Made by a program: the position numbers and the translations under genes
In this document: in pieces, positions 1 to 64,000 of the stretch
Layout: the number at the start of each line of letters is the position of its first letter
Numbering within the stretch: the stretch's first letter is position 1
The notes under the pieces: model-generated
Seen by the model: only the letters and a program-made list of their open reading frames with translations
Told to the model about the DNA's origin: nothing
The model's database searches: none
Assembly (NCBI GenBank): GCA_022801715.1
Contig: JAAWSV010000007.1
Span: 1-64,000, forward strand
DNA length: 64,000 nt
Origin: Oscillospiraceae bacterium
GTDB taxonomy: Bacteria > Bacillota > Clostridia > Oscillospirales > Oscillospiraceae
Direction of reading: 5' to 3'

Positions 1-11
1 AGCTTGTTCAT
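1..11 (-). CDS. N-terminus of a gene running off the left edge
   Basis: Only the first three codons (Met-Asn-Lys) and part of a fourth lie in the window. The call rests on an ATG (complement of 9-11) preceded on the minus strand by a good ribosome site, GGAGG (complement of 19-23), with seven bases of spacing. Nothing can be said about its product. A small palindrome, TTACA-TTT-TGTAA, at 32-44 lies just upstream and could be an operator. Confidence 0.4.
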
Positions 12-95
12 AGTGGAACCTCCGTAAAACCTTACATTTTGTAACCAATCCTGACTGACAGTTGCCATTCATTTTTTGATTACTGTTTTACGGAC

Positions 96-126
96 ACCCG
101 CCGCAATCTGCGGCGGGTCTGTTTTT
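96..126 (+). terminator. Rho-independent terminator
   Basis: A perfect 10-bp stem (ACCCGCCGCA at 96-105, TGCGGCGGGT at 109-118) with a 3-nt loop is followed by CTGTTTTT. Nothing to its left in the window is transcribed towards it. It could serve a plus-strand transcript from outside, or act in reverse for the DUF2000 gene at 236-643. Confidence 0.6.
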
Positions 127-235
127 CACTCTTTTCACTTAATGAATGATTTTTGTTTACTTGAGGCCTGCGGGTCGCAAACTCTGGTGCGGGATTTTTG
201 TTAGTGCGGGCTTCGGGGGATACAGCCGTTTCGCT

Positions 236-643
236 CTACCGCAGCAGCGGCAGGCTGCCGGTGAGGTGATCGACCTGCTTTCGCTCCCCGCAGAGGGCCA
301 AACCTATGTAGCGCAGCGCCGTCTCCGGGGTGCGGCCCATTCTCTCAATGTACTCCTTGTAGGTGCGGCATCCTTGGGATAGGTCGGTGAAGTCCACGGC
401 GGTGAGTCCGGCCACCTCCGCCTGCCGGCGCAGGGTCCGCAGCTGCTCCTCGTCGGCGGCGAGAATGGGGATGGGGAAGGTGATGATCCCCCGGTGTACA
501 CCGCCCTCTTGGTCGAGGACATCGGCGCCTACCATGTCCGGGCGGAGCCTGCCCAGTGTGACGCTCAGGACGGCGGCTGTGTTGGCGGCCATGCCGATGG
601 GCAGAGCGGGGGAGAGGAGGATAACGCATTTTTCAGCACGCAT
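236..643 (-). CDS. DUF2000 family protein
   Basis: This 135-residue protein matches the DUF2000 pattern: an opening 'KCVILLSPALPIGMAANTAAVLSVTLG' style strand-helix (residues 5-32), then 'VGADVLDQEGGVHRGI' and 'FPIPILAADEEQLR'. The family is small, soluble and of unknown function. The start is ATG at 643 with AAGGAG upstream. It lies 42 bp downstream of the AraC-type regulator on the same strand, so the two are probably cotranscribed. An AraC regulator beside a DUF2000 protein suggests a small inducible stress or metabolite-handling unit, but the ligand is unknown. Confidence 0.75.
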   Translation of the reverse strand: MRAEKCVILLSPALPIGMAANTAAVLSVTLGRLRPDMVGADVLDQEGGVHRGIITFPIPILAADEEQLRTLRRQAEVAGLTAVDFTDLSQGCRTYKEYIERMGRTPETALRYIGLALCGERKQVDHLTGSLPLLR

Positions 644-685
644 AGGATACTCCTTTTGGCCTGCGCCTGTTCCGGCAAGCGGGCC

Positions 686-1468
686 TCATTTTTTTGCCGG
701 CTCCTGCCGGTAGCTTCCGGGGGAGCAGCCGATCAGGGCGCGGAACAGATTGGTGAGGTGGCTCTGATCGGCAAAGCCGGCGCGGATGGCCGCCTCCGCC
801 GGGGGGACGCCTTGGCGGAGGAGCTGTCCCGCCTCGGCCACCCGCAGAGCCTTTAGATAGCGGTGGGGAGTGACCTGCTTCTCCGCGGCGAAGGAGCGCA
901 GAAGAACGGACTGGCTCACCCCCACCTGCCGGCAGACCTCTGGCAGTGTCACCCGCCGGTGAAGGTTCTCTGTGAGATACTGGCAGGCGGCGGAGACCTC
1001 CGGCCGGATCGACGCCTCCGCCAGCACACCCAAGGTGCGGGTGTCCAGCAGACGGGACATGGCCTCCTGCCACTGCTCCATCCGCCGGCTGCTGCCGCTT
1101 AGGATCATGCGGTGGAGCAGGGAGAGGGCGTCGAAGAGCTCCGGACTGCCGGCGGTGGGGCACAGCCGGGGGAGGGGACCTCCGGTGAGGGCGGCCATCC
1201 GCTCGGCGGGGATGTGGAGAGCCCGGTAGCGCAGGGGGACATGCCCCTCCTGCGCGCAGCTGTGGGTATCGCCGGGGTTGAAGAGGAGAAGCTGACCTTC
1301 CCGGACAGTGAGCGTCTCTCCACGGCAGGTGAGGCGGCGGGTACCGCCGTCCATCAGTCCCACCACGTAATAGGGGTGGAAGTGAGGCGGGAAGGACTGG
1401 GAGAGGCCGTCGAAGGTCAGGGCCTCCACACCCAGCAGGGAGTCGCGATAGGCGATCTTGTGCTCCAT
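686..1468 (-). CDS. AraC family transcriptional regulator
   Basis: A 260-residue regulator. The N-terminal half is a cupin-like sensor ('PPHFHPYYVVGLMDGG' and 'LLLFNPGDTHSC', roughly residues 22-70). The C-terminal 100 residues form the double helix-turn-helix DNA-binding domain, with 'LPEVCRQVGVSQSVLLRSF' and 'AAIRAGFADQSHLTNLFRAL', ending in the usual 'GCSPGSYRQ' box. The reading frame stays open upstream to 1702, but ATG at 1468 is chosen because GGAGG lies just ahead of it. Members of this family activate neighbouring genes, so the downstream DUF2000 gene is the likely target. The cupin ligand cannot be read from sequence. Confidence 0.85.
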   Translation of the reverse strand: MEHKIAYRDSLLGVEALTFDGLSQSFPPHFHPYYVVGLMDGGTRRLTCRGETLTVREGQLLLFNPGDTHSCAQEGHVPLRYRALHIPAERMAALTGGPLPRLCPTAGSPELFDALSLLHRMILSGSSRRMEQWQEAMSRLLDTRTLGVLAEASIRPEVSAACQYLTENLHRRVTLPEVCRQVGVSQSVLLRSFAAEKQVTPHRYLKALRVAEAGQLLRQGVPPAEAAIRAGFADQSHLTNLFRALIGCSPGSYRQEPAKK

Positions 1469-1604
1469 AGAACTGCCTCCTTTGCCGAGAGTATACTTGG
1501 TTTCATGCCGTTTGTCTTGCAAAATACCGTCAAAAAAGGGGGCAGGCACCCCCATAGAAGATCGAAAAGCCCTCGGCAGAGTTTCACCGCTGGCAAGAGG
1601 CAAA

Positions 1605-1638
1605 CCCCTATACCTCCCCTCAAGGGGAGGTATAGGGG
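1605..1638. repeat. Perfect 16-bp inverted repeat
   Basis: The arms CCCCTATACCTCCCCT (1605-1620) and its exact complement (1623-1638) flank a 2-nt loop, in the gap between the rhomboid-like gene and the AraC gene. There is no T-tract on either side, so it is not a standard terminator. Such CCTCCCC/GGGGAGG palindromes occur as dispersed intergenic elements in clostridial genomes. It could also act as a transcript-end hairpin for the rhomboid-like gene. Confidence 0.7.
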
Positions 1639-1658
1639 CGAGGCACAGAGCGCGGCGA

Positions 1659-2531
1659 CTATTCCTCCGTAAAATGCACATGGTTGAAGATGTGCTCCTC
1701 ACAGAAGCAGTGGTAGCCGGCGCAGCGGGAGCAGTAGCGGAAGGACATGTTGGGGTACTCCGCGTCGGTCTTGCCGCAGACGGAGCAGCGGTGGTTGAAG
1801 GCCTTGGGAGCTTGGCTGGCCTTCACGGTCTGCCGGAAGCGGACGGCCTGTCTGCCGGTGCGGACCCGTTCCCGCTGGACCTTCCGGCTGAAGTAAGGGT
1901 AGAAGAACAGCACAAAATTCAGGAGGGCCACAATGGGGGCCATCACGCCGCCCCAGTTATGTCGGCCGGCGGCGCGGAGGATGTCATAGGCCAGCAGGAG
2001 CAGATCGGCCCAGGCTACCCACTTCATCTTCACCGGAATGATGAAAAAGAGGCGTATAACCGTCTCCGGAATCAGCACCGCGCAGGCCAAGAACATGGCC
2101 AAGTTCACGTAGTGGGTGCCCATGATATAGTCTCCGCCGCCGGTGAGGTAGAGGATGATGGAGGCGAGAATGGTCAGCACCGCACCGCTGAGGTAGTAGA
2201 TGGTAAACTTGGGCGTGCCCCAGTAGTCCTCCAGGATGCTGCCGATCCAGTAGTAGAAGTAGAGGAAGAGGGCGAAATTGATGACATTGCTGGAGAAGAT
2301 GCTGGAATACCCGTAGGGCGACACGAAGACAAAGGTGACCAGCCGCCACACCTCGCCCTTCAGTACGCCCGCCGTGGAGTAGGCCAGCAGGGAGTAGGAA
2401 ACGCCGGCGGTGACTAAGTTCAGCGCGTAGAAGATGACGGTGCCGATGATGATGTAGCGCATGAGATTGGGGATGCCCCAGTAGGGGTGCCTGCCGCAGA
2501 AGCGGTCCAGGGCGTCGTAGAGCTTTCTCAA
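1659..2531 (-). CDS. Rhomboid-like membrane protein with C-terminal zinc finger; probably not a protease
   Basis: This 290-residue protein has about six membrane segments between residues 25 and 212. It carries rhomboid-superfamily signatures: 'GEVWRLVTFVF' (59-69) and 'YFYYWIGSILEDYWG' (91-105), followed by 'FTIYYLSGA'. The catalytic GxSG motif is absent where it would be expected; the segment around 134-145 reads GDYIMGTHYVNL, with no serine. A His at 191 in 'GRHNWGG' may correspond to the TM6 position. The soluble tail (residues 240-290) holds Cys249, Cys252, Cys267, Cys270, His274, Cys275, Cys277, His280, His284 and His286, consistent with a bound metal cluster. The start is TTG at 2531, preceded by AAGGAGG. 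It is therefore probably a pseudoprotease or derlin-like membrane chaperone rather than a protease. Confidence 0.75.
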   Translation of the reverse strand: MRKLYDALDRFCGRHPYWGIPNLMRYIIIGTVIFYALNLVTAGVSYSLLAYSTAGVLKGEVWRLVTFVFVSPYGYSSIFSSNVINFALFLYFYYWIGSILEDYWGTPKFTIYYLSGAVLTILASIILYLTGGGDYIMGTHYVNLAMFLACAVLIPETVIRLFFIIPVKMKWVAWADLLLLAYDILRAAGRHNWGGVMAPIVALLNFVLFFYPYFSRKVQRERVRTGRQAVRFRQTVKASQAPKAFNHRCSVCGKTDAEYPNMSFRYCSRCAGYHCFCEEHIFNHVHFTEE

Positions 2532-2651
2532 GGGTAGATCCTCCTTGCGGGTGCTTTTTCTTATCAGTTCAGTTTACCCGAAACAGGCGGGAAAATTATC
2601 ACAGAAATGTAAATTATCTCCGTTTTGGAGGGAGAGAGCAGGCGGTCCGCG

Positions 2652-3521
2652 TCAGTCGGGGCAGATCATCCCGTTTACAAAGCGCATGTTATCAGAGGCC
2701 AGGACCTTTCGGACATACTTCCACTTCGTGCCTCGCGGCTTCTTATAGAACCGCAGGAAGTGCAGCAGAAGGCCGCAGAGCGCCTCCCGATCCCCCTCCC
2801 GGCCCTCCTCCGGGAGATACCGGTGGACATAGCCGCTCTGGGAGGTGCGGGCGTCAAAATAGAGGTCATAGCCGCCCTCCCGGATATCGCACTGCATGAT
2901 CGTGGCCCCCTGACAGCGGAGCAGCAGACTGGTGAACTCCCCGGCCTGGGCCCTTGTCAGAAGGCTTTGCAGGATCTCCGGATAGCTGTCCCGGTCCTTG
3001 GTCTCGATGGTTTGAGAGAAGCGGCTCCCGTCCGGGCGCCAAGCGAAGATCTGCGCGGGGCGGGAGGGGATATATTTCAGGGGGGTGAAGCCGGTGGTGT
3101 CAATGGAGAGTATGCGGCCCTCCTCTGCCAGAAAGTTGTAGAGATAGGTGTAGGGCTGCTCCGCCGCGATGTAGTCGCTGTCACCGTCGGTCACGTGCTG
3201 GAACTGATCCAGCGCGAGGGCCTCTGCCTTCAGCTCCCGGGCGTACTTTACCGGGATGACCCAGCAGGCGAACTGGTTGGACTGGTTAAGGTCTGCGCCG
3301 TGGGCGGTTAGGCTCAGCAGGGGGTTGGAGCTGATCCCCGTGTACCACAGGTTGTCCCGGAGGACCGGTGACAGGCTGCGGGATAGGGAGTGCTCCGGCT
3401 CGTGCCGCAGACTATCGCCGTTGAGATAGCTGTAGCGCCGGATCAGGTCCTCTTTCGCTTTTTTCAGGGATATGTTGCACTGGTAATTTTTCAGCTCCTC
3501 GGGGTCTGTCATATACCACAT
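2652..3521 (-). CDS. Conserved-looking hypothetical protein
   Basis: A 289-residue soluble protein with no signal peptide or membrane segment and no family I recognise. It is rich in Tyr, Leu and charged residues. A C-terminal cluster 'KKPRGTKWKYVRKVL' (around 262-276) is basic. ATG at 3521 is chosen because GGAGG lies 8 bases ahead; a second Met three codons later is possible. It lies 21 bp downstream of the DUF2461 gene on the same strand, so it is probably the second gene of that transcript. Confidence 0.65.
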   Translation of the reverse strand: MWYMTDPEELKNYQCNISLKKAKEDLIRRYSYLNGDSLRHEPEHSLSRSLSPVLRDNLWYTGISSNPLLSLTAHGADLNQSNQFACWVIPVKYARELKAEALALDQFQHVTDGDSDYIAAEQPYTYLYNFLAEEGRILSIDTTGFTPLKYIPSRPAQIFAWRPDGSRFSQTIETKDRDSYPEILQSLLTRAQAGEFTSLLLRCQGATIMQCDIREGGYDLYFDARTSQSGYVHRYLPEEGREGDREALCGLLLHFLRFYKKPRGTKWKYVRKVLASDNMRFVNGMICPD

Positions 3522-3542
3522 AGCTGCGGCCTCCTGTTCAAA

Positions 3543-4205
3543 TCACTCCTGCGTACACAGGGCGGCGAATCGCTCATAGTAGGGTACAAGGAAGTCAAAG
3601 CCCCCCTCGACCCGCTCCAATAGGGCGGGGGTGAAGACCAGCTCGTCATAGGGCCGGTCGCAGCAGAGGCTCAGGCTCTTGCGGCTGATCCAAGGCTCCA
3701 AAATGGGGGAGGGGGCGGTCTTTTTTCTGGCGTACTCCGGTCCCTCCAGGTGGAAATCCTCCTGTCGCTGGAGCTTCCGGGCCAAGTCCTCCATGGGCCG
3801 GGGATTGGCGGCAGTCTCCCGGCGGAAGCGCTCCATGGTCTGGGCGGTGGCGCTGTAGAAGCCCATGCCGTAGGAGCAGAGCTCCGGGGAGATCTCGAAG
3901 TAGAACACGGGACGGCAGGTCCAGGCCTCGCTCTCCACCCGCAGGGAGAGCCAGAGGTGGTCCTTGTAGGGTCCCCGTCCAAAGAGCCGCCGGGCGTCCC
4001 GATAGATCCGGGAGACGTGGAGGTTCAGCCCCAGCTTGGGATAGCGGTCCGCCATGTAGGCGTAAAGGGCCTCCCCTAAGGCCTTCATGGGGCGCTGGAC
4101 GTGGGAGAGGTAGGTTTGTTTGTTCTCCTCGAACCAAGCCCTGTCGTTGTTGAAGCGGATATTCCAGAGGAAATCCACTGTGTCCTGCGTAAAACCGGTA
4201 AACAT
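3543..4205 (-). CDS. DUF2461 (TIGR02453-type) family protein
   Basis: This 220-residue protein opens with 'FTGFTQDTVDFLWNIRFNNDRAWFEENKQTY', typical of the DUF2461/TIGR02453 family. A mid-section 'HVSRIYRDARRLFGRGPYKDHLWLSLR' follows, and the region near 'GFYSATAQTMERFRR' is also family-typical. The biochemical role of the family is not known; members are soluble and widespread. The start is ATG at 4205; an in-frame extension to 4253 has no ribosome site. A promoter reads into it from 4296 to 4269, and it probably also drives the unknown gene at 2652-3521. Confidence 0.8.
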   Translation of the reverse strand: MFTGFTQDTVDFLWNIRFNNDRAWFEENKQTYLSHVQRPMKALGEALYAYMADRYPKLGLNLHVSRIYRDARRLFGRGPYKDHLWLSLRVESEAWTCRPVFYFEISPELCSYGMGFYSATAQTMERFRRETAANPRPMEDLARKLQRQEDFHLEGPEYARKKTAPSPILEPWISRKSLSLCCDRPYDELVFTPALLERVEGGFDFLVPYYERFAALCTQE

Positions 4206-4268
4206 AGGTGCTCCTTTGCCGTCCTCCGGAAGGTTTAGGGGTGGTGGCCCCAAGGAGAGGACAACCCT

Positions 4269-4296
4269 ATTATACCGCGCCGCGGAATTTTTTCAA
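4269..4296 (-). promoter_or_regulatory. Promoter for the DUF2461 gene
   Basis: On the minus strand, TTGAAA (4296-4291) and TATAAT (4274-4269) are separated by 16 bp. They lie about 65 bp upstream of the DUF2461 start. Confidence 0.5.
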
Positions 4297-4390
4297 CGCT
4301 GACTTGCGGCAAGTCTCCCTTCCTGCGCCCTCCCGACGAAAACTATAGGGCCCCGCCGGCGTCAGCCCCCCTTCTCCGCCTGTATAGGTC

Positions 4391-4419
4391 TTTACAACCC
4401 TGCGGAGACCCGCTATAAT
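4391..4419 (+). promoter_or_regulatory. Promoter for pyruvate kinase
   Basis: TTTACA (4391-4396) and TATAAT (4414-4419) are separated by 17 bp. The pyruvate kinase start follows 42 bp downstream, with GGAG ahead of it. Confidence 0.65.
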
Positions 4420-4461
4420 AGGTGCCTACAGAAAAGACACTGTGATAAAGGAGACCATTCT

Positions 4462-5874
4462 ATGAGAAAAACAAAGATTGTCTGTACCATCGGCCCGGCC
4501 TGCGAGTCGGAGGAGGTCCTTACTGCCATGTGTGAGGCGGGCATGAACGTGGCCCGCCTGAACTTCTCCCACGGTACCCATCCCGAGCAGCAGAAGAAGG
4601 TCGATCTCATCAAGAAGGTCCGGGAGAAGCTCCACCTGCCCATCGCCATCATGCTGGACACCAAGGGTCCGGAGTACCGCATCCGCACCTTCCAGAGCGG
4701 GAAGATCACCCTCCGCGAGGGGGACCGATTCGCCTTCACCACCGAGCAGATTGTGGGTGACGAGCACCGTGTGGCCGTCAGCTACGCGGGACTGGTCCAG
4801 GATTTGGCTGTGGGGGACAAGATCCTCCTCAACAACGGCCTCCTCTCCTTTGAGGTGGAGGAGCTTACCGCCACCGACGCCATCTGCCGCGTTCTGGTGG
4901 GGGGCGAGACCTCCAACAACAAGAGCATGAGCTTTCCCAACAAGGTCTTAAACCAGGTCTACCTCAGCGAGCAGGACAAGGCGGACATCCTCTTTGGCAT
5001 CCACAACGGCGTGGACTACATCGCCTGCTCCTTCGTCTCCCGCCGGGAGGATCTGGAGGACATCCAGCGGTTTTTGGACGAGAACGGCGCGGGAAACATC
5101 GGCCTCATCGCCAAGATCGAGAATCAGTCCGGCATCGACAACATCGAGGACATCTGCGCCGCCTGTGAGGGTATCATGATTGGCCGGGGGGATCTGGGGG
5201 TGGAGGTTCCCTTTGAGCAGCTTCCCGCCATCCAGAAGCAGCTGATTACCAAGTGCCGTCTCTTGGGCAAGCGGGTGATCACCGCCACGGAGATGCTGGA
5301 GTCCATGATCCAGAATGCCCGCCCCACCCGCGCGGAGATCTCCGACGTGGCCAACGCGGTGTACGACGGCTCCTCCGCCATCATGCTCTCCGGCGAGACC
5401 GCCGTGGGCAGGTATCCGGCGGAGACGGTGGCCACCATGTCCCGGATTGCCGAGGAGACGGAGAACTCCATCAACTACAAAAAGCGCCTCAACAACAGCG
5501 ATTTCACCATCAAGGACACCGTGGACGCCATCTCCCACGCCACCTGCGGCGTGGCGGTGGACATCGGAGCCAAGGCCATTGTGGCCTGCTCCCTCTCCGG
5601 GATGACCGTGCGCATGGTCTCCCGCTTCCGCCCGCCGGTGGATATCATCGGCCTCACCACCAACGAGCGCACCTGGAGGCTCCTGGCCCTCAGCTGGGGC
5701 GTCACACCGATGATGTGCGACGAGTTCGCCTCCACAGATGTGCTGTTCTACACCGCCCAGCAGGTGGCCAAGGAGATCCTGCACTTGGAGAAGGGGGACA
5801 AGATCGTCATCACCGGCGGCGTGACCAATGGCCGCTCGGGGAACACGAACCTTCTGAAGGTGGAGCAGATATAG
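4462..5874 (+). CDS. pyk: Pyruvate kinase
   Basis: A 470-residue glycolytic enzyme that transfers phosphate from phosphoenolpyruvate to ADP, giving pyruvate and ATP in the cytosol. Diagnostic stretches are all present: the N-terminal 'KTKIVCTIGPA', 'NVARLNFSHG', 'MLDTKGPEYR', the lysine loop 'LIAKIENQSG', 'IMIGRGDLGVE' and the cation/substrate loop 'VITATEMLESM'. The length matches the short form, with A, B and C domains only; the extra C-terminal PEP-utiliser domain found in Bacillus enzymes is absent. It has its own promoter and is followed by a terminator, so it appears to be a single-gene unit. Confidence 0.97.
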   Translation: MRKTKIVCTIGPACESEEVLTAMCEAGMNVARLNFSHGTHPEQQKKVDLIKKVREKLHLPIAIMLDTKGPEYRIRTFQSGKITLREGDRFAFTTEQIVGDEHRVAVSYAGLVQDLAVGDKILLNNGLLSFEVEELTATDAICRVLVGGETSNNKSMSFPNKVLNQVYLSEQDKADILFGIHNGVDYIACSFVSRREDLEDIQRFLDENGAGNIGLIAKIENQSGIDNIEDICAACEGIMIGRGDLGVEVPFEQLPAIQKQLITKCRLLGKRVITATEMLESMIQNARPTRAEISDVANAVYDGSSAIMLSGETAVGRYPAETVATMSRIAEETENSINYKKRLNNSDFTIKDTVDAISHATCGVAVDIGAKAIVACSLSGMTVRMVSRFRPPVDIIGLTTNERTWRLLALSWGVTPMMCDEFASTDVLFYTAQQVAKEILHLEKGDKIVITGGVTNGRSGNTNLLKVEQI

Positions 5875-5891
5875 GGTCAAGGGCCGTCATC

Positions 5892-5923
5892 AGGGCGTCA
5901 TCCTTCGGGATGGCGCCCTTTTT
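5892..5923 (+). terminator. Terminator of pyk
   Basis: A stem (AGGGCGTCATCC at 5892-5903 with GGATGGCGCCCT at 5908-5919, one mismatch) with a TTCG loop is followed by a short T-run. Confidence 0.8.
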
Positions 5924-5964
5924 CCGCTCCTAAAGCTACCGGCAAAAAAATTTCCGCATCCCCC

Positions 5965-5993
5965 TTGACAACTGTGTATATAGCGTATATACT
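5965..5993 (+). promoter_or_regulatory. Promoter with embedded palindromic operator for the GntR/ABC operon
   Basis: TTGACA (5965-5970) and TATACT (5988-5993) are spaced by 17 bp. A perfect inverted repeat, GTATATA-GCG-TATATAC (5976-5992), fills the spacer and overlaps the -10 box. YtrA-type GntR regulators bind such palindromes, so self-repression by the product of 6034-6417 is the likely control. Confidence 0.75.
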
Positions 5994-6033
5994 GTAACTA
6001 TCGAATATGTACAGTTCGAAAATGAGGTACCTT

Positions 6034-6417
6034 ATGGAGATTTACATCAGCAACAGCAGCGGCGTACCCATCTACGCCCAGATCACCGACCAGATCCGCG
6101 GTAAGATTCTCTCCGGGGAGCTGCGGGAGGGGGAGATGCTGCCCAGCATCCGGTTTTTGGCCAAGGAGCTGCGCATCAGCGTCATCACCACCAAGCGGGC
6201 CTATGAGGACTTGGAGCAGGCGGGATTTCTCTACACTCTGCCCGGCAAGGGCTGCTTCGTGGCGGCCCAGGACCCGGCCATCCACCGGGAGGAGGCCCTG
6301 CGGAAGGTGGAGGAGCATCTGCAAAACGCCATTGACGCCGCCCGGGCCGGGGGCGTGTCCGCCGGGGAGGTCCGCGACACACTGGAGGTGCTCTTGGATG
6401 GGGAGTACAGCAAGTAA
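6034..6417 (+). CDS. GntR family (YtrA subfamily) transcriptional regulator
   Basis: A 127-residue repressor with an N-terminal winged helix ('VPIYAQITDQIRGKILSGELREGEMLPSIRFLAKEL', residues 11-46, and 'TTKRAYEDLEQAGFLYTLPGKGCFV'). The C-terminal tail is short and helical. This compact layout without a large ligand domain is typical of the YtrA subfamily, which controls adjacent ABC exporters. The start is ATG at 6034, where GAGG lies upstream; an upstream Met at 6007 lacks a ribosome site and falls close to the transcription start. The ABC ATPase follows 12 bp downstream, in the same operon. Confidence 0.88.
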   Translation: MEIYISNSSGVPIYAQITDQIRGKILSGELREGEMLPSIRFLAKELRISVITTKRAYEDLEQAGFLYTLPGKGCFVAAQDPAIHREEALRKVEEHLQNAIDAARAGGVSAGEVRDTLEVLLDGEYSK

Positions 6418-6429
6418 GGAGATACCACT

Positions 6430-7284
6430 ATGGAAAATCTGATTGAGGTCCATGGCCTCTGTAAGCGCTACAAGGGCTTTGCCTTAGAGAACGTTGACCT
6501 GACAGTCCCCGCCGGGACCATTGTGGGTCTGATCGGGGAGAACGGGGCGGGGAAGACCACCACCCTCAAGTCCATTCTGCACGTGATCCGCCCCGACGGC
6601 GGGACCATCCGCCTTCTGGGGGGCGACCCTGACGCGGAGGCCTCCCGCTCGGAGGTGGGCGTGGTGTTTGAGGACGCCTACTTCTACGGTGGCCTCAGCG
6701 CCCGGCAGATCGACCGCATCATGTCCGGCATCCACCGGAGCTGGGACAGCGGATTGTTTTTCGACTACTGCCGCCGCTTTGAGCTGGAGGAGAAGAAGCC
6801 GGTGAAGGATTTCAGCCGGGGTATGCGGATAAAAATGAGCTTGGCCACCGCCCTGTCCCACCGCCCCCGCCTGCTGGTCCTGGATGAGGCCACCAGCGGG
6901 CTGGACCCGGTGGTCCGGGGGGAGCTGCTGGACCTGTTTTTGGAGTTCATTCAGGACGAGGCGCACAGTATCCTCCTCTCCAGCCACATCACCGGCGACC
7001 TGGAGCGGGTGGCGGACCAGATCGCCTACATCCACCAAGGCCGCCTGCTGTTCCAGAGGGACAAGGATGAGCTGCTGGAGGACACCGCCATTCTCCGCTG
7101 CGCCGCCGGGGAGATCGACCGCCTCCCAAAGGAGCTGGTGCTGGCCCGGCACAGCGGGCCCATGGGCGCTGCCGCTTTGGTGCAGCACCCGGAGAAGGTC
7201 CGCCGCTACCTGCCCGCAGCGGTGCTGGACCGGGCGAGGATCGACGAGATGATGCAGTTTATTGCAGGGAGGGACGCCCAATGA
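6430..7284 (+). CDS. ABC transporter ATP-binding protein (BcrA/YtrB type)
   Basis: A 284-residue nucleotide-binding subunit with the Walker A motif 'GENGAGKTTT' (around residues 37-46), a divergent signature 'FSRGMRIKMSLA' and Walker B 'LLVLDEATSGLDP', followed by the H-loop 'ILLSSHITGDLERV'. The C-terminal 60 residues form the extension common in drug or peptide exporter ATPases. It overlaps the permease by four bases (ATGA at 7281-7284), indicating coupled translation. With the upstream YtrA-type regulator it forms a self-regulated exporter operon, usually induced by cell-envelope stress or antimicrobial peptides. The actual substrate is unknown. Confidence 0.92.
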   Translation: MENLIEVHGLCKRYKGFALENVDLTVPAGTIVGLIGENGAGKTTTLKSILHVIRPDGGTIRLLGGDPDAEASRSEVGVVFEDAYFYGGLSARQIDRIMSGIHRSWDSGLFFDYCRRFELEEKKPVKDFSRGMRIKMSLATALSHRPRLLVLDEATSGLDPVVRGELLDLFLEFIQDEAHSILLSSHITGDLERVADQIAYIHQGRLLFQRDKDELLEDTAILRCAAGEIDRLPKELVLARHSGPMGAAALVQHPEKVRRYLPAAVLDRARIDEMMQFIAGRDAQ

Positions 7285-7946
7285 GGGGACTGATTTACAA
7301 GGATTTTGATACATTGATGGAGGTCTATAAGAAGAATCTGCTGCTGGTGGCGGTCCTGTATGGCTTCATGACTGTTGCCATGAAGAATGACTTCTTCCTC
7401 TACTTCAGCATCTGGATGATGGGGTTCTATGGCCTCACCGCCTTCTCCTTGGATACCCAGTGCGGCTGGGACCGGTACGCCCGGACCCTGCCCATTCAGG
7501 ACTGGAAGATCGTGGCCGCCAAGTTTGTTACCGGTCTCCTCTATATAGGCATCGCTGTGGCCTACAGCATCGTCATGGGCGTGGTCAGCCGGATTGTCAA
7601 CGGCACCTTGGCCCACAGCTGGGGGGAGCTGCTGGCCACCGTCGGACTGATAACCGCCATAGTTGTCGCCTCCACCAGCATAATGTACTTTTTGGCCGTC
7701 AAGTTCAGTCCGGAGAAGGCCCGGACCTACTTTATGATTGTGTTTATGGCCATCTTTGCCGGCTTCTTTCTGCTGGACAGGGCGGGGATTCTCGAGGATT
7801 TTCCCGTGGAACGGCTTCAGACCTTCGGCCTGTGGCTGGAGGGGAATGCGGCACTGGCGGTGCTGCTGGCGCTTCTCGCCGCCGCTGTGGTGCTGCTGGT
7901 TATGCTGGCGGCGGCCTGCGGGGTGTATCGGCGCAAGGAGTTTTAG
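7281..7946 (+). CDS. ABC-2 type membrane permease
   Basis: A 221-residue integral membrane protein with about six hydrophobic segments. The first is near residues 20-55 ('LLLVAVLYGFMTV', 'FLYFSIWMMGFYGLTAF') and the last is near 190-215. The opening 'MRGLIYKDF' is typical of the ABC2_membrane_5 group, which partners YtrB-like ATPases. The motif 'LPIQDWKIVAAKFVTGLLY' also fits this group. It starts within the ATPase gene's stop codon. A strong terminator at 8032-8066 closes the operon. Confidence 0.85.
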   Translation: MRGLIYKDFDTLMEVYKKNLLLVAVLYGFMTVAMKNDFFLYFSIWMMGFYGLTAFSLDTQCGWDRYARTLPIQDWKIVAAKFVTGLLYIGIAVAYSIVMGVVSRIVNGTLAHSWGELLATVGLITAIVVASTSIMYFLAVKFSPEKARTYFMIVFMAIFAGFFLLDRAGILEDFPVERLQTFGLWLEGNAALAVLLALLAAAVVLLVMLAAACGVYRRKEF

Positions 7947-8031
7947 GAATTTCGCTTGAAATCTGCGGGCCCCAGACGCTCGGTGTTTTGCCGCTGAGGC
8001 GGCAAACGCGGCGGGATGGGGAGCGGAAGGG

Positions 8032-8066
8032 AAAACAGACTGACGGGTATCCGTCGGTCTGTTTTT
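8032..8066 (+). terminator. Terminator of the GntR/ABC operon
   Basis: AAAACAGACTGACGG and CCGTCGGTCTGTTTTT form a long stem with one G-T pair and a short loop, followed by five Ts. The rest of the 308-bp gap (7947-8254) also holds a GC-rich hairpin TTTGCCGC/GCGGCAAA near 7986-8006 and the promoter of the next gene. Confidence 0.85.
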
Positions 8067-8186
8067 GTCGGCTGTCAAAAGGTCAATCGTCCGCCGGCAG
8101 GTGACAAATTTCGTTCCGCAGCTAAAATTTACCGCGGGATGGCCAAAGCACAGCTTTGACATCCTGCTGTTTCCTGAAAAAAGAGG

Positions 8187-8215
8187 TGGAAAACAGGGAG
8201 AAAATACGCTATAAT
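8187..8215 (+). promoter_or_regulatory. Probable promoter of the SLH nucleotidase-like gene
   Basis: A TATAAT box (8210-8215) lies 39 bp before the start codon. The -35 region 17 bp upstream is weak (TGGAAA, 8187-8192). Confidence 0.45.
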
Positions 8216-8254
8216 ACATTCCATCGTCATAGAACACAAGGAGGAGATACACAG

Positions 8255-10360
8255 ATGAGAAAGCAGAGAGTGCTGTCCTTGGTCTTGGCCTTGGTGATGG
8301 CCCTGAGCCTCTCCCTATGCGTCAGTGCCGATGAGAGCGGCGATCTGACCGGTGCGGTGGTGGTTATCCACACCGGGGATGTCCACGGGTCTATAGAGGG
8401 CTACGCCAAGGTGGCCGCCATGAAGAGCACCTATGAGGCGGCGGGGGCCTATGTGCTGCTCCTCGACGCCGGCGGCTTCGCCTCAGGGAGCCCCTACGTC
8501 CGCCATTCCAGTGGTGTGTCCGCGGTGGAGCTGATGAACGCCGCCGGCTACGTCGCCGCCGCGGTGGGGGAGAACGAGCTGAGTTATGGACAGGAGAAGC
8601 TGCAGGCGCTGACTGATCTGTCCAATTTCCCCCTGCTCTCCGCCAGCGTGATGAAGGGGGAGCCCCTTCTCCCCACCCATCAGATTTTTGAGGCTCCGGA
8701 CGGCCTGAAAATCGGCGTTTTCGGTCTCACCGCCCCGGAGATTGCCCACACCCTGAGCCCCAGTGCCGGAGAGGGCCTTACCTTCCTCACTGGCAGCGCC
8801 TTGGTCCGCGCGGCCAAAAACGAGGCTGCCGCCCTGCGGGAGGCCGGCTGTGAGCTGGTGATCTGCCTGAGCCACTTGGGCCTGCAGGGGGACGACGGGG
8901 CCCTGAGCCTTTTGAGGCAGGCGGAGGGCATTGACCTGATGATCGACGGCCACGCCCACACCACCCTGGAGGAGGTGAAGAAGGCCACCGGCGGCACCTG
9001 TATGGTGGGCGAAACCGCCCTCACCGCCGCCGGCAGCAGCTTTGCCGAGGTGGGCGTGGCGGTGTACATGGACGGGGAGATCGTCGCCCGGTCCCTGCCC
9101 TTGGACACCATCGCTGTCTCCGACGAGGCGGTGGCCGCCAAGGCTGCGGCCATTACAGACGAGGTGGACCGCTGGCTGGGCGAGACCATCGACAGCGCCC
9201 CCGCCCGCTTGGTCGGCGGGGCGGAGGCCCGGCGGGGGGAGACCAACTTGGGCGACCTTGTCTGTGATGCCATGCTGGTCTGGACTGAAGAGTTCGGCGG
9301 TGAAGTAATAGGGGAAATGGTGGATGCGGCCCTCCTCAGTGGCGGCGTTCTCCGGGACAGCATTGCTGCCGGGGAGGTCTGCTATGCCGACATCGCCGCT
9401 GCCTTGACTCCTGGCGAGACCTTGTGCACCATCCGTGTTACCGGTGCGGCCCTGATGGAGGCGTTGGAGTCTATGACTGCCGCCGCGCCCAAGGAGAGCT
9501 CCTCCTTCCCTCAGACAGCGAGAATGGACTTTGCCCTGAACATGTTGGAGCCCTTTGAGAGCGCTGGCTACTACCCCAATACCGAACAGTTGAAGCCCGC
9601 CGCCATCCATCGTGTGACCGTCACTGCGGTGGGCTATAAGGAGTTCGACCCTGAGGCCATCTACACTGTTGCCATCAATAGCAGCCTCAGGCCCGCGGCC
9701 TTCGCCCCTTTTGAGCGGAGCCGGATCAACTTGGGCGAACCCTTGGAGGATGTGTTAGCTATCTGCGGCATCGGGGCGCTGGACCCCGGCAGCTACGCGG
9801 AGAGCGCCGGGCGCATGAAACTGGTGGGTTATCAGGACGTCACCAGCGACAAGTGGTACGCCTCGGCGGTGAACTATGTCAGCACCACGGGCCTGATGCA
9901 GGGCTCCGCCGGCCTGTTCCGCCCCGGTGAGGCCATGAACCGGGCCATGCTGGTGACGGTGCTCTACCGTATGGCCGGCTCCCCGGCGGTGGAGGGGACC
10001 TCCCCCTTCACCGATGTGCCGGCGGGCAAGTGGTACACCGATGCGGTGCTCTGGGCCAGCAAAAATGGCATCGTCCAAGGCCAGACCGCCGACACCTTCG
10101 CCCCCAACGCCAGCATCACCCGCCAGCAGCTGGCCACCTTCCTCTACCGCTACGCCCAGGCGAAGCCCGTCCAGTCCAACCTCTCCGCTTTCACCGACGC
10201 CGGCCAGGTGAGCGCCTACGCCGCTGACCCTTTGGCTTGGGCGGTGGAGAACGGCTTCGTCGGCGGTACCACCCCCACCACCTTGGCCCCCCGCGACACC
10301 GCCTCCCGCGCCATGGTTGCCGCGGTGCTCATGCGGTATCAGCAGGGACAGGCGGAATAG
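8255..10360 (+). CDS. Secreted 5'-nucleotidase-like protein with SLH anchor; active site altered
   Basis: A 701-residue surface protein. It has a signal peptide (residues 1-25, cleavage near VSA-D), a metallophosphatase domain (about 30-290), a 5'-nucleotidase C-terminal domain ('NLGDLVCDAML' and 'LLSGGVLRDSIAAGEVCYAD', about 325-520) and three SLH repeats (about 525-701) for cell-wall binding. Metal-site residues are partly lost. The first motif keeps Asp42 and His44 (TGDVHG). The expected DAGD reads DAGG (Gly74), and the expected GNHE reads GENE (105-108). Later His motifs (LSHLG, DGHAHT) remain. UshA-type enzymes hydrolyse nucleotides outside the cell; with these changes, catalysis is doubtful. 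The start is ATG at 8255, preceded by AAGGAGGAG. Confidence 0.88.
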   Translation: MRKQRVLSLVLALVMALSLSLCVSADESGDLTGAVVVIHTGDVHGSIEGYAKVAAMKSTYEAAGAYVLLLDAGGFASGSPYVRHSSGVSAVELMNAAGYVAAAVGENELSYGQEKLQALTDLSNFPLLSASVMKGEPLLPTHQIFEAPDGLKIGVFGLTAPEIAHTLSPSAGEGLTFLTGSALVRAAKNEAAALREAGCELVICLSHLGLQGDDGALSLLRQAEGIDLMIDGHAHTTLEEVKKATGGTCMVGETALTAAGSSFAEVGVAVYMDGEIVARSLPLDTIAVSDEAVAAKAAAITDEVDRWLGETIDSAPARLVGGAEARRGETNLGDLVCDAMLVWTEEFGGEVIGEMVDAALLSGGVLRDSIAAGEVCYADIAAALTPGETLCTIRVTGAALMEALESMTAAAPKESSSFPQTARMDFALNMLEPFESAGYYPNTEQLKPAAIHRVTVTAVGYKEFDPEAIYTVAINSSLRPAAFAPFERSRINLGEPLEDVLAICGIGALDPGSYAESAGRMKLVGYQDVTSDKWYASAVNYVSTTGLMQGSAGLFRPGEAMNRAMLVTVLYRMAGSPAVEGTSPFTDVPAGKWYTDAVLWASKNGIVQGQTADTFAPNASITRQQLATFLYRYAQAKPVQSNLSAFTDAGQVSAYAADPLAWAVENGFVGGTTPTTLAPRDTASRAMVAAVLMRYQQGQAE

Positions 10361-10391
10361 GCATAGGATTTTGTACAGAGGAGGACAAACT

Positions 10392-11168
10392 GTGGGTACA
10401 GCGCGGGATATCTTCGGCGGCAGTTTTGCCGAAATCCACATCCGGCGGGGGGAAACCACCGTGGACTTGGGGGGCATGACCCCGGAGCGGGTGACGGATC
10501 TGCGGATCTACTCCGGCAAGAAAAATGATCTCTCCCTCCTCTCCGACTACCCCAATGTTACCCGGCTCTTCCTTCAGGGGGACTTCACCAGCATCGACGC
10601 GGCAGGCGGCCTGCGCCAGCTGAGCCGCCTGTGCCTCTACCCCTCCGGGCCGGTGGACTGCGCCGCCCTGTCGGGCCTGTCCCTGAGGGAGCTGGTGATC
10701 TGCCGCCACATGGCGGAGCACATCGAGGCCCTCTTTTCTCCCGCACTGCGCCTGCTGGAGATCGGTGCGCTGCGCCGGCTCAGTGACCTGTCCTTTCTTG
10801 AGGAGGCGGGGAGCGTCGAGAAGCTCTATCTCCACGGCCTCCCCGCTGTGGAGGCCCTGCCGGACTTCGCCGCCCTCCCGAGCCTCTATGCCTTAAAGCT
10901 CTATGAGCTCCACAGGCTCAGCGACTTGGAGAGCCTTACCCGATCCCAGATCCGCTATTTAGCGGCCTCCCTGATCGCGGACAAAGTCACCGGCACCAAG
11001 CTGGCAGGGACGCTGCTGGCCATGCCCAAGCTGGAGCGGGCGGACCTGACCTTCGTGGATCGCTCCGGCTCCCGGCGATACACCGTTCTGGAAAACCAGC
11101 TGCGCAAAGCCGGCAGGCTTGACCTTCTGGCGGCGGGCATGGACTATCAGGCTTGGGAGCGGCTGTAG
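10392..11168 (+). CDS. Leucine-rich-repeat-like cytosolic protein
   Basis: A 258-residue protein with repeating 22-25-residue units of leucine-rich-repeat character, for example 'NVTRLFLQGDFTSIDAAGGLRQLSRLCLYPSG', 'LLEIGALRRLSDLSFLEEAGSVEKLYLHGL' and 'SLYALKLYELHRLSDLESL'. There is no signal peptide and no membrane segment. The start is GTG at 10392, with AGAGGAGG ahead; a further upstream Met lies inside the previous gene. It begins 31 bp after the SLH nucleotidase-like gene and is closed by a terminator, so the two may share a transcript. Its role is unknown; it probably provides a protein-binding surface. Confidence 0.7.
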   Translation: MGTARDIFGGSFAEIHIRRGETTVDLGGMTPERVTDLRIYSGKKNDLSLLSDYPNVTRLFLQGDFTSIDAAGGLRQLSRLCLYPSGPVDCAALSGLSLRELVICRHMAEHIEALFSPALRLLEIGALRRLSDLSFLEEAGSVEKLYLHGLPAVEALPDFAALPSLYALKLYELHRLSDLESLTRSQIRYLAASLIADKVTGTKLAGTLLAMPKLERADLTFVDRSGSRRYTVLENQLRKAGRLDLLAAGMDYQAWERL

Positions 11169-11181
11169 AAAAAAACGACCC

Positions 11182-11210
11182 AAAAGGAGACGGGAAACCG
11201 TCTCCTTTTT
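11182..11210 (+). terminator. Terminator
   Basis: AAAAGGAGACGG (11182-11193) pairs with CCGTCTCCTTTT (11198-11209), closing a GAAA loop and running into Ts. It ends the transcript of the LRR-like gene. Confidence 0.88.
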
Positions 11211-11224
11211 ATCGCAAAACACGG

Positions 11225-11252
11225 TTGACAAATCCGGGAAAAGCCGTACAAT
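11225..11252 (+). promoter_or_regulatory. Promoter of the PTS_EIIC_2-type gene
   Basis: TTGACA (11225-11230) and TACAAT (11247-11252) are separated by 16 bp, 57 bp before the start codon. Confidence 0.65.
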
Positions 11253-11308
11253 ACATATGACACCTGTCAAGACACCTATATGAAAATGGAAAAGAGAGGG
11301 CTTCTCCC

Positions 11309-12385
11309 ATGGACAAAATGCAGACGTTTCTCCAGCGAAAAAACATTGTCATCTCCGCCAGACGGTACGGGATCGACGCCTTGGGGGCCATGGCCCAGGG
11401 CCTGTTCTGCTCCCTGCTCATCGGCACCATCATTCAAACCTTGGGCCAGCAGTTTGGCATCCCCTTCCTGACAGACGCCGGAACCTTTGCCAAGGCCATG
11501 TCGGCTCCGGCCATGGCCATCGCCATCGGCTACGCCCTCCAAGCGCCGCCTCTGGTGCTGTTCTCCTTGGCGGCGGTGGGACAGGCGGCCAACGCCATGG
11601 GCGGCGCCGGCGGCCCCTTGGCGGTGCTGTTCATTGCCATCATCGCCGCGGAGCTGGGCAAGGTGGTTTCCAAGGAGACCAAGGTGGACATCTTGGTGAC
11701 CCCCTCGGTGACGATACTCTCCGGTGTGGCGCTGGCCTACCTGATCGCGCCTCCCATCGGCGCTCTGGCGGACAGCTTTGGCACCCTGATCAACCGTACC
11801 ACCATGCTCCAGCCCTTCTGGATGGGCATTGCCGTCTCGGTGCTGGTGGGAATCGCCCTGACGCTCCCCATCTCCTCCGCGGCCATCTGCCACACCTTGG
11901 GCTTGGTGGGGCTGGCGGGGGGCGCCGCCGTGGCGGGCTGCTGTGCCCAGATGGTGGGCTTCGCCGTCATGTCCTTCCGGGAGAACCGCTGGGGCGGTCT
12001 TGTGAGCCAGGGCTTGGGTACCTCCATGCTCCAGATGGGCAACATCATAAAGAACCCCCGGATCTGGATTCCCCCCACGCTGGCCTCCGCCATCACCGGC
12101 CCCATCGCCACCTGCCTCTTCCGTCTGGAGATGAATGGCGAGGCGGTAAATGCCGGCATGGGTACCTGCGGCCTCTGCGGGCAGATCGGCATCTGGACCG
12201 GCTGGCTCGCCCCCAGCGAGACGGCCATCAGCAAGGTGGGCGCCGCGGCGGTGAGCCCCACGGCTATGCACTGGGCGGGCCTGTTTCTGGTGTGCTTCAT
12301 CCTCCCCGCCGTGCTGTCCGTCATCTTCTGTGAGCTTCTGCGGAAGATCGGCTGGATCAAGGAGGGCGATTTGACCCTGAGCTGA
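11309..12385 (+). CDS. PTS_EIIC_2-family membrane transport protein
   Basis: A 358-residue polytopic protein with about ten hydrophobic segments rich in Gly and Ala ('LFCSLLIGTIIQTLGQQFGIPF', 'LALTLPISSAAICHTLGLVGLAGGAAVAG'). The opening 'FLQRKNIVISARRYGIDALGAMAQGLF' is typical of the PTS_EIIC_2 family, membrane proteins resembling sugar phosphotransferase IIC subunits. No EIIA, EIIB or HPr-type gene lies nearby, so phosphotransferase-coupled sugar uptake is uncertain; it may act alone or borrow partners. It has its own promoter and terminator, suggesting a single-gene unit. ATG at 11309 has a modest GAGAGGG upstream. Confidence 0.8.
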   Translation: MDKMQTFLQRKNIVISARRYGIDALGAMAQGLFCSLLIGTIIQTLGQQFGIPFLTDAGTFAKAMSAPAMAIAIGYALQAPPLVLFSLAAVGQAANAMGGAGGPLAVLFIAIIAAELGKVVSKETKVDILVTPSVTILSGVALAYLIAPPIGALADSFGTLINRTTMLQPFWMGIAVSVLVGIALTLPISSAAICHTLGLVGLAGGAAVAGCCAQMVGFAVMSFRENRWGGLVSQGLGTSMLQMGNIIKNPRIWIPPTLASAITGPIATCLFRLEMNGEAVNAGMGTCGLCGQIGIWTGWLAPSETAISKVGAAAVSPTAMHWAGLFLVCFILPAVLSVIFCELLRKIGWIKEGDLTLS

Positions 12386-12406
12386 GGAGGGAGCGTAAAC
12401 CCGCAG

Positions 12407-12446
12407 CAGGCCCCCGGACACACCCTGTCCGGGGGCCTGTTTTTTC
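12407..12446 (+). terminator. Terminator
   Basis: A perfect 14-bp stem (CAGGCCCCCGGACA at 12407-12420, complement at 12426-12439) with a 5-nt loop is followed by six Ts. It ends the PTS_EIIC_2 transcript. Confidence 0.93.
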
Positions 12447-12563
12447 AAAATTCTCACCATCCGAGAGAGATTCCAAGCCTCTTGGGTGGCATTCTCACTG
12501 TCAGGATGGTAGAATTCTCTCAGAATCCACCACCGAGAGGCAGCCAGAAAGGAGCAGATTACC

Positions 12564-13841
12564 ATGGAACAGAGAACCATCGGCAAATTCATCACCGCCC
12601 TGCGGAAGGCCAGCGGCATGACCCAGCGGGACTTGGCGGAGCGGTTAGGTGTGTCGGACAAGAGCGTCAGCCGCTGGGAGCGGGACGAGGGGGCGCCGGA
12701 CCTGTCCCTGATCCCGGTGCTGGCGGAGATCTTCGGCGTGACCTGCGACGAACTCCTCCGGGGGGAGCGCCGTCCCCCGGAGGAGCGGGCGGCGGTCAGC
12801 GAGGAGGGGAGCACCCTCCGGGGGGAGAAGCAGCGCCGGCGGCTGGTAAAGGCGGCTCTCTCCCAGTACCGCTCACGGGTTTACATCGCCGCGGGCCTCT
12901 CCCTCTTAGGGCTGATTGCGGCCATGATCGCCAATTTGGCCTTCCTCCAAGCTATCTTAGGATTCTTCTTGGGGACCGCCTTCTATGTGGCCAGCGCCAT
13001 CTGCTTGGCCATCTTCGTCAACCGGGCTTTCCTCAGCGTGGAGGATGCGGGGCTGGAGGAGGGGGAGCTGTCCCAGTTCAAGCGGCAGGTCATCGCCTCC
13101 GCCCGCCGGTCCTTAGGACTGACCGTGACCCTCTTGGGCTTCACGGCCCCGCTGCTGCTGGCGGGAGCCTACACGGGTCTGGGTACGGAGGCCACGCTGC
13201 TCCTGGGCACAGTCTGCGCCGCCGTGTTCCTGCTGGTCTACGCCATAGTCTGGCACTTCCTCACCCCTGCCCTCCTGCGGCGGGGGGTGTACACCTTAGA
13301 GGCACAGGAGGAGGCGGCCTACCGACATAACCGCAGGCTCCTCCGCCGCTGTACCGCCGTCCTGACGGCCCTGCTCCTCGTCACCCTCCTATCCCACCAG
13401 GCGGTCACCGTCATCTGGGGTCCTTGGACCATCATGGAGGGGGAGGTGTTCCATGACTATGACAGCTTCGCCGCCTGTATGGAGCGGGACATCCCCCACC
13501 CGGACGGGCCCCGCGGCGTTCAGGCCGTGGCGCCGGAGTCGGTGGAGCACTACTACGACGAGTCCGGCCAAGAGATCAGCCAAGAGGAGGCGTTCCGCCA
13601 GACCTTGGAGGACGGGGAGGGGAACGTGGTGTGCACCTACATCAAGCGAAACGACAGCGTCATCTCCATCCAATACAGTGAGAATGAGGACGGCACCCTC
13701 CTGCCCATCACCGTCTACACGCAGGACGACTACGACCGGGCGGTGAAGAAGGCCCACCGCCGCCACGTCCTCTTCGCTGTCCTCTGCTGTGCCGAGATTG
13801 CCGCTGTCGCAGCGGCCTACCGAAAAAAGCGGGTAGGGTAA
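12564..13841 (+). CDS. XRE family regulator with C-terminal membrane domain
   Basis: A 425-residue protein. Residues 1-65 form a helix-turn-helix of the Cro/CI type ('IGKFITALRKASGMTQRDLAERLGVSDKSVSRWERD', then 'LIPVLAEIFGVTCDELL'). A linker follows, then four or five membrane segments (about 108-155, 195-255 and 275-295). An extracytoplasmic stretch (about 300-400) comes next, then a final membrane segment (about 405-420). Such architectures, common in Oscillospiraceae, suggest a membrane-tethered regulator responding to an envelope signal; this is inference. The start is ATG at 12564, with AAAGGAG upstream. The 178-bp gap before it holds several short inverted repeats (for example CCATCC/GGATGG) but no clear promoter. 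Confidence 0.85.
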   Translation: MEQRTIGKFITALRKASGMTQRDLAERLGVSDKSVSRWERDEGAPDLSLIPVLAEIFGVTCDELLRGERRPPEERAAVSEEGSTLRGEKQRRRLVKAALSQYRSRVYIAAGLSLLGLIAAMIANLAFLQAILGFFLGTAFYVASAICLAIFVNRAFLSVEDAGLEEGELSQFKRQVIASARRSLGLTVTLLGFTAPLLLAGAYTGLGTEATLLLGTVCAAVFLLVYAIVWHFLTPALLRRGVYTLEAQEEAAYRHNRRLLRRCTAVLTALLLVTLLSHQAVTVIWGPWTIMEGEVFHDYDSFAACMERDIPHPDGPRGVQAVAPESVEHYYDESGQEISQEEAFRQTLEDGEGNVVCTYIKRNDSVISIQYSENEDGTLLPITVYTQDDYDRAVKKAHRRHVLFAVLCCAEIAAVAAAYRKKRVG

Positions 13842-13886
13842 AAATGGAGGGCCAAAATCACAAATTTCCCACTCCCAACACCGCAG

Positions 13887-13928
13887 ACAGCAGGAAACGA
13901 GAGGCGTCCGCCTCTCGTTTCCTGCTGT
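13887..13928. terminator. Bidirectional terminator between convergent genes
   Basis: A perfect 19-bp stem (13887-13905 with 13910-13928) with a 4-nt loop sits between the XRE gene and the FMN-binding lipoprotein gene. It can stop transcription from both sides. Confidence 0.85.
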
Positions 13929-13965
13929 TCGACCCTCTCAATAAAGCACGATTCCCGTGCCCTCG

Positions 13966-14406
13966 TCAGTGTGCCGTGTCCACCAACACAATGCTGGAGT
14001 CCCCCTTGCGGGCCTGCTCCAGCACCGCCTCCGCCAGCTTTTGGAAGGAGCTGTGGGAGGAGGTGGCTCCGGTCAGCGCGTCAATTCCACCATTCCCCTG
14101 TCCCTCCAGAAGCTGTCCGGCGTAGTAGCGGGTGTACTCGTTGGGATAGGTGCCGTTGACGTGGAGCATATTCTGCATATAAGCGTTGTCCCAGCTCTTG
14201 ATAAAGCCGCTGGGGTTTTCGGCGTTGTACTCCACGGAGACAATGCTGCCGTCCTTTACCATGATGGTGATGTACTCCTTCCAGCCGTGGCTGTACTCCG
14301 CGGCTTGGGCGGTGTAGTAGCCGTCCTGGAGGGTGTCCTCCCCGCCGCAGGATGTCAGAGCTGCCACCAGAAGCAGGGCCAGGACGATCATGACAATCCG
14401 TTTCAT
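13966..14406 (-). CDS. FMN-binding lipoprotein
   Basis: A 146-residue exported lipoprotein with a signal peptide ending in the lipobox LTSC (Cys20). The body is a single FMN_bind domain (about 26-140). The segment 'DALTGATSS' (109-117) matches the covalent flavinylation motif D-x-x-(S/T)-G-A-(S/T)-x-(S/T) seen in NqrC, RnfG and the electron-transfer lipoprotein PplA. FMN would be attached by an ApbE-type transferase, which is not in this window. The start overlaps the upstream chemoreceptor's stop by four bases (ATGA), so the two are translated together. A role in extracytoplasmic electron transfer or redox sensing linked to that receptor is inferred. Confidence 0.88.
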
Positions 14407-16430
14407 CTGCCGCTCTCCTCCTTCACAACAAATTTCTTCACTTGGAAGCGCAGGGACTCCGCCTCCTTGGCCAGCAGCCCGCTGGACTGCTCTGTGCCGG
14501 TGGCGTTCTCAAGGTTCCGTTCGGCGATGGCGGCGATGGTCTCGATCCGCTCCTCCATGATGGACAGGGCGCTCTCCTGACTCTGCACCGCGGCCACCAG
14601 ATGGTCGGTGATGTTGCTGATCTGGCCGGAGACGGCGGAGATATCCTGGAGAGAGCTGGCGGCGTCGGCGGTGAGTTCCACGCCGGTCTGGATGATGGAG
14701 TGGGTGCTTCGGACCATGTCCGCGGCACTCTGGGCGGCCTCGCTGCTTCGGGAGGCCAGCTGGCGGACCTCGCCGGCCACCACGGCAAAGCCCTTCCCGG
14801 CTGCGCCGGCCCGGGCGGCCTCCACCGAGGCGTTGATAGCCAGAATCCCCGTTTGGAAGGCGATGTCCTCAATGTCCTTGGCGATCTGGGTGATCTTCTG
14901 GGCATTGGCGCTGATGTCGCCCATGGCGGCGGAGAGGGCGTCCATGCGGGTGTTGGCCTCTTGGATGCACTGGGCGATCTCCTCGGTCTTGGTGCGGGTC
15001 TGACCGCTGCTCTCTGTGACGCTGGTCAGGCGCTCCTTCACATGGGCCACCTCGCTGACCAGTTCCTCTGTGGACTGGGTCTGCTCCACCGAGGCCTGCT
15101 GGAGCTGGCCGGACTGGCCGTTGAGCTCCTCGGACATCTCCGCCAGACGGCTGGCGGCGTCCCGGAAGCCGGTGATGGTGGCGTTCATGGACTGGAGGAT
15201 GGTGCCAAGGCTGGCTTGGATCAGGGCGAAGTCCCCCTGATAGCTCACCTGAGGCTCCGCTGTCAGATTCCCCCGGGCCACCTGCGTCAGCACCTGCTGG
15301 ATATCGGATATGTAGCGGTTGATGCTCTCCACGGTGGCGCTCAGTGTGCAGGTCAAGACCTCCAGCTCATCCCCGGAGCGGACCTGGACCACCTCTGTGT
15401 GGAGATCGCCGTTGGACAGGGCCACCATGCGCTCGGTCACGCTCTTCACCGGGCGGGAGATGGACCGGGCCAGACGCAGTACCACTAAAATGGACAGGGC
15501 CAGCACCAGCAGGGTGGACAGCACCGCCACCAGCATGGCGCCGTTGATATAGGAGGCGTAGTCCGCCTTGGGGACTTGAATCACCAGGGACCACTGGGTT
15601 CCACGAATGGGGGCGAAGGCCGCCAGCATGGTCTCCCCGCCCACGGAGAACTCCGCGGCGCCGGTCTCGTCGCTGGTGACGCGGTTGACCACCGTCTGAT
15701 TTCCGCCGATGAGCTGGTCCGCGGCGCTCCCGGAGAGAATCAGGGACTGGTCCGGGTGGCCGGTGACGGCGCCGGTGTGGCTGACCATGTAGGCCATGCC
15801 GTGCCGGCCCAGGTTGATGCTGCTGATCACGTCGTTAAGCGTGTCATACTTGTAGACGCCGACCACATACAGCGCGGTCTCCCCGTCAATCTTCACAGGC
15901 ATCCCCATGGTGATGCCCAGCTGGTCCTGGAACCGGGTGGAGGCATCTGTGGTCAGGTTGTCTGTCTCCTGCAAGAGGGCGAAGAAGCTGCTGTTCAGGC
16001 TCTCCGGCGCGCCGCTGATCCCTTGGATCAGACGGCCGTTGAGGTCATAGAGGGCGATGGTGTGGAACTCATAGACCTCGGCGGCCTCGGTGAGCACCAG
16101 GTTCCGGTTTGTCCGGAGGAGGCCGGCGTTGACCGCCCCGGTCTCCGGGTCTGCGGCGGCGGACTCCCCCATGCGGGAGTCTGCGGCGATGGACATCATC
16201 CGGTCCGCCAGCATGTGGATATTGGCCTCCACGGTTTTGGCCGACTGCCGCGCCATAGGCTGCATGCTGTCCAGCAGAATATTGTTGGCCAGAGACTGCA
16301 TCGCCGCCGCCATAATCACACAGCACACAATCACCAGCACCAGAATGTTGAGGATCGTATTCTTCAAGATCTTGCCATTGAGGCTCCTTTTGATCTCCCG
16401 TTTTGAGGAGTCTGCTCTATTCCCGGACAC
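14403..16430 (-). CDS. Methyl-accepting chemotaxis protein (dCache-type sensor)
   Basis: A 675-residue transmembrane chemoreceptor. An N-terminal membrane segment (about residues 22-45) precedes a large periplasmic-side double-Cache-like domain (about 46-300, containing '[19 protein letters not shown]'). A second membrane segment (about 305-330), a HAMP domain ('[17 protein letters not shown]') and a long coiled-coil signalling domain follow. The hairpin tip is intact ('[35 protein letters not shown]'). GTG at 16430 is chosen because AAGGAG lies nine bases ahead; another GTG at 16436 is too close. The gene has a structured leader and is coupled to the FMN-binding lipoprotein, suggesting a redox-linked signal. 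Confidence 0.93.
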
Positions 16431-16457
16431 GTCCACATTCTCCTTTTCTTTGTCGTC

Positions 16458-16547
16458 CCCAAGCTGCCGCCCGCGGTGCCTTGGGGCATAGGAAAAGCCC
16501 ACCAACATGCCGCGGGCGCCATGAGGCCAGCCATGGCAGCGGTTGGG
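16458..16547 (-). other. Structured 5' leader of the chemoreceptor mRNA
   Basis: The leader contains long-range complementarity. CCCAA (forward 16458-16462) pairs with TTGGG (16543-16547). GCTGCC (16463-16468) pairs with GGCAGC (16535-16540). GCCCGCGG (16469-16476) pairs with CCGCGGGC (16510-16517), and small hairpins lie inside. A competing hairpin GCCATG/CATGGC (16518-16523, 16532-16537) shares bases with the outer helix. It lies just upstream of the ribosome site. It matches no riboswitch class I can name with confidence. The rest of the 379-bp gap (16431-16809) holds the two divergent promoters. Confidence 0.4.
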
Positions 16548-16561
16548 AGACTTCGCGTCAT

Positions 16562-16590
16562 AGTATACCATGCGGCAGTCAAAAAGGGAA
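16562..16590 (-). promoter_or_regulatory. Possible promoter of the chemoreceptor-lipoprotein operon
   Basis: TATACT (complement of 16562-16567) has a weak -35 (TTCCCT, complement of 16585-16590) 17 bp away. Transcription from here would give a leader of about 125 nt. Confidence 0.35.
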
Positions 16591-16725
16591 GCCCCTTTTT
16601 TGGTATTTAGCCCCTCTTGGATCACAGTAAATTTCCCTGAACGGCCAGCCCGGCGGCGCCGGCACACGGGAGATCAGGCGGAGGGGAAGAGACGGGGATT
16701 CTGCTTCTCCCTTTCGGGGGGACTA

Positions 16726-16754
16726 TTGCTTTTGTGCCCAGCGGGCGGTATAAT
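16726..16754 (+). promoter_or_regulatory. Promoter of the LRR/VWA/MoxR cluster
   Basis: TTGCTT (16726-16731) and TATAAT (16749-16754) are separated by 17 bp, 55 bp before the first LRR gene. Confidence 0.6.
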
Positions 16755-16809
16755 GTCAGCAGAAAAATATGGCCGCGTGGACACAGAAATCAATACGGAG
16801 GAAACAGCT

Positions 16810-19626
16810 ATGGCCAACAGCGATTTTGACATCCGAAACGGTATGCTCCAGCGATACACCGGCCCCGGCGGGGACGAGGTCCTGCCGCCGGAGGTGCGCA
16901 GCATCGGTGCCGACGCTTTTGCCGGCTGCGAGACCCTGCGCACCCTGCGCATCGACGGCAAAATGGACTTCATCGGCACCGATGCCTTCGCCCGTTGTCC
17001 CAACCTATCGGTCTGCGCCCCCCAGCACCCGCCGGGGGACGCTTGGGACGCGGAGAGCCGCCTGCGCATGGCCTTGGGCTACTGCGCCGCCCCGGAGCTG
17101 TACAAGGGGGACGTGGCCGCGGCCTACGCCCGGTACGCCAAGGGCCAGCGCAAGCGCCTTGAGAGCGCCGCCCGGCGGATGGGCCTTGCCGCCGCCCTCC
17201 AATACTTCCCGGAGGAGCCGGAGAAGCCCGTCAACTACAAAAAGCTCAGCGAGAAACAGAAGGTACTGGCTCTGGAGGAGGCGGTGTTCTCCGGCGACAT
17301 GGACCGCATAGAGGCGGTTTTGACAGGCTGCAAAACCTTCGAGTTTACCGCGCGGGCCTTAGGCCTCGCCTGCCGCTTCGGTTCCCTCCCCATGGTGCGC
17401 CGTCTGATAAAGGCCGGATGTAATTTCCGCCTGACGCAGGATGTGGGCCTCACCAGCAAGTACGATATCTACACCAACTACACCGGCTACTTCAACAGCC
17501 GCTTGGTGTGGCACCGGTTTGAGTACATGCTGATGGCCGACACCCTGACAGACAAGGAGCGCTTCGGGGACTTCCGGGGCCTCACCGGCATCCTGCCCGA
17601 GGGGGACGGGGAGCGCCCGCCCGTCCCGGAGGCGGAGCGCCTTGAGATCCTCCGCTGCCTCACCACAACAAAGAGTGCCCAGACGGACTTGGAGGGCCTG
17701 TTCTACACCGCCGTGACCGAGGGCCGTGATCCCTTCATACAGGTGTTTTTGGACCAGAACGTCCCCCTCACCAGCTTCGATGTCTCCCGACTGGAGTCCC
17801 GGCAGCGCATGGATGTCCTCCCCCGTATGCTGAACGTGGCCAAGGCCCAGCGGAGGTGCCAGGTCCCCGTGACCTTGGGCATCCTCCAGTCCGTTCAGGA
17901 CGACGCCGCCTTGGTGGAGCGCCTTTTGGACGAGGGGAAGCTCCCCAACAAATTGGATACCACCAAGCTCCTCAAAGGCTCCCTCGCCGCCGCCAACGCC
18001 GGCACCCTCACCCTCTGCCTGAACCGGGGCTTCTGCCGGAGTATTGCCACCCGGGACAAGCTCATCGAGCAGTCCATCGCGGAGAACCGCCCCGAGCATA
18101 CCGCGGTCCTGCTGGCATACAAGAACCGCACCGCGGACCTCCAGAAGGAGGCCGCCCAGCAGGAGGCAAGAGATCTGAAGGATCTCACCGCCGCCCCGGA
18201 CTCGGTGTACATGATGAAGAAGTTCTGGCAGTTCAAAAAGCAGGAGGACGGCACCCTGATCCTCACCGGCTACAAGGGCCCCGGCGGTGCGGTGTGGGTG
18301 CCGGAGAGGATCGGCAAGGACCCAGTTACCGCCATCGGTGAGAGGGCCTTCTCCCCCCTCGCCCTCCGCCTCACAGCGGAGCAGAAGGAGCAGCGGGAGA
18401 CCGCCATCACCTCCGTCACCATCCCAAAGACCATCACCTCCTTGGGCCGGATGCTGTTTGAGGGCTGCCGCGGCTTGGAGGAGGTCCATATCGAGGCCTC
18501 CGTCACCACCTTGGAGAAGTGCACCTTCCGAAACTGCGCCGCCCTCCGCCGCGTCACGCTTCCCGAGGGCCTGAAGGTGATCCAAGAGACGGCCTTTGAG
18601 TACTGCGTCAGTTTGGAGTACATTACCCTGCCCCAGAGCCTCCAGTACCTCCACAACGGGGCCTTTGGGCACTGCTACGCCCTCCGGGAGATCGAGCTCC
18701 CCGCGGAGGTCAAAAAGCTGGGCAAGTGGCTGTTTCAGGACTGCCAGTCCCTGACCCGGGCCGTCCTGCCCGAGGGGCTCACCGAGCTCCCCGCCGACCT
18801 CTTCAGGGCCTGTGAGCGGCTCCGGGAGGTGACCATCCCCCGAAAGGTGCGGGCTATCTGCTCCTCCGCCTTCGAGGGCTGCTGGGCCCTGACGGAGATT
18901 GACCTCCCCCCGCGGGTGCGGGAGCTGGAGTACGGCGTTTTCCGAAACTGTACCGGCTTAGAGCGCATCACCCTGCCGGAAAATCTGGGGGTCATCAGCT
19001 CCTTCGTCTTCTCAAACTGTAAGAAGCTAAAGAGCATCCGCCTCCCCCGAACCATGACGCGCATCGGCGCCAACGCTTTCGAGAACTGCGTCAGCCTGAG
19101 GACCGTGGAGATGCCCAACTCCCTCCGGGATCTCCACATCGGCGCCTTTGAAAACTGCGCCGCCCTCCGCTCCATCACCCTGCCCCAGAGCCTTAAGGAG
19201 ATCGACAGCACCGTCTTTAAAAACTGCACGGCCTTGGAGGAGGTGACCCTCCCGCCCTTCATCCAGCGCATCGGAAACTACGCCTTTGAAAACTGCGCCG
19301 CCCTGCGGCACGTTGACATCCCCATCACCCTCGCCTCCATCGGCCCCAGCGCCTTTCAGGGCTGCACCGCGCTGACGTCCATGGACCTGCCGGAGATCAT
19401 CCAGCATATCGGCGGCCGGGCCTTTGAGGGCTGTACCGCCCTGAAAACCGTCATCATCCGGGCCAACGCCACCAAATTTGGCGACGTGACCGACCTGAGA
19501 AACCGCTTCATCCTCAACACCGCCGGTGTCTTCAGCGGCTGCGAGGATCTGACCATCCACGCCAAAGCCGGTTCCAGTGCCGCCGCCTACGCCAAGGAGC
19601 ACAATCTCCCCCTGACACTCCTATAA
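16810..19626 (+). CDS. Large cytosolic LRR_5 (BspA-like) protein with ankyrin-like helical region
   Basis: A 938-residue protein. A short N-terminal LRR_5 block (about 10-60, 'RSIGADAFAGCETLRTLRID') is followed by helical repeats resembling ankyrins (about 155-210, 'ACRFGSLPMVRRLIKAGCNF', and about 357-420). A junction strand module 'EDGTLILTGYKGPGG' then leads into roughly fifteen LRR_5 units (about 500-938) of the form 'AFENCVSLRTVEMPNSLRDLHIG'. No signal peptide, SLH or sortase motif is visible, unlike typical surface BspA proteins, so it should stay in the cytosol. The start is ATG at 16810, preceded by GGAGG; upstream in-frame Mets lack one. It opens a plus-strand cluster with DUF2201-VWA and MoxR genes and is a candidate recognition or scaffold component. 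Confidence 0.85.
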   Translation: MANSDFDIRNGMLQRYTGPGGDEVLPPEVRSIGADAFAGCETLRTLRIDGKMDFIGTDAFARCPNLSVCAPQHPPGDAWDAESRLRMALGYCAAPELYKGDVAAAYARYAKGQRKRLESAARRMGLAAALQYFPEEPEKPVNYKKLSEKQKVLALEEAVFSGDMDRIEAVLTGCKTFEFTARALGLACRFGSLPMVRRLIKAGCNFRLTQDVGLTSKYDIYTNYTGYFNSRLVWHRFEYMLMADTLTDKERFGDFRGLTGILPEGDGERPPVPEAERLEILRCLTTTKSAQTDLEGLFYTAVTEGRDPFIQVFLDQNVPLTSFDVSRLESRQRMDVLPRMLNVAKAQRRCQVPVTLGILQSVQDDAALVERLLDEGKLPNKLDTTKLLKGSLAAANAGTLTLCLNRGFCRSIATRDKLIEQSIAENRPEHTAVLLAYKNRTADLQKEAAQQEARDLKDLTAAPDSVYMMKKFWQFKKQEDGTLILTGYKGPGGAVWVPERIGKDPVTAIGERAFSPLALRLTAEQKEQRETAITSVTIPKTITSLGRMLFEGCRGLEEVHIEASVTTLEKCTFRNCAALRRVTLPEGLKVIQETAFEYCVSLEYITLPQSLQYLHNGAFGHCYALREIELPAEVKKLGKWLFQDCQSLTRAVLPEGLTELPADLFRACERLREVTIPRKVRAICSSAFEGCWALTEIDLPPRVRELEYGVFRNCTGLERITLPENLGVISSFVFSNCKKLKSIRLPRTMTRIGANAFENCVSLRTVEMPNSLRDLHIGAFENCAALRSITLPQSLKEIDSTVFKNCTALEEVTLPPFIQRIGNYAFENCAALRHVDIPITLASIGPSAFQGCTALTSMDLPEIIQHIGGRAFEGCTALKTVIIRANATKFGDVTDLRNRFILNTAGVFSGCEDLTIHAKAGSSAAAYAKEHNLPLTLL

Positions 19627-19721
19627 ATCCCGCCGCCAACCACAAATTCCTAACTTCTCATTCCTAATTTATCCCGACTCTCCACACTCAAAAATATCTC
19701 CTATCCGAAAGGAGCCTCCCC

Positions 19722-21059
19722 ATGTCCGAAGCCCAACAGCGCGCCGAGGCCCTCGCCCGCGACGTACTCCAGCTTGCCCGCAACACCCTTTTGGTGAACC
19801 TCCGTTTCTTGGATGCCGCCCTGAGCCAGTTCACCCTTGTCCCCTCGGACCTGCCCCTCTCCACCGACGGCCAGCGCCTCTGCTTCTCCCCCCGCCATGT
19901 GCTCCTGCGCTACCGGGAGGAGCGGGAGGCGGTGAACAGGGACTACCTCCACATGGTGTTCCACTGCGTATTCCGCCATATGTACATCCACTCCTTGGTG
20001 GACCGCCCCCTGTGGGACCTCGCCTGCGACATCGCCGTGGAGGAGGTGATCGCCTCCTTGGCCGTCCCCTGCGCCGCCTCCCGCCGTCAGATCCGGCAGG
20101 CCGCCGTCTTGGAGGCCATGCGGGAGGAGATCCACCCTATGACCGCGGAGGGGCTCTACAGCTATTTCCAGACCCAGCCCCCGGAGGACCTGGCGGAGCT
20201 GCAAAGCCTCTTCTGGGGGGACGACCACACCCTCTGGTACGAGAAGCGGGGGGAGGGCCCGGGGAAGGACAGCGGGAAAAACACCGCCGCCAACAGCAAG
20301 GGCGGCAAGGACGGGGTGGAGGGCGCCCCCTTGGAGGCGGTCTGGAAGGAGATCGCCCGCCGGATGCAGGTGGACATGGAGACCTTTGTCCAGCGGCAGG
20401 GGATCGTCCCCGGTGCCTTGGCGCAGAACCTGCGGGAGGTGAACCGGGAGCGGTACGACTACACCGCCTTCCTCCAAAAATTTGCCGTCCGGGGCGAGGT
20501 GATGAGGCTGAACTTGGACGAGTTCGACTACATCTTCTACACCTACGGCCTCCAGCTCTACCAGAGGATGCCCCTGATCGAGCCTTTGGAGTACAAGGAG
20601 GTCAAGCGCATCCGGGAGTTTGCCGTGGCCATCGACACCTCCGGCTCCGTCTCCGGGGAGCTGGTGCAGACCTTTGTGCAGAAGACCTACAACGTGCTGA
20701 AATCTACCGAGAGCTTTTTCAGCAAAATAAACCTCCACATCATCCAGTGCGACGCTGCTGTGCAGGAGGACGTGAAGATCACCTCCCAGGAGGAGTTTGA
20801 CGCCTACTTGGAGAGCATGACCATCCGCGGCCTTGGCGGCACGGACTTCCGGCCGGTGTTCGCCCATGTGGACGCCCTCCGGGATCAGGGAGAGTTCCAG
20901 AACCTGAAGGGCCTCATCTACTTTACCGACGGCTACGGTACCTTCCCGGCGAAAAAGCCGGACTATGACGCGGCCTTTGTGTTTGTGGATGAGGGAGTGA
21001 ATAACTATGATGTGCCGCCGTGGGCGATTAAGCTGGTGCTGCGGAGGAATGAGATTTGA
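19722..21059 (+). CDS. DUF2201 protein: metallopeptidase-like N-domain plus VWA-like domain
   Basis: A 445-residue cytosolic protein. The N-terminal half resembles the DUF2201_N putative metallopeptidase domain; the helix 'LHMVFHCVFRHMYIH' (76-90) keeps paired His residues but reads HMVFH where a HExxH zinc protease would have Glu. The C-terminal half is a VWA-like domain with a good MIDAS: 'AIDTSGSVS' (about 303-311), the Thr in 'GGTDFRPVF' and the Asp in 'LIYFTDGYG'. DUF2201 proteins pair with MoxR-type AAA+ ATPases, as seen here. The start is ATG at 19722, with AAAGGAG upstream. It lies 95 bp after the first LRR gene. Confidence 0.88.
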   Translation: MSEAQQRAEALARDVLQLARNTLLVNLRFLDAALSQFTLVPSDLPLSTDGQRLCFSPRHVLLRYREEREAVNRDYLHMVFHCVFRHMYIHSLVDRPLWDLACDIAVEEVIASLAVPCAASRRQIRQAAVLEAMREEIHPMTAEGLYSYFQTQPPEDLAELQSLFWGDDHTLWYEKRGEGPGKDSGKNTAANSKGGKDGVEGAPLEAVWKEIARRMQVDMETFVQRQGIVPGALAQNLREVNRERYDYTAFLQKFAVRGEVMRLNLDEFDYIFYTYGLQLYQRMPLIEPLEYKEVKRIREFAVAIDTSGSVSGELVQTFVQKTYNVLKSTESFFSKINLHIIQCDAAVQEDVKITSQEEFDAYLESMTIRGLGGTDFRPVFAHVDALRDQGEFQNLKGLIYFTDGYGTFPAKKPDYDAAFVFVDEGVNNYDVPPWAIKLVLRRNEI

Positions 21060-21121
21060 TTCCATTAGGAAGTAGGAATTGAGGCGTCCCTCGTCAACCG
21101 GAATGGCCCGACGCCCCATCC

Positions 21122-21146
21122 GCAGGGGCGCACATTGTGCGCCTGC
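21122..21146. repeat. GGGGCGCACA-type intergenic hairpin repeat
   Basis: GCAGGGGCGCACA-TTG-...TGCGCCTGC is one of five related intergenic hairpins in the window. It sits in the 172-bp gap between the DUF2201 gene and the second LRR gene. Confidence 0.65.
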
Positions 21147-21231
21147 TCCGCCGATATTCTCCCATTCCCCGCCGCATCGTACCAAACCCAAACCAATCCC
21201 GCACAGGAGCGACATAGAAGGAGAAGGTACC

Positions 21232-23439
21232 ATGTCTGATCTGAAAAACTTCATCATCGAAAACGATACCCTCATCCGCTGCCGGAGGGCCGGCGGGGCG
21301 GTGACGGTGCCCGAGGGCGTGACGGCCATCGGCGAGGGGGCCTTTGCCGATCTGGTGGACCTGACTGCTGTCCGTCTGCCGGACGGGCTGCGGGCGGTGG
21401 GGGAGTACGCCTTCTCCGGCTGCACCGGCCTTGGGGAGGCGAACCTCCCCGAGGGGGTGGAGGAGATCGGCACCGGGGCTTTCACCGGCTGCGGGAGGCT
21501 CACCGCCGTGGCCCTGCCCAAGTCCCTGAAAAAGCTGGGCCGGGAGGTCTTCCGGGACTGTGCCCGGCTGACGGAGATCACCGTGGCGGCGGGGAACAAG
21601 GTGTTCCGCTTTGAGAACGGCCTTCTGATCCGCCGGAAGGAGGTCCTCTGCTGGCCCATGGGCCGCGCCGGCGCCGCCATAGTGCCCGAGGGGGTGCAGA
21701 AGATTGCCCGGCTGGCCTTCGCCGCCTGTAAGGGTGTGACGGAGATCATCCTTCCCGACAGTGTCACCGAGGTCGGCGGCGAGGCCTTCACCCAGTGTAA
21801 GAACCTCCGCCGCCTCCGTCTGTCCAAGGGACTCACCAAGGTCGGCAGCGGCATGGCCTGCGGCTGTGATGCCCTGACGGAGATCGACCTGCCCGATTCC
21901 CTCACCGATATCGGGGAGTACACCTTCTCCGAGAGCGGCCTTACCTCTCTCACCATCCCTGCCGGCGTCACTATTGTCCGCCGCCGGGCCTTCGCCGTGT
22001 GCCGGGACCTGCGGGAGGTCACTGTGGCCGGGGACACGGAGCTGGCCTACGAGGTATTCGCCCGCTCCGGCGTGGAGACGCTGCGCCTTGGAAAGGGCAA
22101 GCTGGTCTCCTCCACCTTCGAGGGGTGTGACCGCCTCACCGCCGTCTATGCCCAGCAGCCCCTCGCCGCCCTGCCCAAGGGGGAGGTGAAGGACGCGGCC
22201 ATTATGACCGCCGTCCGCCGCATCGCCTCCGGGGAGGAGCGGAGCGAGGAGGTGCTGAAGTACATCAAAAACCAGCGCCGCCACCTCTTTCCCATGGCCG
22301 TCCGGGAGCCGGAGCTTCTGCGCTTCATGGCCGCCGAGGGGATGCTGACCGCCAAGGACTACCCCCTGCTCCTCGCCGAGGCGGAGGCGCAGCAGAACAC
22401 CGCCGCCAAGGCCGCCATCCTGGAGTACCAGAACCGGGCCGGGGGGCCGCCGGATCCCTTCGAGGAGATGGAGGAGGCGTACAAAAAGGCGGAGCGTGTC
22501 GCCGCCTACATCGAGAAAAACGGTACCCTCCCGGTGAGCGAGCTGAAGAAGATCTGGAGCTATCGCAAAAATCCCGACGGCACCATCACCGTCACCTCCT
22601 ACAAGGGAGAGGAGAGCGAGGTCACCGTCCCCGACGTCATCGGCAAGTCCCCTGTCACCGCCATTGAGGGGACCTTTGGTCTCTATACGGCGGCGTCGGA
22701 GAAGTACATGGCTGTCCGCCGGGCTGTCCGCCGTGTGACGCTGCCAAAGGGCCTCAAGCGCATCGGCGCTTACAGCTTCAGCGGCTGCGGCCAGCTCCAG
22801 AGCATCCAAATCCCGGAGGGGGTGACGGAGATCGGCCAGCGGGCCTTCCAGGGGTGCAAGTCCCTCCGCCGCTTGGTCCTGCCCGCGCCGGTGCGGAAGA
22901 TCGGGGGGCACGCCTTCGCCGGCTGCGCCGGCCTGACGGCCTTTGCGGTGCCGGAGGGGGTGGGTGTCCTGCCGGACTGCGCCTTTAACGAGTGCCGGAA
23001 GCTCTCCGACATCACCCTCCCCGCCGGCCTGACGGAGATCGGGATGGGGGCTTTCGACAAGTGCGCCGCCCTGCGGAACGTCGTCCTCCCCGACGCCGTG
23101 GCCGTTATGGGCAGCGGCGTCTTTCGGGAGTGCGCTGCCCTGATCCGGGTGGTCCTGCCCGCCTCCCTGAAGCTGCTGTCGTACAGTACCTTCGCCTCCT
23201 GCTCCGCCCTGCGCTGGGTCACCGTCCCCCAAGGGGTGACGGAGATCAGCTCCTTCGTCTTCTACAACTGCCGCTCTTTGGAGCGGGTGACCCTGCCGGG
23301 GAGCGTCACCGACATCGCCGACAAGGCCTTCGAGCACAACACCCGTGCCGCCATTCAGGCCCCCCTCGGCTCCGCCGCAGAGGCCTACGCCCGTAAGTAC
23401 CGCATCAAATTCGAACCCATGGAGGAGACTGCCCCATGA
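21232..23439 (+). CDS. Second cytosolic LRR_5 protein of the cluster
   Basis: A 735-residue paralogue of the protein at 16810-19626. It has an N-terminal LRR_5 block (about 1-330, 'GEYAFSGCTGLGEANLPEGVEEIG'), a helical middle (about 343-430) and the same junction module ('DGTITVTSYKG' and 'VIGKSPVTAI', about 444-470). A second LRR_5 block runs to the end ('RAFQGCKSLRRLVLPAPVRKIGG'). No export signal is seen. The start is ATG at 21232, with AAGGAGAAGG upstream; the frame is open further upstream but through the intergenic hairpin repeat. It overlaps the MoxR gene by four bases (ATGA), a strong sign that their products work together. Confidence 0.85.
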   Translation: MSDLKNFIIENDTLIRCRRAGGAVTVPEGVTAIGEGAFADLVDLTAVRLPDGLRAVGEYAFSGCTGLGEANLPEGVEEIGTGAFTGCGRLTAVALPKSLKKLGREVFRDCARLTEITVAAGNKVFRFENGLLIRRKEVLCWPMGRAGAAIVPEGVQKIARLAFAACKGVTEIILPDSVTEVGGEAFTQCKNLRRLRLSKGLTKVGSGMACGCDALTEIDLPDSLTDIGEYTFSESGLTSLTIPAGVTIVRRRAFAVCRDLREVTVAGDTELAYEVFARSGVETLRLGKGKLVSSTFEGCDRLTAVYAQQPLAALPKGEVKDAAIMTAVRRIASGEERSEEVLKYIKNQRRHLFPMAVREPELLRFMAAEGMLTAKDYPLLLAEAEAQQNTAAKAAILEYQNRAGGPPDPFEEMEEAYKKAERVAAYIEKNGTLPVSELKKIWSYRKNPDGTITVTSYKGEESEVTVPDVIGKSPVTAIEGTFGLYTAASEKYMAVRRAVRRVTLPKGLKRIGAYSFSGCGQLQSIQIPEGVTEIGQRAFQGCKSLRRLVLPAPVRKIGGHAFAGCAGLTAFAVPEGVGVLPDCAFNECRKLSDITLPAGLTEIGMGAFDKCAALRNVVLPDAVAVMGSGVFRECAALIRVVLPASLKLLSYSTFASCSALRWVTVPQGVTEISSFVFYNCRSLERVTLPGSVTDIADKAFEHNTRAAIQAPLGSAAEAYARKYRIKFEPMEETAP

Positions 23440-24983
23440 ATATCAAGGAAGCCAAGCAGCAGATCCAGAACGCCATGACCGCCTACTTCACCAAGACCCC
23501 CTACGGCGGTTACGTCATCCCCATCGAGCAGCAGCGCCCGGTGTTCCTGATGGGCCCTCCGGGCATCGGCAAGACCGCCGTCATGGAGCAGATCGCCGCC
23601 GAGCTGAATGTGGGACTCATCTCCTACTCCATGACCCACCACACCCGCCAGAGCGCCCTGGGCCTCCCCTACATCACCCGCAAGACCTACGGCGACAGGG
23701 AGTACGACGTGTCTGAGTACACCATGAGCGAGATCATCGCCTCCGTCTACGACCTGATGGAGGACAGCGGCCTGCGGGAGGGCATTTTGTTCCTCGATGA
23801 GATCAACTGCGTCTCCGAGACCTTGGCCCCCTCCATGCTCCAATTCCTCCAGTACAAGATCTTTGGCCGCCACCGGGTTCCCGAGGGCTGGATCGTCGTC
23901 ACCGCCGGCAACCCGCCGGAGTACAACAACTCCGTCCGGGACTTCGACATCGTCACCTGGGACCGCCTCAAGCGCATTGACGTGGAGCCGGACTTCGACG
24001 CGTGGAAGGAGTACGCCTACCGCCGGGGTACCCATGCTGCCGTCATGACCTACCTCGAGATCAAAAAGGGCGACTTCTACCGGGTGGAGACCACCGTGGA
24101 CGGCAAGTCCTTCGTCACCGCCCGGGGCTGGTCGGACCTCTCCGACATGATCCGCCTCTACGAGACCCACGGTCTCCCCGTGGACGAGAACCTGGTCGGC
24201 CAGTACCTGCAAAACCGCCGCATTGCCAAGGACTTTGCCGTCTACTACGACCTCTTCAATAAATACAGATCGGATTATCAGGTGGATAAAATACTCTCCG
24301 GCAAGGCCGACCCTGCCATTATTGCCCGTGCGCAGGCCGCCCGCTTTGACGAGCGCCTCAGCCTCCTTGGCCTCCTCCTCGACGGCGTCACCGACACCCT
24401 CCGCCAGACCTGCACCGCCGAAGACACCGCCGCCATGCTCATGTCCGTCCTGAAATCGGTGCGCCTCGACATGGGCCGCTTAGGCCCCGCTGCCGATATC
24501 CCCGCCCTGCTCACCGCCCAAGCTGTAGAGAAGCAGGAGGCCCTGCAGAAGGGGCGCCGCTCCTCCGCCATGTCCCGGGAGGACCAGCTCACCCACGAGA
24601 GTGTCATCGCCGCCCTCGCCGCCCTTCGGGAGCAGCTGGACGAGACCCGCCCCGGCACCTCTGCCGAGGCCTTCGCCCTTTTGAAGGCGGACTTCGACCA
24701 GCGGACCAAGTCTCTGAAAAAGTCCGCCGCCGCCGGCGGAAAGCAGCTGACAAACCTCTTCGCCTTCTGCGAGGCCGCCTTTGGCGATGGGCAGGAGCTG
24801 TTGATCCTGGTCACTGAGCTTACCATCAGCCACATCTGCGCCCGCTTCATCGGCCGCTACGGCTGCAAGGAGTATTTCCAGCGGAACCGGGACCTGCTCT
24901 TTTACGAGCGTCAGCTCCAGCTTCTGGAGGAGCTGAAGGAGCTGGACTGGGACTTGGACAAGCCCGAGGACGCGGAGCAGTAA
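23436..24983 (+). CDS. MoxR-type AAA+ ATPase
   Basis: A 515-residue ATPase. Walker A is 'GPPGIGKTA' (about 40-48) and Walker B is 'ILFLDEIN' (about 117-124). Sensor 1 falls in 'VVTAGNPPEYNNSVRDFD', and an arginine-finger segment 'WDRLKRIDVEPDF' follows. After residue 300 comes a 200-residue helical C-terminal region rich in Ala, Leu and charged residues. MoxR ATPases act as chaperones that remodel or activate partner complexes, usually with a VWA protein (compare RavA-ViaA, CoxD-CoxE). Here the VWA partner is the DUF2201 protein at 19722, and the coupled LRR protein is a likely client or adaptor. A terminator follows directly. Confidence 0.92.
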   Translation: MNIKEAKQQIQNAMTAYFTKTPYGGYVIPIEQQRPVFLMGPPGIGKTAVMEQIAAELNVGLISYSMTHHTRQSALGLPYITRKTYGDREYDVSEYTMSEIIASVYDLMEDSGLREGILFLDEINCVSETLAPSMLQFLQYKIFGRHRVPEGWIVVTAGNPPEYNNSVRDFDIVTWDRLKRIDVEPDFDAWKEYAYRRGTHAAVMTYLEIKKGDFYRVETTVDGKSFVTARGWSDLSDMIRLYETHGLPVDENLVGQYLQNRRIAKDFAVYYDLFNKYRSDYQVDKILSGKADPAIIARAQAARFDERLSLLGLLLDGVTDTLRQTCTAEDTAAMLMSVLKSVRLDMGRLGPAADIPALLTAQAVEKQEALQKGRRSSAMSREDQLTHESVIAALAALREQLDETRPGTSAEAFALLKADFDQRTKSLKKSAAAGGKQLTNLFAFCEAAFGDGQELLILVTELTISHICARFIGRYGCKEYFQRNRDLLFYERQLQLLEELKELDWDLDKPEDAEQ

Positions 24984-24996
24984 AGCGACATACTCA

Positions 24997-25026
24997 AAAG
25001 TCCCCGCCCATACGGGCGGGGACTTT
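24997..25026 (+). terminator. Terminator of the LRR/VWA/MoxR cluster
   Basis: A perfect 13-bp stem, AAAGTCCCCGCCC (24997-25009) with GGGCGGGGACTTT (25014-25026), begins 14 bp after the MoxR stop codon. Confidence 0.8.
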
Positions 25027-25071
25027 GTATTCTGCCAAATTGCTCCATAAAACCGGAGATAATGGCTGCTT

Positions 25072-25581
25072 TTACTCCTTCCTCCCTGTGAAGAAAATGC
25101 CAATAATTGCACCCCAAAGGACAAACGGCGCAATTCGGACAAACAGCCATTCAAACGAGTGGAATGCCACCCCAAGAACAGCGGTTTCAGGATCGCTGTA
25201 ATCCCAGACCAAGTAAGAGCTTTCTAACACCCCCAAGACGGCAAAAATTGCTGCTATCAATAGGCACAATAAGATAAGAATCCAACGCAAAACCCTTTTC
25301 TTGGTAGTTTTTCTCTGTGCGAGCTGCAAGTTTATCACCTCCAATTTTGCGGAAATCGCCGTTAAGCTGTCCACATCCGACGTAGCGACAGCTTCGCCGA
25401 GCAGCGTGCTCACAGGCGTTTCCAGCACCTCCGATAGGGAGAGCAGCATATCAGAGTCGGGGACAGACAGCCCCTGCTCCCATTTTGAAACTGTCTGCCG
25501 CACCACGTTCAGCATGACAGCGAGCTCCTGCTGGGACAGCCCCTTTGATTTCCGGATTGCCCTCATGTTTTCACTGAGCAT
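25072..25581 (-). CDS. XRE family regulator with two membrane segments
   Basis: A 169-residue protein. Residues 1-65 are a Cro/CI-type helix-turn-helix ('MRAIRKSKGLSQQELAVMLNVVRQTVSKWEQGLSVPD'). Two hydrophobic segments follow at about 95-118 ('WILILLCLLIAAIFAVLGVL') and 140-163. The gene is visibly less GC-rich than its neighbours, which suggests later acquisition. The start is ATG at 25581, with AAAGGAGG upstream; an in-frame extension to 25653 would run into the promoter. Its promoter region carries a perfect palindrome, so it probably represses itself. Other target genes are not evident. Confidence 0.85.
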   Translation of the reverse strand: MLSENMRAIRKSKGLSQQELAVMLNVVRQTVSKWEQGLSVPDSDMLLSLSEVLETPVSTLLGEAVATSDVDSLTAISAKLEVINLQLAQRKTTKKRVLRWILILLCLLIAAIFAVLGVLESSYLVWDYSDPETAVLGVAFHSFEWLFVRIAPFVLWGAIIGIFFTGRKE

Positions 25582-25615
25582 AAAGAGAACCTCCTTTCCT
25601 TTCGTTGTTGCCGAT

Positions 25616-25664
25616 ATTGTAGCCGAAACGGCCCGTTGCCGCAAGCAACGCATGTTAACATGCG
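25616..25664 (-). promoter_or_regulatory. Promoter and palindromic operator of the XRE gene
   Basis: On the minus strand, TTGCGG (25644-25639) and TACAAT (25621-25616) are separated by 17 bp. Just upstream lies the perfect 16-bp palindrome CGCATGTTAACATGCG (25649-25664), and GTTGC/GCAAC (25635-25649) overlaps the -35. These are likely operator sites for the XRE protein. Confidence 0.55.
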
Positions 25665-25830
25665 AATAAACGGACCATTTTTTGGGAATTTTTCCCTCCT
25701 TCAGAGCAATCCAACCCCTATGGCCCAGACAGCGGCGGCTTGTCGAACAGATGGCAGAAGATGACCGGACGCCGCTGTCAGAAGCCGCACGGCTGCGCTG
25801 TTTTCTTCCTCTGTGTACAGAGACTTTGGC

Positions 25831-25859
25831 TTGTCAACAGAGGGAGGAAATGGTATAAT
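25831..25859 (+). promoter_or_regulatory. Promoter of the solute-binding lipoprotein gene
   Basis: TTGTCA (25831-25836) and TATAAT (25854-25859) are spaced by 17 bp. They would yield a leader of about 185 nt. Upstream, GACAGCGGCG/CGCCGCTGTC (25728-25737, 25770-25779) is a wide inverted repeat in the divergent gap. Confidence 0.6.
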
Positions 25860-25865
25860 AGCCGC

Positions 25866-26050
25866 GCAGCAGTGCTGTGGCGCCGGCTTCCGCTTTTGGC
25901 GGGACGGCGCCTGGAAGCCTGCATGTACCACCGCAGACAACCGGCGGAGAGTCCCTTTCATTGGCAAGCCCGGCTGTGTGTACAGGTGCTTTTGAATCCC
26001 AGGGGGCCCTTGTGGAGACCGCGCCCCGTCAACAGGAGAGGTCTGAGACT
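25866..26050 (+). other. Long GC-rich leader of the binding-protein mRNA
   Basis: The 185-nt leader starts with an extended hairpin: GGCGCCG (25879-25885) with CGGCGCC (25905-25911), enclosing CCGC-TTTT-(G)GCGG. Further GC-rich elements follow. No known riboswitch core was recognised and no convincing short ORF is present. Confidence 0.35.
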
Positions 26051-27283
26051 ATGAAGAAGTTCATTTGCCTGCTTGTATCTGTCGGAATGCTCCTTTCTCT
26101 CACCGCCTGCGGCAAAAAGGCGCCGCCGGATACGGATCTGGATAAGACGGACCAGGTCGTGGAGCTGACTGTCTGGGGCGCGGAGGAGGATGAGGCCCTC
26201 CTTCAGGAGATTTTTGACTCCTTCCAGTCCCATTACGCCGGTGAGGCCAGCTTCCGCATCACCTTCCAGCCCCAGAGCGAGTCCAGCTGTAAGGACGCGC
26301 TGTTGGCGGATCTGGAGGGCGGACCGGATGTGTTCACCTTTGCCGACGACCAGGTAGCCGCTTTGGCCGCCGCTGGGGGGCTGGACCCCATTGAGAACGC
26401 GGAGGAGATCCGCTCCGTCAGCCTCTCGGCTGCGGTGGATGCCGCCAGCGTCAGCGGGGAGCTTTACGCCTACCCCCTGACAGCGGATAACGGCTACTTC
26501 CTCTACTATAACAAGGCCTATTTCTCCCCGGAGGATGTGGAGAGCATGGACCGGCTGCTGGCCGCGGCGGCGGAGGCCGGGGGGCTCTTTGCCATGGACT
26601 GGTCCTCCGCTTGGTACGTCTACGCCTTCTTTGGCAACACCGGGCTGAAGGTGGGCCTGAACGCGGACGGACTCACCAACTACTGCACTTGGAACGACAC
26701 CGAGGGTCCCATCACCGGTGTGGATGTGGCCCAGGCCATGCTGGATATTGCCGCCAGCCCCGCCTTCTCTAACCGCACGGATACAGAGTTTATGGAGGGG
26801 GTGCGCAGCGGAACGGTGGTGGCCGGTATCAGCGGTGTGTGGAACGCGGTGGCCATCCAGGAGGCTTGGGGGGAGAATGCCGGCGCCGCCAAGCTGCCCA
26901 CATACACCTGCAAGGATCAGCAGATTCAGATGGCCTCCTTTTCCGGCTGCAAGCTCATCGGGGTGAATGCTTACTCCCGGCAGCCGGAGTGGGCCGCCCG
27001 TCTGGCGGAGTGGATCACCAATGAGGAGAACCAGCACCTGCGCTTTACCCTTCGGGGGCAGGGGCCGGCCAACACCCAAGCCGCCAACTCCCCGGAGGTG
27101 CAGGCCTCGTCGGCCATTGCGGCCCTGCTGGCCCAGTCGGAGTTCTCCCAGCTCCAGCGGGTAGGGGGGAAGTTCTGGGACCCGGTGACTGATTTTGCCG
27201 GCAGCTGTGCCTTGGGCAATCCCTCCGGCGCCTCCCTCCAGTCCCAGCTGGACCGCTTGGTGGAGGCGGTCACCGCCCGTTAG
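26051..27283 (+). CDS. Extracellular solute-binding lipoprotein, family 1
   Basis: A 410-residue lipoprotein with a signal peptide and lipobox (LTAC, Cys20). The mature part has the MalE-like bilobed pattern: 'VVELTVWGAEEDEALLQEIFDSF' at the start, 'GGPDVFTFADDQVAALAAAGGLDPI', 'YAYPLTADNGYFLYYNKAYF' and the C-terminal 'AARLAEWITNEENQHLRF'. Such proteins bind sugars or related solutes for ABC importers. No permease or ATPase gene accompanies it; the next gene is a chemoreceptor. It may therefore deliver a ligand to that receptor or to a transporter encoded elsewhere. ATG at 26051 is chosen at the signal peptide; the frame is open upstream only through the leader. Confidence 0.88.
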   Translation: MKKFICLLVSVGMLLSLTACGKKAPPDTDLDKTDQVVELTVWGAEEDEALLQEIFDSFQSHYAGEASFRITFQPQSESSCKDALLADLEGGPDVFTFADDQVAALAAAGGLDPIENAEEIRSVSLSAAVDAASVSGELYAYPLTADNGYFLYYNKAYFSPEDVESMDRLLAAAAEAGGLFAMDWSSAWYVYAFFGNTGLKVGLNADGLTNYCTWNDTEGPITGVDVAQAMLDIAASPAFSNRTDTEFMEGVRSGTVVAGISGVWNAVAIQEAWGENAGAAKLPTYTCKDQQIQMASFSGCKLIGVNAYSRQPEWAARLAEWITNEENQHLRFTLRGQGPANTQAANSPEVQASSAIAALLAQSEFSQLQRVGGKFWDPVTDFAGSCALGNPSGASLQSQLDRLVEAVTAR

Positions 27284-27342
27284 GGACGCGGGGACTTTCC
27301 TGGTTTGATCCTGAAATTTATCCTGTCTTTGGAGGCATGTGT

Positions 27343-28929
27343 ATGAAAGGCAAGCTCACACTACAGCGCCGCTTGGTCCTGCCCATCGCCCTGCTCGGGC
27401 TGGTGATTTTGCTCTCAAACCTCTTGGCGGTGTTCAGCATCAACAATGTCCACGCCAACGCCGGTACCATTGTGGACGAATATATGGTCAGCGAGGCGAA
27501 GCTGGAGGAGATCCGGCGCTCCATCATGGATCTGCACCGATTGGCCCTCAGCCACATAGTGGCGGCGGACCACGCTACCATGATACATATCGTGCAGGAG
27601 ATCAAGGCGGAGGAGGAGGCCTTGGACGAAAAATTGGCGGAGTACGAGGCCTTTGTGACCGAGGCGGACCAAGGGGTGTACCGCGGCGTGTTGGAGGAGT
27701 ACGATGCCTTCAAGCACGCCTTGGTGGATTTGGTCAGTGCCAGCGCCGACAGCAAGACGCAGGAGGCCTACGCCACGGCCAACGGCGATGTGGCCCTGCG
27801 GGGTGCCGCCGCGGAGGAGGGGATTGACGCGCTTTCCGCCTCTGTGGCCGCGCAGGCGGAGGCGGCGCGGGGGCGCCTGTTCTGGGTGTACATAGCCGCT
27901 TTAGTGATCAGCACCGCCGCTCTGGTGGTGGGGGTGCTGCTGGTGTGGGCGGCGCTGCGGATCATCCGCACCTATGTCATTGATCCCATCCATGGCGCCA
28001 TGGGGACGCTTCAGGACAGTGCCCAGCGCCTCAGCGGCGTGGTGGGGGAGGTCCGGGTGCGGACCCGAACCTCCAGCGGCAGCGCCCGGGGCCTCTCCGG
28101 CCTGACGGATCAGCTCTCCGCCGCCTTGGAGGAGATTGCCGGCAGTACCACCGCCATCACCGCCAGCACCGACCGCACCCAAGGGGACGCGGTGAACATG
28201 GCCGAGACGTGTGCCGCCATCACCGCCTACTCCGCCGAGATGCGGGAGCGGGCGGAGGAGATGGAGCGTAACGCCCACAGGGAGATGGAGGCGGTTCAGG
28301 CCAAGACGGCAAAGATCATGGGCCTCCTGGAGGGTGCTATCGAGAAAAGCCGCAGCGTGGACCAGATCGGTACGCTGACAAAGGATATTCTCTCTATTGC
28401 CTCCTCCACGGACCTGATTGCCATCAACGCCTCGGTGGAGGCTATGCGGGCCGGTGCGGCGGGGAAGGGGTTTGCCGTGGTGGCGCAGGAGATCCGCCGC
28501 TTGGCGGATTCCTGCGGAGAGACCGCCGGCCACATCCAGGCGGTGAGCAAGGTGGTGACCGAGGCGGTGCGCTATCTCTCCAGCAGTGCCCAGGAGCTGG
28601 CGGACTACTTGGGCGGGGCGGTGTCCACCCAGCTGGAGCGGTCTGTCCAGCTGGGCCAGCAGTACCGCGGCGACGCTGCCTACATCCAGAGGGCCATGGA
28701 GGACTTCAATGGCCAGGCGGACCGCCTGCGCCATGCCATGGCGGATATTGCCGGCTCCATCTCCAGCATCTCCGGCGCGGTAGAGGGGGCGGTGTCCGGT
28801 GTCACCGGCGTGGCCGGCAGTACCCGGAGCTTGGCGGAGGACATGGCCGGCATCACCGCCGGTATGGACACCAATCAGGAGATCGTAGGCGAGTTGCAGC
28901 ACCAAGTGGATGTGTTTGCCAATCTGTGA
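27343..28929 (+). CDS. Methyl-accepting chemotaxis protein (four-helix-bundle sensor)
   Basis: A 528-residue chemoreceptor. The first membrane segment is at about residues 10-32. A 150-residue all-helical extracytoplasmic domain follows ('EEIRRSIMDLHRLALSHIVAADHATM'), resembling the 4HB_MCP fold. The second membrane segment is at about 182-208, and a long signalling coil has a conserved tip ('[33 protein letters not shown]'). Only a short HAMP-like stretch ('YVIDPIHGAM') joins membrane and coil. ATG at 27343 is preferred: GGAGG at 27331-27335 is seven bases ahead of it but only one base from the ATG at 27337. It follows the binding protein by 59 bp. Confidence 0.9.
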   Translation: MKGKLTLQRRLVLPIALLGLVILLSNLLAVFSINNVHANAGTIVDEYMVSEAKLEEIRRSIMDLHRLALSHIVAADHATMIHIVQEIKAEEEALDEKLAEYEAFVTEADQGVYRGVLEEYDAFKHALVDLVSASADSKTQEAYATANGDVALRGAAAEEGIDALSASVAAQAEAARGRLFWVYIAALVISTAALVVGVLLVWAALRIIRTYVIDPIHGAMGTLQDSAQRLSGVVGEVRVRTRTSSGSARGLSGLTDQLSAALEEIAGSTTAITASTDRTQGDAVNMAETCAAITAYSAEMRERAEEMERNAHREMEAVQAKTAKIMGLLEGAIEKSRSVDQIGTLTKDILSIASSTDLIAINASVEAMRAGAAGKGFAVVAQEIRRLADSCGETAGHIQAVSKVVTEAVRYLSSSAQELADYLGGAVSTQLERSVQLGQQYRGDAAYIQRAMEDFNGQADRLRHAMADIAGSISSISGAVEGAVSGVTGVAGSTRSLAEDMAGITAGMDTNQEIVGELQHQVDVFANL

Positions 28930-28956
28930 CAGCACATCATACGCGCCTATAAGAGA

Positions 28957-28999
28957 AGCAGGAGAGGCGGACGTTTGGCGTCCGCCTCTCCTGCTTTTT
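28957..28999. terminator. Bidirectional terminator
   Basis: A 17-bp perfect stem (28957-28973 with 28979-28995) and a T-run separate the chemoreceptor from the convergent CheY-like gene. Confidence 0.88.
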
Positions 29000-29008
29000 C
29001 ACATATCA

Positions 29009-29371
29009 TTACTCTGTAGCTTCGTCCAGCGCCTGAAGCAGCTCCTCCTTGGAGAAGGGCTTATAGAGAAAGGTCTTGGCCCCAATACCGCTGGCCTCGT
29101 GAACCGAGTCGTCGTTGGCCAAGGAGGAGACCATGACGATCCGCGCCTCCGGGTGCTCCTCCAAGATGATCTGGGCGGCCTCCAGACCGTCGATGCCGGG
29201 CATGATGATGTCCATGGTGACCACGTCCGGCCAGAGATCGGCATAGCCGGCAATGGCATCCTCGCCGTTTTCGCAGTAGGCCACTATCTCGTAGTCGGTG
29301 CCCTCCAGAAGCCTGCGGATGTGCAGCTCCATCATCCGGGAGTCGTCAACCACCATGACCTGTTTCTTCAT
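29009..29371 (-). CDS. CheY-like single-domain response regulator
   Basis: A 120-residue receiver domain with no output domain. The acidic pair is Asp9-Asp10, the phosphoacceptor is Asp54 in 'VVTMDIIMPGIDG', the switch Ser is at 82/83 in 'MVSSLA', and Lys104 is in 'YKPFSKEEL'. The order and lengths match CheY. It lies convergent to the chemoreceptor at 27343-28929, so it may carry the signal from chemoreceptor arrays to the flagellar motor. No CheA or CheW gene is present here. Its promoter holds a tandem 11-bp repeat. Confidence 0.92.
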   Translation of the reverse strand: MKKQVMVVDDSRMMELHIRRLLEGTDYEIVAYCENGEDAIAGYADLWPDVVTMDIIMPGIDGLEAAQIILEEHPEARIVMVSSLANDDSVHEASGIGAKTFLYKPFSKEELLQALDEATE

Positions 29372-29403
29372 AATGTAGTTCCCTCTTTCTTACTGTTATC
29401 CTT

Positions 29404-29433
29404 ATATTTACGGCATATTTACGGCTTTTTCAA
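29404..29433 (-). promoter_or_regulatory. Promoter of the CheY-like gene with tandem 11-bp repeat
   Basis: On the minus strand, TTGAAA (29433-29428) and TAAATA (29410-29405) are separated by 17 bp. Two exact head-to-tail copies of ATATTTACGGC (29404-29425) cover the spacer and -10 box, a likely regulator-binding site. Confidence 0.5.
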
Positions 29434-29548
29434 GGTGTCCTCTCCGGTGCGTCGACCGCGTACAGCCGTCCTGTCCACAGACGGAAGCGGTCCTTCCGCG
29501 GGAGGGCTGACCTGTGTGCGAGCGTAAATATATCCTAAAAAAACGGCG

Positions 29549-31288
29549 CTACAGCAGCACGATCTCGCCGCAGACCAGCTTGGCTACACACTGACGGCGC
29601 TCTTGGCGCACGCGGAGCATCTCATCGCCAAAGCTGATCTCTGTCCCCGGATAGACCACCGCGCACTCCAGACGCCCGTGCTCCTTCTCCAGCAGCTCAA
29701 TCTTGATGTTGGCCAAGTCGTCCTCCAGCTGCTTGAGCTTCAGCTCGGCCACAGAGAGCTTCATCCGCGTCTTATTGAGAAGGCTGGTCTTGGCGGGACT
29801 GTCCAGCTGGCACTCCATCTTCTCCAGCTCGATCTCCAGATCCTTCAGCTCCTGTTGGATGACCTCCCGCTCAAAGTTGGTGCAGGGCAGTCCCCCTAAG
29901 GCCACAGAGGTCCGGCACTCGGACTGGGAGCCGATGGAGGTGACATTGATCAGCTTGGCGGCCCAGACCCGGCCCCCCATGATGCAGCCCCGGCCGGAGC
30001 GGACGATGACCTCCCCGTCGCAGTAGATGCTGCCGTTGATGATGCAGTCGGTCTGAAGATTCTCCCGGGCGTAGATGGTGGCGTTTTCGATGTACTTGGA
30101 GAAGATGCTGCGGTGGGAGCGGACCACCGTGGTCCCGTCCCCCAGGATCCCCTTGACCACCACCAGGTCGCCGCCGGACTCCACAGAGCTGCCCGCTTCC
30201 ACCACGCCGGCCACGTGAATGTTCCCCATGGCCCGGACGGTGAAGCCGGTAAGTACGTCGCCCTTGATGTTGATATCCCCCAAGAAGTTGATGTCCCCGG
30301 TGGAGAAGTCCACGTTGCCCGGGATATCCAGCACCGGCTTCACCTGGAAGCTCCGGCCGGTAAACTCCACATGGCCCGCGATGGAGGCCAGCAGGGAGAG
30401 GCCGTCCTCGCTGATCTCGGTGTTCCGGCCCTTGGGGAGGGGGACGGACTTCCCGCTTTTGGCGGGGATCTCCTGATCCTGCACGGTGCGTCCCAGCTCG
30501 CCCTCGGTGGGCAGAATCAGGCGGCAGATCTCCTGATCCTTGTTGACGTTGAAGATCAGATTCAGGTTGGTGTAGTCCACCTGACCGTACTCATCTACAT
30601 CCAAGGTGTGCACGATGGACCGGGGGAAGTAGTCCACAATGTTGCCGTTTTCCCCGTCAAAGGCGGGCTTCCCTTGGGCGAAGGGGAACAGGTGGAAGTA
30701 CTTTCGGTCATGGACAGGCAGGCGGTCCACCAGATGCTCGTCTACGCCGTAGGTGACACCTTGGTCCAGCATGGCCTGAAAGAGCAGGTCCCGGTTGACC
30801 TCCTGCCCCTCCCCGATGGGGGGGAGGATGATGATCCAGGCATAGAGCTTATCCGCGGAGAGGAAGAAGTAGGGCTGGGCGTCCAAGGACAAAGTTTCTT
30901 CCGGCTCCTCCAGCTCCTCTTGGTCCTTCTTCTTGCGGAGCTTGCTCTTATTGAACTCCTTTACCTGCTTCATACGGGAGCCGCAGAGGCTGGTGAGGGC
31001 TGTGCGCAGACGGGCCAGCTCCCTCCGGATCATCTCCTCGGGAAGTGCGCCCTCCTCGTCTAAAGAGAGACGGGGGGCGGGCAGATAACCGGATTCCCGA
31101 CGCCGCAGTTCATAGAGCTGGTAGAGGGGGTGCTCCGCCGGCAGCTCCAAAAGGGCTTGGTCAAAGCCCCCGTCTGCCTTGGTCTCCGCGGTTTGATCCA
31201 CCGCCAGCTCCTCCTGAATCTGGTCCTCCGCCTCCGTGGCGGCTTTGGAGCCGAAGAGCAAGGATGCCAGCTTTTCCTTCAATGACAT
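29549..31288 (-). CDS. FapA/DUF342 family protein
   Basis: A 579-residue cytosolic protein of the DUF342 (now FapA) family. It has an N-terminal charged region (1-130) and a FapA N-domain (about 130-300, ending near 'AKSGKSVPLPKGRNTEISEDG'). A right-handed beta-helix of short Gly/Val-rich strands follows (about 320-470, 'GDINFLGDINIKGDVLTGFTVRAMGNIHVAG', 'RSGRGCIMGGRVWAAKLINVTSIGS'), and then a coiled coil (about 480-540). The molecular role of the family is poorly known, and members are often near chemotaxis or motility genes in clostridia, as here. A good promoter precedes it. The 177-bp gap downstream holds only the CheY promoter. Confidence 0.85.
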   Translation of the reverse strand: MSLKEKLASLLFGSKAATEAEDQIQEELAVDQTAETKADGGFDQALLELPAEHPLYQLYELRRRESGYLPAPRLSLDEEGALPEEMIRRELARLRTALTSLCGSRMKQVKEFNKSKLRKKKDQEELEEPEETLSLDAQPYFFLSADKLYAWIIILPPIGEGQEVNRDLLFQAMLDQGVTYGVDEHLVDRLPVHDRKYFHLFPFAQGKPAFDGENGNIVDYFPRSIVHTLDVDEYGQVDYTNLNLIFNVNKDQEICRLILPTEGELGRTVQDQEIPAKSGKSVPLPKGRNTEISEDGLSLLASIAGHVEFTGRSFQVKPVLDIPGNVDFSTGDINFLGDINIKGDVLTGFTVRAMGNIHVAGVVEAGSSVESGGDLVVVKGILGDGTTVVRSHRSIFSKYIENATIYARENLQTDCIINGSIYCDGEVIVRSGRGCIMGGRVWAAKLINVTSIGSQSECRTSVALGGLPCTNFEREVIQQELKDLEIELEKMECQLDSPAKTSLLNKTRMKLSVAELKLKQLEDDLANIKIELLEKEHGRLECAVVYPGTEISFGDEMLRVRQERRQCVAKLVCGEIVLL

Positions 31289-31330
31289 AGTTGCAGCACC
31301 ACCCTTTCATCGGAATCAAAATACATCAAT

Positions 31331-31359
31331 ATTATACCGGACCAGCGGCCCCTTGGCAA
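31331..31359 (-). promoter_or_regulatory. Promoter of the FapA-family gene
   Basis: TTGCCA (complement of 31354-31359) and TATAAT (complement of 31331-31336) are separated by 17 bp, 43 bp before the start codon. Confidence 0.6.
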
Positions 31360-31391
31360 GCGGGGAGTTTTCCGGCTGATAGGGGCCAGCC

Positions 31392-31775
31392 TCAGCGGTC
31401 CACCATGACGCAGGGGAGGCCGTGGGCCTCCACGGCGGCGGCCATGTCGGCGGGGAGGGCCAGCTTGGCGGTGCGATAGCCCCTGTAGAAGCAGGACTTG
31501 GCCGAGCCGTCCCTGCGGACCACCTTTACCGTCAGGTTATAGGAGAGCCGGCTCTCCAGCTCCTTGGCGCTGTACCGCAGCTCCACATGGTCGATCTTTT
31601 CAAGGGGGATGGCGTAGGGCGCGCCGGTGTTCAGCACCAGACAGCCGTCCTCGAAGAAGAACGCGCCGGCGTTGGAGATGTTCTTGTACCGTCCCCGGGA
31701 GTAGCCGAAGGCGGCCAAAATCATGATCAACGGGACAAAAACAACGATGGTGGAGATAATCGCATAGACATCCAT
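31392..31775 (-). CDS. Small membrane-anchored hypothetical protein
   Basis: A 127-residue protein with one N-terminal membrane segment (about residues 5-25, 'IISTIVVFVPLIMILAAFGY') and a soluble C-terminal part with alternating strands ('GCLVLNTGAPYAIPLEKIDHVELRYS'). The soluble part looks like a small pleckstrin-homology-type or beta-barrel fold; that is a guess. The start is ATG at 31775, with AAGGGGGG upstream. It is the last gene of a minus-strand run LemA - DUF3137 - this protein and probably shares their transcript and membrane role. Confidence 0.7.
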   Translation of the reverse strand: MDVYAIISTIVVFVPLIMILAAFGYSRGRYKNISNAGAFFFEDGCLVLNTGAPYAIPLEKIDHVELRYSAKELESRLSYNLTVKVVRRDGSAKSCFYRGYRTAKLALPADMAAAVEAHGLPCVMVDR

Positions 31776-31873
31776 AACAGAATCCCCCCTTATTTGGTCT
31801 GGTACGCCCAGATCTCCCCGGCCAGCCGGGAAATCCATTCTATTTCATCCGGCTCTCTGCGCTCCCTCGGAAA

Positions 31874-32857
31874 TCACCATGTCCGCCCTGTCTTCTCCCG
31901 ACCGGTCCGGGACTGGGGCGGCGCCTCGGGGGGCATGGCGCTGAGGAACACGTCCCCGGCGTTTTTCAGCAGCTCCATGTCGCCGAGGATCAGGGCCTTC
32001 TGCTCCGCCACCGGCACGTCCACCACGCCGTCGAAGATGCTGCGGGTGCGGCTGATGGCCACGAACATGGCCTCCCCCCGGAAGGTCACGGCGATCTGTT
32101 CCCCCACCAGCTCCTGAAATTTCTGGATCTTCTCCATCAGGTGGGGGGTGAGGATGTAGAAGGCGTTGTGCTCGTCGGCGGCGTAGATCTGGAACTTGCT
32201 GTTGAAGGCGGCGCTGTCCGTCTCCACCTTGTACTCCGCCGTCCAGCCCCGCAGATCGGAGAGAAATTCCTTCTGGAAGATCTGCAGATGGCCATTGCTG
32301 ATCTTCTGGTGGTCGAACCGGTCGAAACGGATCACCTGCCCGTCAAAAAGGGTATCTAACTCGTTGCGCTTTCCCCGGCGGACCATCCGCTTGGTGGTCA
32401 CGTCGCTGAAAGCGAAGCGCACATTCTGATAGCAGCCGGTGAGCAGGTCCTCGCTCTCGAAGTACCGCTTGTCACCGCAGGCCACCACGGCGGCGTTGCG
32501 GATGTCGTCATGTGTAAAGCCGGCCTTGGGATCATAGCTGAGCTGGCCGAAGAGCCCCATCTCCGTGATGGTGCTCAGCACATAGCGGCTCTTGAAGATG
32601 TCGTTGAAGGCTTTATAAGGCTTTTGAAAGAGCAGCCAGTAGAAGAAGGCCAGCGCGCCGCAGGAGAGCGTGACCGTGCCGAAGAGGGTGGCGCCGATCT
32701 TGACAAACAGGCTGTCATCCTCCTCCATCATCAGCCTCCACACGCCGTACAGGATCAGCAGAGCGGCAAGGCCGGTACACAGCAGCATGATGCGGTAGCG
32801 CCCCCGGGCCTTCAGGCGCAGAACCTCCAATTCCGCGTCAGTGATGGTCTCTCGCAT
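31874..32857 (-). CDS. DUF3137 family membrane protein
   Basis: A 327-residue protein with two N-terminal membrane segments (about 22-45 and 52-78). A large cytosolic domain contains the DUF3137 pattern 'YDPKAGFTHDDIRNAAVV', 'SEDLLTGCYQNVRFAFSDV' and 'FQKEFLSDLRGWTAEYKVET', then 'FYILTPHLMEKIQKFQE'. DUF3137 proteins commonly sit beside LemA genes, and their exact function is unknown. The LemA gene is 14 bp upstream on the same strand, so these two are a transcriptional pair. Confidence 0.85.
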   Translation of the reverse strand: MRETITDAELEVLRLKARGRYRIMLLCTGLAALLILYGVWRLMMEEDDSLFVKIGATLFGTVTLSCGALAFFYWLLFQKPYKAFNDIFKSRYVLSTITEMGLFGQLSYDPKAGFTHDDIRNAAVVACGDKRYFESEDLLTGCYQNVRFAFSDVTTKRMVRRGKRNELDTLFDGQVIRFDRFDHQKISNGHLQIFQKEFLSDLRGWTAEYKVETDSAAFNSKFQIYAADEHNAFYILTPHLMEKIQKFQELVGEQIAVTFRGEAMFVAISRTRSIFDGVVDVPVAEQKALILGDMELLKNAGDVFLSAMPPEAPPQSRTGREKTGRTW

Positions 32858-32871
32858 GGTGGATTCCCCCC

Positions 32872-33606
32872 TCAGTCAAAGGATACCTTGAAGTTTTTCT
32901 TGTGCTCCTCAATCTCGTAAAAGTCCGCCGGCTCCATGCGGCACAGAGCGGCCACCAAGGACCAGGGGATGGAGGCCAAGGTCTGGTTGTACAGGGACAC
33001 ATTGGCGTTGTAGAGCCGCCGGGCGGCTTGCAGGTGCTCCTCCGCGTCAAAGATGGTCCGCTGGAAGTACTCCATGGACACCGAGGAGTAGAGGGTGGGG
33101 TACTGCTCCATCAGGGCGTTGACCCCCGCGCCCACCCCGGCAAGGTCCCGATGGACAGAGGTGAGGACGCCGATCTTCTGGTTTACGTGCATCTGACGCT
33201 GCGCCCCGGCGCTGGCGCCCCGCTGCCCGCCGGTGCGGCGGGGGGAGCTCTCGTGCATTTGGACCCGGACCCGCTCCAGCTTCTCCGACTGGCGGGCGAT
33301 CTCCTGGTCAATGGTCCGCAGGGCCTCCTCAGAGAGGCTCTGTTGCTGACGCTGGCGCTGGGTGTCCAGGGCCGTACCGGTGCGCACGGCGGTCAGGTCC
33401 ATCATGATCTGGTACTCGTGGGAGAGGTACTTCTTCACCGCCTCGATCTCCTCGGTGAGCAGGTCATAGCGTTTCTCCAGGGCCACGTCGATGCCGGCGC
33501 TGCCCTCATCCACCTTCACCCGCAGCCGGTTCAGCCGGTTAAAGAGGAGAATGTAGGCCAGCACCAGCAGAACCAGCAGGCCCAGTACAATCCACATGGG
33601 GTCCAT
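32872..33606 (-). CDS. LemA family protein
   Basis: A 244-residue protein anchored by one N-terminal membrane helix (about 4-22, 'WIVLGLLVLLVLAYILLF'), followed by the long-helix LemA core ('LRVKVDEGSAGIDVALEKRYDLLTEEIEAVKKYLSHE', about 28-64). The family ending 'RRLYNANVSLYNQTLASIPWSLVAALC' is intact. LemA proteins are envelope-associated helical bundles of unclear function, usually next to DUF3137 or TPM-domain genes. The start is ATG at 33606, with AAGGAGG upstream; an in-frame Met at 33657 lies at the promoter. Confidence 0.92.
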   Translation of the reverse strand: MDPMWIVLGLLVLLVLAYILLFNRLNRLRVKVDEGSAGIDVALEKRYDLLTEEIEAVKKYLSHEYQIMMDLTAVRTGTALDTQRQRQQQSLSEEALRTIDQEIARQSEKLERVRVQMHESSPRRTGGQRGASAGAQRQMHVNQKIGVLTSVHRDLAGVGAGVNALMEQYPTLYSSVSMEYFQRTIFDAEEHLQAARRLYNANVSLYNQTLASIPWSLVAALCRMEPADFYEIEEHKKNFKVSFD

Positions 33607-33655
33607 AGGGACGCCTCCTTCTGTGATGATTTTGGCATGGAAATTGGCTGCTCCC

Positions 33656-33684
33656 ATTATAGTAAAATTTTTGATAAAAGTCTA
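33656..33684 (-). promoter_or_regulatory. Promoter of the LemA operon
   Basis: TAGACT (complement of 33679-33684) and TATAAT (complement of 33656-33661) are separated by 17 bp of AT-rich spacer. Confidence 0.5.
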
Positions 33685-33701
33685 TACCCTGTTAGAGAAA
33701 T

Positions 33702-33741
33702 CGGCGTGTCCAAAACCCGAAGGGGGGTATTGGACACGCCG
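33702..33741 (-). terminator. Hairpin after the DUF1836 gene
   Basis: CGGCGTGTCCAA (33702-33713) and TTGGACACGCCG (33730-33741) form a perfect 12-bp stem. The trailing T-run is weak, so termination is probable rather than certain. Confidence 0.55.
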
Positions 33742-33784
33742 AATGCGCCGCTGGCCTTTTTTGACAGTCCGCCTTAGACGGCTC

Positions 33785-34315
33785 CTATTTTGCCGTCTCC
33801 GACCCGGCACTGAGCAGGGATTCTGTCAGGGCCTTGGACAGGTTGGAGACCACGGCGGCAAAGATGATCAAGCTGTCATCTGCCAGAGCGTCGGGGAGGA
33901 TCATCTCGGAGTATTTGGAGAAGGCTGTCTTGGCCTCCTGATACTGCCGGACAAAGTTGGTGTAGATCCGCTCCACCTCCCCCTCGTCAATGCCCATGGG
34001 CAAAAGGCGCTGGATGGAGGCGATGCTGAGACTCTGCTTCAGCGTGCAGAACACCAGCAGATAGGCCAGATGCACCCGGCCATACTTCTTTTTCACCGGC
34101 GGCGGCATAACCTTCATGCGCACGTAGTTGTTGACGATGCTGGCAGTGATCACCTTGTCCTCCCCGCTCTCGCCGGACAGAGGGAAGCTCAGGTAGCGGC
34201 TGAGAAGCAAAATCACTTGGTCCATATACAGCTCCAGCTCTGGAAGCGCCTCCCACGCCGGCAGGGAGAAGGACAGCATCCGCCCCTCCCACGCCTTCAA
34301 CTGCTGTCGCAGCAT
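33785..34315 (-). CDS. DUF1836 family protein
   Basis: A 176-residue soluble protein. The DUF1836 signature is clear: 'ELELYMDQVILLLSRYL', 'ITASIVNNYVRMKVMPPPVKKKYGRVHLAYLLVFCTLKQSLSIASIQRLL'. The 'VNNYVRMKVMPPPVKKKYGR' portion resembles the helix-turn-helix and wing of MerR-type regulators, so DNA binding is plausible but unproven. It is divergent from the hemolysin III gene, with palindromes in the shared 190-bp promoter region. This fits a regulator controlling itself and its neighbour. Confidence 0.85.
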   Translation of the reverse strand: MLRQQLKAWEGRMLSFSLPAWEALPELELYMDQVILLLSRYLSFPLSGESGEDKVITASIVNNYVRMKVMPPPVKKKYGRVHLAYLLVFCTLKQSLSIASIQRLLPMGIDEGEVERIYTNFVRQYQEAKTAFSKYSEMILPDALADDSLIIFAAVVSNLSKALTESLLSAGSETAK

Positions 34316-34353
34316 CTGATCGCCCCTTTCCCATGGTGATAGTTGTCCCCTCT

Positions 34354-34393
34354 ACTATACCAGAAAGGGCGGTACACTGCAATACTAAGTATT
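34354..34393 (-). promoter_or_regulatory. Promoter of the DUF1836 gene with palindrome
   Basis: On the minus strand, TTGCAG (34382-34377) and TATAGT (34359-34354) are spaced by 17 bp. The palindrome AATACT-A-AGTATT (34381-34393) overlaps the edge of the -35 box. Confidence 0.55.
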
Positions 34394-34415
34394 GCCGGAG
34401 CGGAAAAGATTTCTC

Positions 34416-34459
34416 TTGACTTAATAAGAGATCAGGCGTATACTAATATTAAATATTAG
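34416..34459 (+). promoter_or_regulatory. Promoter and operator of the hemolysin III gene
   Basis: TTGACT (34416-34421) and TATACT (34439-34444) are spaced by 17 bp. A perfect palindrome, CTAATATT-A-AATATTAG (34443-34459), covers the end of the -10 box and the start site. It has AT-rich half-sites like those of the palindrome on the divergent side. Confidence 0.6.
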
Positions 34460-34507
34460 ATAACATAGCTGTGAAACGAGATTATCTCGTCAGAAAGGAG
34501 CATAGAT

Positions 34508-35152
34508 ATGGAGAACGTAAATGTGCGCCGGCCCCATATGACCGGGGAGGAGCTGGCCAACACCATATCCCACGGGGTGGGAGCGCTGCTGGCGGTGGTG
34601 GGGGCGGTGCCCCTGATCGCCCGGGCGGTGACCGCCGGCTCAACGGCGGCGGTGGTGGGGATGTCGCTGTACGCGGTGAGCCTCATCACGCTGTACACGG
34701 CCTCCGCCGTCTACCACGGCACCGTGGACCCGGAGAAGAAGCGGCAGCGGCGGATCATGGACCACTGCTCCATCTTCCTGCTGATTTTGGGCACCTATAT
34801 CCCCTTGGCCCTGCTGACCTTAGGCGGGCGCTTGGGCTGGATGCTGATCGCGGTGAACACCCTGCTGGCGGTGGTGGGCATCGCGCTGAAGATCATCGAC
34901 CTGAACCGCTTCAACAAGATCTCCTTGGTGCTCTACGCGCTGATGGGCTGGCTGGTGTTCCCGGCGCTGAAGACGGTGGTGGCGGTGATGCCCCTCTCCG
35001 GAGTGGCGCTGCTGTTCGCCGGCGGCGTGGCCTACACGGCGGGCATCGCCTTCTACAAGTCTAAAAAGCACTATATGCACTTTATCTGGCACCTATTCGT
35101 CTTAGCGGGAAGCATTTTGCAGTATTTTTGTGTACTGCTGTACTGCATATAG
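34508..35152 (+). CDS. Hemolysin III (HlyIII/PAQR) family membrane protein
   Basis: A 214-residue protein with seven membrane segments. The family metal-site residues are visible: 'ANTISHGVGALLAVVG' near residue 20, 'SAVYHGT' near 66-72, 'RRIMDHCSIFLLILGTYIPLAL' near 80-101, and the C-terminal 'HYMHFIWHLFVLAGS'. These Ser, His and Asp residues bind zinc in PAQR-type hydrolases. Despite the name, members are thought to act on membrane lipids or homeostasis rather than lysis. It is divergent from the DUF1836 gene and ends at a terminator. Confidence 0.92.
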   Translation: MENVNVRRPHMTGEELANTISHGVGALLAVVGAVPLIARAVTAGSTAAVVGMSLYAVSLITLYTASAVYHGTVDPEKKRQRRIMDHCSIFLLILGTYIPLALLTLGGRLGWMLIAVNTLLAVVGIALKIIDLNRFNKISLVLYALMGWLVFPALKTVVAVMPLSGVALLFAGGVAYTAGIAFYKSKKHYMHFIWHLFVLAGSILQYFCVLLYCI

Positions 35153-35233
35153 GATAACGCTGGAAATCTGCGAATTTCAAGCGGGAGAGATGACAGCCGT
35201 CTGTGTCGCACTTGCCCTCCGCCGAGGGCTTTG

Positions 35234-35275
35234 ACAACAGGGGGACAGGCAAAAGCCTGTCCTCCTGTTGTTATT
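35234..35275 (+). terminator. Terminator of the hemolysin III gene
   Basis: A 17-bp stem (35234-35250 with 35255-35271, one G-T pair) with an AAAA loop is followed by TTATTT. Confidence 0.75.
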
Positions 35276-35355
35276 TCGGTTGATGCGCCTTGCAGTCCGG
35301 ATAGAATCCGCCGCCGCTGGCCGGAAATCTTCATTAGATAGAATACAGAACGTCG

Positions 35356-35922
35356 TTATGCGCGTAAAATATACCCTTCGTTTTCGCGTAAGCGGAGACA
35401 GTGGGGGGAGATGTACTCCCTGTGGGTGTAGGTGCGCTCCTGCCCATAGGTCTCACCGCAGGTGCTGATATAGGTGTCGGTTACGCTTGTGCCGGGGGCG
35501 AGCTTTTTCACCAGACGCGCCAAGGTACTGTAGACCCTGTCGATACAGCCGGGGCGGGGGAGGAAGGCGCCGGTTTGGTTGTAGTAACCGGTGGAGCAGA
35601 ACAGACGGGTCCGTACAATCTCCCGTGTCTCCGGGAGGATGCGGGAGAAGCCCGCCTCCATGACGGCGTTTTCGCAGGGGCAGGCAAAGCGGCGCAGGCG
35701 CTCCTTGCCGTCAAAAGTCTCCACCGTAAGCGGACCTGCGGCGGGGAGGTGGAAGTAGTAGCGGACATGTTCCTCCCCGGCAATCAGGCTCAGATCGTGC
35801 CCCACCGTGACACGGCCCGCCCGCGGGTCCTCCCGGACAATCTGACAGCCCAAGGACAGCGCCCGCTCCGACAGGGCGAGAAGGCCGTCCAGCTCCAGGT
35901 AGTAGTTGATCTGTCTGCCCAT
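35356..35922 (-). CDS. Hypothetical protein
   Basis: A 188-residue soluble protein that I do not recognise. It opens with 'GRQINYYLELDGLLALSERALSLGCQIVRE' and has a stretch of alternating strands. Four Cys residues near 77-108 and 154 are scattered rather than in a metal motif. The start is ATG at 35922, with GGAGG upstream; the frame extends a few codons further without a ribosome site. It is the last gene of a run of minus-strand genes that begins at proB and is 42 bp after the two-pass membrane protein. Confidence 0.6.
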   Translation of the reverse strand: MGRQINYYLELDGLLALSERALSLGCQIVREDPRAGRVTVGHDLSLIAGEEHVRYYFHLPAAGPLTVETFDGKERLRRFACPCENAVMEAGFSRILPETREIVRTRLFCSTGYYNQTGAFLPRPGCIDRVYSTLARLVKKLAPGTSVTDTYISTCGETYGQERTYTHREYISPHCLRLRENEGYILRA

Positions 35923-35964
35923 AGCGTTCTCCTCCGGCAGAAGCATCTGTTCCCTGACAGGGGA

Positions 35965-36618
35965 TTACTGCCGGCCCTGCTGCTTGGCGGTCTTGGCGGC
36001 GGCCCGCCGGCGGAAGTGGGTGGCAAAGACCGCGTACAGTATGAGAAACAGCAGTGCAAAGGCCCGCATGAAGAGCCGGTACAGCGAATTCTGCGCCATC
36101 AGATCCCCGATGGTCATCGGCTCCTCCCCCGCACACTCCACAAAGTGGGTGTCGTCATCATAGAGACCTGCCCCAAAGCCCTGTTCCCCCTGAGGCACCT
36201 CTACTGTGTCCCAGCGGGCGATGGGCAGCTGATACAGCGGCTCACCGCTCTCGGTGGTCCCCGCCGGAGTGATGTCCGTGCTGCCGGTCATGTGGCCGAT
36301 CACCGCCTCCCCGCTGGGCAGGGTCAAGATGTAGTACTGGCGTCCGCCCACGCGCTCCGCGGCCTTGTAGTGGAGGACCACCGGGGCAAAGCGGTCATAC
36401 TGCCGGATCTCCGCCAGAGAGGTAGGCCGGGGAGTGTCCTCCAGCGGCGCAGTGCCCACACTGCCCGGACCGATCTCCGCAGTCTCCAAGTAGGCGGGGT
36501 AGGTGACATGCTCCACGTAGAGCCGAACCCCTCCCAGAACCAGCACCGCCAGCGCAAGGGAGATGGGGAGGGCGCAGAGGAAGCCCTTCACAGCATAGAG
36601 GGGAACCTTGATACGCAT
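35965..36618 (-). CDS. Two-pass membrane hypothetical protein
   Basis: A 217-residue protein with one N-terminal membrane segment (about 12-34, 'FLCALPISLALAVLVLGGV'), a 140-residue extracytoplasmic domain and a C-terminal membrane segment (about 182-200) followed by a basic cytosolic tail. The extracytoplasmic part contains 'YYILTLPSGEAVIGHMTGSTD' and resembles proteins that expose a small beta domain. No specific family is recognised. It lies 51 bp downstream of proC on the same strand but is probably unrelated to proline synthesis. Confidence 0.65.
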   Translation of the reverse strand: MRIKVPLYAVKGFLCALPISLALAVLVLGGVRLYVEHVTYPAYLETAEIGPGSVGTAPLEDTPRPTSLAEIRQYDRFAPVVLHYKAAERVGGRQYYILTLPSGEAVIGHMTGSTDITPAGTTESGEPLYQLPIARWDTVEVPQGEQGFGAGLYDDDTHFVECAGEEPMTIGDLMAQNSLYRLFMRAFALLFLILYAVFATHFRRRAAAKTAKQQGRQ

Positions 36619-36669
36619 AGAAAACCACTCCTTGTTTTTTCATCATGTTGTTTTGATGGGAAAAGCCCC

Positions 36670-37479
36670 TCAGAGCTCCTTCGTCCGCTCCACCGCGGCA
36701 GTGACGGCGTCCATCACGGCCCCCCGGACCCCGGCGCGCTCCAAGGCCCGGACACCGGCGATAGTGGAGCCGCCGGGACTGCACACCGCGTCCTTCAGCG
36801 CGGCGGGGTGCTCCCCGGTTTCCAGCAGCAGCTTGGCGGTGCCTTGGACCATCTGGGCGGCGTAGAGCAGGGCCTTCTTCCGCGGCAGTCCGCAGGCCAC
36901 GCCGCCGTCAGACAGGGCTTCCACGATCTGACAGATAAAGGCCGGCCCGCAGCCGGACACCGCGCTGCCCGCGTCCATGAGCCGTTCCTCCAGCGGGTCC
37001 AGCACCCCGGCGGCGGCAAAGGCCCCGGTGAACCGCTCCAGCTCCTCCGCCGTCACCAGCTCATTGGCGGTATAGAGCACTACCCCGGCCCCCACGGCGC
37101 AGGGGGTGTTGGGCATGATCCGGATCACGGGATAGTTTCCCCCGGCCAGCGCCGCCAGCCGCTCCATGGTTATCCCGGCGGCCATCGTGACCAGCACAAA
37201 CCGATCCGCCCGCCGGCTTAAAATATCCCGCAGCGGCGCCAAGGTATCCGCCATCATCTGGGGCTTAACGCCTAAGAGGAGAAAGCGGCACTGCCGCGCC
37301 ACGTCCTCATTGCCGCCCACATCACAGCCCAGCCGCCCTGCCAGCGCCTCCGCCTTAGCGGCAGTGCGGTTGGCGAGCAGAACCTGATCAGGCGAAACCG
37401 TCTGACAAAGCGCCTGAGCCAGCGCCCCGCCCATATTCCCGGTGCCGATAAAGCCAAACTCATAGGTCGGTGCAGTCAT
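36670..37479 (-). CDS. proC: Pyrroline-5-carboxylate reductase
   Basis: A 269-residue enzyme that reduces 1-pyrroline-5-carboxylate to L-proline with NAD(P)H, the last step of proline synthesis. It has an N-terminal Rossmann motif 'FGFIGTGNMGGALAQAL' (about 8-24), 'LLLGVKPQMM' and 'VIRIMPNTPCAVGAGV'. The family signature 'VSGCGPAFICQIVEALSDGGVACGLPR' and the C-terminal 'CSPGGSTIAGVRALE' follow. The start is ATG at 37479. It lies 34 bp downstream of proA, completing a proB-proA-proC set on one strand. Confidence 0.96.
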   Translation of the reverse strand: MTAPTYEFGFIGTGNMGGALAQALCQTVSPDQVLLANRTAAKAEALAGRLGCDVGGNEDVARQCRFLLLGVKPQMMADTLAPLRDILSRRADRFVLVTMAAGITMERLAALAGGNYPVIRIMPNTPCAVGAGVVLYTANELVTAEELERFTGAFAAAGVLDPLEERLMDAGSAVSGCGPAFICQIVEALSDGGVACGLPRKKALLYAAQMVQGTAKLLLETGEHPAALKDAVCSPGGSTIAGVRALERAGVRGAVMDAVTAAVERTKEL

Positions 37480-37513
37480 AAAAAACCACCTTTCCATTCC
37501 TGATTCCTCATGT

Positions 37514-38761
37514 TCACCTTGTCTGCCCCTCTCCCACCACAATATACTTATAGCTGCAAAGCTCCTCCAGCCCCATCGGCCCTCTGGCGTGGAGCTTCTG
37601 GGTGGAGATACCCATCTCACAGCCTAAGCCGAATTCACCGCCGTCGGTGAAGCGGGTGGAGGCGTTCCAGTAGACGGCGGCGCTGTCCACCCGGGTCAGG
37701 AAGGCGTGGGCCGCTCTCTCGTCGCCAGTGACAATGGCCTCGCTGTGGTGGGTGGAGTGGGCTGCGATGTGGGTGATGGTCTCCTCCAGGCTGTCCACCA
37801 CCCTGACGGCCAGGATATAGTCCAGAAATTCGGTGTCAAAGTCGGCGGGCCCGGCGGGGGTGCCGTCGATGATTTTGGCCGCTTCCGGGTCCAGCCGCAG
37901 CTGGACCGGGTGGCCGAAGCGGTTGTGCTCCAGCCGGTCCTTCAGCTTGGGCAAAAACTCCCCGGCTACCTCCCGGTGGACTAGACAGACCTCGGCGGCG
38001 TTGCACACGCTGGGCCGGGAGCACTTGGCGTTTTCGAGGATATCCAGGGCCATCTCCTGATCGGCCCACCTGTCCACATAGACGTGGCAGATGCCGGTGC
38101 CCGTCTCGATGACGTTCACCGTGGCGTTCTCCACGCAGGAGCGGATCAGACCCGCGCCGCCCCGGGGGATCAGCAGGTCCACCAGACCGCTGGCGGTCAT
38201 CAGCTCATTGGCGGAGGCCCGGGTGGTGTCCTCCACCAGCTGCAATGCCTCCGCCGGCAGACCCGCCTGCTCCATGCCCGCCTTCAGGGCGGCCACGATG
38301 GCGGCGGCGGAGCGGTGGGCCTCCTTACCGCAGCGGAGGACGCAGGCGCTGCCCGCCTTCAACGCCAGCGCGGCGGCGTCGCTGGTGACGTTGGGCCGGG
38401 ACTCGTAGATGATGGCGATAACCCCCATGGGTACGGCGGTGCGCCGGATGGTGAGGCCGCCCGGACGTTCCACCGTCCGCAGTGTCCTGCCCACCGGGTC
38501 GGGGAGGTCCGCCACCTGCCTGAGCCCCTCCGCCATGCCGGCAATGCGGCTCTCGGTGAGGGCGAGGCGGTCCAGCATCACCTCGGAGATGTGCCCCCGG
38601 GCGGCGTCCATATCCTCGCCGTTGGCGGCAAGGATCTCACCGGTGCGGGCGATGAGGGCGTCAGCCATGGCCCGGAGGGCGGCATTTTTCACCTCCGTGG
38701 AGGCGGCGGCCATGGCACTTTTGGCGGCGTTGGCCGCAAGGAGAAGCTCACGGGTTGTCAT
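37514..38761 (-). CDS. proA: Glutamate-5-semialdehyde dehydrogenase (gamma-glutamyl phosphate reductase)
   Basis: A 415-residue enzyme that converts gamma-glutamyl phosphate to glutamate-5-semialdehyde using NADPH. It has '[41 protein letters not shown]' and the catalytic Cys region '[19 protein letters not shown]'. '[11 protein letters not shown]' and the C-terminal '[24 protein letters not shown]' are also present. ATG at 38761 is taken as the start, although a TTG two codons earlier also has a usable ribosome site. It lies 10 bp downstream of the small secreted protein that separates it from proB. Confidence 0.96.
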
Positions 38762-38771
38762 AGGCAAAACC

Positions 38772-39350
38772 TCATTTCCTTTGATAGTAGAGCCATTCTG
38801 TCAGGGGGCTGGGTGTCTCCCAGCGGACGTAGGCACGGACTGGCTGACCGGCAAAGTCGGTCTTGGGAAGAACAACGATGGCGCAGTACTCCTGTATGGC
38901 CTGATCGTAGCTGGCATGGGGAGGATCAACATAGGTGATCAGCAGCCGGTGTTCCCCGTGCTGCTCGTTCCAGTAGAACCGGCGGATATAGTACCAGTCG
39001 GGATTGGTATGGCAGCCGTCCCAGAACATGGCGGCCAGCACCGTGTGGGTCCGGTATGCTTCCTCGTCAAAACACAGCGCGGCGGCGACGCTGTCAATGT
39101 CGTCGGGGTGCAGTCCGGCCAAGAAGGCCTCCTGCTCTGCGGCGCTGTCCAAAACGGCTACCATGGGGTACGCCTCCCGCTGGGCGAAGTGGTCCGGGTA
39201 CTGGGCGGGAAACTGCCGGATCTGGACAAAGACCGCCGACTCCACCCCCTCGGGAAGCCTTGGCGGACGGGGAAAGCGGAGGGCGAGCACGCCCCCTCCG
39301 GCGGTCAGCAGCACCAGAAGAAGCAGGCATATCAGCCGCTTTTTTGTCAT
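38772..39350 (-). CDS. Small secreted or membrane-anchored hypothetical protein between proB and proA
   Basis: A 192-residue protein with an N-terminal signal or anchor segment (about residues 6-24, '[19 protein letters not shown]'). The extracytoplasmic part is rich in aromatic residues ('[30 protein letters not shown]'). No family is recognised and no lipobox is present. The start is ATG at 39350, with AGGAGG upstream. It is tightly packed, 34 bp after proB and 10 bp before proA, so it is cotranscribed with proline synthesis genes despite having no obvious link to them. Confidence 0.7.
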
Positions 39351-39384
39351 GGCGCCTCCTCCTCTCCGATAGAACCGTCCCCGA

Positions 39385-40155
39385 TTATGCCCGCTTCCCA
39401 AAGAACCGGGTACCCACGTTCTCGCCGTCGGCGATGGCGTAGAGGTCCCCCGGGCGGGTGCCGTTGGTGATGATCATGTCACAGCCCGCCTCCATGCACA
39501 GCTGGGCGGCTTTCAGCTTGGTGACCATCCCCCCGGTACCGAAGCCGCTGCCCGCCCCACCGGCCAGCGCGAAGATCTCCGGCGTCAGGGCCTCCACCCG
39601 GTGGATCAGGGCGGCGTCAGGGTCCTTGTGGGGATCGGCGGTGTAGAGGCCCTCGATGTCGCTCATGAGGACCAGCAGGTCCGCGTGGATGTTCACCGCC
39701 ACAATGGCGGCCAGGGAGTCGTTGTCCCCCACGGCGATCTCGGCGGTGGCCACGGTGTCGTTCTCGTTGACCACCGGCAGCGCTCCCATCTCCAGAAGAC
39801 GGAAGAGGGTATTCTGGAAGTTCTGATGGCGCTGGGGGTCCTCCACGTCGGAGCCGGTGAGGAGGATCTGGGCCACAGTGTGGTGGTACTCGGAGAACAG
39901 CTTGTCATAGATGTACATCAGCTCGCACTGGCCCACGGCGGCGGCGGCCTGCTTGGTGGGCATGTCGCCGGGCCGCTGGGTAAGGTTCAGCTTTCCCACC
40001 CCCATGGCGATGGCCCCGGAGGACACCAGCACCACCTCATGGCCGGCGTTTTTCAGATCGCTCATCACTTTGCACAGGGACTCCACCCGGCGGATGTTGA
40101 GCTTTCCCGTTCCGTGGGTAAGGGTGGAGGTACCCACTTTGATCACAATGCGCAT
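39385..40155 (-). CDS. proB: Glutamate 5-kinase (short form)
   Basis: A 256-residue amino-acid kinase that phosphorylates glutamate at the gamma-carboxyl, the first and feedback-regulated step of proline synthesis. Motifs: 'IVIKVGTSTLT' (2-12), 'VVLVSSGAIAMGVGKL', 'PVVNENDTVA' and 'AVGDNDSLAAIVAVNIHADLLVLMSDIEGLYTADP', followed by 'FGTGGMVTKLKAA'. The C-terminal PUA domain of the E. coli enzyme is absent, giving the shorter form. It is the first gene of the proB - secreted protein - proA - proC run. TATACT about 40 bp upstream on the minus strand suggests a promoter with a poor -35. Confidence 0.95.
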   Translation of the reverse strand: MRIVIKVGTSTLTHGTGKLNIRRVESLCKVMSDLKNAGHEVVLVSSGAIAMGVGKLNLTQRPGDMPTKQAAAAVGQCELMYIYDKLFSEYHHTVAQILLTGSDVEDPQRHQNFQNTLFRLLEMGALPVVNENDTVATAEIAVGDNDSLAAIVAVNIHADLLVLMSDIEGLYTADPHKDPDAALIHRVEALTPEIFALAGGAGSGFGTGGMVTKLKAAQLCMEAGCDMIITNGTRPGDLYAIADGENVGTRFFGKRA

Positions 40156-40277
40156 AGGGTTCTTATGCTCCTCTCGGTGGTGGTTTCGGGGACAGTATAG
40201 CACAGGCGGGGGGAAAATGCGATAGGCAGTTTGCCCCCATGGAGTTTGTGGCGGCTTCTTTACTGTGCTATAGCTAT

Positions 40278-41291
40278 TTATGTTTGGCTGGAAATCGAAA
40301 CATTGGCGGTAAGAGAGAACGGTATTCCATCCTGCTCCGCCGTTACACGGAACAGATAGAATCCGGAGGGCAGCTCCCCATAATAGTAGGATAGATTAAG
40401 AACATATTCCTGTGACTGCCCCGGCTGAACGGTGCGAAGAATTGCGATATCGGTGTTCGTTTCCTGTGCTGAGGGGTATACGGACCAATCCCCGCTGCGA
40501 TAGCATTCTACCACGGGGAGCCGGGTATATGAGAACTCCTTTTCCCCGCAGTTAGTCAAAATAATTTTTACTGAGGTCGCGCTTGCATCGTCCAGCGACA
40601 AAACCGCCTTGACATTGCCGCCGGCCTGCTCTTTGCTCGACGTGATGTATTGGGAGAGCGCCTCCACAGCGGCACAGGCCTGCGCCCGGCTTACAGACGG
40701 CTCCTCATCGGAGGGAGCGCTGTAATGTCCCCCCAGCAGGTCGAGGGAACAGAAGATGTTAACCGCGGTCTGAAAGCCGTCAGGAACATCTCCAAACAAA
40801 TCAGCCGACCTGTTGGCGGAGGAAATCGCATCCTCTGCCGGCGGTGCGCTCTTCTGATCAAGAAGGACATTATACACCATCTGCGCCATATCGAAAAACA
40901 GAAGGGGCCTGTTTGCCTGACCGTGAAAATCCGCGTCCAGTCCCGTGCCGCGCATGATATCGCGCTGGGACAGGACGGCTGCACAGGGCCCATACCAAGC
41001 GCCGAAAGAATCCTCGAGGGCATGGCAGTCCTCGGCATAAAAGGCTCTTGCCAGAACAGCCGCGAACTGTGCATTCGTAATCGCGTCGGCGGGCCTGAAG
41101 GAGCCGTCCGGATACCCGTTGACAACTCCCCTGTGCAGGGTATTGACAATGGAAGTATATGCCCAGTAGGGGGGAGGCACATCGGGAAACGCCGCGTCGG
41201 CGGCAAAAACGGGCGGGGGCGCGAGAGCGAATAGCAGGACGATTGCCAAGAGTTTAGAGAATACGCGTTGTGTGACGGATCGTTTGCTCAT
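40278..41291 (-). CDS. Secreted SLH-domain protein
   Basis: A 337-residue exported protein. The signal peptide is at about 1-31 (ending 'PPPVFAADA'). SLH motifs follow: 'AFPDVPPPYWAYTSIVNTLHRGVVNGYPDGSFRP' and 'ITNAQFAAVLARAF' are clear, while later ones near 'LSQRDIMRGTG' and 'FGDVPDGFQTAVNIF' are degenerate. The C-terminal part (about 225-337) is a beta-sandwich-like domain ('QPGQSQEYVLNLSYYYGELPSGFYLF'), similar in style to protease-inhibitor or immunoglobulin-like folds. The start is ATG at 41291, with GGAGG upstream. It is probably cell-wall-bound through the SLH repeats. The coding sequence looks less GC-rich than its neighbours. Confidence 0.82.
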   Translation of the reverse strand: MSKRSVTQRVFSKLLAIVLLFALAPPPVFAADAAFPDVPPPYWAYTSIVNTLHRGVVNGYPDGSFRPADAITNAQFAAVLARAFYAEDCHALEDSFGAWYGPCAAVLSQRDIMRGTGLDADFHGQANRPLLFFDMAQMVYNVLLDQKSAPPAEDAISSANRSADLFGDVPDGFQTAVNIFCSLDLLGGHYSAPSDEEPSVSRAQACAAVEALSQYITSSKEQAGGNVKAVLSLDDASATSVKIILTNCGEKEFSYTRLPVVECYRSGDWSVYPSAQETNTDIAILRTVQPGQSQEYVLNLSYYYGELPSGFYLFRVTAEQDGIPFSLTANVSISSQT

Positions 41292-41377
41292 GTCATCAGC
41301 CTCCTCAGTATTTTCCCAAGAGCAGGGTTTCACCGGCGGCTTCGCGGCGGCCTCCGGTCCGGCGGGGGGAATAAGCG

Positions 41378-41405
41378 GGCCTTGGGCGCCGGGGCGCCCA
41401 AGGCC
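41378..41405. repeat. GC-rich hairpin downstream of obgE
   Basis: GGCCTTGGGCGCC (41378-41390) and its perfect complement (41393-41405) sit just beyond the obgE stop codon. There is no clear T-tract in the obgE direction, so it may act as a pause or weak terminator. Confidence 0.55.
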
Positions 41406-41413
41406 GGTTTTCG

Positions 41414-42694
<1,281 letters not shown>

Positions 42695-42725
42695 AGGGTG
42701 CCTCCTGAATACATAAAGGGTATAC

Positions 42726-42749
42726 ATACTTTTCTTAAAAGAAAAGTAT
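42726..42749. repeat. AT-rich inverted repeat upstream of obgE
   Basis: ATACTTTTCTT (42726-42736) and its exact complement (42739-42749) with a 2-nt loop lie between the 142-residue hypothetical gene and obgE. It could terminate the upstream transcript or be an operator. Confidence 0.5.
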
Positions 42750-42811
42750 CAAAAGAACTTTAATAAGGGGTATAATAAAGCGAAATTTACAGTTTGCCGT
42801 TCTTGTTGAGA

Positions 42812-43240
42812 TTATTCGATAACCAGCGTCCAGTCCTCCTCGTCCCGGCCGGCGTTGGGGATCTCCTGGGCGTAGACGCGCCTGCCGATGATACTGCGCA
42901 AACGGCGGATGTCCTCCAAATCGCTGGAGGCGAACTCCTGATAGCAGCGGGTGTCGCTCTCCGCGTTGAGCTGGTCGTAGAAGTCGCTGATATAGACGCT
43001 GAACTCGTCCAAGATCCCCTCAAAGGGGATCTGTGTGATGTCCTGAGGACAGCCCCCCTCCTCGCCGAAGCTCTCCGGCTCCATCTCGAAGGAGAGGGAG
43101 GTCACATAGTGCTCTTTGGACTCGTAGGGGAAGCCGAAGAGCATGTTCTTGGGCTTGGCGGTGAGATAGACGCCCTCCTCCACCAGCCGGTAGGCCGGGG
43201 CGGCGTACTTCTCCGGGGTATAGTTTTGGAAATTTTTCAT
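42812..43240 (-). CDS. Hypothetical protein
   Basis: A 142-residue acidic soluble protein with no signal peptide and no family I recognise. It begins 'KNFQNYTPEKYAAPAYRLVEEGVYL' and is rich in Tyr, Phe and Glu. The start is ATG at 43240, preceded by GGAGGG; the frame is open a little further upstream without a ribosome site. It lies between nfi and obgE on the same strand. The context offers no clear functional hint. Confidence 0.6.
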   Translation of the reverse strand: MKNFQNYTPEKYAAPAYRLVEEGVYLTAKPKNMLFGFPYESKEHYVTSLSFEMEPESFGEEGGCPQDITQIPFEGILDEFSVYISDFYDQLNAESDTRCYQEFASSDLEDIRRLRSIIGRRVYAQEIPNAGRDEEDWTLVIE

Positions 43241-43314
43241 CGTCCTATCCCTCCTCCGGCCCATTGTAGCGGAAAAAGGCGGAAAAATCAAGAAAAACCG
43301 AAAAAATCCTCCCC

Positions 43315-44037
43315 TTAACCCAGCGGCGCCCCGTCCCGCAAAACCCGGCGCATGGCGTGGGTCTCCAGGTCTGCCAGACGGGTGGGGCGGGGGACGCGGC
43401 TCTCACGATCCGTCAGCCGGAGGGCCAGCGCCGTCACCGTGTCTATATCCACGCGATTGCCCACGGAGACATACACCGGCCGCACCCCTTGGTGGGTGCG
43501 GAGGGCCCGCCCCAGCACCGTGCCGTCCTTGACAATATCGCTGTAACTGCCCGCCGCCGCCTGCGGCTGGGTGAGGGAGGCGCCCTCCACCCGGAAGTAG
43601 TGCTTGGCAAGGCCGGCGGTGGGGGCATTCAGGTAGAAGGAGGCGTGGGTGGCCAGCCCCATCCCTCGAGGGTGGAGGATGCCGTTGCCGTCAAAGAGAT
43701 ACAGCTCCGGCGGCGCGGACAGCCCCTCTGCGGCCTCCAGCACAAGCGGCAGCTCCCGGAAGGCCAGACACCCGGGGCGGTAGGGGACGGACACCGTCCC
43801 CGCCGCGTGCCGCTTCTCCACAACCTGCCCCGTTTCGCAGTCAATCACCACAATGCAGCACACTGCCCGCTCCGTCTCCCCCTCCTGCCAGTAGGCGATA
43901 TCCACCCCCGCCGCAGTGCGGACGGACTGGGCGGTGAGAGGGCCGTGCTGAACCGTCAGCGGGGCGAGCTGGCGCTGGATGACGATACACTCGGCCTCCG
44001 TCAGATCGGGGAAGGCCTTGGGGGACAGCAGCTCCAT
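43315..44037 (-). CDS. nfi: Endonuclease V
   Basis: A 240-residue DNA repair enzyme that cuts near deaminated bases such as inosine. Family features include 'TAAGVDIAYW' (the first catalytic Asp, about 44-53), 'VSVPYRPGCLAFRELPLVLEA', 'YLFDGNGILHPRGMGLATHA' with the second Asp and the His, and 'PVYVSVGNRVDIDTV'. The length fits the family. The start is ATG at 44037, with GGGGGTGG upstream. It is expressed from its own promoter at about 44173-44145. Confidence 0.93.
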   Translation of the reverse strand: MELLSPKAFPDLTEAECIVIQRQLAPLTVQHGPLTAQSVRTAAGVDIAYWQEGETERAVCCIVVIDCETGQVVEKRHAAGTVSVPYRPGCLAFRELPLVLEAAEGLSAPPELYLFDGNGILHPRGMGLATHASFYLNAPTAGLAKHYFRVEGASLTQPQAAAGSYSDIVKDGTVLGRALRTHQGVRPVYVSVGNRVDIDTVTALALRLTDRESRVPRPTRLADLETHAMRRVLRDGAPLG

Positions 44038-44144
44038 CTCACACCACCCCCGCCGTTCTGACAATCCTCTTTCGCTCCATCATAGCGCCCTCCCCCTCGC
44101 TGTCCCGGCCGATAACAGGACAGCCATAGTAAATGTATTAAAGC

Positions 44145-44173
44145 AGTATACCACACCGTCGGACAAAAAGCAA
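44145..44173 (-). promoter_or_regulatory. Promoter of nfi
   Basis: TTGCTT (complement of 44168-44173) and TATACT (complement of 44145-44150) are separated by 17 bp. Confidence 0.5.
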
Positions 44174-44244
44174 AGGCTGGCTGGCGGCGATGCCGCCAGC
44201 CCCATTTTTTCCTGCGATTTCCGTGAGAATACGCCGCTCCGCAC

Positions 44245-44273
44245 TTGACTTTTTTGAAAAGGTATCCTATAAT
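44245..44273 (+). promoter_or_regulatory. Promoter of the degV-family gene
   Basis: TTGACT (44245-44250) and TATAAT (44268-44273) are separated by 17 bp, 34 bp before the start codon. Confidence 0.65.
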
Positions 44274-44307
44274 CTAATTTACAATATTATGTTAGGCGGT
44301 TTTTGAT

Positions 44308-45141
44308 ATGGGATACAAAGTCTTATGCGATAGCTGCACCGATTTTACTCCGGAGATGCAGGTGAAGGACTGCTTTGTCCGTATCCCTCTGACCATAGAC
44401 GCCGGCGGCGTGGAGTTTGTGGATGACGAGGGGATCGACACGCTGGCGCTGCTGCGGGCGATGAAGGCCTCCGCCTCCGGCACCAGGACCGCCTGCCCCT
44501 CGCCGGAGCAGTATATGCGCCACTTTGACACGGCGGAGGACATCTACATTGTCACGCTGTCCGCCCGGCTCTCCGGCTCCCATAACGCCGCGGAGCAGGC
44601 GGTGAAGTGCTACCGGGAGGAGGGAGGACGGCACAATGTCCACGTGTTCAACTCCCGCTCCGCCTCCGCCGGCCAGGTGCAGGCGGCGCTGAAGATCTGG
44701 GAGCTGGCGGAGCAGGGCCTCCCCTTTGAGACGGTGGTGGCCCGTGTGGAGCAGTATTTGGAGGAGATGCAGACGCTGTTCGTGCTGGAGGACCTGGATA
44801 ACCTGCGCAAGAACGGGCGTTTGACCAAGGTGCAGTCCTTGGTGACCGGGAGCCTCCGGATCAAGCTCCTTATGGCCGCCACTGTGGAGGGGGAGATCAT
44901 GAAGCTGGGGCAGGGCTTCACCGTGCGCCAGGCCCTGAACAAGATGATTGCCCACGCCGCCGGCATGGCCTCCCACGCCGGACGGCGCTTGGTGATCTCC
45001 CACTGCAACTGCCGGGAGCGGGCGGAGGAGGTCATGGCCTTGGCCCGAAAGCACTGCCGTTTTGGGGAGATCCTCATCACCGCCACAGCGGGAATTTCCA
45101 CGGTGTACGCCAACGATGGCGGAATTGTGATTGCATTTTAG
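44308..45141 (+). CDS. DegV family fatty-acid-binding protein
   Basis: A 277-residue cytosolic protein of the DegV family, which bind fatty acids and act as FakB-type subunits presenting them to a fatty acid kinase. Motifs are 'LCDSCTDFTPEM' (N-terminal, 6-17), 'SPEQYMRHF', 'LSARLSGSHNAAEQA' contacting the carboxylate, 'VFNSRSASAGQVQAAL' and 'LEDLDNLRKNGRLT'. No FakA-like kinase gene is in the window. It has its own promoter and ends near a terminator at 45307-45342. Confidence 0.92.
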   Translation: MGYKVLCDSCTDFTPEMQVKDCFVRIPLTIDAGGVEFVDDEGIDTLALLRAMKASASGTRTACPSPEQYMRHFDTAEDIYIVTLSARLSGSHNAAEQAVKCYREEGGRHNVHVFNSRSASAGQVQAALKIWELAEQGLPFETVVARVEQYLEEMQTLFVLEDLDNLRKNGRLTKVQSLVTGSLRIKLLMAATVEGEIMKLGQGFTVRQALNKMIAHAAGMASHAGRRLVISHCNCRERAEEVMALARKHCRFGEILITATAGISTVYANDGGIVIAF

Positions 45142-45200
45142 GTGAATGAAGAGTTAGGAATGAAGGCGTCCCGCTCCGCGGAACAGATTTGGATAAAACG

Positions 45201-45229
45201 GTAGGGCGCGACGATCTCGGCGCGCCCTG
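45201..45229. repeat. GTAGGGCGCG intergenic hairpin repeat
   Basis: GTAGGGCGCG-ACGATCTCGG-CGCGCCCTG is a hairpin of the same style as the GTAGGGGCGC elements elsewhere in the window. It lies in the 205-bp gap after the DegV gene, just after a TTAGGAATGAAGGCG tract (45152-45166). Confidence 0.6.
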
Positions 45230-45306
45230 TCCGGCATCGCAGCATGTCCCCGTGTACCGTGTCCGACACCCGGCCTTCTGCGCCTGATCGACCCCGTTTA
45301 GCGGCA

Positions 45307-45342
45307 AACCGGTCCCCGCCCACAGGCGGAGGCCGGTTTTTG
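45307..45342. terminator. Terminator between convergent genes
   Basis: AACCGGTCCCCGCC pairs with GGCGGAGGCCGGTT (one mismatch, one G-T pair), followed by Ts on the plus strand. It serves the degV-family gene and possibly the small gene at 45347. Confidence 0.7.
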
Positions 45343-45346
45343 TGCG

Positions 45347-45637
45347 CTATTTCATCCCTTGCAGATAGTCGCAGACTGCGTCGTGGAGCTCGATCACAGG
45401 GGCCTCCTTCAGGCTGTCGCTGGTCTCCGGACAGACGATACACAGCCGCCCAATCTCCGGCCTCCCGTATCCGTCCAGCACCTCCATCACCCGGACGATC
45501 ACCTCCCCGGCCAGATCATAGAGCCGCTCCTCCAGCGGCGCCTCCTGCGCCTGACACAGGGCGGTCTGAACGCAGACCTCCTGAATATCCCCCATAGCCG
45601 CTAAAAATGCCGCTTGCAGCGGATTTCGCTCCTCCAT
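45347..45637 (-). CDS. Small helical hypothetical protein
   Basis: A 96-residue mostly helical acidic protein ('LQAAFLAAMGDIQEVCVQTALCQAQEAPLEERLYDLAGEVIVRVMEVLDGYG'). It has four Cys residues but no clear metal motif, and no family is recognised. The start is ATG at 45637. It lies 16 bp downstream of the sugar O-acetyltransferase gene on the same strand, so it is probably cotranscribed with it. Confidence 0.6.
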   Translation of the reverse strand: MEERNPLQAAFLAAMGDIQEVCVQTALCQAQEAPLEERLYDLAGEVIVRVMEVLDGYGRPEIGRLCIVCPETSDSLKEAPVIELHDAVCDYLQGMK

Positions 45638-45653
45638 ACGTTACGCCCCTCTC

Positions 45654-46277
45654 TCAACTATCCGACGCCAGCAGCCCGCTGTCGATCCGCCGGTCCCGAT
45701 AGTAAAACTCCCGGTCGTGCTCCCCAATCTCCCGCAGTACCCGGCAGGGATTGCCCACCGCCAGCACGTTGGCAGGCACGTCCCTTGTCACCACGCTGCC
45801 CGCCCCAATAACCGCGTTGTCCCCGATGGAGACGCCGGGCAGGACGATGACACCCGCCCCCAGCCAGCAGTTGCGGCCGATGCGGACAGGCATGTTGTAC
45901 TGCATCCCCCGCTCCCGCAGCACCGGCAGGAGAGGATGGCCCCCGGTGGCGATCACCACATTGGGCCCGATCATGGTGTGGTCCCCCACATAGATGTGGG
46001 TGTCGTCCACCAAGGTGAGGTTAAAGTTGGCGTAGACGAAGCTGCCAAAGCGGACGAACCGCCCGCCCCAGTTGGCATGGAGGGGCGGCTCGATGCAGCA
46101 CGCCTCCCCAATCTCCTCAAACATCTCCCGGAGCAGCGCCTGCCGCTTCTCCTGCTCCGAGGGCCGGGTGTGGTTGAAGTCGTAGAGCCGCTCCATGCAC
46201 CGCTGCTGCTGGGCCATCAGAGCGTCGTCCGAGGGCAGATAGAGTCCCCCGCTGTGGAGCATTTCCTCCGCTGTCAT
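45654..46277 (-). CDS. Sugar O-acetyltransferase (maltose/galactoside acetyltransferase family)
   Basis: A 207-residue left-handed beta-helix enzyme that transfers acetyl from acetyl-CoA to a sugar hydroxyl. It shows an N-terminal 'MTAEEMLHSGGLYLPSDDALMAQQQRCMERLYDFN' cap typical of Maa/LacA. Hexapeptide repeats follow ('DDTHIYVGDHTMIGPNVVIATGGHPL' with the catalytic His at about 113, 'RIGRNCWLGAGVIVLPGVSIGDNAVIGAGSVVTRDVP'). The final 'VLAVGNPCRVLREI' is family-typical. The natural substrate cannot be told from sequence. It is transcribed from a minus-strand promoter at 46349-46321, divergent from ruvC. Confidence 0.93.
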   Translation of the reverse strand: MTAEEMLHSGGLYLPSDDALMAQQQRCMERLYDFNHTRPSEQEKRQALLREMFEEIGEACCIEPPLHANWGGRFVRFGSFVYANFNLTLVDDTHIYVGDHTMIGPNVVIATGGHPLLPVLRERGMQYNMPVRIGRNCWLGAGVIVLPGVSIGDNAVIGAGSVVTRDVPANVLAVGNPCRVLREIGEHDREFYYRDRRIDSGLLASDS

Positions 46278-46320
46278 CAGACATGCGCCTCCTTCCCTAT
46301 GTGGCGATATAATAGTGCCC

Positions 46321-46349
46321 AGTATACCATAGACTGCCAGTCAATGCAA
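46321..46349 (-). promoter_or_regulatory. Promoter of the sugar O-acetyltransferase gene
   Basis: TTGCAT (complement of 46344-46349) and TATACT (complement of 46321-46326) are separated by 17 bp. Confidence 0.5.
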
Positions 46350-46394
46350 TTTCTTTTCCCCATCCGCCGCCTGCCGATTTCTTTTCCCCCTCCC

Positions 46395-46423
46395 TTGTAA
46401 TTTCCCCGCAGATTTGCTACAAT
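46395..46423 (+). promoter_or_regulatory. Promoter of the ruvC-ruvA run
   Basis: TTGTAA (46395-46400) and TACAAT (46418-46423) are spaced by 17 bp, 30 bp ahead of ruvC. Confidence 0.55.
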
Positions 46424-46452
46424 AAAGCGAACTATCAGCCAAGGAGGGCGTT

Positions 46453-46974
46453 ATGCGGGTATTAGGCATTGACCCAGGGGTGGCTACCATCGGCTTCGGC
46501 GTGGTGGACTTCCAGCGGGGGGTCCACCGCTTGGTGCGGTACGGGGTCATCACCACCCCCGCCGGTCTGCCCCTGTCCCGCCGCCTGCTCCAGATCTCGG
46601 AGGACATGGGGGAGCTTTTGAGGCAGTTCAAGCCCGACGAGGCGGCGGTAGAGGAGCTGTTCTTCACCAAAAACATCACCACCGGCATCTCCGTGGCCCA
46701 CGGCCGGGGCGTCATCCTGCTGGAGCTGGAGCGCGCCGGCGTCCCGGTATACGAGTATACCCCCATGCAGGTCAAGCAGGCGGCGGCGGGCTACGGCGGC
46801 GCGGACAAGCGCCAGGTGATGCTGATGACCCAGCGCCTCTTAAAGATGCGGGAGATCCCCCGCCCGGACGACGCGGCGGACGCCTTAGCCTTAGCCCTCT
46901 GCCACGGCCGCTCCGCCACGAGCCTATTGAACACGGAGCGGGTGTTTGATCCAAAGAGGTACGACACACGGTAA
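46453..46974 (+). CDS. ruvC: Holliday junction resolvase RuvC
   Basis: A 173-residue nuclease that cuts four-way junctions in recombination and repair, working with RuvAB. The catalytic acids are in place: Asp7 in 'VLGIDPGVATIGFG', Glu67/68 in 'AAVEELFF', and Asp140 and Asp143 in 'PDDAADALALALCH'. The segment 'YTPMQVKQAAAGYGGADKRQV' is the usual DNA-contact region. The length is standard. AAGGAGG precedes the ATG. It is followed 29 bp later by ruvA. Confidence 0.97.
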   Translation: MRVLGIDPGVATIGFGVVDFQRGVHRLVRYGVITTPAGLPLSRRLLQISEDMGELLRQFKPDEAAVEELFFTKNITTGISVAHGRGVILLELERAGVPVYEYTPMQVKQAAAGYGGADKRQVMLMTQRLLKMREIPRPDDAADALALALCHGRSATSLLNTERVFDPKRYDTR

Positions 46975-47003
46975 TTCAATAACCAGATTGGGGGATTCTA
47001 TCC

Positions 47004-47609
47004 ATGTTCTACTACCTGAGCGGTACCGTAGCCCACACCGCGCCCTACCTCGCCGTCATCGACTGCGCCGGCGTGGGGTACGCCTGCCGTACCACGTCCT
47101 ATACGCTCTCTGGGCTGAAAAAGGGGGAGAAGGGGAAGCTGTACACCTACCTCAACGTCCGGGAGGACGCCATGGAGCTCTACGGCTTCGGCACCCAGGA
47201 GGAGCTGAATCTCTTTGAGCAGCTGATCGGCGTCTCCGGTGTGGGGCCCAAGGCGGCGCTCAGTATCCTCTCCGCCTCCACGCCGGCCAACCTGGCCTTG
47301 AGCATCATCACCGGGGACGAGAAGGCCCTGACCTGCGCGCAGGGGATCGGGAAGAAGATCGCCCAGCGGGTGATCCTGGAGCTGAAGGACAAGCTGGCCA
47401 AGGGACAGGCGGACTTCGGCGGCGGCGCCGCGTCCGGCGGTGCGCCGGCGGTGATCCCCGCGGGCAAGCTCTCCGAGGCCGGCGCCGCCTTGGCGGTGCT
47501 GGGGTACTCCCAGGGGGAGATCAACGTGGCCCTCAAGGGTGTGGACATTGACAGCCTGCCCTTGGAGGAGATCATCCGGCAGGCGCTGAAAAAGATGGTA
47601 AAGGGATAG
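47004..47609 (+). CDS. ruvA: Holliday junction branch migration protein RuvA
   Basis: A 201-residue protein that forms the tetramer holding the Holliday junction for the RuvB motor. Domain I is an OB fold ('MFYYLSGTVAHTAPYLAVIDCAGVGYACRT'). Domain II has the helix-hairpin-helix pairs 'LIGVSGVGPKAALSIL' and 'CAQGIGKKIAQRVILELKDKL'. Domain III (about 150-201, 'AALAVLGYSQGEINVALKGVD') contacts RuvB. Its partner ruvB is not adjacent; four other genes lie between them. Confidence 0.97.
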   Translation: MFYYLSGTVAHTAPYLAVIDCAGVGYACRTTSYTLSGLKKGEKGKLYTYLNVREDAMELYGFGTQEELNLFEQLIGVSGVGPKAALSILSASTPANLALSIITGDEKALTCAQGIGKKIAQRVILELKDKLAKGQADFGGGAASGGAPAVIPAGKLSEAGAALAVLGYSQGEINVALKGVDIDSLPLEEIIRQALKKMVKG

Positions 47610-47650
47610 ACAACAATCTATATCATAGAAAACTGAAGGAGGAGCGGGGC

Positions 47651-48304
47651 ATGACAGAGAACGAGACGATGGAGCGGGGCACAGGCACGGAGCGGGAGGA
47701 GATCGCCGCCCCCGGGTGGGACGCCATCACGGCGGCCTTTGACGCCCTCTACCCCGGGCAGACGGACCCCCTGCACTTCGGCTGCCTGATCCCTTGGCGC
47801 TTAGGCGGACCGGACCCCCTGCAGGGCATCAGCGTCTACGACGCCGGCGACTGCTTCCACTTTGTCACCTACGGCCTCACCGACCTCTACGAGAAGGAGG
47901 GAAATGACCCCAACTACAGCGGCTTTGGCTACGAGTTCACCCTGAAGCTGCGGAAGGCCGGCTTGGAGGACGAGATGGCGGAGCAGCGGGGGATTGCCGG
48001 AATCCTGCAGTCCTTGGCCCGGCTGACCTTTGAGAAGGGGGAGCAGTTCTACCCCAACGAATACATCTACACCGGCCAGGAGACCGGGATGGACGCCCGT
48101 GGCATCTCCAGGCTCACCGGCTTCATCACCGCCGAGGACGAGGCGGGGACCATCGACACCCCCAACGGCAAGGTGGACTTTATCAAGCTCATCGGCGTCA
48201 CCGATGCGGAGCTGAAGGCCATCATGGCCAAGACCCTCCGTGTGCAGGAGCTGGCGGGAAAGATCGGGGACCTCACCGACTACACGCGGGAGAGCATCGT
48301 GTGA
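47651..48304 (+). CDS. Suppressor-of-fused (SUFU) domain protein
   Basis: A 217-residue soluble protein. The bulk (about 20-185) matches the SUFU domain: 'AITAAFDALYPGQTDPLHFG', 'LQGISVYDAGDCFHFVTYGLTDLYEKEG' and 'SGFGYEFTLKLRK', followed by 'DFIKLIGVTDAELKAI'. Bacterial SUFU proteins occur widely as immunity proteins in polymorphic toxin systems and in arrays of immunity genes. The start is ATG at 47651, with AAGGAGG upstream. It overlaps the next gene by four bases (GTGA). It opens a four-gene block between ruvA and ruvB. Confidence 0.88.
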   Translation: MTENETMERGTGTEREEIAAPGWDAITAAFDALYPGQTDPLHFGCLIPWRLGGPDPLQGISVYDAGDCFHFVTYGLTDLYEKEGNDPNYSGFGYEFTLKLRKAGLEDEMAEQRGIAGILQSLARLTFEKGEQFYPNEYIYTGQETGMDARGISRLTGFITAEDEAGTIDTPNGKVDFIKLIGVTDAELKAIMAKTLRVQELAGKIGDLTDYTRESIV

Positions 48305-48822
48305 GAAAAACACTGCTGCTGGTCAATGGTCCTATGGGCGCGGGCAAGTCGGCGGTGTGCCGGGAGCTGCTGGAGCTTTTGCGGCCCGGGGCCTACTTGG
48401 ACGGCGACTGGTGCTGGATGACCCGCCCCTTCCAAGTGACGGAGGAGAGCCGGGCCATGGTGATGGACAACATCACCGCCCTGCTGGGGCGATTCCTACG
48501 CAGCCCGGACCTGAAATACGTGATCTTCGGCTGGGTGATGCACCAAGAGGAGATCGCCCGGACCATACTCCGCCGCTTGGACCTGACGGACACAGTCGTG
48601 GCCCGTTACACCCTCCTCTGTTCCCCGGAGACGCTCCGGGAGCGGATCGAAAAAGACATAGCCGCCGGCCTCCGTACCCCGGATGCGGCGGAGCGGAGCC
48701 TCGCCTACCTGCCCCTGTACGAGGGGCAGCCTACCACCAAAATCATGACCGACCGCCTGACCCCATCCCAGACCGCGATGGCCATCGCGGCGCAAATAAC
48801 CGTACAAGGAGACCCTCTATGA
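48301..48822 (+). CDS. P-loop kinase-like (AAA_33) protein
   Basis: A 173-residue nucleotide-binding protein with Walker A 'NGPMGAGKSAVCREL' (about 9-23). 'AYLDGDWCWMTRPF' contains a likely substrate-binding Asp, and the C-terminal lid region is 'SPETLRERIEKDIAAGLRTPD'. The layout is that of small-molecule kinases such as gluconate, shikimate or aminoglycoside kinases, and the phosphoacceptor is unknown. The start is GTG at 48301, inside the SUFU stop codon. It overlaps the DUF3788 gene by four bases (ATGA), so it is translationally coupled on both sides. Confidence 0.82.
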   Translation: MRKTLLLVNGPMGAGKSAVCRELLELLRPGAYLDGDWCWMTRPFQVTEESRAMVMDNITALLGRFLRSPDLKYVIFGWVMHQEEIARTILRRLDLTDTVVARYTLLCSPETLRERIEKDIAAGLRTPDAAERSLAYLPLYEGQPTTKIMTDRLTPSQTAMAIAAQITVQGDPL

Positions 48823-49265
48823 CTTGGAGCCAGCTCTACACCAAGATCCAATCCCCCACCCCGGTGGACTTCGACCATTATATGGACCACCCCCTCTGGA
48901 CAGCCCTGCGGACCTTTGTGGAGGACACCTACGGCGTGACGCCCCTTGTGGAGTACAGCTGCTGCTGTTCCGCGCCGGGATGGAACATGAAGTACCGCCG
49001 GAGCGGGAAGTCCATCTGCACGCTGTACCCCGGCCTGCCGGAGGAGGGGCAGTTTACCTGCTTGGTGGTCATCGGCCCAAAGGAGGCGGATCAGGCGGAG
49101 GCCCTTCTGAGCACCTGTGATCCATACCTGCAGACGCTCTACCAAGCGGCGGGGGGCACCGGCGGTAGCCGGTGGCTGATGATTGCCGTCACCACGGAGC
49201 GCATCCTGGAGGAGGTCAAGGTCCTGCTCCAGTTCCGTCTCAAGCCGCCGAAGAAGCGGACATAA
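48819..49265 (+). CDS. DUF3788 family protein
   Basis: A 148-residue soluble protein with the DUF3788 pattern: 'TWSQLYTKIQSPTPVDFDHYM' at the start, the conserved core 'VEYSCCCSAPGWNMKYRRSGKSICTLYP' and the region 'FTCLVVIGPKEADQAE'. The function is unknown; family members occur as small accessory genes, often in variable loci with immunity-type proteins. The ATG at 48819 overlaps the stop of the kinase-like gene. A frame extension upstream would overlap that gene fully and is rejected. Confidence 0.82.
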   Translation: MTWSQLYTKIQSPTPVDFDHYMDHPLWTALRTFVEDTYGVTPLVEYSCCCSAPGWNMKYRRSGKSICTLYPGLPEEGQFTCLVVIGPKEADQAEALLSTCDPYLQTLYQAAGGTGGSRWLMIAVTTERILEEVKVLLQFRLKPPKKRT

Positions 49266-49296
49266 CACCAGAGAGACCAGCGGAGGAGGTAAGCCG

Positions 49297-50454
49297 ATGG
49301 ACCGCACAGACACCGCCCCCCGATTCCTGCTGACCAACGCCCAGCGCGCCTGCATGGGTCTGACGCCTGTGGACCCCTCTTGGGAGTGGGTGCGGCTGAA
49401 GAGCGTCTGCAAGGACCCGGACTTCGAGAACTGGGCCTGCTTTGACGGGGACACCATCCGCAAGTACGTCTACTACAGCCCCTCCCACTACGAGGAGTGC
49501 ACCTATGAGGAACAGACGGCGGAGAACCGCACCCTCCTCCTGCCCCGGACGGCCCGGGGGAAGCCCAAAAAGCTCACCAACATCACCCTCTCCAACCGCA
49601 AGAGCCTGGGGATGCGCCTGCGCTGGTCCCAGCGGATTGCCGCGGTGGAGCTGCGCCACGAGGACACGGCCCGGACCTATTACAGCTCCGGCCTGGAGGA
49701 CTACGCTATCCGGACACTGGATGACCTCGCCGCCTGGCTGGACCGCTGGGCGGCGGAGACCACACCGGAGGACCTGACGGCCTTGGACCGCTTCCTCACA
49801 GCCAAGCGCCGGCGGGTCCAGGTCCGGGAGGGGGACTTCTTCCGCTTCTCTATAGGCCGGCGCGCCTATGGCTACGGCCGGGTGCTGCTGGACTACTACC
49901 GGATGAAGAAGGAGGGGCGGCCCTGCTGGGACATCCTCATGTGCCGCCCCTTGGTGGTCAAGACCTACCGCTTCATCACCGACGACCCGGCGGTGCCGGT
50001 GGAGGTGCTGCGGGAGCTCCCCGCCCTGCCCTCCTACTATATGTCCGACGACGGCATCTTTTTGGGGGAGTACCCCGTGGTGGGGAACCTGCCGCTGGAG
50101 ATAGGGGAGCTGGATTTTCCGATTATGTACGGCGGCAGCATCTCCGGTCTGGACCGGGGCCGGGACCGGACGCTGCTCCAGTGCGGCACCCTGTACCGCG
50201 TCTTGGAGGACGTGGCGCCCCTCCCCGGCTGGGTCAGCTGCTTTCGCCATAACGGCGTCACCCTGGCGCCGATTTGCATCAACCGGCCAACCTTGGAGGC
50301 GTGTATCGCCGCCGGGAGCAATGGCCCCTACTGGGAGCGGACGAAGGACTGGGCGCTAAAGGACCTGCGCAGCCCCTACTGCCGGGAGCAGCTCGCGGCG
50401 GTCTGTGAGCAGATGGGCCTCAGTATGGCGGAACTTCCCGTTAAGCTGGACTGA
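49297..50454 (+). CDS. Imm26-like immunity protein
   Basis: A 385-residue soluble protein. The section from about residue 170 on ('VQVREGDFFRFSIGRRAYGYGRVLLDYYRMKKEGRPCWDILMCRPLVVKTYRFI') matches the Imm26 immunity-protein pattern: a small beta domain with a GD-x-F-x-F/I start and a GYGRVL strand. The N-terminal 165 residues are unrecognised. No toxin gene, Rhs core or secretion marker lies nearby. The start is ATG at 49297, with GGAGGAGG upstream. It ends the four-gene block; ruvB follows 15 bp later. Confidence 0.72.
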   Translation: MDRTDTAPRFLLTNAQRACMGLTPVDPSWEWVRLKSVCKDPDFENWACFDGDTIRKYVYYSPSHYEECTYEEQTAENRTLLLPRTARGKPKKLTNITLSNRKSLGMRLRWSQRIAAVELRHEDTARTYYSSGLEDYAIRTLDDLAAWLDRWAAETTPEDLTALDRFLTAKRRRVQVREGDFFRFSIGRRAYGYGRVLLDYYRMKKEGRPCWDILMCRPLVVKTYRFITDDPAVPVEVLRELPALPSYYMSDDGIFLGEYPVVGNLPLEIGELDFPIMYGGSISGLDRGRDRTLLQCGTLYRVLEDVAPLPGWVSCFRHNGVTLAPICINRPTLEACIAAGSNGPYWERTKDWALKDLRSPYCREQLAAVCEQMGLSMAELPVKLD

Positions 50455-50469
50455 AAAGGAAGTGACATT

Positions 50470-51528
50470 TTGAGCATTGATTTTTCCCGGGACGACATAT
50501 ATATGGAGGAGCAGGAGCCCTTAGTCACCACCTCCCTCACCCGTGAGGACGAGGGGGAGTACTCCCTGCGCCCCCGGACACTGCAGGAGTATATCGGTCA
50601 GGAGAAGGCCAAGGGCAACCTGGAGATTTTCATCCAGGCCGCCAAGCTCCGGGGAGAGCCCTTGGACCATGTGCTGCTCCACGGCCCTCCAGGCCTGGGC
50701 AAAACCACCCTCTCAGGGATCATCGCCAATGAGATGGGGGTCAACGTCCGCATCACCTCCGGTCCCGCCATTGAGAAGGCCGGGGACCTGGCGGCGCTGC
50801 TGACCAACCTGAATGAGAACGACATCCTCTTCGTGGACGAGATCCACCGCCTCAACCGCTCGGTGGAGGAGGTGCTCTACCCCGCCATGGAGGACTACGC
50901 CATCGACATCATCATCGGCAAGGGCCCCTCGGCCAACTCCATCCGCTTGGACCTGCCCAAGTTCACCCTCATCGGAGCCACCACCAGGGCGGGACAGCTC
51001 TCCGCTCCCCTCCGGGACCGGTTCGGCGTCACATTGCGCCTGGAGCTCTACACCCCGGAGGAGCTGGGCCTCATCGTCACCCGCTCCGCCGGCATCCTGA
51101 ACGTGCCCATCGAGCGGGAGGGGGCCATGGAGATTGCCAAGCGCAGCCGGGGTACCCCCCGGATCGCCAACCGGATGCTCCGCCGTGTCCGGGACTTCGC
51201 CCAGGTGAAGGCCGGCGGCGTCATCACACGGGAGGTGGCCGACCAGTCCCTCACCGCCCTGGAGGTGGACTACTTAGGGCTGGACAACATCGACCGCCGG
51301 ATGCTCCGGGCCATTGTGGAGTTCTACGGCGGCGGCCCGGTGGGTCTGGAGACCCTGGCCGCCACCATCAACGAGGAGGCGGTGACCTTGGAGGACGTGT
51401 ACGAGCCCTACCTGATGCAGCTGGGCTTCCTCACCCGCACCCCCCGGGGCCGCTGCGTCACCGCCAAGGCCTACCAGCACCTGGGCCTCTCCCAGTGCGG
51501 CGGCAGCATGGACCAATTACAACTATAG
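50470..51528 (+). CDS. ruvB: Holliday junction branch migration helicase RuvB
   Basis: A 352-residue AAA+ motor that drives branch migration with RuvA. Motifs are '[20 protein letters not shown]', Walker A '[12 protein letters not shown]' (about 73-84), Walker B '[24 protein letters not shown]', sensor 1 '[20 protein letters not shown]' and the winged-helix end '[17 protein letters not shown]'. The start is TTG at 50470, with AAGGAAG upstream. It lies 3.0 kb downstream of ruvA, which is unusual, and is directly followed by an AAA ATPase gene (3-bp gap). Confidence 0.97.
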
Positions 51529-51531
51529 TCT

Positions 51532-52287
51532 ATGGACAGACGATACGCGGAACGCCTCTATCTGAACACCCCCCTGCCGGAGGAATCCTACCTCGCCGCC
51601 CTGCCGGCCCTCCGGGCCTTGGCGGACCGGGGCCGGGACGGCCTCCTCTTCGACGCCGACGTGACCTTCTTGGTGGGGGAGAACGGCGCGGGGAAGTCCA
51701 CCCTTTTAGAGGGCATCGCCGTGGCCTGCGGCTTCAACGCCGAGGGCGGCACCCGAAACTTCTCCTTCGCCACCGAGGAGACCCACTCGGCCCTGTGCCA
51801 ATACCTCACCGTGGCCCGGGGCCGCTACCCCAGGGACGGCTTCTTTCTCCGGGCGGAGAGCTTCTACAACGTGGCCTCCTACATTGACCGGCTGGATGGA
51901 GAGCCCTCCTTCAGCCCCCGGCTCATCGACAGCTACGGCGGCGTGTCCCTCCACCACCAGTCCCACGGGGAGAGCTTCCTCAGCTTGGTGCAGAACCGCT
52001 TCGGCGGCATGGGCCTCTACCTCTTGGACGAGCCGGAGGCGGCCTTGTCCCCCTCCCGACAGCTGAGCCTTCTGGCCCTCCTCCACGACCTGGTGGGGCG
52101 GGACTCCCAGTTCATCATCGCCACCCACTCGCCGATTTTGATGGCCTACCCCGGCGCGAGGATCTACCAGTTGGACGAGGAGGGCATCCGGGCAGTGGCG
52201 TACCAAGAGACCGGGCACTACCAGCTGACAAAGCAGTTTTTGGAGGGACCGGAGCGAATGCTGCGATACCTCCTTCAGGAGAATTAG
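51532..52287 (+). CDS. AAA family ATPase (ABC/SMC-type head)
   Basis: A 251-residue soluble ATPase. Walker A is 'LVGENGAGKSTLLEGIA' (about 47-63). A signature-like 'HHQSHGESFLSLVQNRF' is near 145-161, Walker B is 'GLYLLDEPEAALSP' and the switch is 'QFIIATHSPILMAYPGARIYQLDEEGI'. This matches small stand-alone ABC/SMC-like ATPases often called YhaQ- or AAA_21-type. No membrane partner is seen. It begins 3 bp after ruvB, so it is likely expressed with the recombination genes; a DNA-repair or phage-defence role is possible but unsupported. Confidence 0.82.
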   Translation: MDRRYAERLYLNTPLPEESYLAALPALRALADRGRDGLLFDADVTFLVGENGAGKSTLLEGIAVACGFNAEGGTRNFSFATEETHSALCQYLTVARGRYPRDGFFLRAESFYNVASYIDRLDGEPSFSPRLIDSYGGVSLHHQSHGESFLSLVQNRFGGMGLYLLDEPEAALSPSRQLSLLALLHDLVGRDSQFIIATHSPILMAYPGARIYQLDEEGIRAVAYQETGHYQLTKQFLEGPERMLRYLLQEN

Positions 52288-52316
52288 GAATTGTTTTCAG
52301 ACAGGAGATTTTTACA

Positions 52317-52877
52317 GTGAAGAAGATGGAGCTGGAGGAAGGGCTTTGCCGGGTGGTGATCACGGAGGATACCACCTATACCATAGGCTCTGCGGATAAC
52401 CGGTACTACAATGCCGTGCTGAATCCCGCCGGCTATGGGCGAGGGGATGGGACGACAACCCTTTGTATTGATATTGATCTATTGATTGAACAGCTCCGGG
52501 TGGCGCTGATCGGGTCGTACCACACCTGCGTGAGCCAGTGCGCCGTCTTGGAGGGCGGGATATTGACCGTCCTTCAGAACCAGAGGGTCACTCAGCTCCG
52601 GGTTACCGATGGGACGCTGCTGCGGAGTGTGGACATCGGAGGTCTGGGCTGCCACTACGCCATCTATCAGGTGGATCAGGCGTACCTCATTTGCGGGGAG
52701 CTGGAGATTGCCATGCTGGACGCCGGCCTGAATAGGCTGTGGAGCTTCTCCGGGGCGGACATCTTCGCCTCCGTTACCGGGAAGAACCCCGTGGAGCTGC
52801 GGGAGCGGTCCATTGTCCTCTACGACTTCGAGGACAACCGGTACGAGATCGACTACGACGGAAATGTAATTTCATAG
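52317..52877 (+). CDS. Hypothetical protein with beta-propeller-like strands
   Basis: A 186-residue soluble protein composed mainly of beta strands ('VSQCAVLEGGILTVLQNQRVTQLRVTDGTLLRSVDIGGLGCHYAIYQVDQAYLICGELEIAMLD'), reminiscent of part of a beta-propeller. It matches no family I can name. The start is GTG at 52317, with AGGAG upstream; ATG at 52326 is the alternative. It lies 29 bp after the ATPase gene. Confidence 0.65.
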   Translation: MKKMELEEGLCRVVITEDTTYTIGSADNRYYNAVLNPAGYGRGDGTTTLCIDIDLLIEQLRVALIGSYHTCVSQCAVLEGGILTVLQNQRVTQLRVTDGTLLRSVDIGGLGCHYAIYQVDQAYLICGELEIAMLDAGLNRLWSFSGADIFASVTGKNPVELRERSIVLYDFEDNRYEIDYDGNVIS

Positions 52878-52946
52878 ATGCATATCTATTTATTAAAAAA
52901 TATTTGACATCACATCCGCCCATCCCGGCGGAGAAAGGAATCACCT

Positions 52947-54302
52947 ATGGGAAAACTCTTTGGCACCGACGGTATCCGCGGCATTGTGGGGGAGAACCTC
53001 ACCGCTGATCTGGCCTACCGGGTGGGGCAGGCGGTCACCGCCGTTCTCTTTGAGGAGAAGGGGAGGAAGCCCCTTGTCACCATCGGCATGGACACCCGCA
53101 TCTCCTCGGACATGCTGGAGGGGGCGCTGATCGCCGGCATCTGCTCCGCCGGAGGCGACGTGATGCCCTTGGGCACCATCCCCACCCCGGCGGTGGCCTA
53201 TCTCACCATCAAGGTGGGCGCCGACGCCGGCGTGGTGATCTCCGCCAGCCATAACCCCTTCGAGCACAACGGCATCAAGGTCTTCAACGGCGAGGGCTAT
53301 AAGCTCTCCGACGCCCTGGAGGAGCGTGTGGAGGAGAAGATCCTCTCCGGCGAGAACATGGCCACCGCCAAGGGCGGGGACATCGGCAAGCGCATCCACG
53401 GCATGAAAAACCTGAAATACGAGTATATCAAGCACCTCTTGGGCACGGTGGAGGACAATCTGGGGGGGCTGCGCATTTTAGTGGACTGCGCCAACGGTGC
53501 CGCTGCCGCCACCGCCCCGGACCTCTTCGCCAAGTTCGACATCGAGGCGGACTTCATCCACCGCAAGCCCAATGGCGTGAACATCAACGACCGCTGCGGC
53601 TCCACCCACCTGAAGTCCCTGTCGGCCATGGTCACCGCCGGTGAGTACGACTTAGGGGTGGCCTTCGACGGCGACGCGGACCGGTGCCTGATGATCGACG
53701 AGCGGGGAAACGTCATCGACGGTGACAAGACCATGGCGGTCTGCGGCTTGGACATGAAGAACCGGGGCCTCCTCACGGGCCTTACCATCGTGGGCACCGT
53801 CATGAGCAACCTGGGGCTCCACGAGTTCTGCAACCAGAACGGCCTGCGCTTGGTCTGCACGGCGGTGGGGGACCGGAACGTGCTGGAGAAGATGCTGGAG
53901 AAGGGCTACCGCATCGGCGGGGAGCAGTCGGGCCACATGATCTTCAGCGACTACGCCACCACTGGCGACGGCCAGCTCACCGCCCTGCAATTCCTCCAGA
54001 TCCTGCGGCGCAGCGGGAGAAGGGCCTCGGAGCTGGTCAGCGTCTGCCCCCAGTACCCGCAGGTGCTGGAGAACGTGAGACTGGAGAACGTCCCCGGTTT
54101 GAAGGAGCGGGTGATGGATGCCGAGGCATTGCGCAGCGCCATCCGGCAGGAGGAGGCGGCCATGGCCGGGGAGGGCCGCGTGCTGGTCCGGGCCTCGGGC
54201 ACAGAGCCGCTGATCCGGGTGATGGTGGAGGCAAAAACCGCCGAAATGGCCGCCGCCTGCGCCGGCCGTCTGGTGGAATTGGTGAATATCATCAAAAAGT
54301 AA
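52947..54302 (+). CDS. glmM: Phosphoglucosamine mutase
   Basis: A 451-residue enzyme that interconverts glucosamine-6-phosphate and glucosamine-1-phosphate, feeding UDP-N-acetylglucosamine and cell-wall synthesis. It has 'KLFGTDGIRGIVGENLTADL' at the start and the phosphoserine loop 'VVISASHNPFEHNGIK' (Ser near residue 101). The metal loop is 'VAFDGDADRCLMID', the sugar-binding loop is 'IGGEQSGHMI', and the phosphate-binding 'VRASGTEPLIRVMVEA' completes the set. GGAG precedes the ATG. A TTGACA at about 52905 could be part of a promoter, but no -10 box is evident. Confidence 0.97.
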   Translation: MGKLFGTDGIRGIVGENLTADLAYRVGQAVTAVLFEEKGRKPLVTIGMDTRISSDMLEGALIAGICSAGGDVMPLGTIPTPAVAYLTIKVGADAGVVISASHNPFEHNGIKVFNGEGYKLSDALEERVEEKILSGENMATAKGGDIGKRIHGMKNLKYEYIKHLLGTVEDNLGGLRILVDCANGAAAATAPDLFAKFDIEADFIHRKPNGVNINDRCGSTHLKSLSAMVTAGEYDLGVAFDGDADRCLMIDERGNVIDGDKTMAVCGLDMKNRGLLTGLTIVGTVMSNLGLHEFCNQNGLRLVCTAVGDRNVLEKMLEKGYRIGGEQSGHMIFSDYATTGDGQLTALQFLQILRRSGRRASELVSVCPQYPQVLENVRLENVPGLKERVMDAEALRSAIRQEEAAMAGEGRVLVRASGTEPLIRVMVEAKTAEMAAACAGRLVELVNIIKK

Positions 54303-54333
54303 CCCTGCGGAGAAAAGATTTTTTACAATTTTC

Positions 54334-54363
54334 TTGACAAATGGACTCTGATTCGGTTATAAT
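54334..54363 (+). promoter_or_regulatory. Promoter of the SigH-like gene
   Basis: TTGACA (54334-54339) and TATAAT (54358-54363) are separated by 18 bp. Transcription would start near 54370, after the first in-frame ATG at 54369, which argues for the downstream start at 54405. Confidence 0.7.
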
Positions 54364-54404
54364 AGGGCATGATCTCTTCTATTGAAAACTCACATGACTC
54401 CGCA

Positions 54405-54986
54405 ATGGGGAAAAGCGACGAGGCACTGTGCGCCTTGGCCGCCGCCGGGAATCGACAGGCGGAGGAGGCCTTGGTCACTCGATACCGCCGTCTGGTTCGC
54501 GTCATCACCCGGCCCTACTTTCTGGCCGGAGGCGACAGCGACGATCTGATTCAGGAGGGCATGATGGGCCTGATCAAGGCCGTTCGTGAGTTTGACTGCT
54601 CCAAAGAGGCTTCTTTTCGCACGTTTGCAGAGGTTTGTATTCGACATCGCGTGTTTTCCGCGCTGAGGGCTGCCGCCAGAGAGAAGCACAGCCCCCTGAA
54701 CCGATCCATTTCTCTTGAAACCCCTTTCTTTGATAGCAGCGCCTATGCGGCCCTAACGACCGGACGCGGCTTCAGCGCAGACCCGGAGGAGCTCTATATT
54801 CTGCGGGAGAACGCGGAGCGCGACCTTTTCAGAATCAACCAGCAGCTCTCCCCCTTGGAGAGGCGAGTTCTCTCCCTGTATTTAGACGGCATGACCTGCG
54901 CCGAGATGGCCCGGGAGCTTAACCGGCCGGTGAAATCAGTGGAGAATGCCGTGCAGCGCATCCGTCGAAAGGCGGCGCGGCGATAA
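54405..54986 (+). CDS. sigH: RNA polymerase sigma factor, SigH-like
   Basis: A 193-residue sigma-70 family protein of the SigH (early stationary phase and sporulation) type. Region 2 reads 'EEALVTRYRRLVRVITRPYFLAGGDSDDLIQEGMMGLIKAVREFD' and 'ASFRTFAEVCIRHRVFSALRAAAREKHSPLNRSISLE'. Region 4 near the end reads 'LSPLERRVLSLYLDGMTCAEMARELNRPVKSVENAVQRIRRKA'. The segment after region 2 ('TPFFDSSAYAAL') matches SigH proteins. ATG at 54405 is chosen because the protein then aligns with the family start and the promoter leaves a 35-nt leader. No convincing Shine-Dalgarno sequence precedes it, which is unusual here. Confidence 0.85.
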   Translation: MGKSDEALCALAAAGNRQAEEALVTRYRRLVRVITRPYFLAGGDSDDLIQEGMMGLIKAVREFDCSKEASFRTFAEVCIRHRVFSALRAAAREKHSPLNRSISLETPFFDSSAYAALTTGRGFSADPEELYILRENAERDLFRINQQLSPLERRVLSLYLDGMTCAEMARELNRPVKSVENAVQRIRRKAARR

Positions 54987-55053
54987 TCAAGGCGTAATCA
55001 GCGACTGGGCTGACCGCAATATATTTTTTTCTATTCAAAGAGAGGGTAACATC

Positions 55054-55332
55054 ATGTACGAAGACAAGACTTTAGTGTGCAAAGAGTGCGGCCAGGAGTT
55101 CGTGTTCACCGCCGGTGAGCAGGAGTTCTATGCGGAGCGCGGCTTCCAGAACGAGCCCCAGCGCTGCAAGGCCTGCCGTGACGCTCGCAAGAACGCGGCC
55201 CGCGGTCCCCGCGAGTATTTCACCGCTGTTTGCGCAGCCTGCGGCGGCGAGGCCAGAGTGCCCTTTGAGCCCAAGAGCGATCGTCCTGTGTACTGCAGCG
55301 ACTGCTTCGCCAAGATGAGAGAGGAAGCCTGA
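55054..55332 (+). CDS. Zinc-ribbon protein (zf-trcl type)
   Basis: A 92-residue protein with four Cys pairs: 'CKECGQ' (about 9-14), 'CKACRDARKN' (about 38-47), 'CAACGGEARVPF' (about 60-71) and 'CSDCFAKMRE' (about 80-89). These would bind two zinc ions. The first half is the probable zinc-ribbon (zf-trcl) domain, with 'FVFTAGEQEFYAERGFQNEPQRC'. The family's role is unknown; a nucleic-acid- or protein-binding function is likely. The start is ATG at 55054, with GAGAGGG upstream. It follows the sigma factor by 67 bp. Confidence 0.85.
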   Translation: MYEDKTLVCKECGQEFVFTAGEQEFYAERGFQNEPQRCKACRDARKNAARGPREYFTAVCAACGGEARVPFEPKSDRPVYCSDCFAKMREEA

Positions 55333-55357
55333 GGTTAGGTCTTTTTTTCGATTCAGA

Positions 55358-55391
55358 AGGGGCGCCCGTTTTTACGGGCGCCCCTTTGGTT
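55358..55391. terminator. Terminator after the zinc-ribbon gene
   Basis: AGGGGCGCCCGT (55358-55369) pairs with ACGGGCGCCCCT (55374-55385), followed by T-rich sequence. Confidence 0.8.
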
Positions 55392-55434
55392 TTTGAAAAA
55401 AACTGCCGCAAAAACCGTACCGACAGCCCGCCGC

Positions 55435-56655
55435 TTAGCCGCCCCCTCTTCTGACAAACCGCAGAAACGTCTCCGGGAACGCCTCCCACAGCACGGGGAT
55501 GCCGCCGGACCGCTGGGGCCGCTGGCTTAGGGCTTTGAGATCCTCCCTGGCGGGCTGGAGACTGCCGGCCCACTGGGAGTCCAGGTAGCGGAAATAGCAC
55601 CGGGCCAGCAGATACACGTCCCCATTCTCCGGGTCCAGCTCCAATAGGCGCGTCAGATCCTTGCAGGCGATGTGCCGCTTGGAGACCTCAGGCACCACCA
55701 AGCTCCTGCCCCGGAGGAGCAGAACGGTCTCCTCCGCCGTCAGCAGCGCATCATTGCGGTAGGCCGGGAACAGGGAGGGGAGCAGAGCTCTGTAGAGCTC
55801 CGTGTAGGCGAAGCCGAAGGAGCCGGTCCAGTAGGCGCAGTAGGCCAGGAGGAAGCAGAGATGGGGGTCCGGCCGCGTGGCATTCTGCATACGGGCCAAG
55901 GCGTTGTAGGCATTCTCCGGATGTGCCGTGCCCAAGAGCAGCAGACACTGGATAGTCTCCTCGCTGAGGATGGTGCGGATGTAGTCCCCGTCCAGCACGC
56001 TGGGCAGGTCGGAGAGGGGACAGATGTCGTCGATGGACTGCCGCGCCGGAACCGGCGGCCTATAGGCCAAAATCTCCTCCAGCGACAGCGCCGGCCCCGG
56101 ATACAGCGGAAGCTCCGGCTCCCCGCCTGCGTCACAGGGGAACCCTAAGGCGGCCATAAAGTCCGCCATCTGCCAGCAGTCACCGGCGGGATACCGGTCG
56201 CCGGGACGGGCCTTGCGGCAGAAATTTTCCCCCTCCCAGAACCGGAGGTACCCTAAGACGGTCCCCGGCTCCACGCCGCAGCACCGGGCGACAGCCTTGG
56301 CGTCCCCGGAGAACCGCCGCCGCTCCGCCTCGGAGACATCCGCAAAGTAGCTGGGGAGGGGACAGAACTGATCCACAGTCCGCCCATCCGCACAGAGGTA
56401 GTACCCCCAGAAGTCGTCGTCGTAGATGTATAGCAGCAGGGCGGGGCCGGCCAGATTGGCGGAGAGGGCCAAGGCCAGCTCCTCATAGCCGCTGCAGCCC
56501 TCATTGCACCAGACCGCCGTCCCCGCGGCAAATTCCTGGTACCGGCACGCCTCCGGCACAAGCCCCACAGAGAGCTCGGCGCACGCGTCCACCGCCCGGC
56601 GGGCCTCCGCCTCGCCGCAGCGGGGAAGGAGGGCGGTGTGCAGAAACAGTCCCAT
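55435..56655 (-). CDS. Hypothetical protein with repeat-like helical C-terminus
   Basis: A 406-residue soluble protein. The N-terminal half has segments such as 'AGPALLLYIYDDDFWGYYLCADG' and 'DRYPAGDCWQMADFMAAL'. The C-terminal half looks like helical repeats ('NAYNALARMQNATRPDPHLCFLLAYCAYWTG', 'LTRLLELDPENGDVYLLARCYFRYL'), similar to TPR-type scaffolds. No family is recognised. The start is ATG at 56655, with AAAGGAGG upstream; an in-frame extension to 56817 lacks one. It is convergent with the zinc-ribbon gene. Confidence 0.65.
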   Translation of the reverse strand: MGLFLHTALLPRCGEAEARRAVDACAELSVGLVPEACRYQEFAAGTAVWCNEGCSGYEELALALSANLAGPALLLYIYDDDFWGYYLCADGRTVDQFCPLPSYFADVSEAERRRFSGDAKAVARCCGVEPGTVLGYLRFWEGENFCRKARPGDRYPAGDCWQMADFMAALGFPCDAGGEPELPLYPGPALSLEEILAYRPPVPARQSIDDICPLSDLPSVLDGDYIRTILSEETIQCLLLLGTAHPENAYNALARMQNATRPDPHLCFLLAYCAYWTGSFGFAYTELYRALLPSLFPAYRNDALLTAEETVLLLRGRSLVVPEVSKRHIACKDLTRLLELDPENGDVYLLARCYFRYLDSQWAGSLQPAREDLKALSQRPQRSGGIPVLWEAFPETFLRFVRRGGG

Positions 56656-56768
56656 AACTGGTCCTCCTTTTTTGACGAAGTACTCCTCTATTGTAGCCCC
56701 TTTTTCCCGCCAATGCAAGGCGCGGGAAAAAAGCGGTGCGGAGATGCTCCGCACCGCCCTGCCGCCCT

Positions 56769-57575
56769 TTAGGGCAGCTCCTCCAAGGACGCAAAGGTGT
56801 ACCCCATCTCCTCCCACTTGGTCAGCAGCTCATCCAAAATATCCGCGTTGGTCTGGGACGTGGAGTGGAGCAGGACGATGGCCCCGTCGTGGATACGAGG
56901 CAGCAGCTTGTCATAGGCCTGCTGGGCGGTGGGCTGGTTGTCCGTGTACCAGTCCACATAGGCCAGACTCCAGAACACGGTCTTATAGCCCAGCGCGTGG
57001 GCCTGACGCAGGTTCTCCTCGCTGTACTTCCCCTGCGGCGGGCGGTAGAACTTGGACAGAGGCTGTCCCACCAGCTCCTCATAGAGGCTCTCCAGCGTTT
57101 TCAGCTCCTGTTCAAAGGCGGCTTGGTCGGCGATAGCGGACATGTCCGGGTGGTGGAAGGTGTGGTTGCCCACAATGTGCCCCTCCGCCGCCATCCGCCG
57201 CACGATGTCCGGGGCGCTCTCCACCATGTGCCCCACCACAAAGAAGGCGGCGGGGGCCTGATGCTTCTGGAGGGCGTCCAGAATCTTCTCCGTGCACCCG
57301 TTTTCATAGCCGCAGTCGAAGGTGAGGTAGATCACCTTCTTGGAGGTGTCCCCCAGGTAGTGGGCGTCGTACTGGGCCAGACTCTCCGCCGTGGCGTTGC
57401 CCACCGGGGACTGGCCCGGATTGGGGAAGGACAGCCCCCAGTTGTCAGCGCTGGCGGGCACCGCCGCCGGTCCCGCGGTGGTGCGGACGGTATCGGATGC
57501 GCAGGCGCACAGTGAGAGGCCGATGGCCAGCGCGCCAAGCAGCGCCGCCGCCCGCCGGCAGTGGTTGTGTGTCAT
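56769..57575 (-). CDS. pdaA: Polysaccharide deacetylase lipoprotein, PdaA-like
   Basis: A 268-residue exported protein. The signal peptide has a lipobox-like 'LSLCAC' (about 20-25). The NodB-type deacetylase domain shows 'VIYLTFDCGYENGCTEKIL' (catalytic and metal Asp), 'IVGNHTFHHPDM' (metal His pair), 'FYRPPQGKYSEENLR' and 'GAIVLLHSTSQTNADIL'. This set and length match PdaA, the N-acetylmuramic acid deacetylase needed for muramic-delta-lactam in spore cortex. With the SigH-like gene it supports a spore-forming lineage. Another peptidoglycan deacetylase role is possible. Confidence 0.9.
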   Translation of the reverse strand: MTHNHCRRAAALLGALAIGLSLCACASDTVRTTAGPAAVPASADNWGLSFPNPGQSPVGNATAESLAQYDAHYLGDTSKKVIYLTFDCGYENGCTEKILDALQKHQAPAAFFVVGHMVESAPDIVRRMAAEGHIVGNHTFHHPDMSAIADQAAFEQELKTLESLYEELVGQPLSKFYRPPQGKYSEENLRQAHALGYKTVFWSLAYVDWYTDNQPTAQQAYDKLLPRIHDGAIVLLHSTSQTNADILDELLTKWEEMGYTFASLEELP

Positions 57576-57716
57576 AGGAAAAACCCCCTGTTTTCATAGA
57601 GTGACGAGAGCAAAACAGACCGTCTCTCTATGATGTGCAGAGGAGCGACAGGCATACAGAGGCCGCGCAGGAAAATGATACCTGCGCGGCCTGTTCAAGG
57701 TAAATTCAAGGCGGAT

Positions 57717-58133
57717 TCAAACTTTTTTAATCGGCTCCGCCAGCTGCTGGAGGCTTTTCCCCTCAAAAAAGTGCTCCGTGAGCCAGTGGTACTCCTTCCA
57801 CATGGAGAGCACCGGGCACTCCTCCTGCCTAAGACAGCGGGAGGCGTCAGGGGACAGACAGATCACCGGGGCCAAGGAGCCCTCCATGATCCGCAGCACG
57901 TCTGCGGCGGTGATCTCGCCGGCGGGCCGGGACAGGCGATAGCCGCCGCCCTTCCCCCGCAGTCCCACCACAAGCCCCGCCTTCACCAGCGTTTTCATGA
58001 TGACCTCCAAATACTTCTCGGAGATGTCCTCCTGATCTGCCAGATCTCGCAGGGGGATATAGGACTCCGGCCCAAGGGAGGCCAGCCGCACCATCGCCCG
58101 AAGGGCATAGCGGCCTTTGGTGGACACCATCAT
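57717..58133 (-). CDS. Rrf2 family transcriptional regulator with three cysteines
   Basis: A 138-residue winged-helix regulator: 'MVSTKGRYALRAMVRLASLG', 'IPLRDLADQEDISEKYLEVIMKTLVKAGLVVGLRGKGGGYRLSRP'. The dimerisation helix region carries Cys92, Cys100 and Cys106, spaced like the iron-sulfur ligands of IscR-type members, so an Fe-S or cysteine-sensing role is plausible. The start is either of two adjacent ATGs at 58133 and 58130, with AAAGGAG ahead. A minus-strand promoter lies at 58209-58181. Neighbouring iscS or iscU genes are not present; targets are unknown. Confidence 0.9.
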   Translation of the reverse strand: MMVSTKGRYALRAMVRLASLGPESYIPLRDLADQEDISEKYLEVIMKTLVKAGLVVGLRGKGGGYRLSRPAGEITAADVLRIMEGSLAPVICLSPDASRCLRQEECPVLSMWKEYHWLTEHFFEGKSLQQLAEPIKKV

Positions 58134-58180
58134 GAAAAATCTCCTTTCTGTACAGAAGGGGGAGGGGAGTGGTTACAGCT

Positions 58181-58209
58181 ATTATACTGAAAAAGAGGCG
58201 GGAAAGCAA
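58181..58209 (-). promoter_or_regulatory. Promoter of the Rrf2 gene
   Basis: TTGCTT (complement of 58204-58209) and TATAAT (complement of 58181-58186) are separated by 17 bp. The 340-bp gap 58134-58473 also holds the divergent promoter of the muramidase gene. Confidence 0.6.
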
Positions 58210-58323
58210 GAAGAAAAAGCCATATCCGGAGAAATCATAAGAAATCTGTACCGGAGCACAGGAAACAGGCGGGAGGGAGGCGGCGAGTTTTTTTACAAAA
58301 CTGTGAATTAACATAACACCCTC

Positions 58324-58352
58324 TTTTCAAACCAAGCGCCATGTGCTATAAT
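58324..58352 (+). promoter_or_regulatory. Promoter of the double-muramidase gene
   Basis: TATAAT (58347-58352) has a weak -35 (TTTTCA, 58324-58329) at 17 bp. The mRNA leader would be about 115 nt. Confidence 0.45.
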
Positions 58353-58473
58353 GCAGACACTTCTGTGACGAATTTTGCTGAATCAGGGAACCTTTCCGCC
58401 CTTGACAGCGTCCCGATAAGCAGGAACAGACAAAAAGCCCGCAAGAAAATACGATGTGTGGAGTGTGCGCCCT

Positions 58474-60573
58474 ATGATGAAACGACTTTGCTCACTGCTG
58501 CTGGCCCTGCTGCTGACCGCTGGGCTGCTGACCCCCGCCGCCTTGGCCGATGTAGAGAACATGCAGGTCAGCGAAGAGGGGTCGGAGCTGATTAAGGACT
58601 TTGAGGGCTACCGCCGCTTTGCCTACGAGGACGGGGGCAAGTGGTACATCGGCTACGGGAGTCTCTGCGAAAAAGGCGATTATCCAGACGGCATCTCCGA
58701 GAAGGAAGCAGAGGATCTCATGGTGCACCACCTGATGGAGATAGATCTCAAACTCAACGCCTTCCTCAAAAAGTACGATATCCACTTGGAGCAGCACCAG
58801 TATGACGCCTTGGCCAGTATGACCTACAACTTGGGTACCAGCTGGATCAACCCCGCCTACCGCCTGTGCCAGTACCTGATGAACGGCATCGAGGACTATA
58901 CCGAGGAGGAGGTGGTCAACGCCATCGCCTCTTGGTGCCACATCGGCCGGACCCCCCTCCACGGCTTGGCGGTCCGCCGCCTGAAGGAGGCGTTCCTCTT
59001 CCTCTACGGCGACTATGACAACGACGGCGACGAGGCCTACACCTACGTCCACTTCGACGTCACCGCCGAGGAGATCGACCACAGCACCGTGTTCTACCCG
59101 GTGAACACCTGCTATGGGGAGCTGCCCACCCCCACCCACCCCGGCCGCTACTTCCGGGGCTGGTACACGGAGAGCGGCGCCCGGCTCACCGGCGACGACA
59201 TCGCCCAGATCCCCATCACCGTCTCCGCGGACTGGGGGAGCAGCCCGGTGTCGGATACCGGCGTACAGTCCACCGACTGGGACAACCCCTACTCCGATCT
59301 GAAGGAGGGGGAGTGGTACTACTCCTATATCAAGAACCTCACCATCGCCCAAAAGGTGGATGGCTACCCCGACGGTACCTTCCAGCCGGGGAAGATTATC
59401 ACCGCCGGCGAGGCGCTGAAGCTGATCCTCCTCACCGCCGGCTTTGACGAGCAGCCGGCCATCGACAGCCACTGGGCCAGCGGCTATTCCCGCTTGGCTC
59501 AGGAGCAGGGCTACCTGCTGCCGGAGGATCTGACCAACCTGGACGCCCCCATCCGCCGGGAGCTCATCGCCCAGCTGGCGGCCCAGGCCCTGCACATCCC
59601 CGAGGCGAATAACCCCTCCCCCTTCGCCGACTGCGACAGCCCCTATGTCCGGGCCCTGTACGAGGCGGGCATCGTGACCGGCAGCTACAACGAGCAGAAC
59701 AAGCTGGTCTACCTGCCCCAGACGGGGATCATCCGCTCGGAGCTCTGCGCCTTGGTGTGGCGGATGCTCCAGTATGTCCCCGGCACCACCCGGCCGGAGC
59801 CGGAGCCGGAACCGGAGCCCCCAACCCCGGAGGAGCTGGGCTATATCGAGTACCGGGACCAGAAGCTCCCCCTGCTCTACGACGTGGAGAAGTGCCCCTA
59901 TGAGAAGGACCTCTTCCGTTTGGAGGGCAGCTTCATGCACTACGACGACCCGGACGTGGACGCCTATGTGGGGATCGACGTGTCCAGCTACCAGGGGGAC
60001 GTGGACTGGCGAAAGGTGAAGGACGCCGGCATCGAGTTTGTGATGCTCCGCGTGGGCTTTAGGGGCTACACCCAGGGCACGCTGAATTTAGACGAGTACT
60101 TTATCCAGAACGCCAAGGGCGCGTCACAGGCGGGCCTGAAGGTGGGGTGCTACTTCTTCTCCACCGCCACCAACGAGAGGGAGGCCGTAGAGGAGGCGGA
60201 GTACCTGTTAGCCGCCATCGAGGGCTTGGATATCGACTATCCGGTGGTCTACGACTGGGAGGCCAACAGCAAGTCCTACCGCAACTACGGCTTGGAGCCG
60301 GAGATCCTCACCGACGCGGCCATTGCTTTCTGCGAGCGCGTAGCGGAGGAGGGGTATATCCCCATGGTGTACTTCAATCTCCCCACCGGATACCTGCGCT
60401 ACCAGCTGGACCGCCTGACAGACTACGACTTCTGGTTTGCGTACTACCCCAACGCGGACTCCATGTACCCCACGATGTACTATAACTACCACATCTGGCA
60501 GTACAGCGACCACGGAAACGTAAACGGCATAGACGGCCGAGTGGACATGAATATTGCGTTTAAGAGATGGTAG
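58474..60573 (+). CDS. Surface protein with GH24 and GH25 muramidase domains and SLH repeats
   Basis: A 699-residue exported protein. Domains in order: signal peptide (about 1-25, ending 'PAALADV'), a phage-lysozyme-like GH24 domain (about 30-170, 'LIKDFEGYRRFAYEDGGKWYIGYGS' with the catalytic Glu) and an InlB_B-type repeat (about 190-250, ending 'GRYFRGWYTESGARLTGDDI'). SLH repeats follow (about 275-440, 'DGYPDGTFQPGKIITAGEALKLI'), then a Pro-Glu linker (about 443-455) and a GH25 lysozyme domain (about 500-699, 'YVGIDVSSYQGDVDWRKVKDAGIEFVMLRVGFRGY' and 'DYPVVYDWEAN'). Both domains cut peptidoglycan glycan strands. The start is ATG at 58474, with GGAG about 11 bases ahead. A terminator follows. 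Confidence 0.9.
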   Translation: MMKRLCSLLLALLLTAGLLTPAALADVENMQVSEEGSELIKDFEGYRRFAYEDGGKWYIGYGSLCEKGDYPDGISEKEAEDLMVHHLMEIDLKLNAFLKKYDIHLEQHQYDALASMTYNLGTSWINPAYRLCQYLMNGIEDYTEEEVVNAIASWCHIGRTPLHGLAVRRLKEAFLFLYGDYDNDGDEAYTYVHFDVTAEEIDHSTVFYPVNTCYGELPTPTHPGRYFRGWYTESGARLTGDDIAQIPITVSADWGSSPVSDTGVQSTDWDNPYSDLKEGEWYYSYIKNLTIAQKVDGYPDGTFQPGKIITAGEALKLILLTAGFDEQPAIDSHWASGYSRLAQEQGYLLPEDLTNLDAPIRRELIAQLAAQALHIPEANNPSPFADCDSPYVRALYEAGIVTGSYNEQNKLVYLPQTGIIRSELCALVWRMLQYVPGTTRPEPEPEPEPPTPEELGYIEYRDQKLPLLYDVEKCPYEKDLFRLEGSFMHYDDPDVDAYVGIDVSSYQGDVDWRKVKDAGIEFVMLRVGFRGYTQGTLNLDEYFIQNAKGASQAGLKVGCYFFSTATNEREAVEEAEYLLAAIEGLDIDYPVVYDWEANSKSYRNYGLEPEILTDAAIAFCERVAEEGYIPMVYFNLPTGYLRYQLDRLTDYDFWFAYYPNADSMYPTMYYNYHIWQYSDHGNVNGIDGRVDMNIAFKRW

Positions 60574-60593
60574 TAGAATCATAGGAAAAAGGA

Positions 60594-60621
60594 CCAGCCC
60601 CCGTAGGGGCTGGCTTTTTTT
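60594..60621 (+). terminator. Terminator
   Basis: CCAGCCCC (60594-60601) and GGGGCTGG (60606-60613) with a CGTA loop precede seven Ts, ending the double-muramidase transcript. Confidence 0.85.
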
Positions 60622-60668
60622 GTTCAATCCGCGAAAAATCGCTCCCCCAATACCTCAACACCCCCTCC

Positions 60669-60698
60669 ATAGGGCACAACGACCCCGGCGTGCCGTCC
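60669..60698. repeat. Variant GTAGGGCAC intergenic hairpin repeat
   Basis: ATAGGGCAC...GTGCC is a degenerate member of the hairpin family, 26 bp upstream of a full copy at 60724-60748. Confidence 0.45.
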
Positions 60699-60723
60699 AC
60701 CAAAATGCCCCAATACCCCCTCC

Positions 60724-60748
60724 GTAGGGGCGCACATTGTGCGCCCGC
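60724..60748. repeat. GTAGGGGCGCACA intergenic hairpin repeat
   Basis: GTAGGGGCGCACA-TTG-TGCGCCCGC lies between the muramidase terminator and the small gene coupled to trmD. It shares its 13-base left arm almost exactly with the copies at 21122 and 62594. Confidence 0.65.
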
Positions 60749-60777
60749 CGATACATAGGCCGTCCCGCCCCAGTCCA

Positions 60778-61194
60778 TCACTCCCACTCAAACGGCTCCC
60801 GCAGCCCCTCCTCACAAAGAATCCGCTCCTCAACCTCCCTGTAGAGTGCCGCCCCCTCCGGCGAATCCGGCGGAGGCCCTGTGAGCTCAGGATGCCCCGC
60901 CGGCGCCGGATGGACGCCCAAATAGAGCTCCACCGCCGCGTAGTAGTAGGGATAGCCGTGGCTCTCCAGCGAGGCGGAGAGCACATCATCAATACCGGTA
61001 AAATAGCCGCGGTGCGCCTCCACACAGGCGGCAGCCTCAGCGGGTGAGGCGGTGGTGTACGCCGCAATCAGCCCCTGAATCAGCCGGCAGTAGCTCCGCT
61101 GGTTATAGATGACCGTATCCCGCCCATCGGTGAGCACAATACCGTCCCGCAGTCCCTCCCGGTCTCCGAAAAAGCTGTCAGACATAGCGTTCAA
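60778..61194 (-). CDS. Hypothetical protein coupled to trmD
   Basis: A 138-residue soluble protein with no recognised family, mainly helical and acidic ('IVLTDGRDTVIYNQRSYCRLIQGLIAAYTTASPAEAAACVEAHRGYF'). The TTG start at 61194 is chosen because it overlaps the trmD stop by four bases (TTGA) and has GGAGG ten bases ahead. ATG at 61185 would leave a 19-base gap to that ribosome site. It takes the place usually held by rplS after trmD. Confidence 0.6.
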   Translation of the reverse strand: MNAMSDSFFGDREGLRDGIVLTDGRDTVIYNQRSYCRLIQGLIAAYTTASPAEAAACVEAHRGYFTGIDDVLSASLESHGYPYYYAAVELYLGVHPAPAGHPELTGPPPDSPEGAALYREVEERILCEEGLREPFEWE

Positions 61195-61976
61195 AGCGGT
61201 GATTCCTCCTCCATAGAGGCCCTCCACGCCCGAAATTCCTCCTGCACCTCCGCCAGCAGCCGCCGATCCGGCTTACTGCCCATAAAATCCTCCTCCCGGA
61301 ACATATCCGGCCTCCTCTGGAGGGTCCTCAGCATGGCCTGTTTCCGCCGCCAGAGACGGACCTTCTCGTGGTCCCCGCTGCGCAGTATCTCCGGTACCTC
61401 CCGCTCATGCCACACCGCCGGCCGGCTGTACTGGGGATACTCCAGAAGTCCATTCCAGTGGCTCTCCTCCTCAAAGCACGACCGGTCCGGCAGGACTCCG
61501 GGGACCATACGGCACACCGCGTCCGCCACCGCCATGGCCGGCAGCTCCCCGCCGGTGAGGACAAAGTCCCCCATGCTGATCTCCTCGTCCACACACTCAT
61601 CCAAAAACCGCTGATCTACCCCCTCATAGTGCCCGCAGACCAGAATCAGGTGGTCATAGTCCGCCAGGAGCTGCCGGGCCTTCCCCTGTGTGAAGGTCTC
61701 GCCGCAGGGGGAGAGGTAGATGGTCCGGGACCGCCCGGTGCCGTGGTGCTCCTTGATGTGCGCCCAGCAGCGGTAGAGGGGGTCCGCCTGCATCACCGCC
61801 CCCCGCCCCCCGCCGTAGGGGTAGTCGTCCACCTGCTTCTGCTTGTTGGTGGTGTAGTCCCGGATCTGGTGGGCCTCAATGCGGATGTAGCCCCGCTCCT
61901 GGGCCCGTCCCAGGATGGACTCGTTCATCATATCCCCCACCGTCTCGGGGAACAGCGTCATAATGTCAATCTCCAT
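61191..61976 (-). CDS. trmD: tRNA (guanine37-N1)-methyltransferase
   Basis: A 261-residue SPOUT-class enzyme that methylates G37 next to the anticodon in tRNAs, preventing frameshifts. The knot signature is complete: 'EIDIMTLFPETVGDMMNESI', 'DDYPYGGGRGAVMQADPLY', 'YLSPCGETFTQGKARQL', 'LVCGHYEGVDQRF' and 'SMGDFVLTGGELPAM'. The C-terminal extension of about 35 residues ('KPDRRLLAEVQEEFRAWRA') is normal. The start ATG at 61976 overlaps the rimM stop by one base (TGATG). Confidence 0.97.
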   Translation of the reverse strand: MEIDIMTLFPETVGDMMNESILGRAQERGYIRIEAHQIRDYTTNKQKQVDDYPYGGGRGAVMQADPLYRCWAHIKEHHGTGRSRTIYLSPCGETFTQGKARQLLADYDHLILVCGHYEGVDQRFLDECVDEEISMGDFVLTGGELPAMAVADAVCRMVPGVLPDRSCFEEESHWNGLLEYPQYSRPAVWHEREVPEILRSGDHEKVRLWRRKQAMLRTLQRRPDMFREEDFMGSKPDRRLLAEVQEEFRAWRASMEEESPL

Positions 61977-62467
61977 CAGATCAGCCCCTCCCACACATGG
62001 ATTTTCATGGTGTCCCGGGGGAGGTTGATCTCCGCGATAAAGGCGGGCACCGCCGGCACCATAAACTCCTTCTCCCCCCTCACCAGATACACGTCGTGCC
62101 CCGGGTAGGCCATCACCTCCCCGATGACCCCCAGCCTCTCGCCGGTCTCCGCGTCCAGCACCGCCATACCCAGCAGCTCCGCCGGCAGGTACACCCCCTC
62201 CGGCAGAGCGAGGTCTGAGCGGCGGGCGGAGACCACCTTGCCCTTGTAGGGCAGCGCGGCATCCAAATCCGGCACGCCGTCTATGCGGAAGAGGAGGCAC
62301 CCCTTGTGGACCCGGGGAAACCGGGGCCTGACAGCCCGCCCGTCCACGTAGAAGGTCTCGCACGCTGCCAGCACCGACCCGTCCACGTCCTTGGGCAGCA
62401 GCTTCAGCTCCCCCCGGACCCCGTGTGTGTTGACGATGGTTCCGATCTCAAGATAGGTCTGTTCCAT
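61976..62467 (-). CDS. rimM: 16S rRNA processing protein RimM
   Basis: A 163-residue ribosome maturation factor that binds S19 and assists 30S head assembly. The N-terminal RimM domain reads 'LEIGTIVNTHGVRGELKLLP', followed by 'FRIDGVPDLDAALPYKGKVV'. The C-terminal PRC-barrel reads 'LLGMAVLDAETGERLGVIGEVMAYPGHDVYLV' and ends with 'FIAEINLPRDTMKIHVWEGLI'. The start is ATG at 62467, with AAGGAGG upstream. It heads a rimM - trmD - hypothetical operon. Its usual upstream partner rpsP is not present. Confidence 0.97.
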   Translation of the reverse strand: MEQTYLEIGTIVNTHGVRGELKLLPKDVDGSVLAACETFYVDGRAVRPRFPRVHKGCLLFRIDGVPDLDAALPYKGKVVSARRSDLALPEGVYLPAELLGMAVLDAETGERLGVIGEVMAYPGHDVYLVRGEKEFMVPAVPAFIAEINLPRDTMKIHVWEGLI

Positions 62468-62501
62468 GGGAACCTCCTTTTTGTTGGCATTTCACCTCTA
62501 T

Positions 62502-62530
62502 ATGGTATCCTGTGCGGGGAAAATTGTCAA
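62502..62530 (-). promoter_or_regulatory. Promoter of the rimM-trmD operon
   Basis: TTGACA (complement of 62525-62530) and TACCAT (complement of 62502-62507) are separated by 17 bp. Confidence 0.5.
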
Positions 62531-62593
62531 GGCCCGCGAGTTTCAGGGCGTTTCCTGCTGCACAAATGATTTGAATAGACGTTTCTGCTTTCT

Positions 62594-62618
62594 GTAGGGG
62601 CGCACAGCGTGCGCCCGC
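62594..62618. repeat. GTAGGGGCGCACA intergenic hairpin repeat
   Basis: GTAGGGGCGCACAGCGTGCGCCCGC lies between the divergent rimM and hsp20 promoter regions. Confidence 0.65.
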
Positions 62619-62649
62619 AAACGTACTGCAAATAGCCACCGCACAGATT

Positions 62650-62676
62650 TTAGCACTCTCTCCGTAAGAGTGCTAA
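62650..62676 (+). promoter_or_regulatory. CIRCE element (HrcA operator)
   Basis: TTAGCACTC-(9 nt)-GAGTGCTAA is an exact match to the CIRCE consensus bound by the heat-shock repressor HrcA. It lies 138 bp ahead of the hsp20 start. A TATACT at 62727-62732 downstream could be a -10 box, but its -35 is poor; the exact promoter is unclear. Confidence 0.95.
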
Positions 62677-62814
62677 AATTCACAGTTCAGACACAAGTTA
62701 AGCAAGCATTGTTCACAATCTGGGGATATACTAAGAGACAAGAAATGAGACCGGGGCGGCCAGAAGAGCCTCCCCGCCATTCCGAAAAATATCAGTATGA
62801 AAGGACAAGATCTT

Positions 62815-63240
62815 ATGTTCGGTATGATTCCCTTTGAGCGCCACGAGAACAACCTGTTTGACGCCTTCGACAACTTCGAGCGCAATTTCTTCGGCAATAC
62901 CTCCAGCGCCGTCACCTTCCGCACGGACATCCGGGACGAGGGCGACAAGTTCGTTCTGGAGGCGGAGCTCCCCGGCTTCCGCAAGGAGGACATCCAGCTC
63001 CACCTGAAGGACGGCATCCTCACCGTCTCCGCCCAGCGGACGGCCAGCAGTGAGGAGAAGGACCAGCGGGGGAACTACATCCGCCGGGAGCGCCGCTTCG
63101 GCTCCTTCGCCCGCAGCTTCGACGTGGCGGGCATCGACGAGGAGAGCATCTCCGCCGCCTACCAGGACGGCATCTTGGAGCTGACCCTCCCCAAGGCCAA
63201 GCCGGCGGCGCCGGCCGTCCGGCAGATCCAGATCCAGTGA
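62815..63240 (+). CDS. Hsp20/alpha-crystallin family small heat-shock protein
   Basis: A 141-residue ATP-independent chaperone that holds unfolding proteins. The alpha-crystallin domain spans about 35-130 ('VTFRTDIRDEGDKFVLEAELPGFRKEDIQLHLKDGILTVSAQR' and 'DQRGNYIRRERRFGSFARSFDV'), with the closing 'YQDGILELTLPK'. The start ATG at 62815 has AAAGGA nine bases ahead and gives the family-typical 'MFGMIPFERHE' opening; ATG at 62797 has no ribosome site. The CIRCE element upstream places it under HrcA control, and a terminator follows. Confidence 0.95.
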   Translation: MFGMIPFERHENNLFDAFDNFERNFFGNTSSAVTFRTDIRDEGDKFVLEAELPGFRKEDIQLHLKDGILTVSAQRTASSEEKDQRGNYIRRERRFGSFARSFDVAGIDEESISAAYQDGILELTLPKAKPAAPAVRQIQIQ

Positions 63241-63258
63241 GGAAAAGCAAAGCCAAAA

Positions 63259-63294
63259 AGAGCGGGGTGGACCAGGAATGGTCCGCCCCGCTCT
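63259..63294. terminator. Bidirectional terminator
   Basis: A 16-bp stem (63259-63274 with 63279-63294, one mismatch) with a GGAA loop separates hsp20 from the convergent hydrolase gene. Confidence 0.8.
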
Positions 63295-63297
63295 CTT

Positions 63298-63936
63298 CTA
63301 TTTGACCCACCGCCTGTTAGAGACCGGCCTCCCATGTCCAAAGTACAGCATCCGCCGGCCCAGAGTGCTGATTTTCTCCGCACTCTCCAGCATAGCCTCC
63401 CTGTTGTGAAACAGCATGGACACCGTGGGATAGAACATATTCATCAGCGCGTCACCGACAACCAAGTTAGTTTCCTCCACATCAAGCCCAATAGAGCCCT
63501 CTGTGTGGCCGGGGAGGGCCACAATACGCGCGTCAATCCCGTAGTCTGTGAGACAATCCCCCTCCTGCAGCAGCACCTCCGGCTCAAAGACCCGCATACT
63601 GCGGCGGGAGAATTCCCGGAGGGACGCCGACAGGACGACCTTGCCCAGAAGTGTCTCGGCGGAGAGAGCCTGATTGGCGTTGGACGAAATCAAATCGAGA
63701 TCCCTCCCACTCATCCCAATGGGAACCCCCAGTGCCTCTGACAGAAACGCCGCGTTCTCGGCGTGATCAAAGTGCCCATGGGTCAGGACGATCAGCCGGA
63801 CGCGATAGCGCCTGCACGCCTCCAGTACCCGACGGGCAAACTCCCGCCGCCCGGTATCCACCAATACGCCGCCGGACCCATTCTCCACAATATAGCAGTT
63901 CACATTCCCGCACCTGATCCGGTGGATCTCACTCAT
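63298..63936 (-). CDS. Metallo-beta-lactamase-fold hydrolase
   Basis: A 212-residue cytosolic hydrolase. The metal-binding motif 'LIVLTHGHFDHAENAAFL' (HxHxDH, about 49-66) is intact. A second-site His lies in 'ALPGHTEGSIGL', a bridging Asp in 'LVVGDAL' and a final His in 'YFGHGRPVSNR'. The pattern resembles glyoxalase II and related thioester or lipid-acyl hydrolases; the substrate is unknown. The start is ATG at 63936, with GGAGG upstream. It is convergent with hsp20. The remaining 64 bases to the window edge show nothing I can support. Confidence 0.9.
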   Translation of the reverse strand: MSEIHRIRCGNVNCYIVENGSGGVLVDTGRREFARRVLEACRRYRVRLIVLTHGHFDHAENAAFLSEALGVPIGMSGRDLDLISSNANQALSAETLLGKVVLSASLREFSRRSMRVFEPEVLLQEGDCLTDYGIDARIVALPGHTEGSIGLDVEETNLVVGDALMNMFYPTVSMLFHNREAMLESAEKISTLGRRMLYFGHGRPVSNRRWVK

Positions 63937-64000
63937 CCTAACGCCTCCCTCCTAAAAATCCCGCGAATCCTGCCCCCTCTGCCCGCAGACGATCGTCTCC

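Follow-up and report, generated by a model that had tools for sequence, protein, structure and literature searches.

Does a flavin-binding lipoprotein that is encoded directly behind a chemoreceptor take part in sensing, or does it owe its place there to electron transfer or to the mere history of gene order? In the window, i.e. the whole stretch of 64,000 nucleotides analysed here, the two genes are encoded on the minus strand, as are all features described below unless stated otherwise. A methyl-accepting chemoreceptor (MCP) of 675 residues with a dCache sensory domain (14403–16430, from the reading of the open reading frame and its Pfam domains) is followed by a lipoprotein of 146 residues with a single FMN_bind domain (13966–14406, from the reading of the open reading frame, Pfam, NCBIfam and an AlphaFold2 model). 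As the sequence-only reading had claimed, the stop codon of the receptor overlaps the start of the lipoprotein, since the four bases ATGA (14403–14406) are common to the receptor TGA (14403–14405) and the lipoprotein ATG (14404–14406). The Shine-Dalgarno sequence of the lipoprotein gene (AAGGAGGAG; 14415–14423) lies within the final receptor codons, and AAGGAG or a near variant is found at this site in nearly all homologous junctions printed. The translational coupling seen here would be expected to set the ratio of receptor to lipoprotein.

The region ahead of the receptor gene (16486–16570) contains a conserved extended -10 promoter and, after it, a long hairpin that has GGCUUUU at its end and forms the beginning of the transcript. 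The promoter-like element (TGGTATACT; 16562–16570) has the form TGnTATACT in the leader alignment, with CTTCCnTTT upstream, and the hairpin of the 5' leader (16486–16561; -30.6 kcal/mol), which ends terminator-like in GGGCUUUU, folds only mildly better than shuffled sequences (window z -1.37). GGCTTT is present in 50 of the 71 loci with sufficient upstream sequence and pairs upstream in 40 of these 50, and some loci are without the element. The hairpin is possibly an attenuator; RNAalifold found no consensus structure on the leader alignment, and Rfam gave no match for positions 13000–17200 of the window at E values of up to 1. A sigma-28-like promoter upstream of the receptor was considered as well and found not convincing, the pattern being present in only 4 of the 71 loci.

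The other neighbours of the pair in the window code for a PTS EIIC component, an HTH regulator and an LRR protein, and thus do not provide the genes for extracellular electron transfer (EET) with which PplA is encoded. Divergent from the receptor gene, a protein of 1018 residues with BspA-type leucine-rich repeats is encoded on the plus strand (16570–19626), which also carries, elsewhere in the window, the genes for a 5'-nucleotidase-like protein with three S-layer homology domains (8156–10360) and for a second chemoreceptor, whose sensory domain is a four-helix bundle (27337–28929).

With respect to the lipoprotein itself, the proposal of one FMN_bind domain together with a covalent flavinylation motif held, the domain (residues 46–130) being a marginal match just above the curated Pfam cut-off (22.5 against 22 bits, E = 1.8e-4). 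A lipobox, LTSC, is read in the sequence at 14347–14358; its cysteine, Cys20, predicted to be lipidated, is invariant in the lipoprotein alignment (the structure alignments have 78 rows, as this one does, and 69 rows) and would anchor the protein to the outer face of the membrane. The sequence DALTGAT at residues 109–115 (14062–14082), with Thr115 as the predicted acceptor, is read as an ApbE flavinylation motif because it fits the form D-x-x-[S/T]-G-A-[S/T] given in the accessible part of a review of ApbE (PMC12052999). Exact matches to D..[ST]GA[ST] are found in 70 of 81 homologues and in 80 of 90 receptor-linked sequences, so that the imperfect members count against a redox mechanism; if the fourth position may also be Ala (D..[STA]GA[ST]), the motif is present in 79 of the 81 homologues, and GA[ST] in all of them.

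The AlphaFold2 model of the lipoprotein (pLDDT 81.7) has as its top match in the PDB the protein CPE2226 (3o6u; TMt 0.80, E = 6e-10). CPE2226 and A3DHT5 (2kzx), both uncharacterised FMN_bind proteins from Clostridia, have the same fold at 40% and 27% identity, respectively, but in the alignment neither has the signature that marks the receptor-linked lipoproteins (KSWD and GTYPNEYTR). The PplA-type flavinylated EET lipoproteins of Listeria likewise combine an FMN_bind lipoprotein with an ApbE motif, and the second half of the PplA model matches the window protein (NCBIfam NF041941, E = 1.3e-24, model positions 177–298 of 302 only). However, PplA has two domains whereas the window lipoprotein has one and is encoded with a chemoreceptor rather than with EET genes, and since its score is far below the cut-off of the model (86.9 against 325 bits) it is not PplA itself. 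Having the domain, the exported-protein motif and ApbE in its genome, the lipoprotein is regarded as a putative ApbE-flavinylated FMN_bind protein.

ApbE, which had been proposed as a companion of the pair, is indeed encoded in the genome of the window, itself with a lipoprotein-like signal, and it is present in 51 of the 52 pair-carrying genomes examined (11 further loci stand outside this count). This co-occurrence is only weak evidence for a redox role because the genome of the window needs ApbE anyway for RnfG, the sole other FMN_bind protein found there at Pfam level, which belongs to a cluster that we take from its sequences to be Rnf. The same genome also encodes CheA, FliG and flagellins and has 10 MCPsignal matches.

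All domains of the receptor score above their curated Pfam cut-offs: the extracytoplasmic dCache_1 domain (residues 52–284, 15579–16277; 56.2 against 45 bits), the HAMP domain (residues 319–370, 15321–15476; 42.7 against 25 bits; HAMP_2 is also above its cut-off) and the MCPsignal output domain (residues 489–634, 14529–14966; 101.4 against 34.6 bits). The structure model of the ectodomain (pLDDT 84.8) matches the solved dCache ligand-binding domains of McpH, PctA and CtaA. Together with TlpC, these are dCache chemoreceptors with known ligands, and they combine the dCache fold with an MCP output as the window receptor does; all four bind small molecules themselves and are not known to use an accessory lipoprotein. 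The R.WY amino-acid motif was not seen by eye in the distal module of the window receptor.

In a genome scan comprising one genome per species (84,980 species), 264 stretches were confirmed, and the best 80 of these were analysed. Among the best 80 of 264, the lipoproteins are 73–95% identical to that of the window, and in 79 of the 80 a receptor of the same type directly precedes the lipoprotein gene on its strand, some of the receptors being cut at their far end by contig ends; the remaining locus, L106, starts at a contig edge. The four-base overlap ATGA is exactly alike in 74 of 80 junctions, that of the window included; in the remaining six the spacing ranges from -1 to +14. In turn, the flanks are not common to these loci, as the most frequent homologous open reading frame recurs in 9 of the 63 flanks upstream and in 7 of the 75 downstream, and the nearest open reading frame downstream of the pair is on the same strand in 40 and on the opposite strand in 34 loci (n = 74). 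Because the flanking genes differ between loci and the downstream frame is found on either strand about equally, the pair is a stand-alone two-gene operon. In the flanks of these best 80 of 264 loci, no reductase, cytochrome or other electron-transfer gene is conserved beside the pair.

In the family of the window, 21 of 200 genomes had a match, at 23 places; the neighbour analysis covered 16 of these besides the window's own, the other six being weak matches (E ≥ 1.5e-4). At a lipoprotein identity of at least 38%, a dCache chemoreceptor is directly upstream in 10 of 11 places, and three lipoproteins at about 50% identity keep a receptor that is itself only about 31% identical. One of these receptors (L039, genome G106, 883–2919, minus strand) is broken by a stop codon, which points either to decay of the pair or to an assembly error. 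In the eleventh place (L046, 38%; 210–3952, minus strand), a lipoprotein without the flavinylation motif overlaps by four bases a downstream gene for a hybrid histidine kinase, a dCache-HAMP-HisKA-HATPase protein of 1061 residues with two receiver domains, i.e. the same sensor module with another output. The gene order is swapped here as well, the kinase being downstream of the lipoprotein whereas elsewhere the receptor is upstream.

In the Lachnospiraceae, the family of the Schaedlerella genome that carries L079, 18 of 250 genomes matched, at 19 places. At 52–83% identity a dCache-type chemoreceptor is directly upstream in all 11 places, three of which (L068, L079 and L092) overlap the set of the best 80 and one of which (L304) has its receptor reduced to the final 155 residues by a contig end; at 35% identity or less, a chemoreceptor is adjacent in none of the eight places. 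At the level of the order (394 genomes; neighbour analysis of 12 stretches, weak places excluded), strong matches to the lipoprotein and to the receptor ectodomain were found in the same three genomes and adjacent to each other, and the weaker ectodomain matches (62 bits or less) are taken to be other dCache proteins. Conservation of the pair across genomes, for which the sequence-only reading had suggested to look, is therefore established among the best 80 of 264 relatives and in both families down to the identities given, and chance pairing is excluded by it. The same reading had held that the link might be accidental if the lipoprotein were found elsewhere only with electron-transport genes and never with receptors; the opposite was observed, in that all scorable members of the clade adjoin a dCache sensor.

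At the class level, 59 of 391 genomes matched, with about one stretch per gene and tandem-domain matches taken together. The 75 loci compared contain 76 distant FMN_bind genes, of which two only, L219 (5032–7248, minus strand) and L221 (5009–7195, minus strand), are directly adjacent to a chemoreceptor; most of the others adjoin ApbE or genes without relation to them. In these two genomes of one genus the lipoprotein lies 18–27 bases behind the chemoreceptor, which has no dCache match, and the lipoprotein carries DAISGCT or DVISGCT as its motif and belongs to a separate FMN_bind branch. The 32 nameable same-strand upstream neighbours of the distant relatives include eight ABC transporters and one chemoreceptor, that of L221 (that of L219 was missed by the gene caller), counts that are approximate as genes were called as the longest non-overlapping open reading frames; the receptor search covered all open reading frames. 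In a tree of 83 proteins, which included 14 of the 80 pairs plus others and left out distant proteins of more than 230 residues, all 25 rows linked to a dCache sensor are on one side of a single branch (support 92/99), and the boundary of this lipoprotein clade coincides with the presence of a dCache sensor partner; the exact placement of L046 is unsure because of its long branch. A constant tie of the lipoprotein to electron transport is rejected for the receptor-linked clade and holds for some of the distant lipoproteins.

The clade also has residues of its own. When 90 receptor-linked sequences were compared with 57 others, 26 lipoprotein positions were clade-specific, having a residue shared by at least 95% of the clade and by no more than 25% of the others; 17 of them are within residues 59–93. 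These numbers are inflated by close kinship, although members down to about 50% identity are included. F68, W72, M77, G85-T-Y-P-N89 and Y91-T-R93 are conserved at 98–100% in the receptor-linked clade. By contrast, the flavin-site positions D109, G113, A114 and F121 are common to this clade and the other relatives; as the motif and these residues are thus also found in electron-transfer relatives, they are by themselves no argument for sensing. Since the region of the flavinylation motif is kept and a constrained patch of the clade's own is added, the patch is a candidate partner or ligand surface. In 76 core pairs, constraint is stronger on the lipoprotein than on the receptor, with a mean distance of 0.202 as compared to 0.309 for the dCache domain and 0.280 for the signalling part.

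On account of the conserved pairing, the identical junctions, the swap to a kinase, the single group in the tree and the invariant residues of the clade, we conclude, with a probability of roughly 0.85, that the lipoprotein is a dedicated accessory part, an extracytoplasmic co-receptor, of the dCache chemoreceptor. Whether it would in addition report the redox state to the receptor via covalent FMN, the full mechanism that the sequences suggest, is in our view an even bet. According to this mechanism, ApbE would attach FMN to Thr115, as the motif and the presence of ApbE suggest, and the redox state of the flavin would be changed by redox compounds outside the cell or by electron transport in the membrane. 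The lipoprotein, in a redox-dependent or ligand-bound state, would then contact the dCache domain, and the signal would pass via HAMP to CheA and the flagella, the genes for which are present, so that the cell would swim according to the availability of electron acceptors. The loss of the motif in L046, the fact that no reductase or cytochrome travels with the pair and the coevolution result given below count against it.

A co-receptor without redox readout would satisfy the same pairing evidence. Here the lipoprotein would capture a small molecule (a flavin, a quinone or another compound) and present it to the dCache domain, the covalent FMN being structural or a relic, much as periplasmic binding proteins present ligands to Tar and Trg. 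In these binding-protein co-receptors of chemotaxis, MBP-Tar and RBP-Trg, a separate extracytoplasmic protein likewise feeds a transmembrane receptor, but in the window this role would fall to a putative flavoprotein whose gene shares an operon with that of the receptor. Such a role is in line with L046, which retains a sensor partner despite having lost the motif, and with the AlphaFold2 model, in which the stretch that links strand 3 to the next helices contains the clade-specific residues (F68, W72, M77, GTYPN and YTR). However, the retention of the GA[ST] acceptor in every one of the 81 close homologues is hard to explain if flavinylation were irrelevant, and we consider this alternative rather unlikely.

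Slightly less probable still is that the lipoprotein acts as a PplA-like electron carrier or reductase whose substrate is sensed separately by the receptor, the two being co-expressed without contact. The nearest characterised relative, PplA, is an EET flavoprotein, and ApbE is often next downstream of the distant relatives (14 of 43 nameable same-strand neighbours, a chemoreceptor being found in none of the 43; approximate counts, as above). Coevolution, too, gives no sign of contact: covariation of the lipoprotein with the ectodomain did not exceed that with the cytoplasmic part in 79 pairs (effective number 67; low power), and in 76 core pairs the partial correlation of distances with the lipoprotein was 0.017 for the ectodomain and 0.353 for the signalling part, an outcome compatible with contact as well as with its absence. 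An electron carrier is disfavoured, however, by the lack of any further conserved electron-transfer gene next to the pair and by the constancy of the partner, which in both bacterial families is in every case a dCache sensor, once with a kinase output. Finally, that the two genes have stayed together by mere descent or operon inertia, as might be thought of 80 genomes that are Clostridia where named and whose lipoproteins are so similar, is highly improbable and largely refuted by the flank conservation test, since the other neighbours have changed, the pair persists at 50–60% lipoprotein identity and the clade boundary is that of the sensor partner.

Receptors tied to the sensing of electron acceptors or redox state, as is proposed here, have been described in other bacteria. 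The Cache receptor SO_2240 of Shewanella is required for gathering around insoluble electron acceptors, and the available text mentions no FMN lipoprotein as its partner (PMC5789149), while Aer, an FAD-PAS protein, reads redox by its own cytosolic FAD, unlike the window receptor with its separate lipoprotein (PMC12540587, as far as accessible). Protein flavinylation in turn is described, in the parts available, as a device of electron transfer (PMC8238504, PMC11334425, PMC12052999). In the accessible portions of these two flavinylation surveys and the ApbE review there is no passage on chemotaxis, a chemoreceptor, methyl-accepting proteins or a sensor, although the supplementary tables of the surveys may hold the pair unremarked; the accessible text of a 2025 review of flavin redox switches mentions neither flavinylation nor lipoproteins (PMC12540587). 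As far as the open-licence PMC full-text literature was accessible, no report was found of a flavinylated or FMN-binding lipoprotein paired with a chemoreceptor or kinase.

Beyond this locus, it may tentatively be proposed, with rather less confidence than the redox mechanism itself, that flavinylated lipoproteins are modular extracytoplasmic redox co-receptors, which would plug into dCache chemoreceptors in Oscillospiraceae and Lachnospiraceae, into a dCache hybrid histidine kinase in L046 and, on the separate branch of L219 and L221 with its motif D[AV]ISGCT, into a non-Cache chemoreceptor, and by which gut bacteria might steer or regulate according to extracellular electron acceptors. The signature of the clade allows for an easy annotation of receptor-linked lipoproteins, and since named strains with deposited genomes, for instance Schaedlerella arabinosiphila DSM 106076 (L079), carry the pair, these ideas are directly testable. 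If the lipoprotein is flavinylated and dedicated to the chemoreceptor, this would be a sensory use of flavinylation, and, if true, strict gut anaerobes would thereby gain a means to find electron acceptors.

Follow-up and report, generated by a model that had tools for sequence, protein, structure and literature searches.

The ruvA-ruvB interval of Oscillospiraceae as a probable integrase-free slot for accessory genes

The interval between ruvA and ruvB in an Oscillospiraceae bacterium and its relatives is probably an integrase-free accessory-gene slot, placed within a repair operon. Between the stop of ruvA and the start of ruvB, small single-domain genes would repeatedly enter by insertion, leave by deletion or be exchanged, and the most likely route would be recombination in the conserved flanks that these two genes provide. 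The designation of the interval as an accessory slot is well supported. Its content turns over between related species, genes are swapped one by one, the occupants come from a recurrent pool, and the cargo is under purifying selection. No description of this slot was found in the literature covered by open-licence papers.

The four-gene array and its expression

Gene calls and Pfam matches across the window, by which we mean the whole 64-kb stretch of DNA that was analysed, place four intact genes between ruvC-ruvA and ruvB, and all genes of the region lie on the + strand. ruvC (46453-46974; PF02075, E 4.9e-46) is followed by ruvA (47004-47609; RuvA_N, E 1.8e-21), which forms the left border of the slot. 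The cargo consists of a SUFU-domain protein of 217 aa (gene A, 47651-48304; PF05076, E 1e-23), a P-loop kinase-like protein of 173 aa with a GTG start (gene B, 48301-48822; AAA_18, E 1.9e-10), a DUF3788 protein of 148 aa (gene C, 48819-49265; PF12663, E 1.8e-30) and a protein of 385 aa, here called Imm26-long (gene D, 49297-50454), which matches PF15428 over residues 177-278 only (E 2.1e-14). The right border is ruvB, with a TTG start (50470-51528; PF05496, E 4e-82). Genes A and B overlap by 4 bp (GTGA), genes B and C likewise (ATGA), and 31 bp separate DUF3788 from Imm26-long. The preliminary description had four packed genes splitting ruvC-ruvA from ruvB, the first three overlapping by four bases; the positions and names are upheld by Pfam and the overlaps are real. 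The same four genes in identical order are carried by G010, a separate assembly in which the interval is 95% identical in DNA over its full length, and an assembly artefact is thereby ruled out.

The close spacing of genes runs on 3′ of ruvB, through an AAA_21 ATPase (51532-52287; PF13304, E 3.8e-14) and an orphan gene (52317-52877) to glmM (52947-54302). The ATPase is weakly similar to the PtuA/AriA ATPases and its presence varies in relatives; the ruvB-glmM stretch (here 51532-52877) is also variable among them, and a gene of the SdpI family is often located there.

The ruv operon has a weak candidate promoter, TTGTAA-17-TACAAT (46395-46423, + strand), which a consensus scan detected with 9/12 matches. 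Two promoter-like sites are present in the region where 1.2 are expected, and terminator-like sites are no more frequent there than chance predicts. Because neither kind of site exceeds chance, read-through from the ruv promoter together with coupling at the overlaps is the simplest reading. The cargo would then probably be co-transcribed with the ruv genes, the overlapping cargo genes may be translationally coupled, and the layout of the operon suggests that cargo expression could be constitutive. SOS control was considered and rejected, as the three matches to GAAC-N4-GTTY in the 64-kb window are at chance level and none is near ruv. No structured RNA was found.

The SUFU protein is matched over almost its whole length by PF05076 (84.5 bits, curated cut-off 25) and also matches solved Suppressor-of-fused structures (E ~1e-17). 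Imm26-long scores 54.1 bits against PF15428 (curated cut-off 23.3), a family matched by all eight members of its alignment (A1). The earlier assignment of these two proteins to immunity superfamilies is thus confirmed. Imm26-long exceeds plain Imm26 in that a conserved N-terminal region of ~175 aa precedes the Imm26 domain; this region is modelled at ~pLDDT 90, and no Pfam or PDB-fold counterpart was found for it. Compared with G010 (L027), 11 of the 26 amino-acid differences in Imm26-long fall within the last 25 residues (window 50377-50451). The kinase contains the Walker A motif GPMGAGKS. Its sole solved relative by sequence is 2BDT (E 2.4e-6), and its best NCBIfam match, Gar/GrdA, is far under the cut-off (26.5 bits against 170). 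The structure model of the DUF3788 protein is confident, and no significant fold match was found in the PDB, either to it or to Imm26-long. Searches of the four cargo genes with PADLOC and PHROGs gave no convincing match to a defence system or a phage family, respectively. The cargo genes are intact and under purifying selection, yet they are less constrained than the ruv genes (dN/dS 0.12-0.41 versus 0.03-0.05).

Occupancy and turnover among relatives

The ruv loci were drawn from 89 family genomes and from public genomes of named relatives, Pseudoflavonifractor and Lawsonibacter among them, and the gaps were compared over 94 loci; gene calls in the relatives were made with a simple script, and their starts are approximate. 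In most species the interval is empty, with 3-60 bp between ruvA and ruvB. A gap of at least 150 bp separates ruvA from ruvB in 39 of 94 loci, compared with 7 of 94 for ruvC and ruvA (Fisher p 5e-8), and when the loci picked for their cargo are left out the counts are 30/85 and 7/85 (p 3e-5); because the loci are related, both p-values are descriptive only. On the RuvCAB tree the occupancy of ruvA-ruvB switches at least 18 times, that of ruvC-ruvA six times. The carriers include single-contig genomes (for example G137 and G275), so fragmentation is not the explanation of the filled gaps. The preliminary description had called for this comparison among relatives and regarded four genes fixed across the family as evidence against its reading; gain, loss and swapping are all seen at the species level, and the array varies. 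Congeners have a further small slot in the ruvC-ruvA gap (L029 7741-8172, L030 4895-5149, L031 10829-11083), where the gene belongs to a single family (SSYVYV..CGNCG..FTGRKMTL) that has no match in Pfam.

The recurrent pool of the slot comprises DUF6054, SUFU, kinase, Imm26-long, DUF3788, DUF3784, the small membrane proteins TM56, TM100 and ZnTM, and an unnamed family X, and a CPCC domain protein and a DUF4430 protein are occasional occupants. In relatives, DUF6054 fills the slot most often, ahead of the kinase, the small membrane proteins and DUF3784. The pair SUFU-DUF6054 is found in a culturable carrier, Pseudoflavonifractor sp. 60. The relative order of these genes is largely kept: the minority direction occurs in three of 39 repeated comparisons versus 10 on shuffling (fraction 0.002), in a test that rests on 12 distinct arrays that are not independent.

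Imm26-long has six carriers among 400 family genomes, and in every one it adjoins ruvB on the 5′ side or, in G081, is separated from it by one to two small genes. In 150 genomes Pfam gave five Imm26 matches, of which four are Imm26-long genes of the slot. SUFU genes of at least 68% identity are all in the slot, and those of at most 54% are elsewhere. By coordinates, DUF6054 is in the slot in 8 of its 29 carriers. Relatives of the kinase (in 45 of 250 family genomes) and of DUF3788 (35 of 200) are mostly outside it. Beyond the family, relatives of Imm26-long (~35% identity) do not adjoin ruv, and one such copy, read by eye, is near integrative-element-like genes and a restriction system. Comparison of Imm26-long with plasmid and phage collections gave only ~20% matches, on Listeria records. 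One contig of a viral collection (L153, 1075-6110) carries two tandem serine recombinases and then an Imm26-long gene (41% identity). In G081, which belongs to another genus, ruvCA does not adjoin ruvB, and the four cargo genes, family X and further small genes are still found 5′ of ruvB; beyond this ruvB-side array (L036) a HicAB-like pair was recognised by eye.

Turnover can be followed most closely in two pairs of genomes. The near-sisters G291 and G324, whose flanks are 95.5-95.8% identical, form an empty/filled pair, with a 13-bp spacer in one and the single gene Imm26-long in the other. In G007 and G008 (RuvB 97%, GlmM 98%) the flanks, the kinase, TM56 and DUF3784 are common to both, and a gene-wise swap has left TM100 and ZnTM in one and family X and Imm26-long in the other. 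In G008 (L031, - strand, near 8576), the beginning of Imm26-long repeats the ribosome-binding site and initial codons of ruvB at 34/35 nt, ATGGCAATTGATTTTTC, the true ruvB start being further downstream. This copy, a single case, is likely to be an insertion scar, and it is consistent with what would be expected if DNA already holding Imm26-long beside ruvB had been joined at the 5′ end of ruvB. Outside G008, the search for other ruvB-start scars gave a longest exact copy of 11 nt, which is within chance.

Divergence is uneven along the array. Against G081, dS is ~0.5 for Imm26-long and ruvB and 1.2-1.4 for the kinase and DUF3788, which identifies the array as a mosaic. The DUF3788 gene differs from that of G010 by three synonymous differences at 104 sites, compared with ~0.13-0.21 per site for its neighbours, and this low divergence hints at a recent exchange. 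Imm26-long is 58% identical to that of G024, from another genus, and 46% to that of the congener G008; for RuvC the relation is reversed (60% and 83%). A similar incongruence with the host is seen for the G004 kinase. Cargo-to-host distances do correlate in part (SUFU with RuvA, Spearman 0.71), and vertical inheritance followed by loss can therefore account for part of the distribution.

Mobile-element insertion was tried as an explanation and rejected, since no integrase, informative flanking repeats or composition shift is present at the array; its GC content (0.63-0.66) is like that of the neighbours, and the genes examined, which run from mac to glmM, include no recombinase. Horizontal-transfer hotspots between core genes show recurrent turnover between conserved neighbours. 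The slot shares this turnover with them; it differs in being located within one tight operon, in consisting of single-gene modules and in having no integrase. An integron cassette array was also rejected, considering the 4-bp overlaps A/B and B/C and the C/D gap of only 31 bp. The small co-oriented modules behind one promoter are similar to integron arrays; unlike these, the slot has no integrase, and the A-B-C overlaps leave no room for attC. DUF3788 has been reported in an integron cassette (PMC11616780).

Immunity and competing explanations

Polyimmunity loci are described as toxin-free, co-oriented and tightly spaced series of immunity genes; they vary among relatives and have a recombinase nearby in several cases (PMC3482391). 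SuFu and Imm26 are both listed in the heterogeneous loci of this kind, and Imm26 is paired with Tox-URI1 nucleases (Zhang et al. 2012, PMC3482391). The array is similar to them in several aspects: Pfam detects no toxin among the four genes, which are on the same strand with spacings of -4, -4 and 31 bp, SUFU and Imm26 are present, and gene number and type vary between close relatives at the species level. It differs in that only two of the four genes belong to immunity families, the kinase and DUF3788 having no known immunity role, in its location inside a housekeeping operon, in having no recombinase, and in that the slot of relatives is filled mostly by other families. A further comparison is offered by the V. 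cholerae T6SS clusters, where homologous recombination at one fixed place builds up arrays of orphan immunity genes (PMC5361080). Like the arrays in that account, the slot has a fixed chromosomal place, sequential displacement and an accumulation of small genes; unlike them, it is without effector or secretion genes, and its anchors are ruvA and ruvB.

The preliminary description took the array for a polyimmunity cassette, that is, a preventive defence array in which all four genes encode immunity proteins and the kinase and DUF3788 represent new immunity types. An accessory, toxin-free array that sits in a housekeeping operon, is swapped and contains two immunity-superfamily genes fits this picture. 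The notion of a dedicated immunity store is not supported, because the main occupants of the slot (DUF6054, the kinase, the small membrane proteins and DUF3784) are not known immunity families. The relatives of the kinase and DUF3788 that lie mostly outside the slot also argue against it, as does the genome itself, in which no LXG or RHS toxin above cut-off was found; among the array genes, no Tox-URI1 toxin was found beside Imm26. We regard the interpretation of all four genes as immunity proteins as rather unlikely, and the label of an immunity cassette has partial support. For SUFU and/or Imm26-long the case for an immunity role is about evenly balanced; the two may well be orphan binding or immunity proteins directed against the toxins of neighbours. 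The kinase and DUF3788 would more likely be unrelated accessory genes sharing the slot than immunity proteins. In the congener G001 (L152), a type VII secretion-like cluster with small WXG100-like proteins and an EssC-like protein of 1551 aa was recognised by eye, which makes secreted antagonism in the genus possible.

On the other hand, the interval could be the remnant of an old operon, a ruvA-cargo-ruvB array that numbered a dozen genes in the ancestor and has been eroding separately in the different lineages, horizontal exchange playing little part. The kept order could also stem from such an ancestral long array, and the moderate correlation of SUFU, kinase and DUF6054 distances with ruv distances points in the same direction. 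Against this stand the incongruence of Imm26-long and the kinase between genera and congeners, the mosaic dS, the scar at the ruvB start of G008 and the occurrence of the cargo families elsewhere in genomes; moreover, under loss alone the G007/G008 swap would require two distinct losses around modules that are unrelated. Differential loss as the main explanation is accordingly quite improbable. It is most improbable that the four genes are functional partners of RuvAB that aid branch migration or DNA repair: the single operon, the tight spacing and the persistence of SUFU and Imm26-long with ruvB in G081 despite the non-adjacent ruvCA would agree with such a role, but the four genes are absent from most relatives, are under weaker constraint than ruv, and belong to a heterogeneous and swappable content. 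The integrase-free slot can also be put in a more far-reaching form, in which the ruvA-ruvB junction is a cassette-capture site where genes are spliced by recombination at the ruvB translation start and gain its expression, the order-keeping pool being defensive and including undescribed immunity types; in this form the proposal is unlikely.

The integrase-free slot has the potential to serve as a model of how an operon belonging to the recombination machinery acquires genes with no integrase involved. Through guilt by location, DUF6054, DUF3788, the kinase, family X and the N-terminal domain of Imm26-long become candidates for defence. In mostly uncultured gut Clostridia, the slot provides an easily aligned place, with clean empty sites, where gain and loss may be followed gene by gene.
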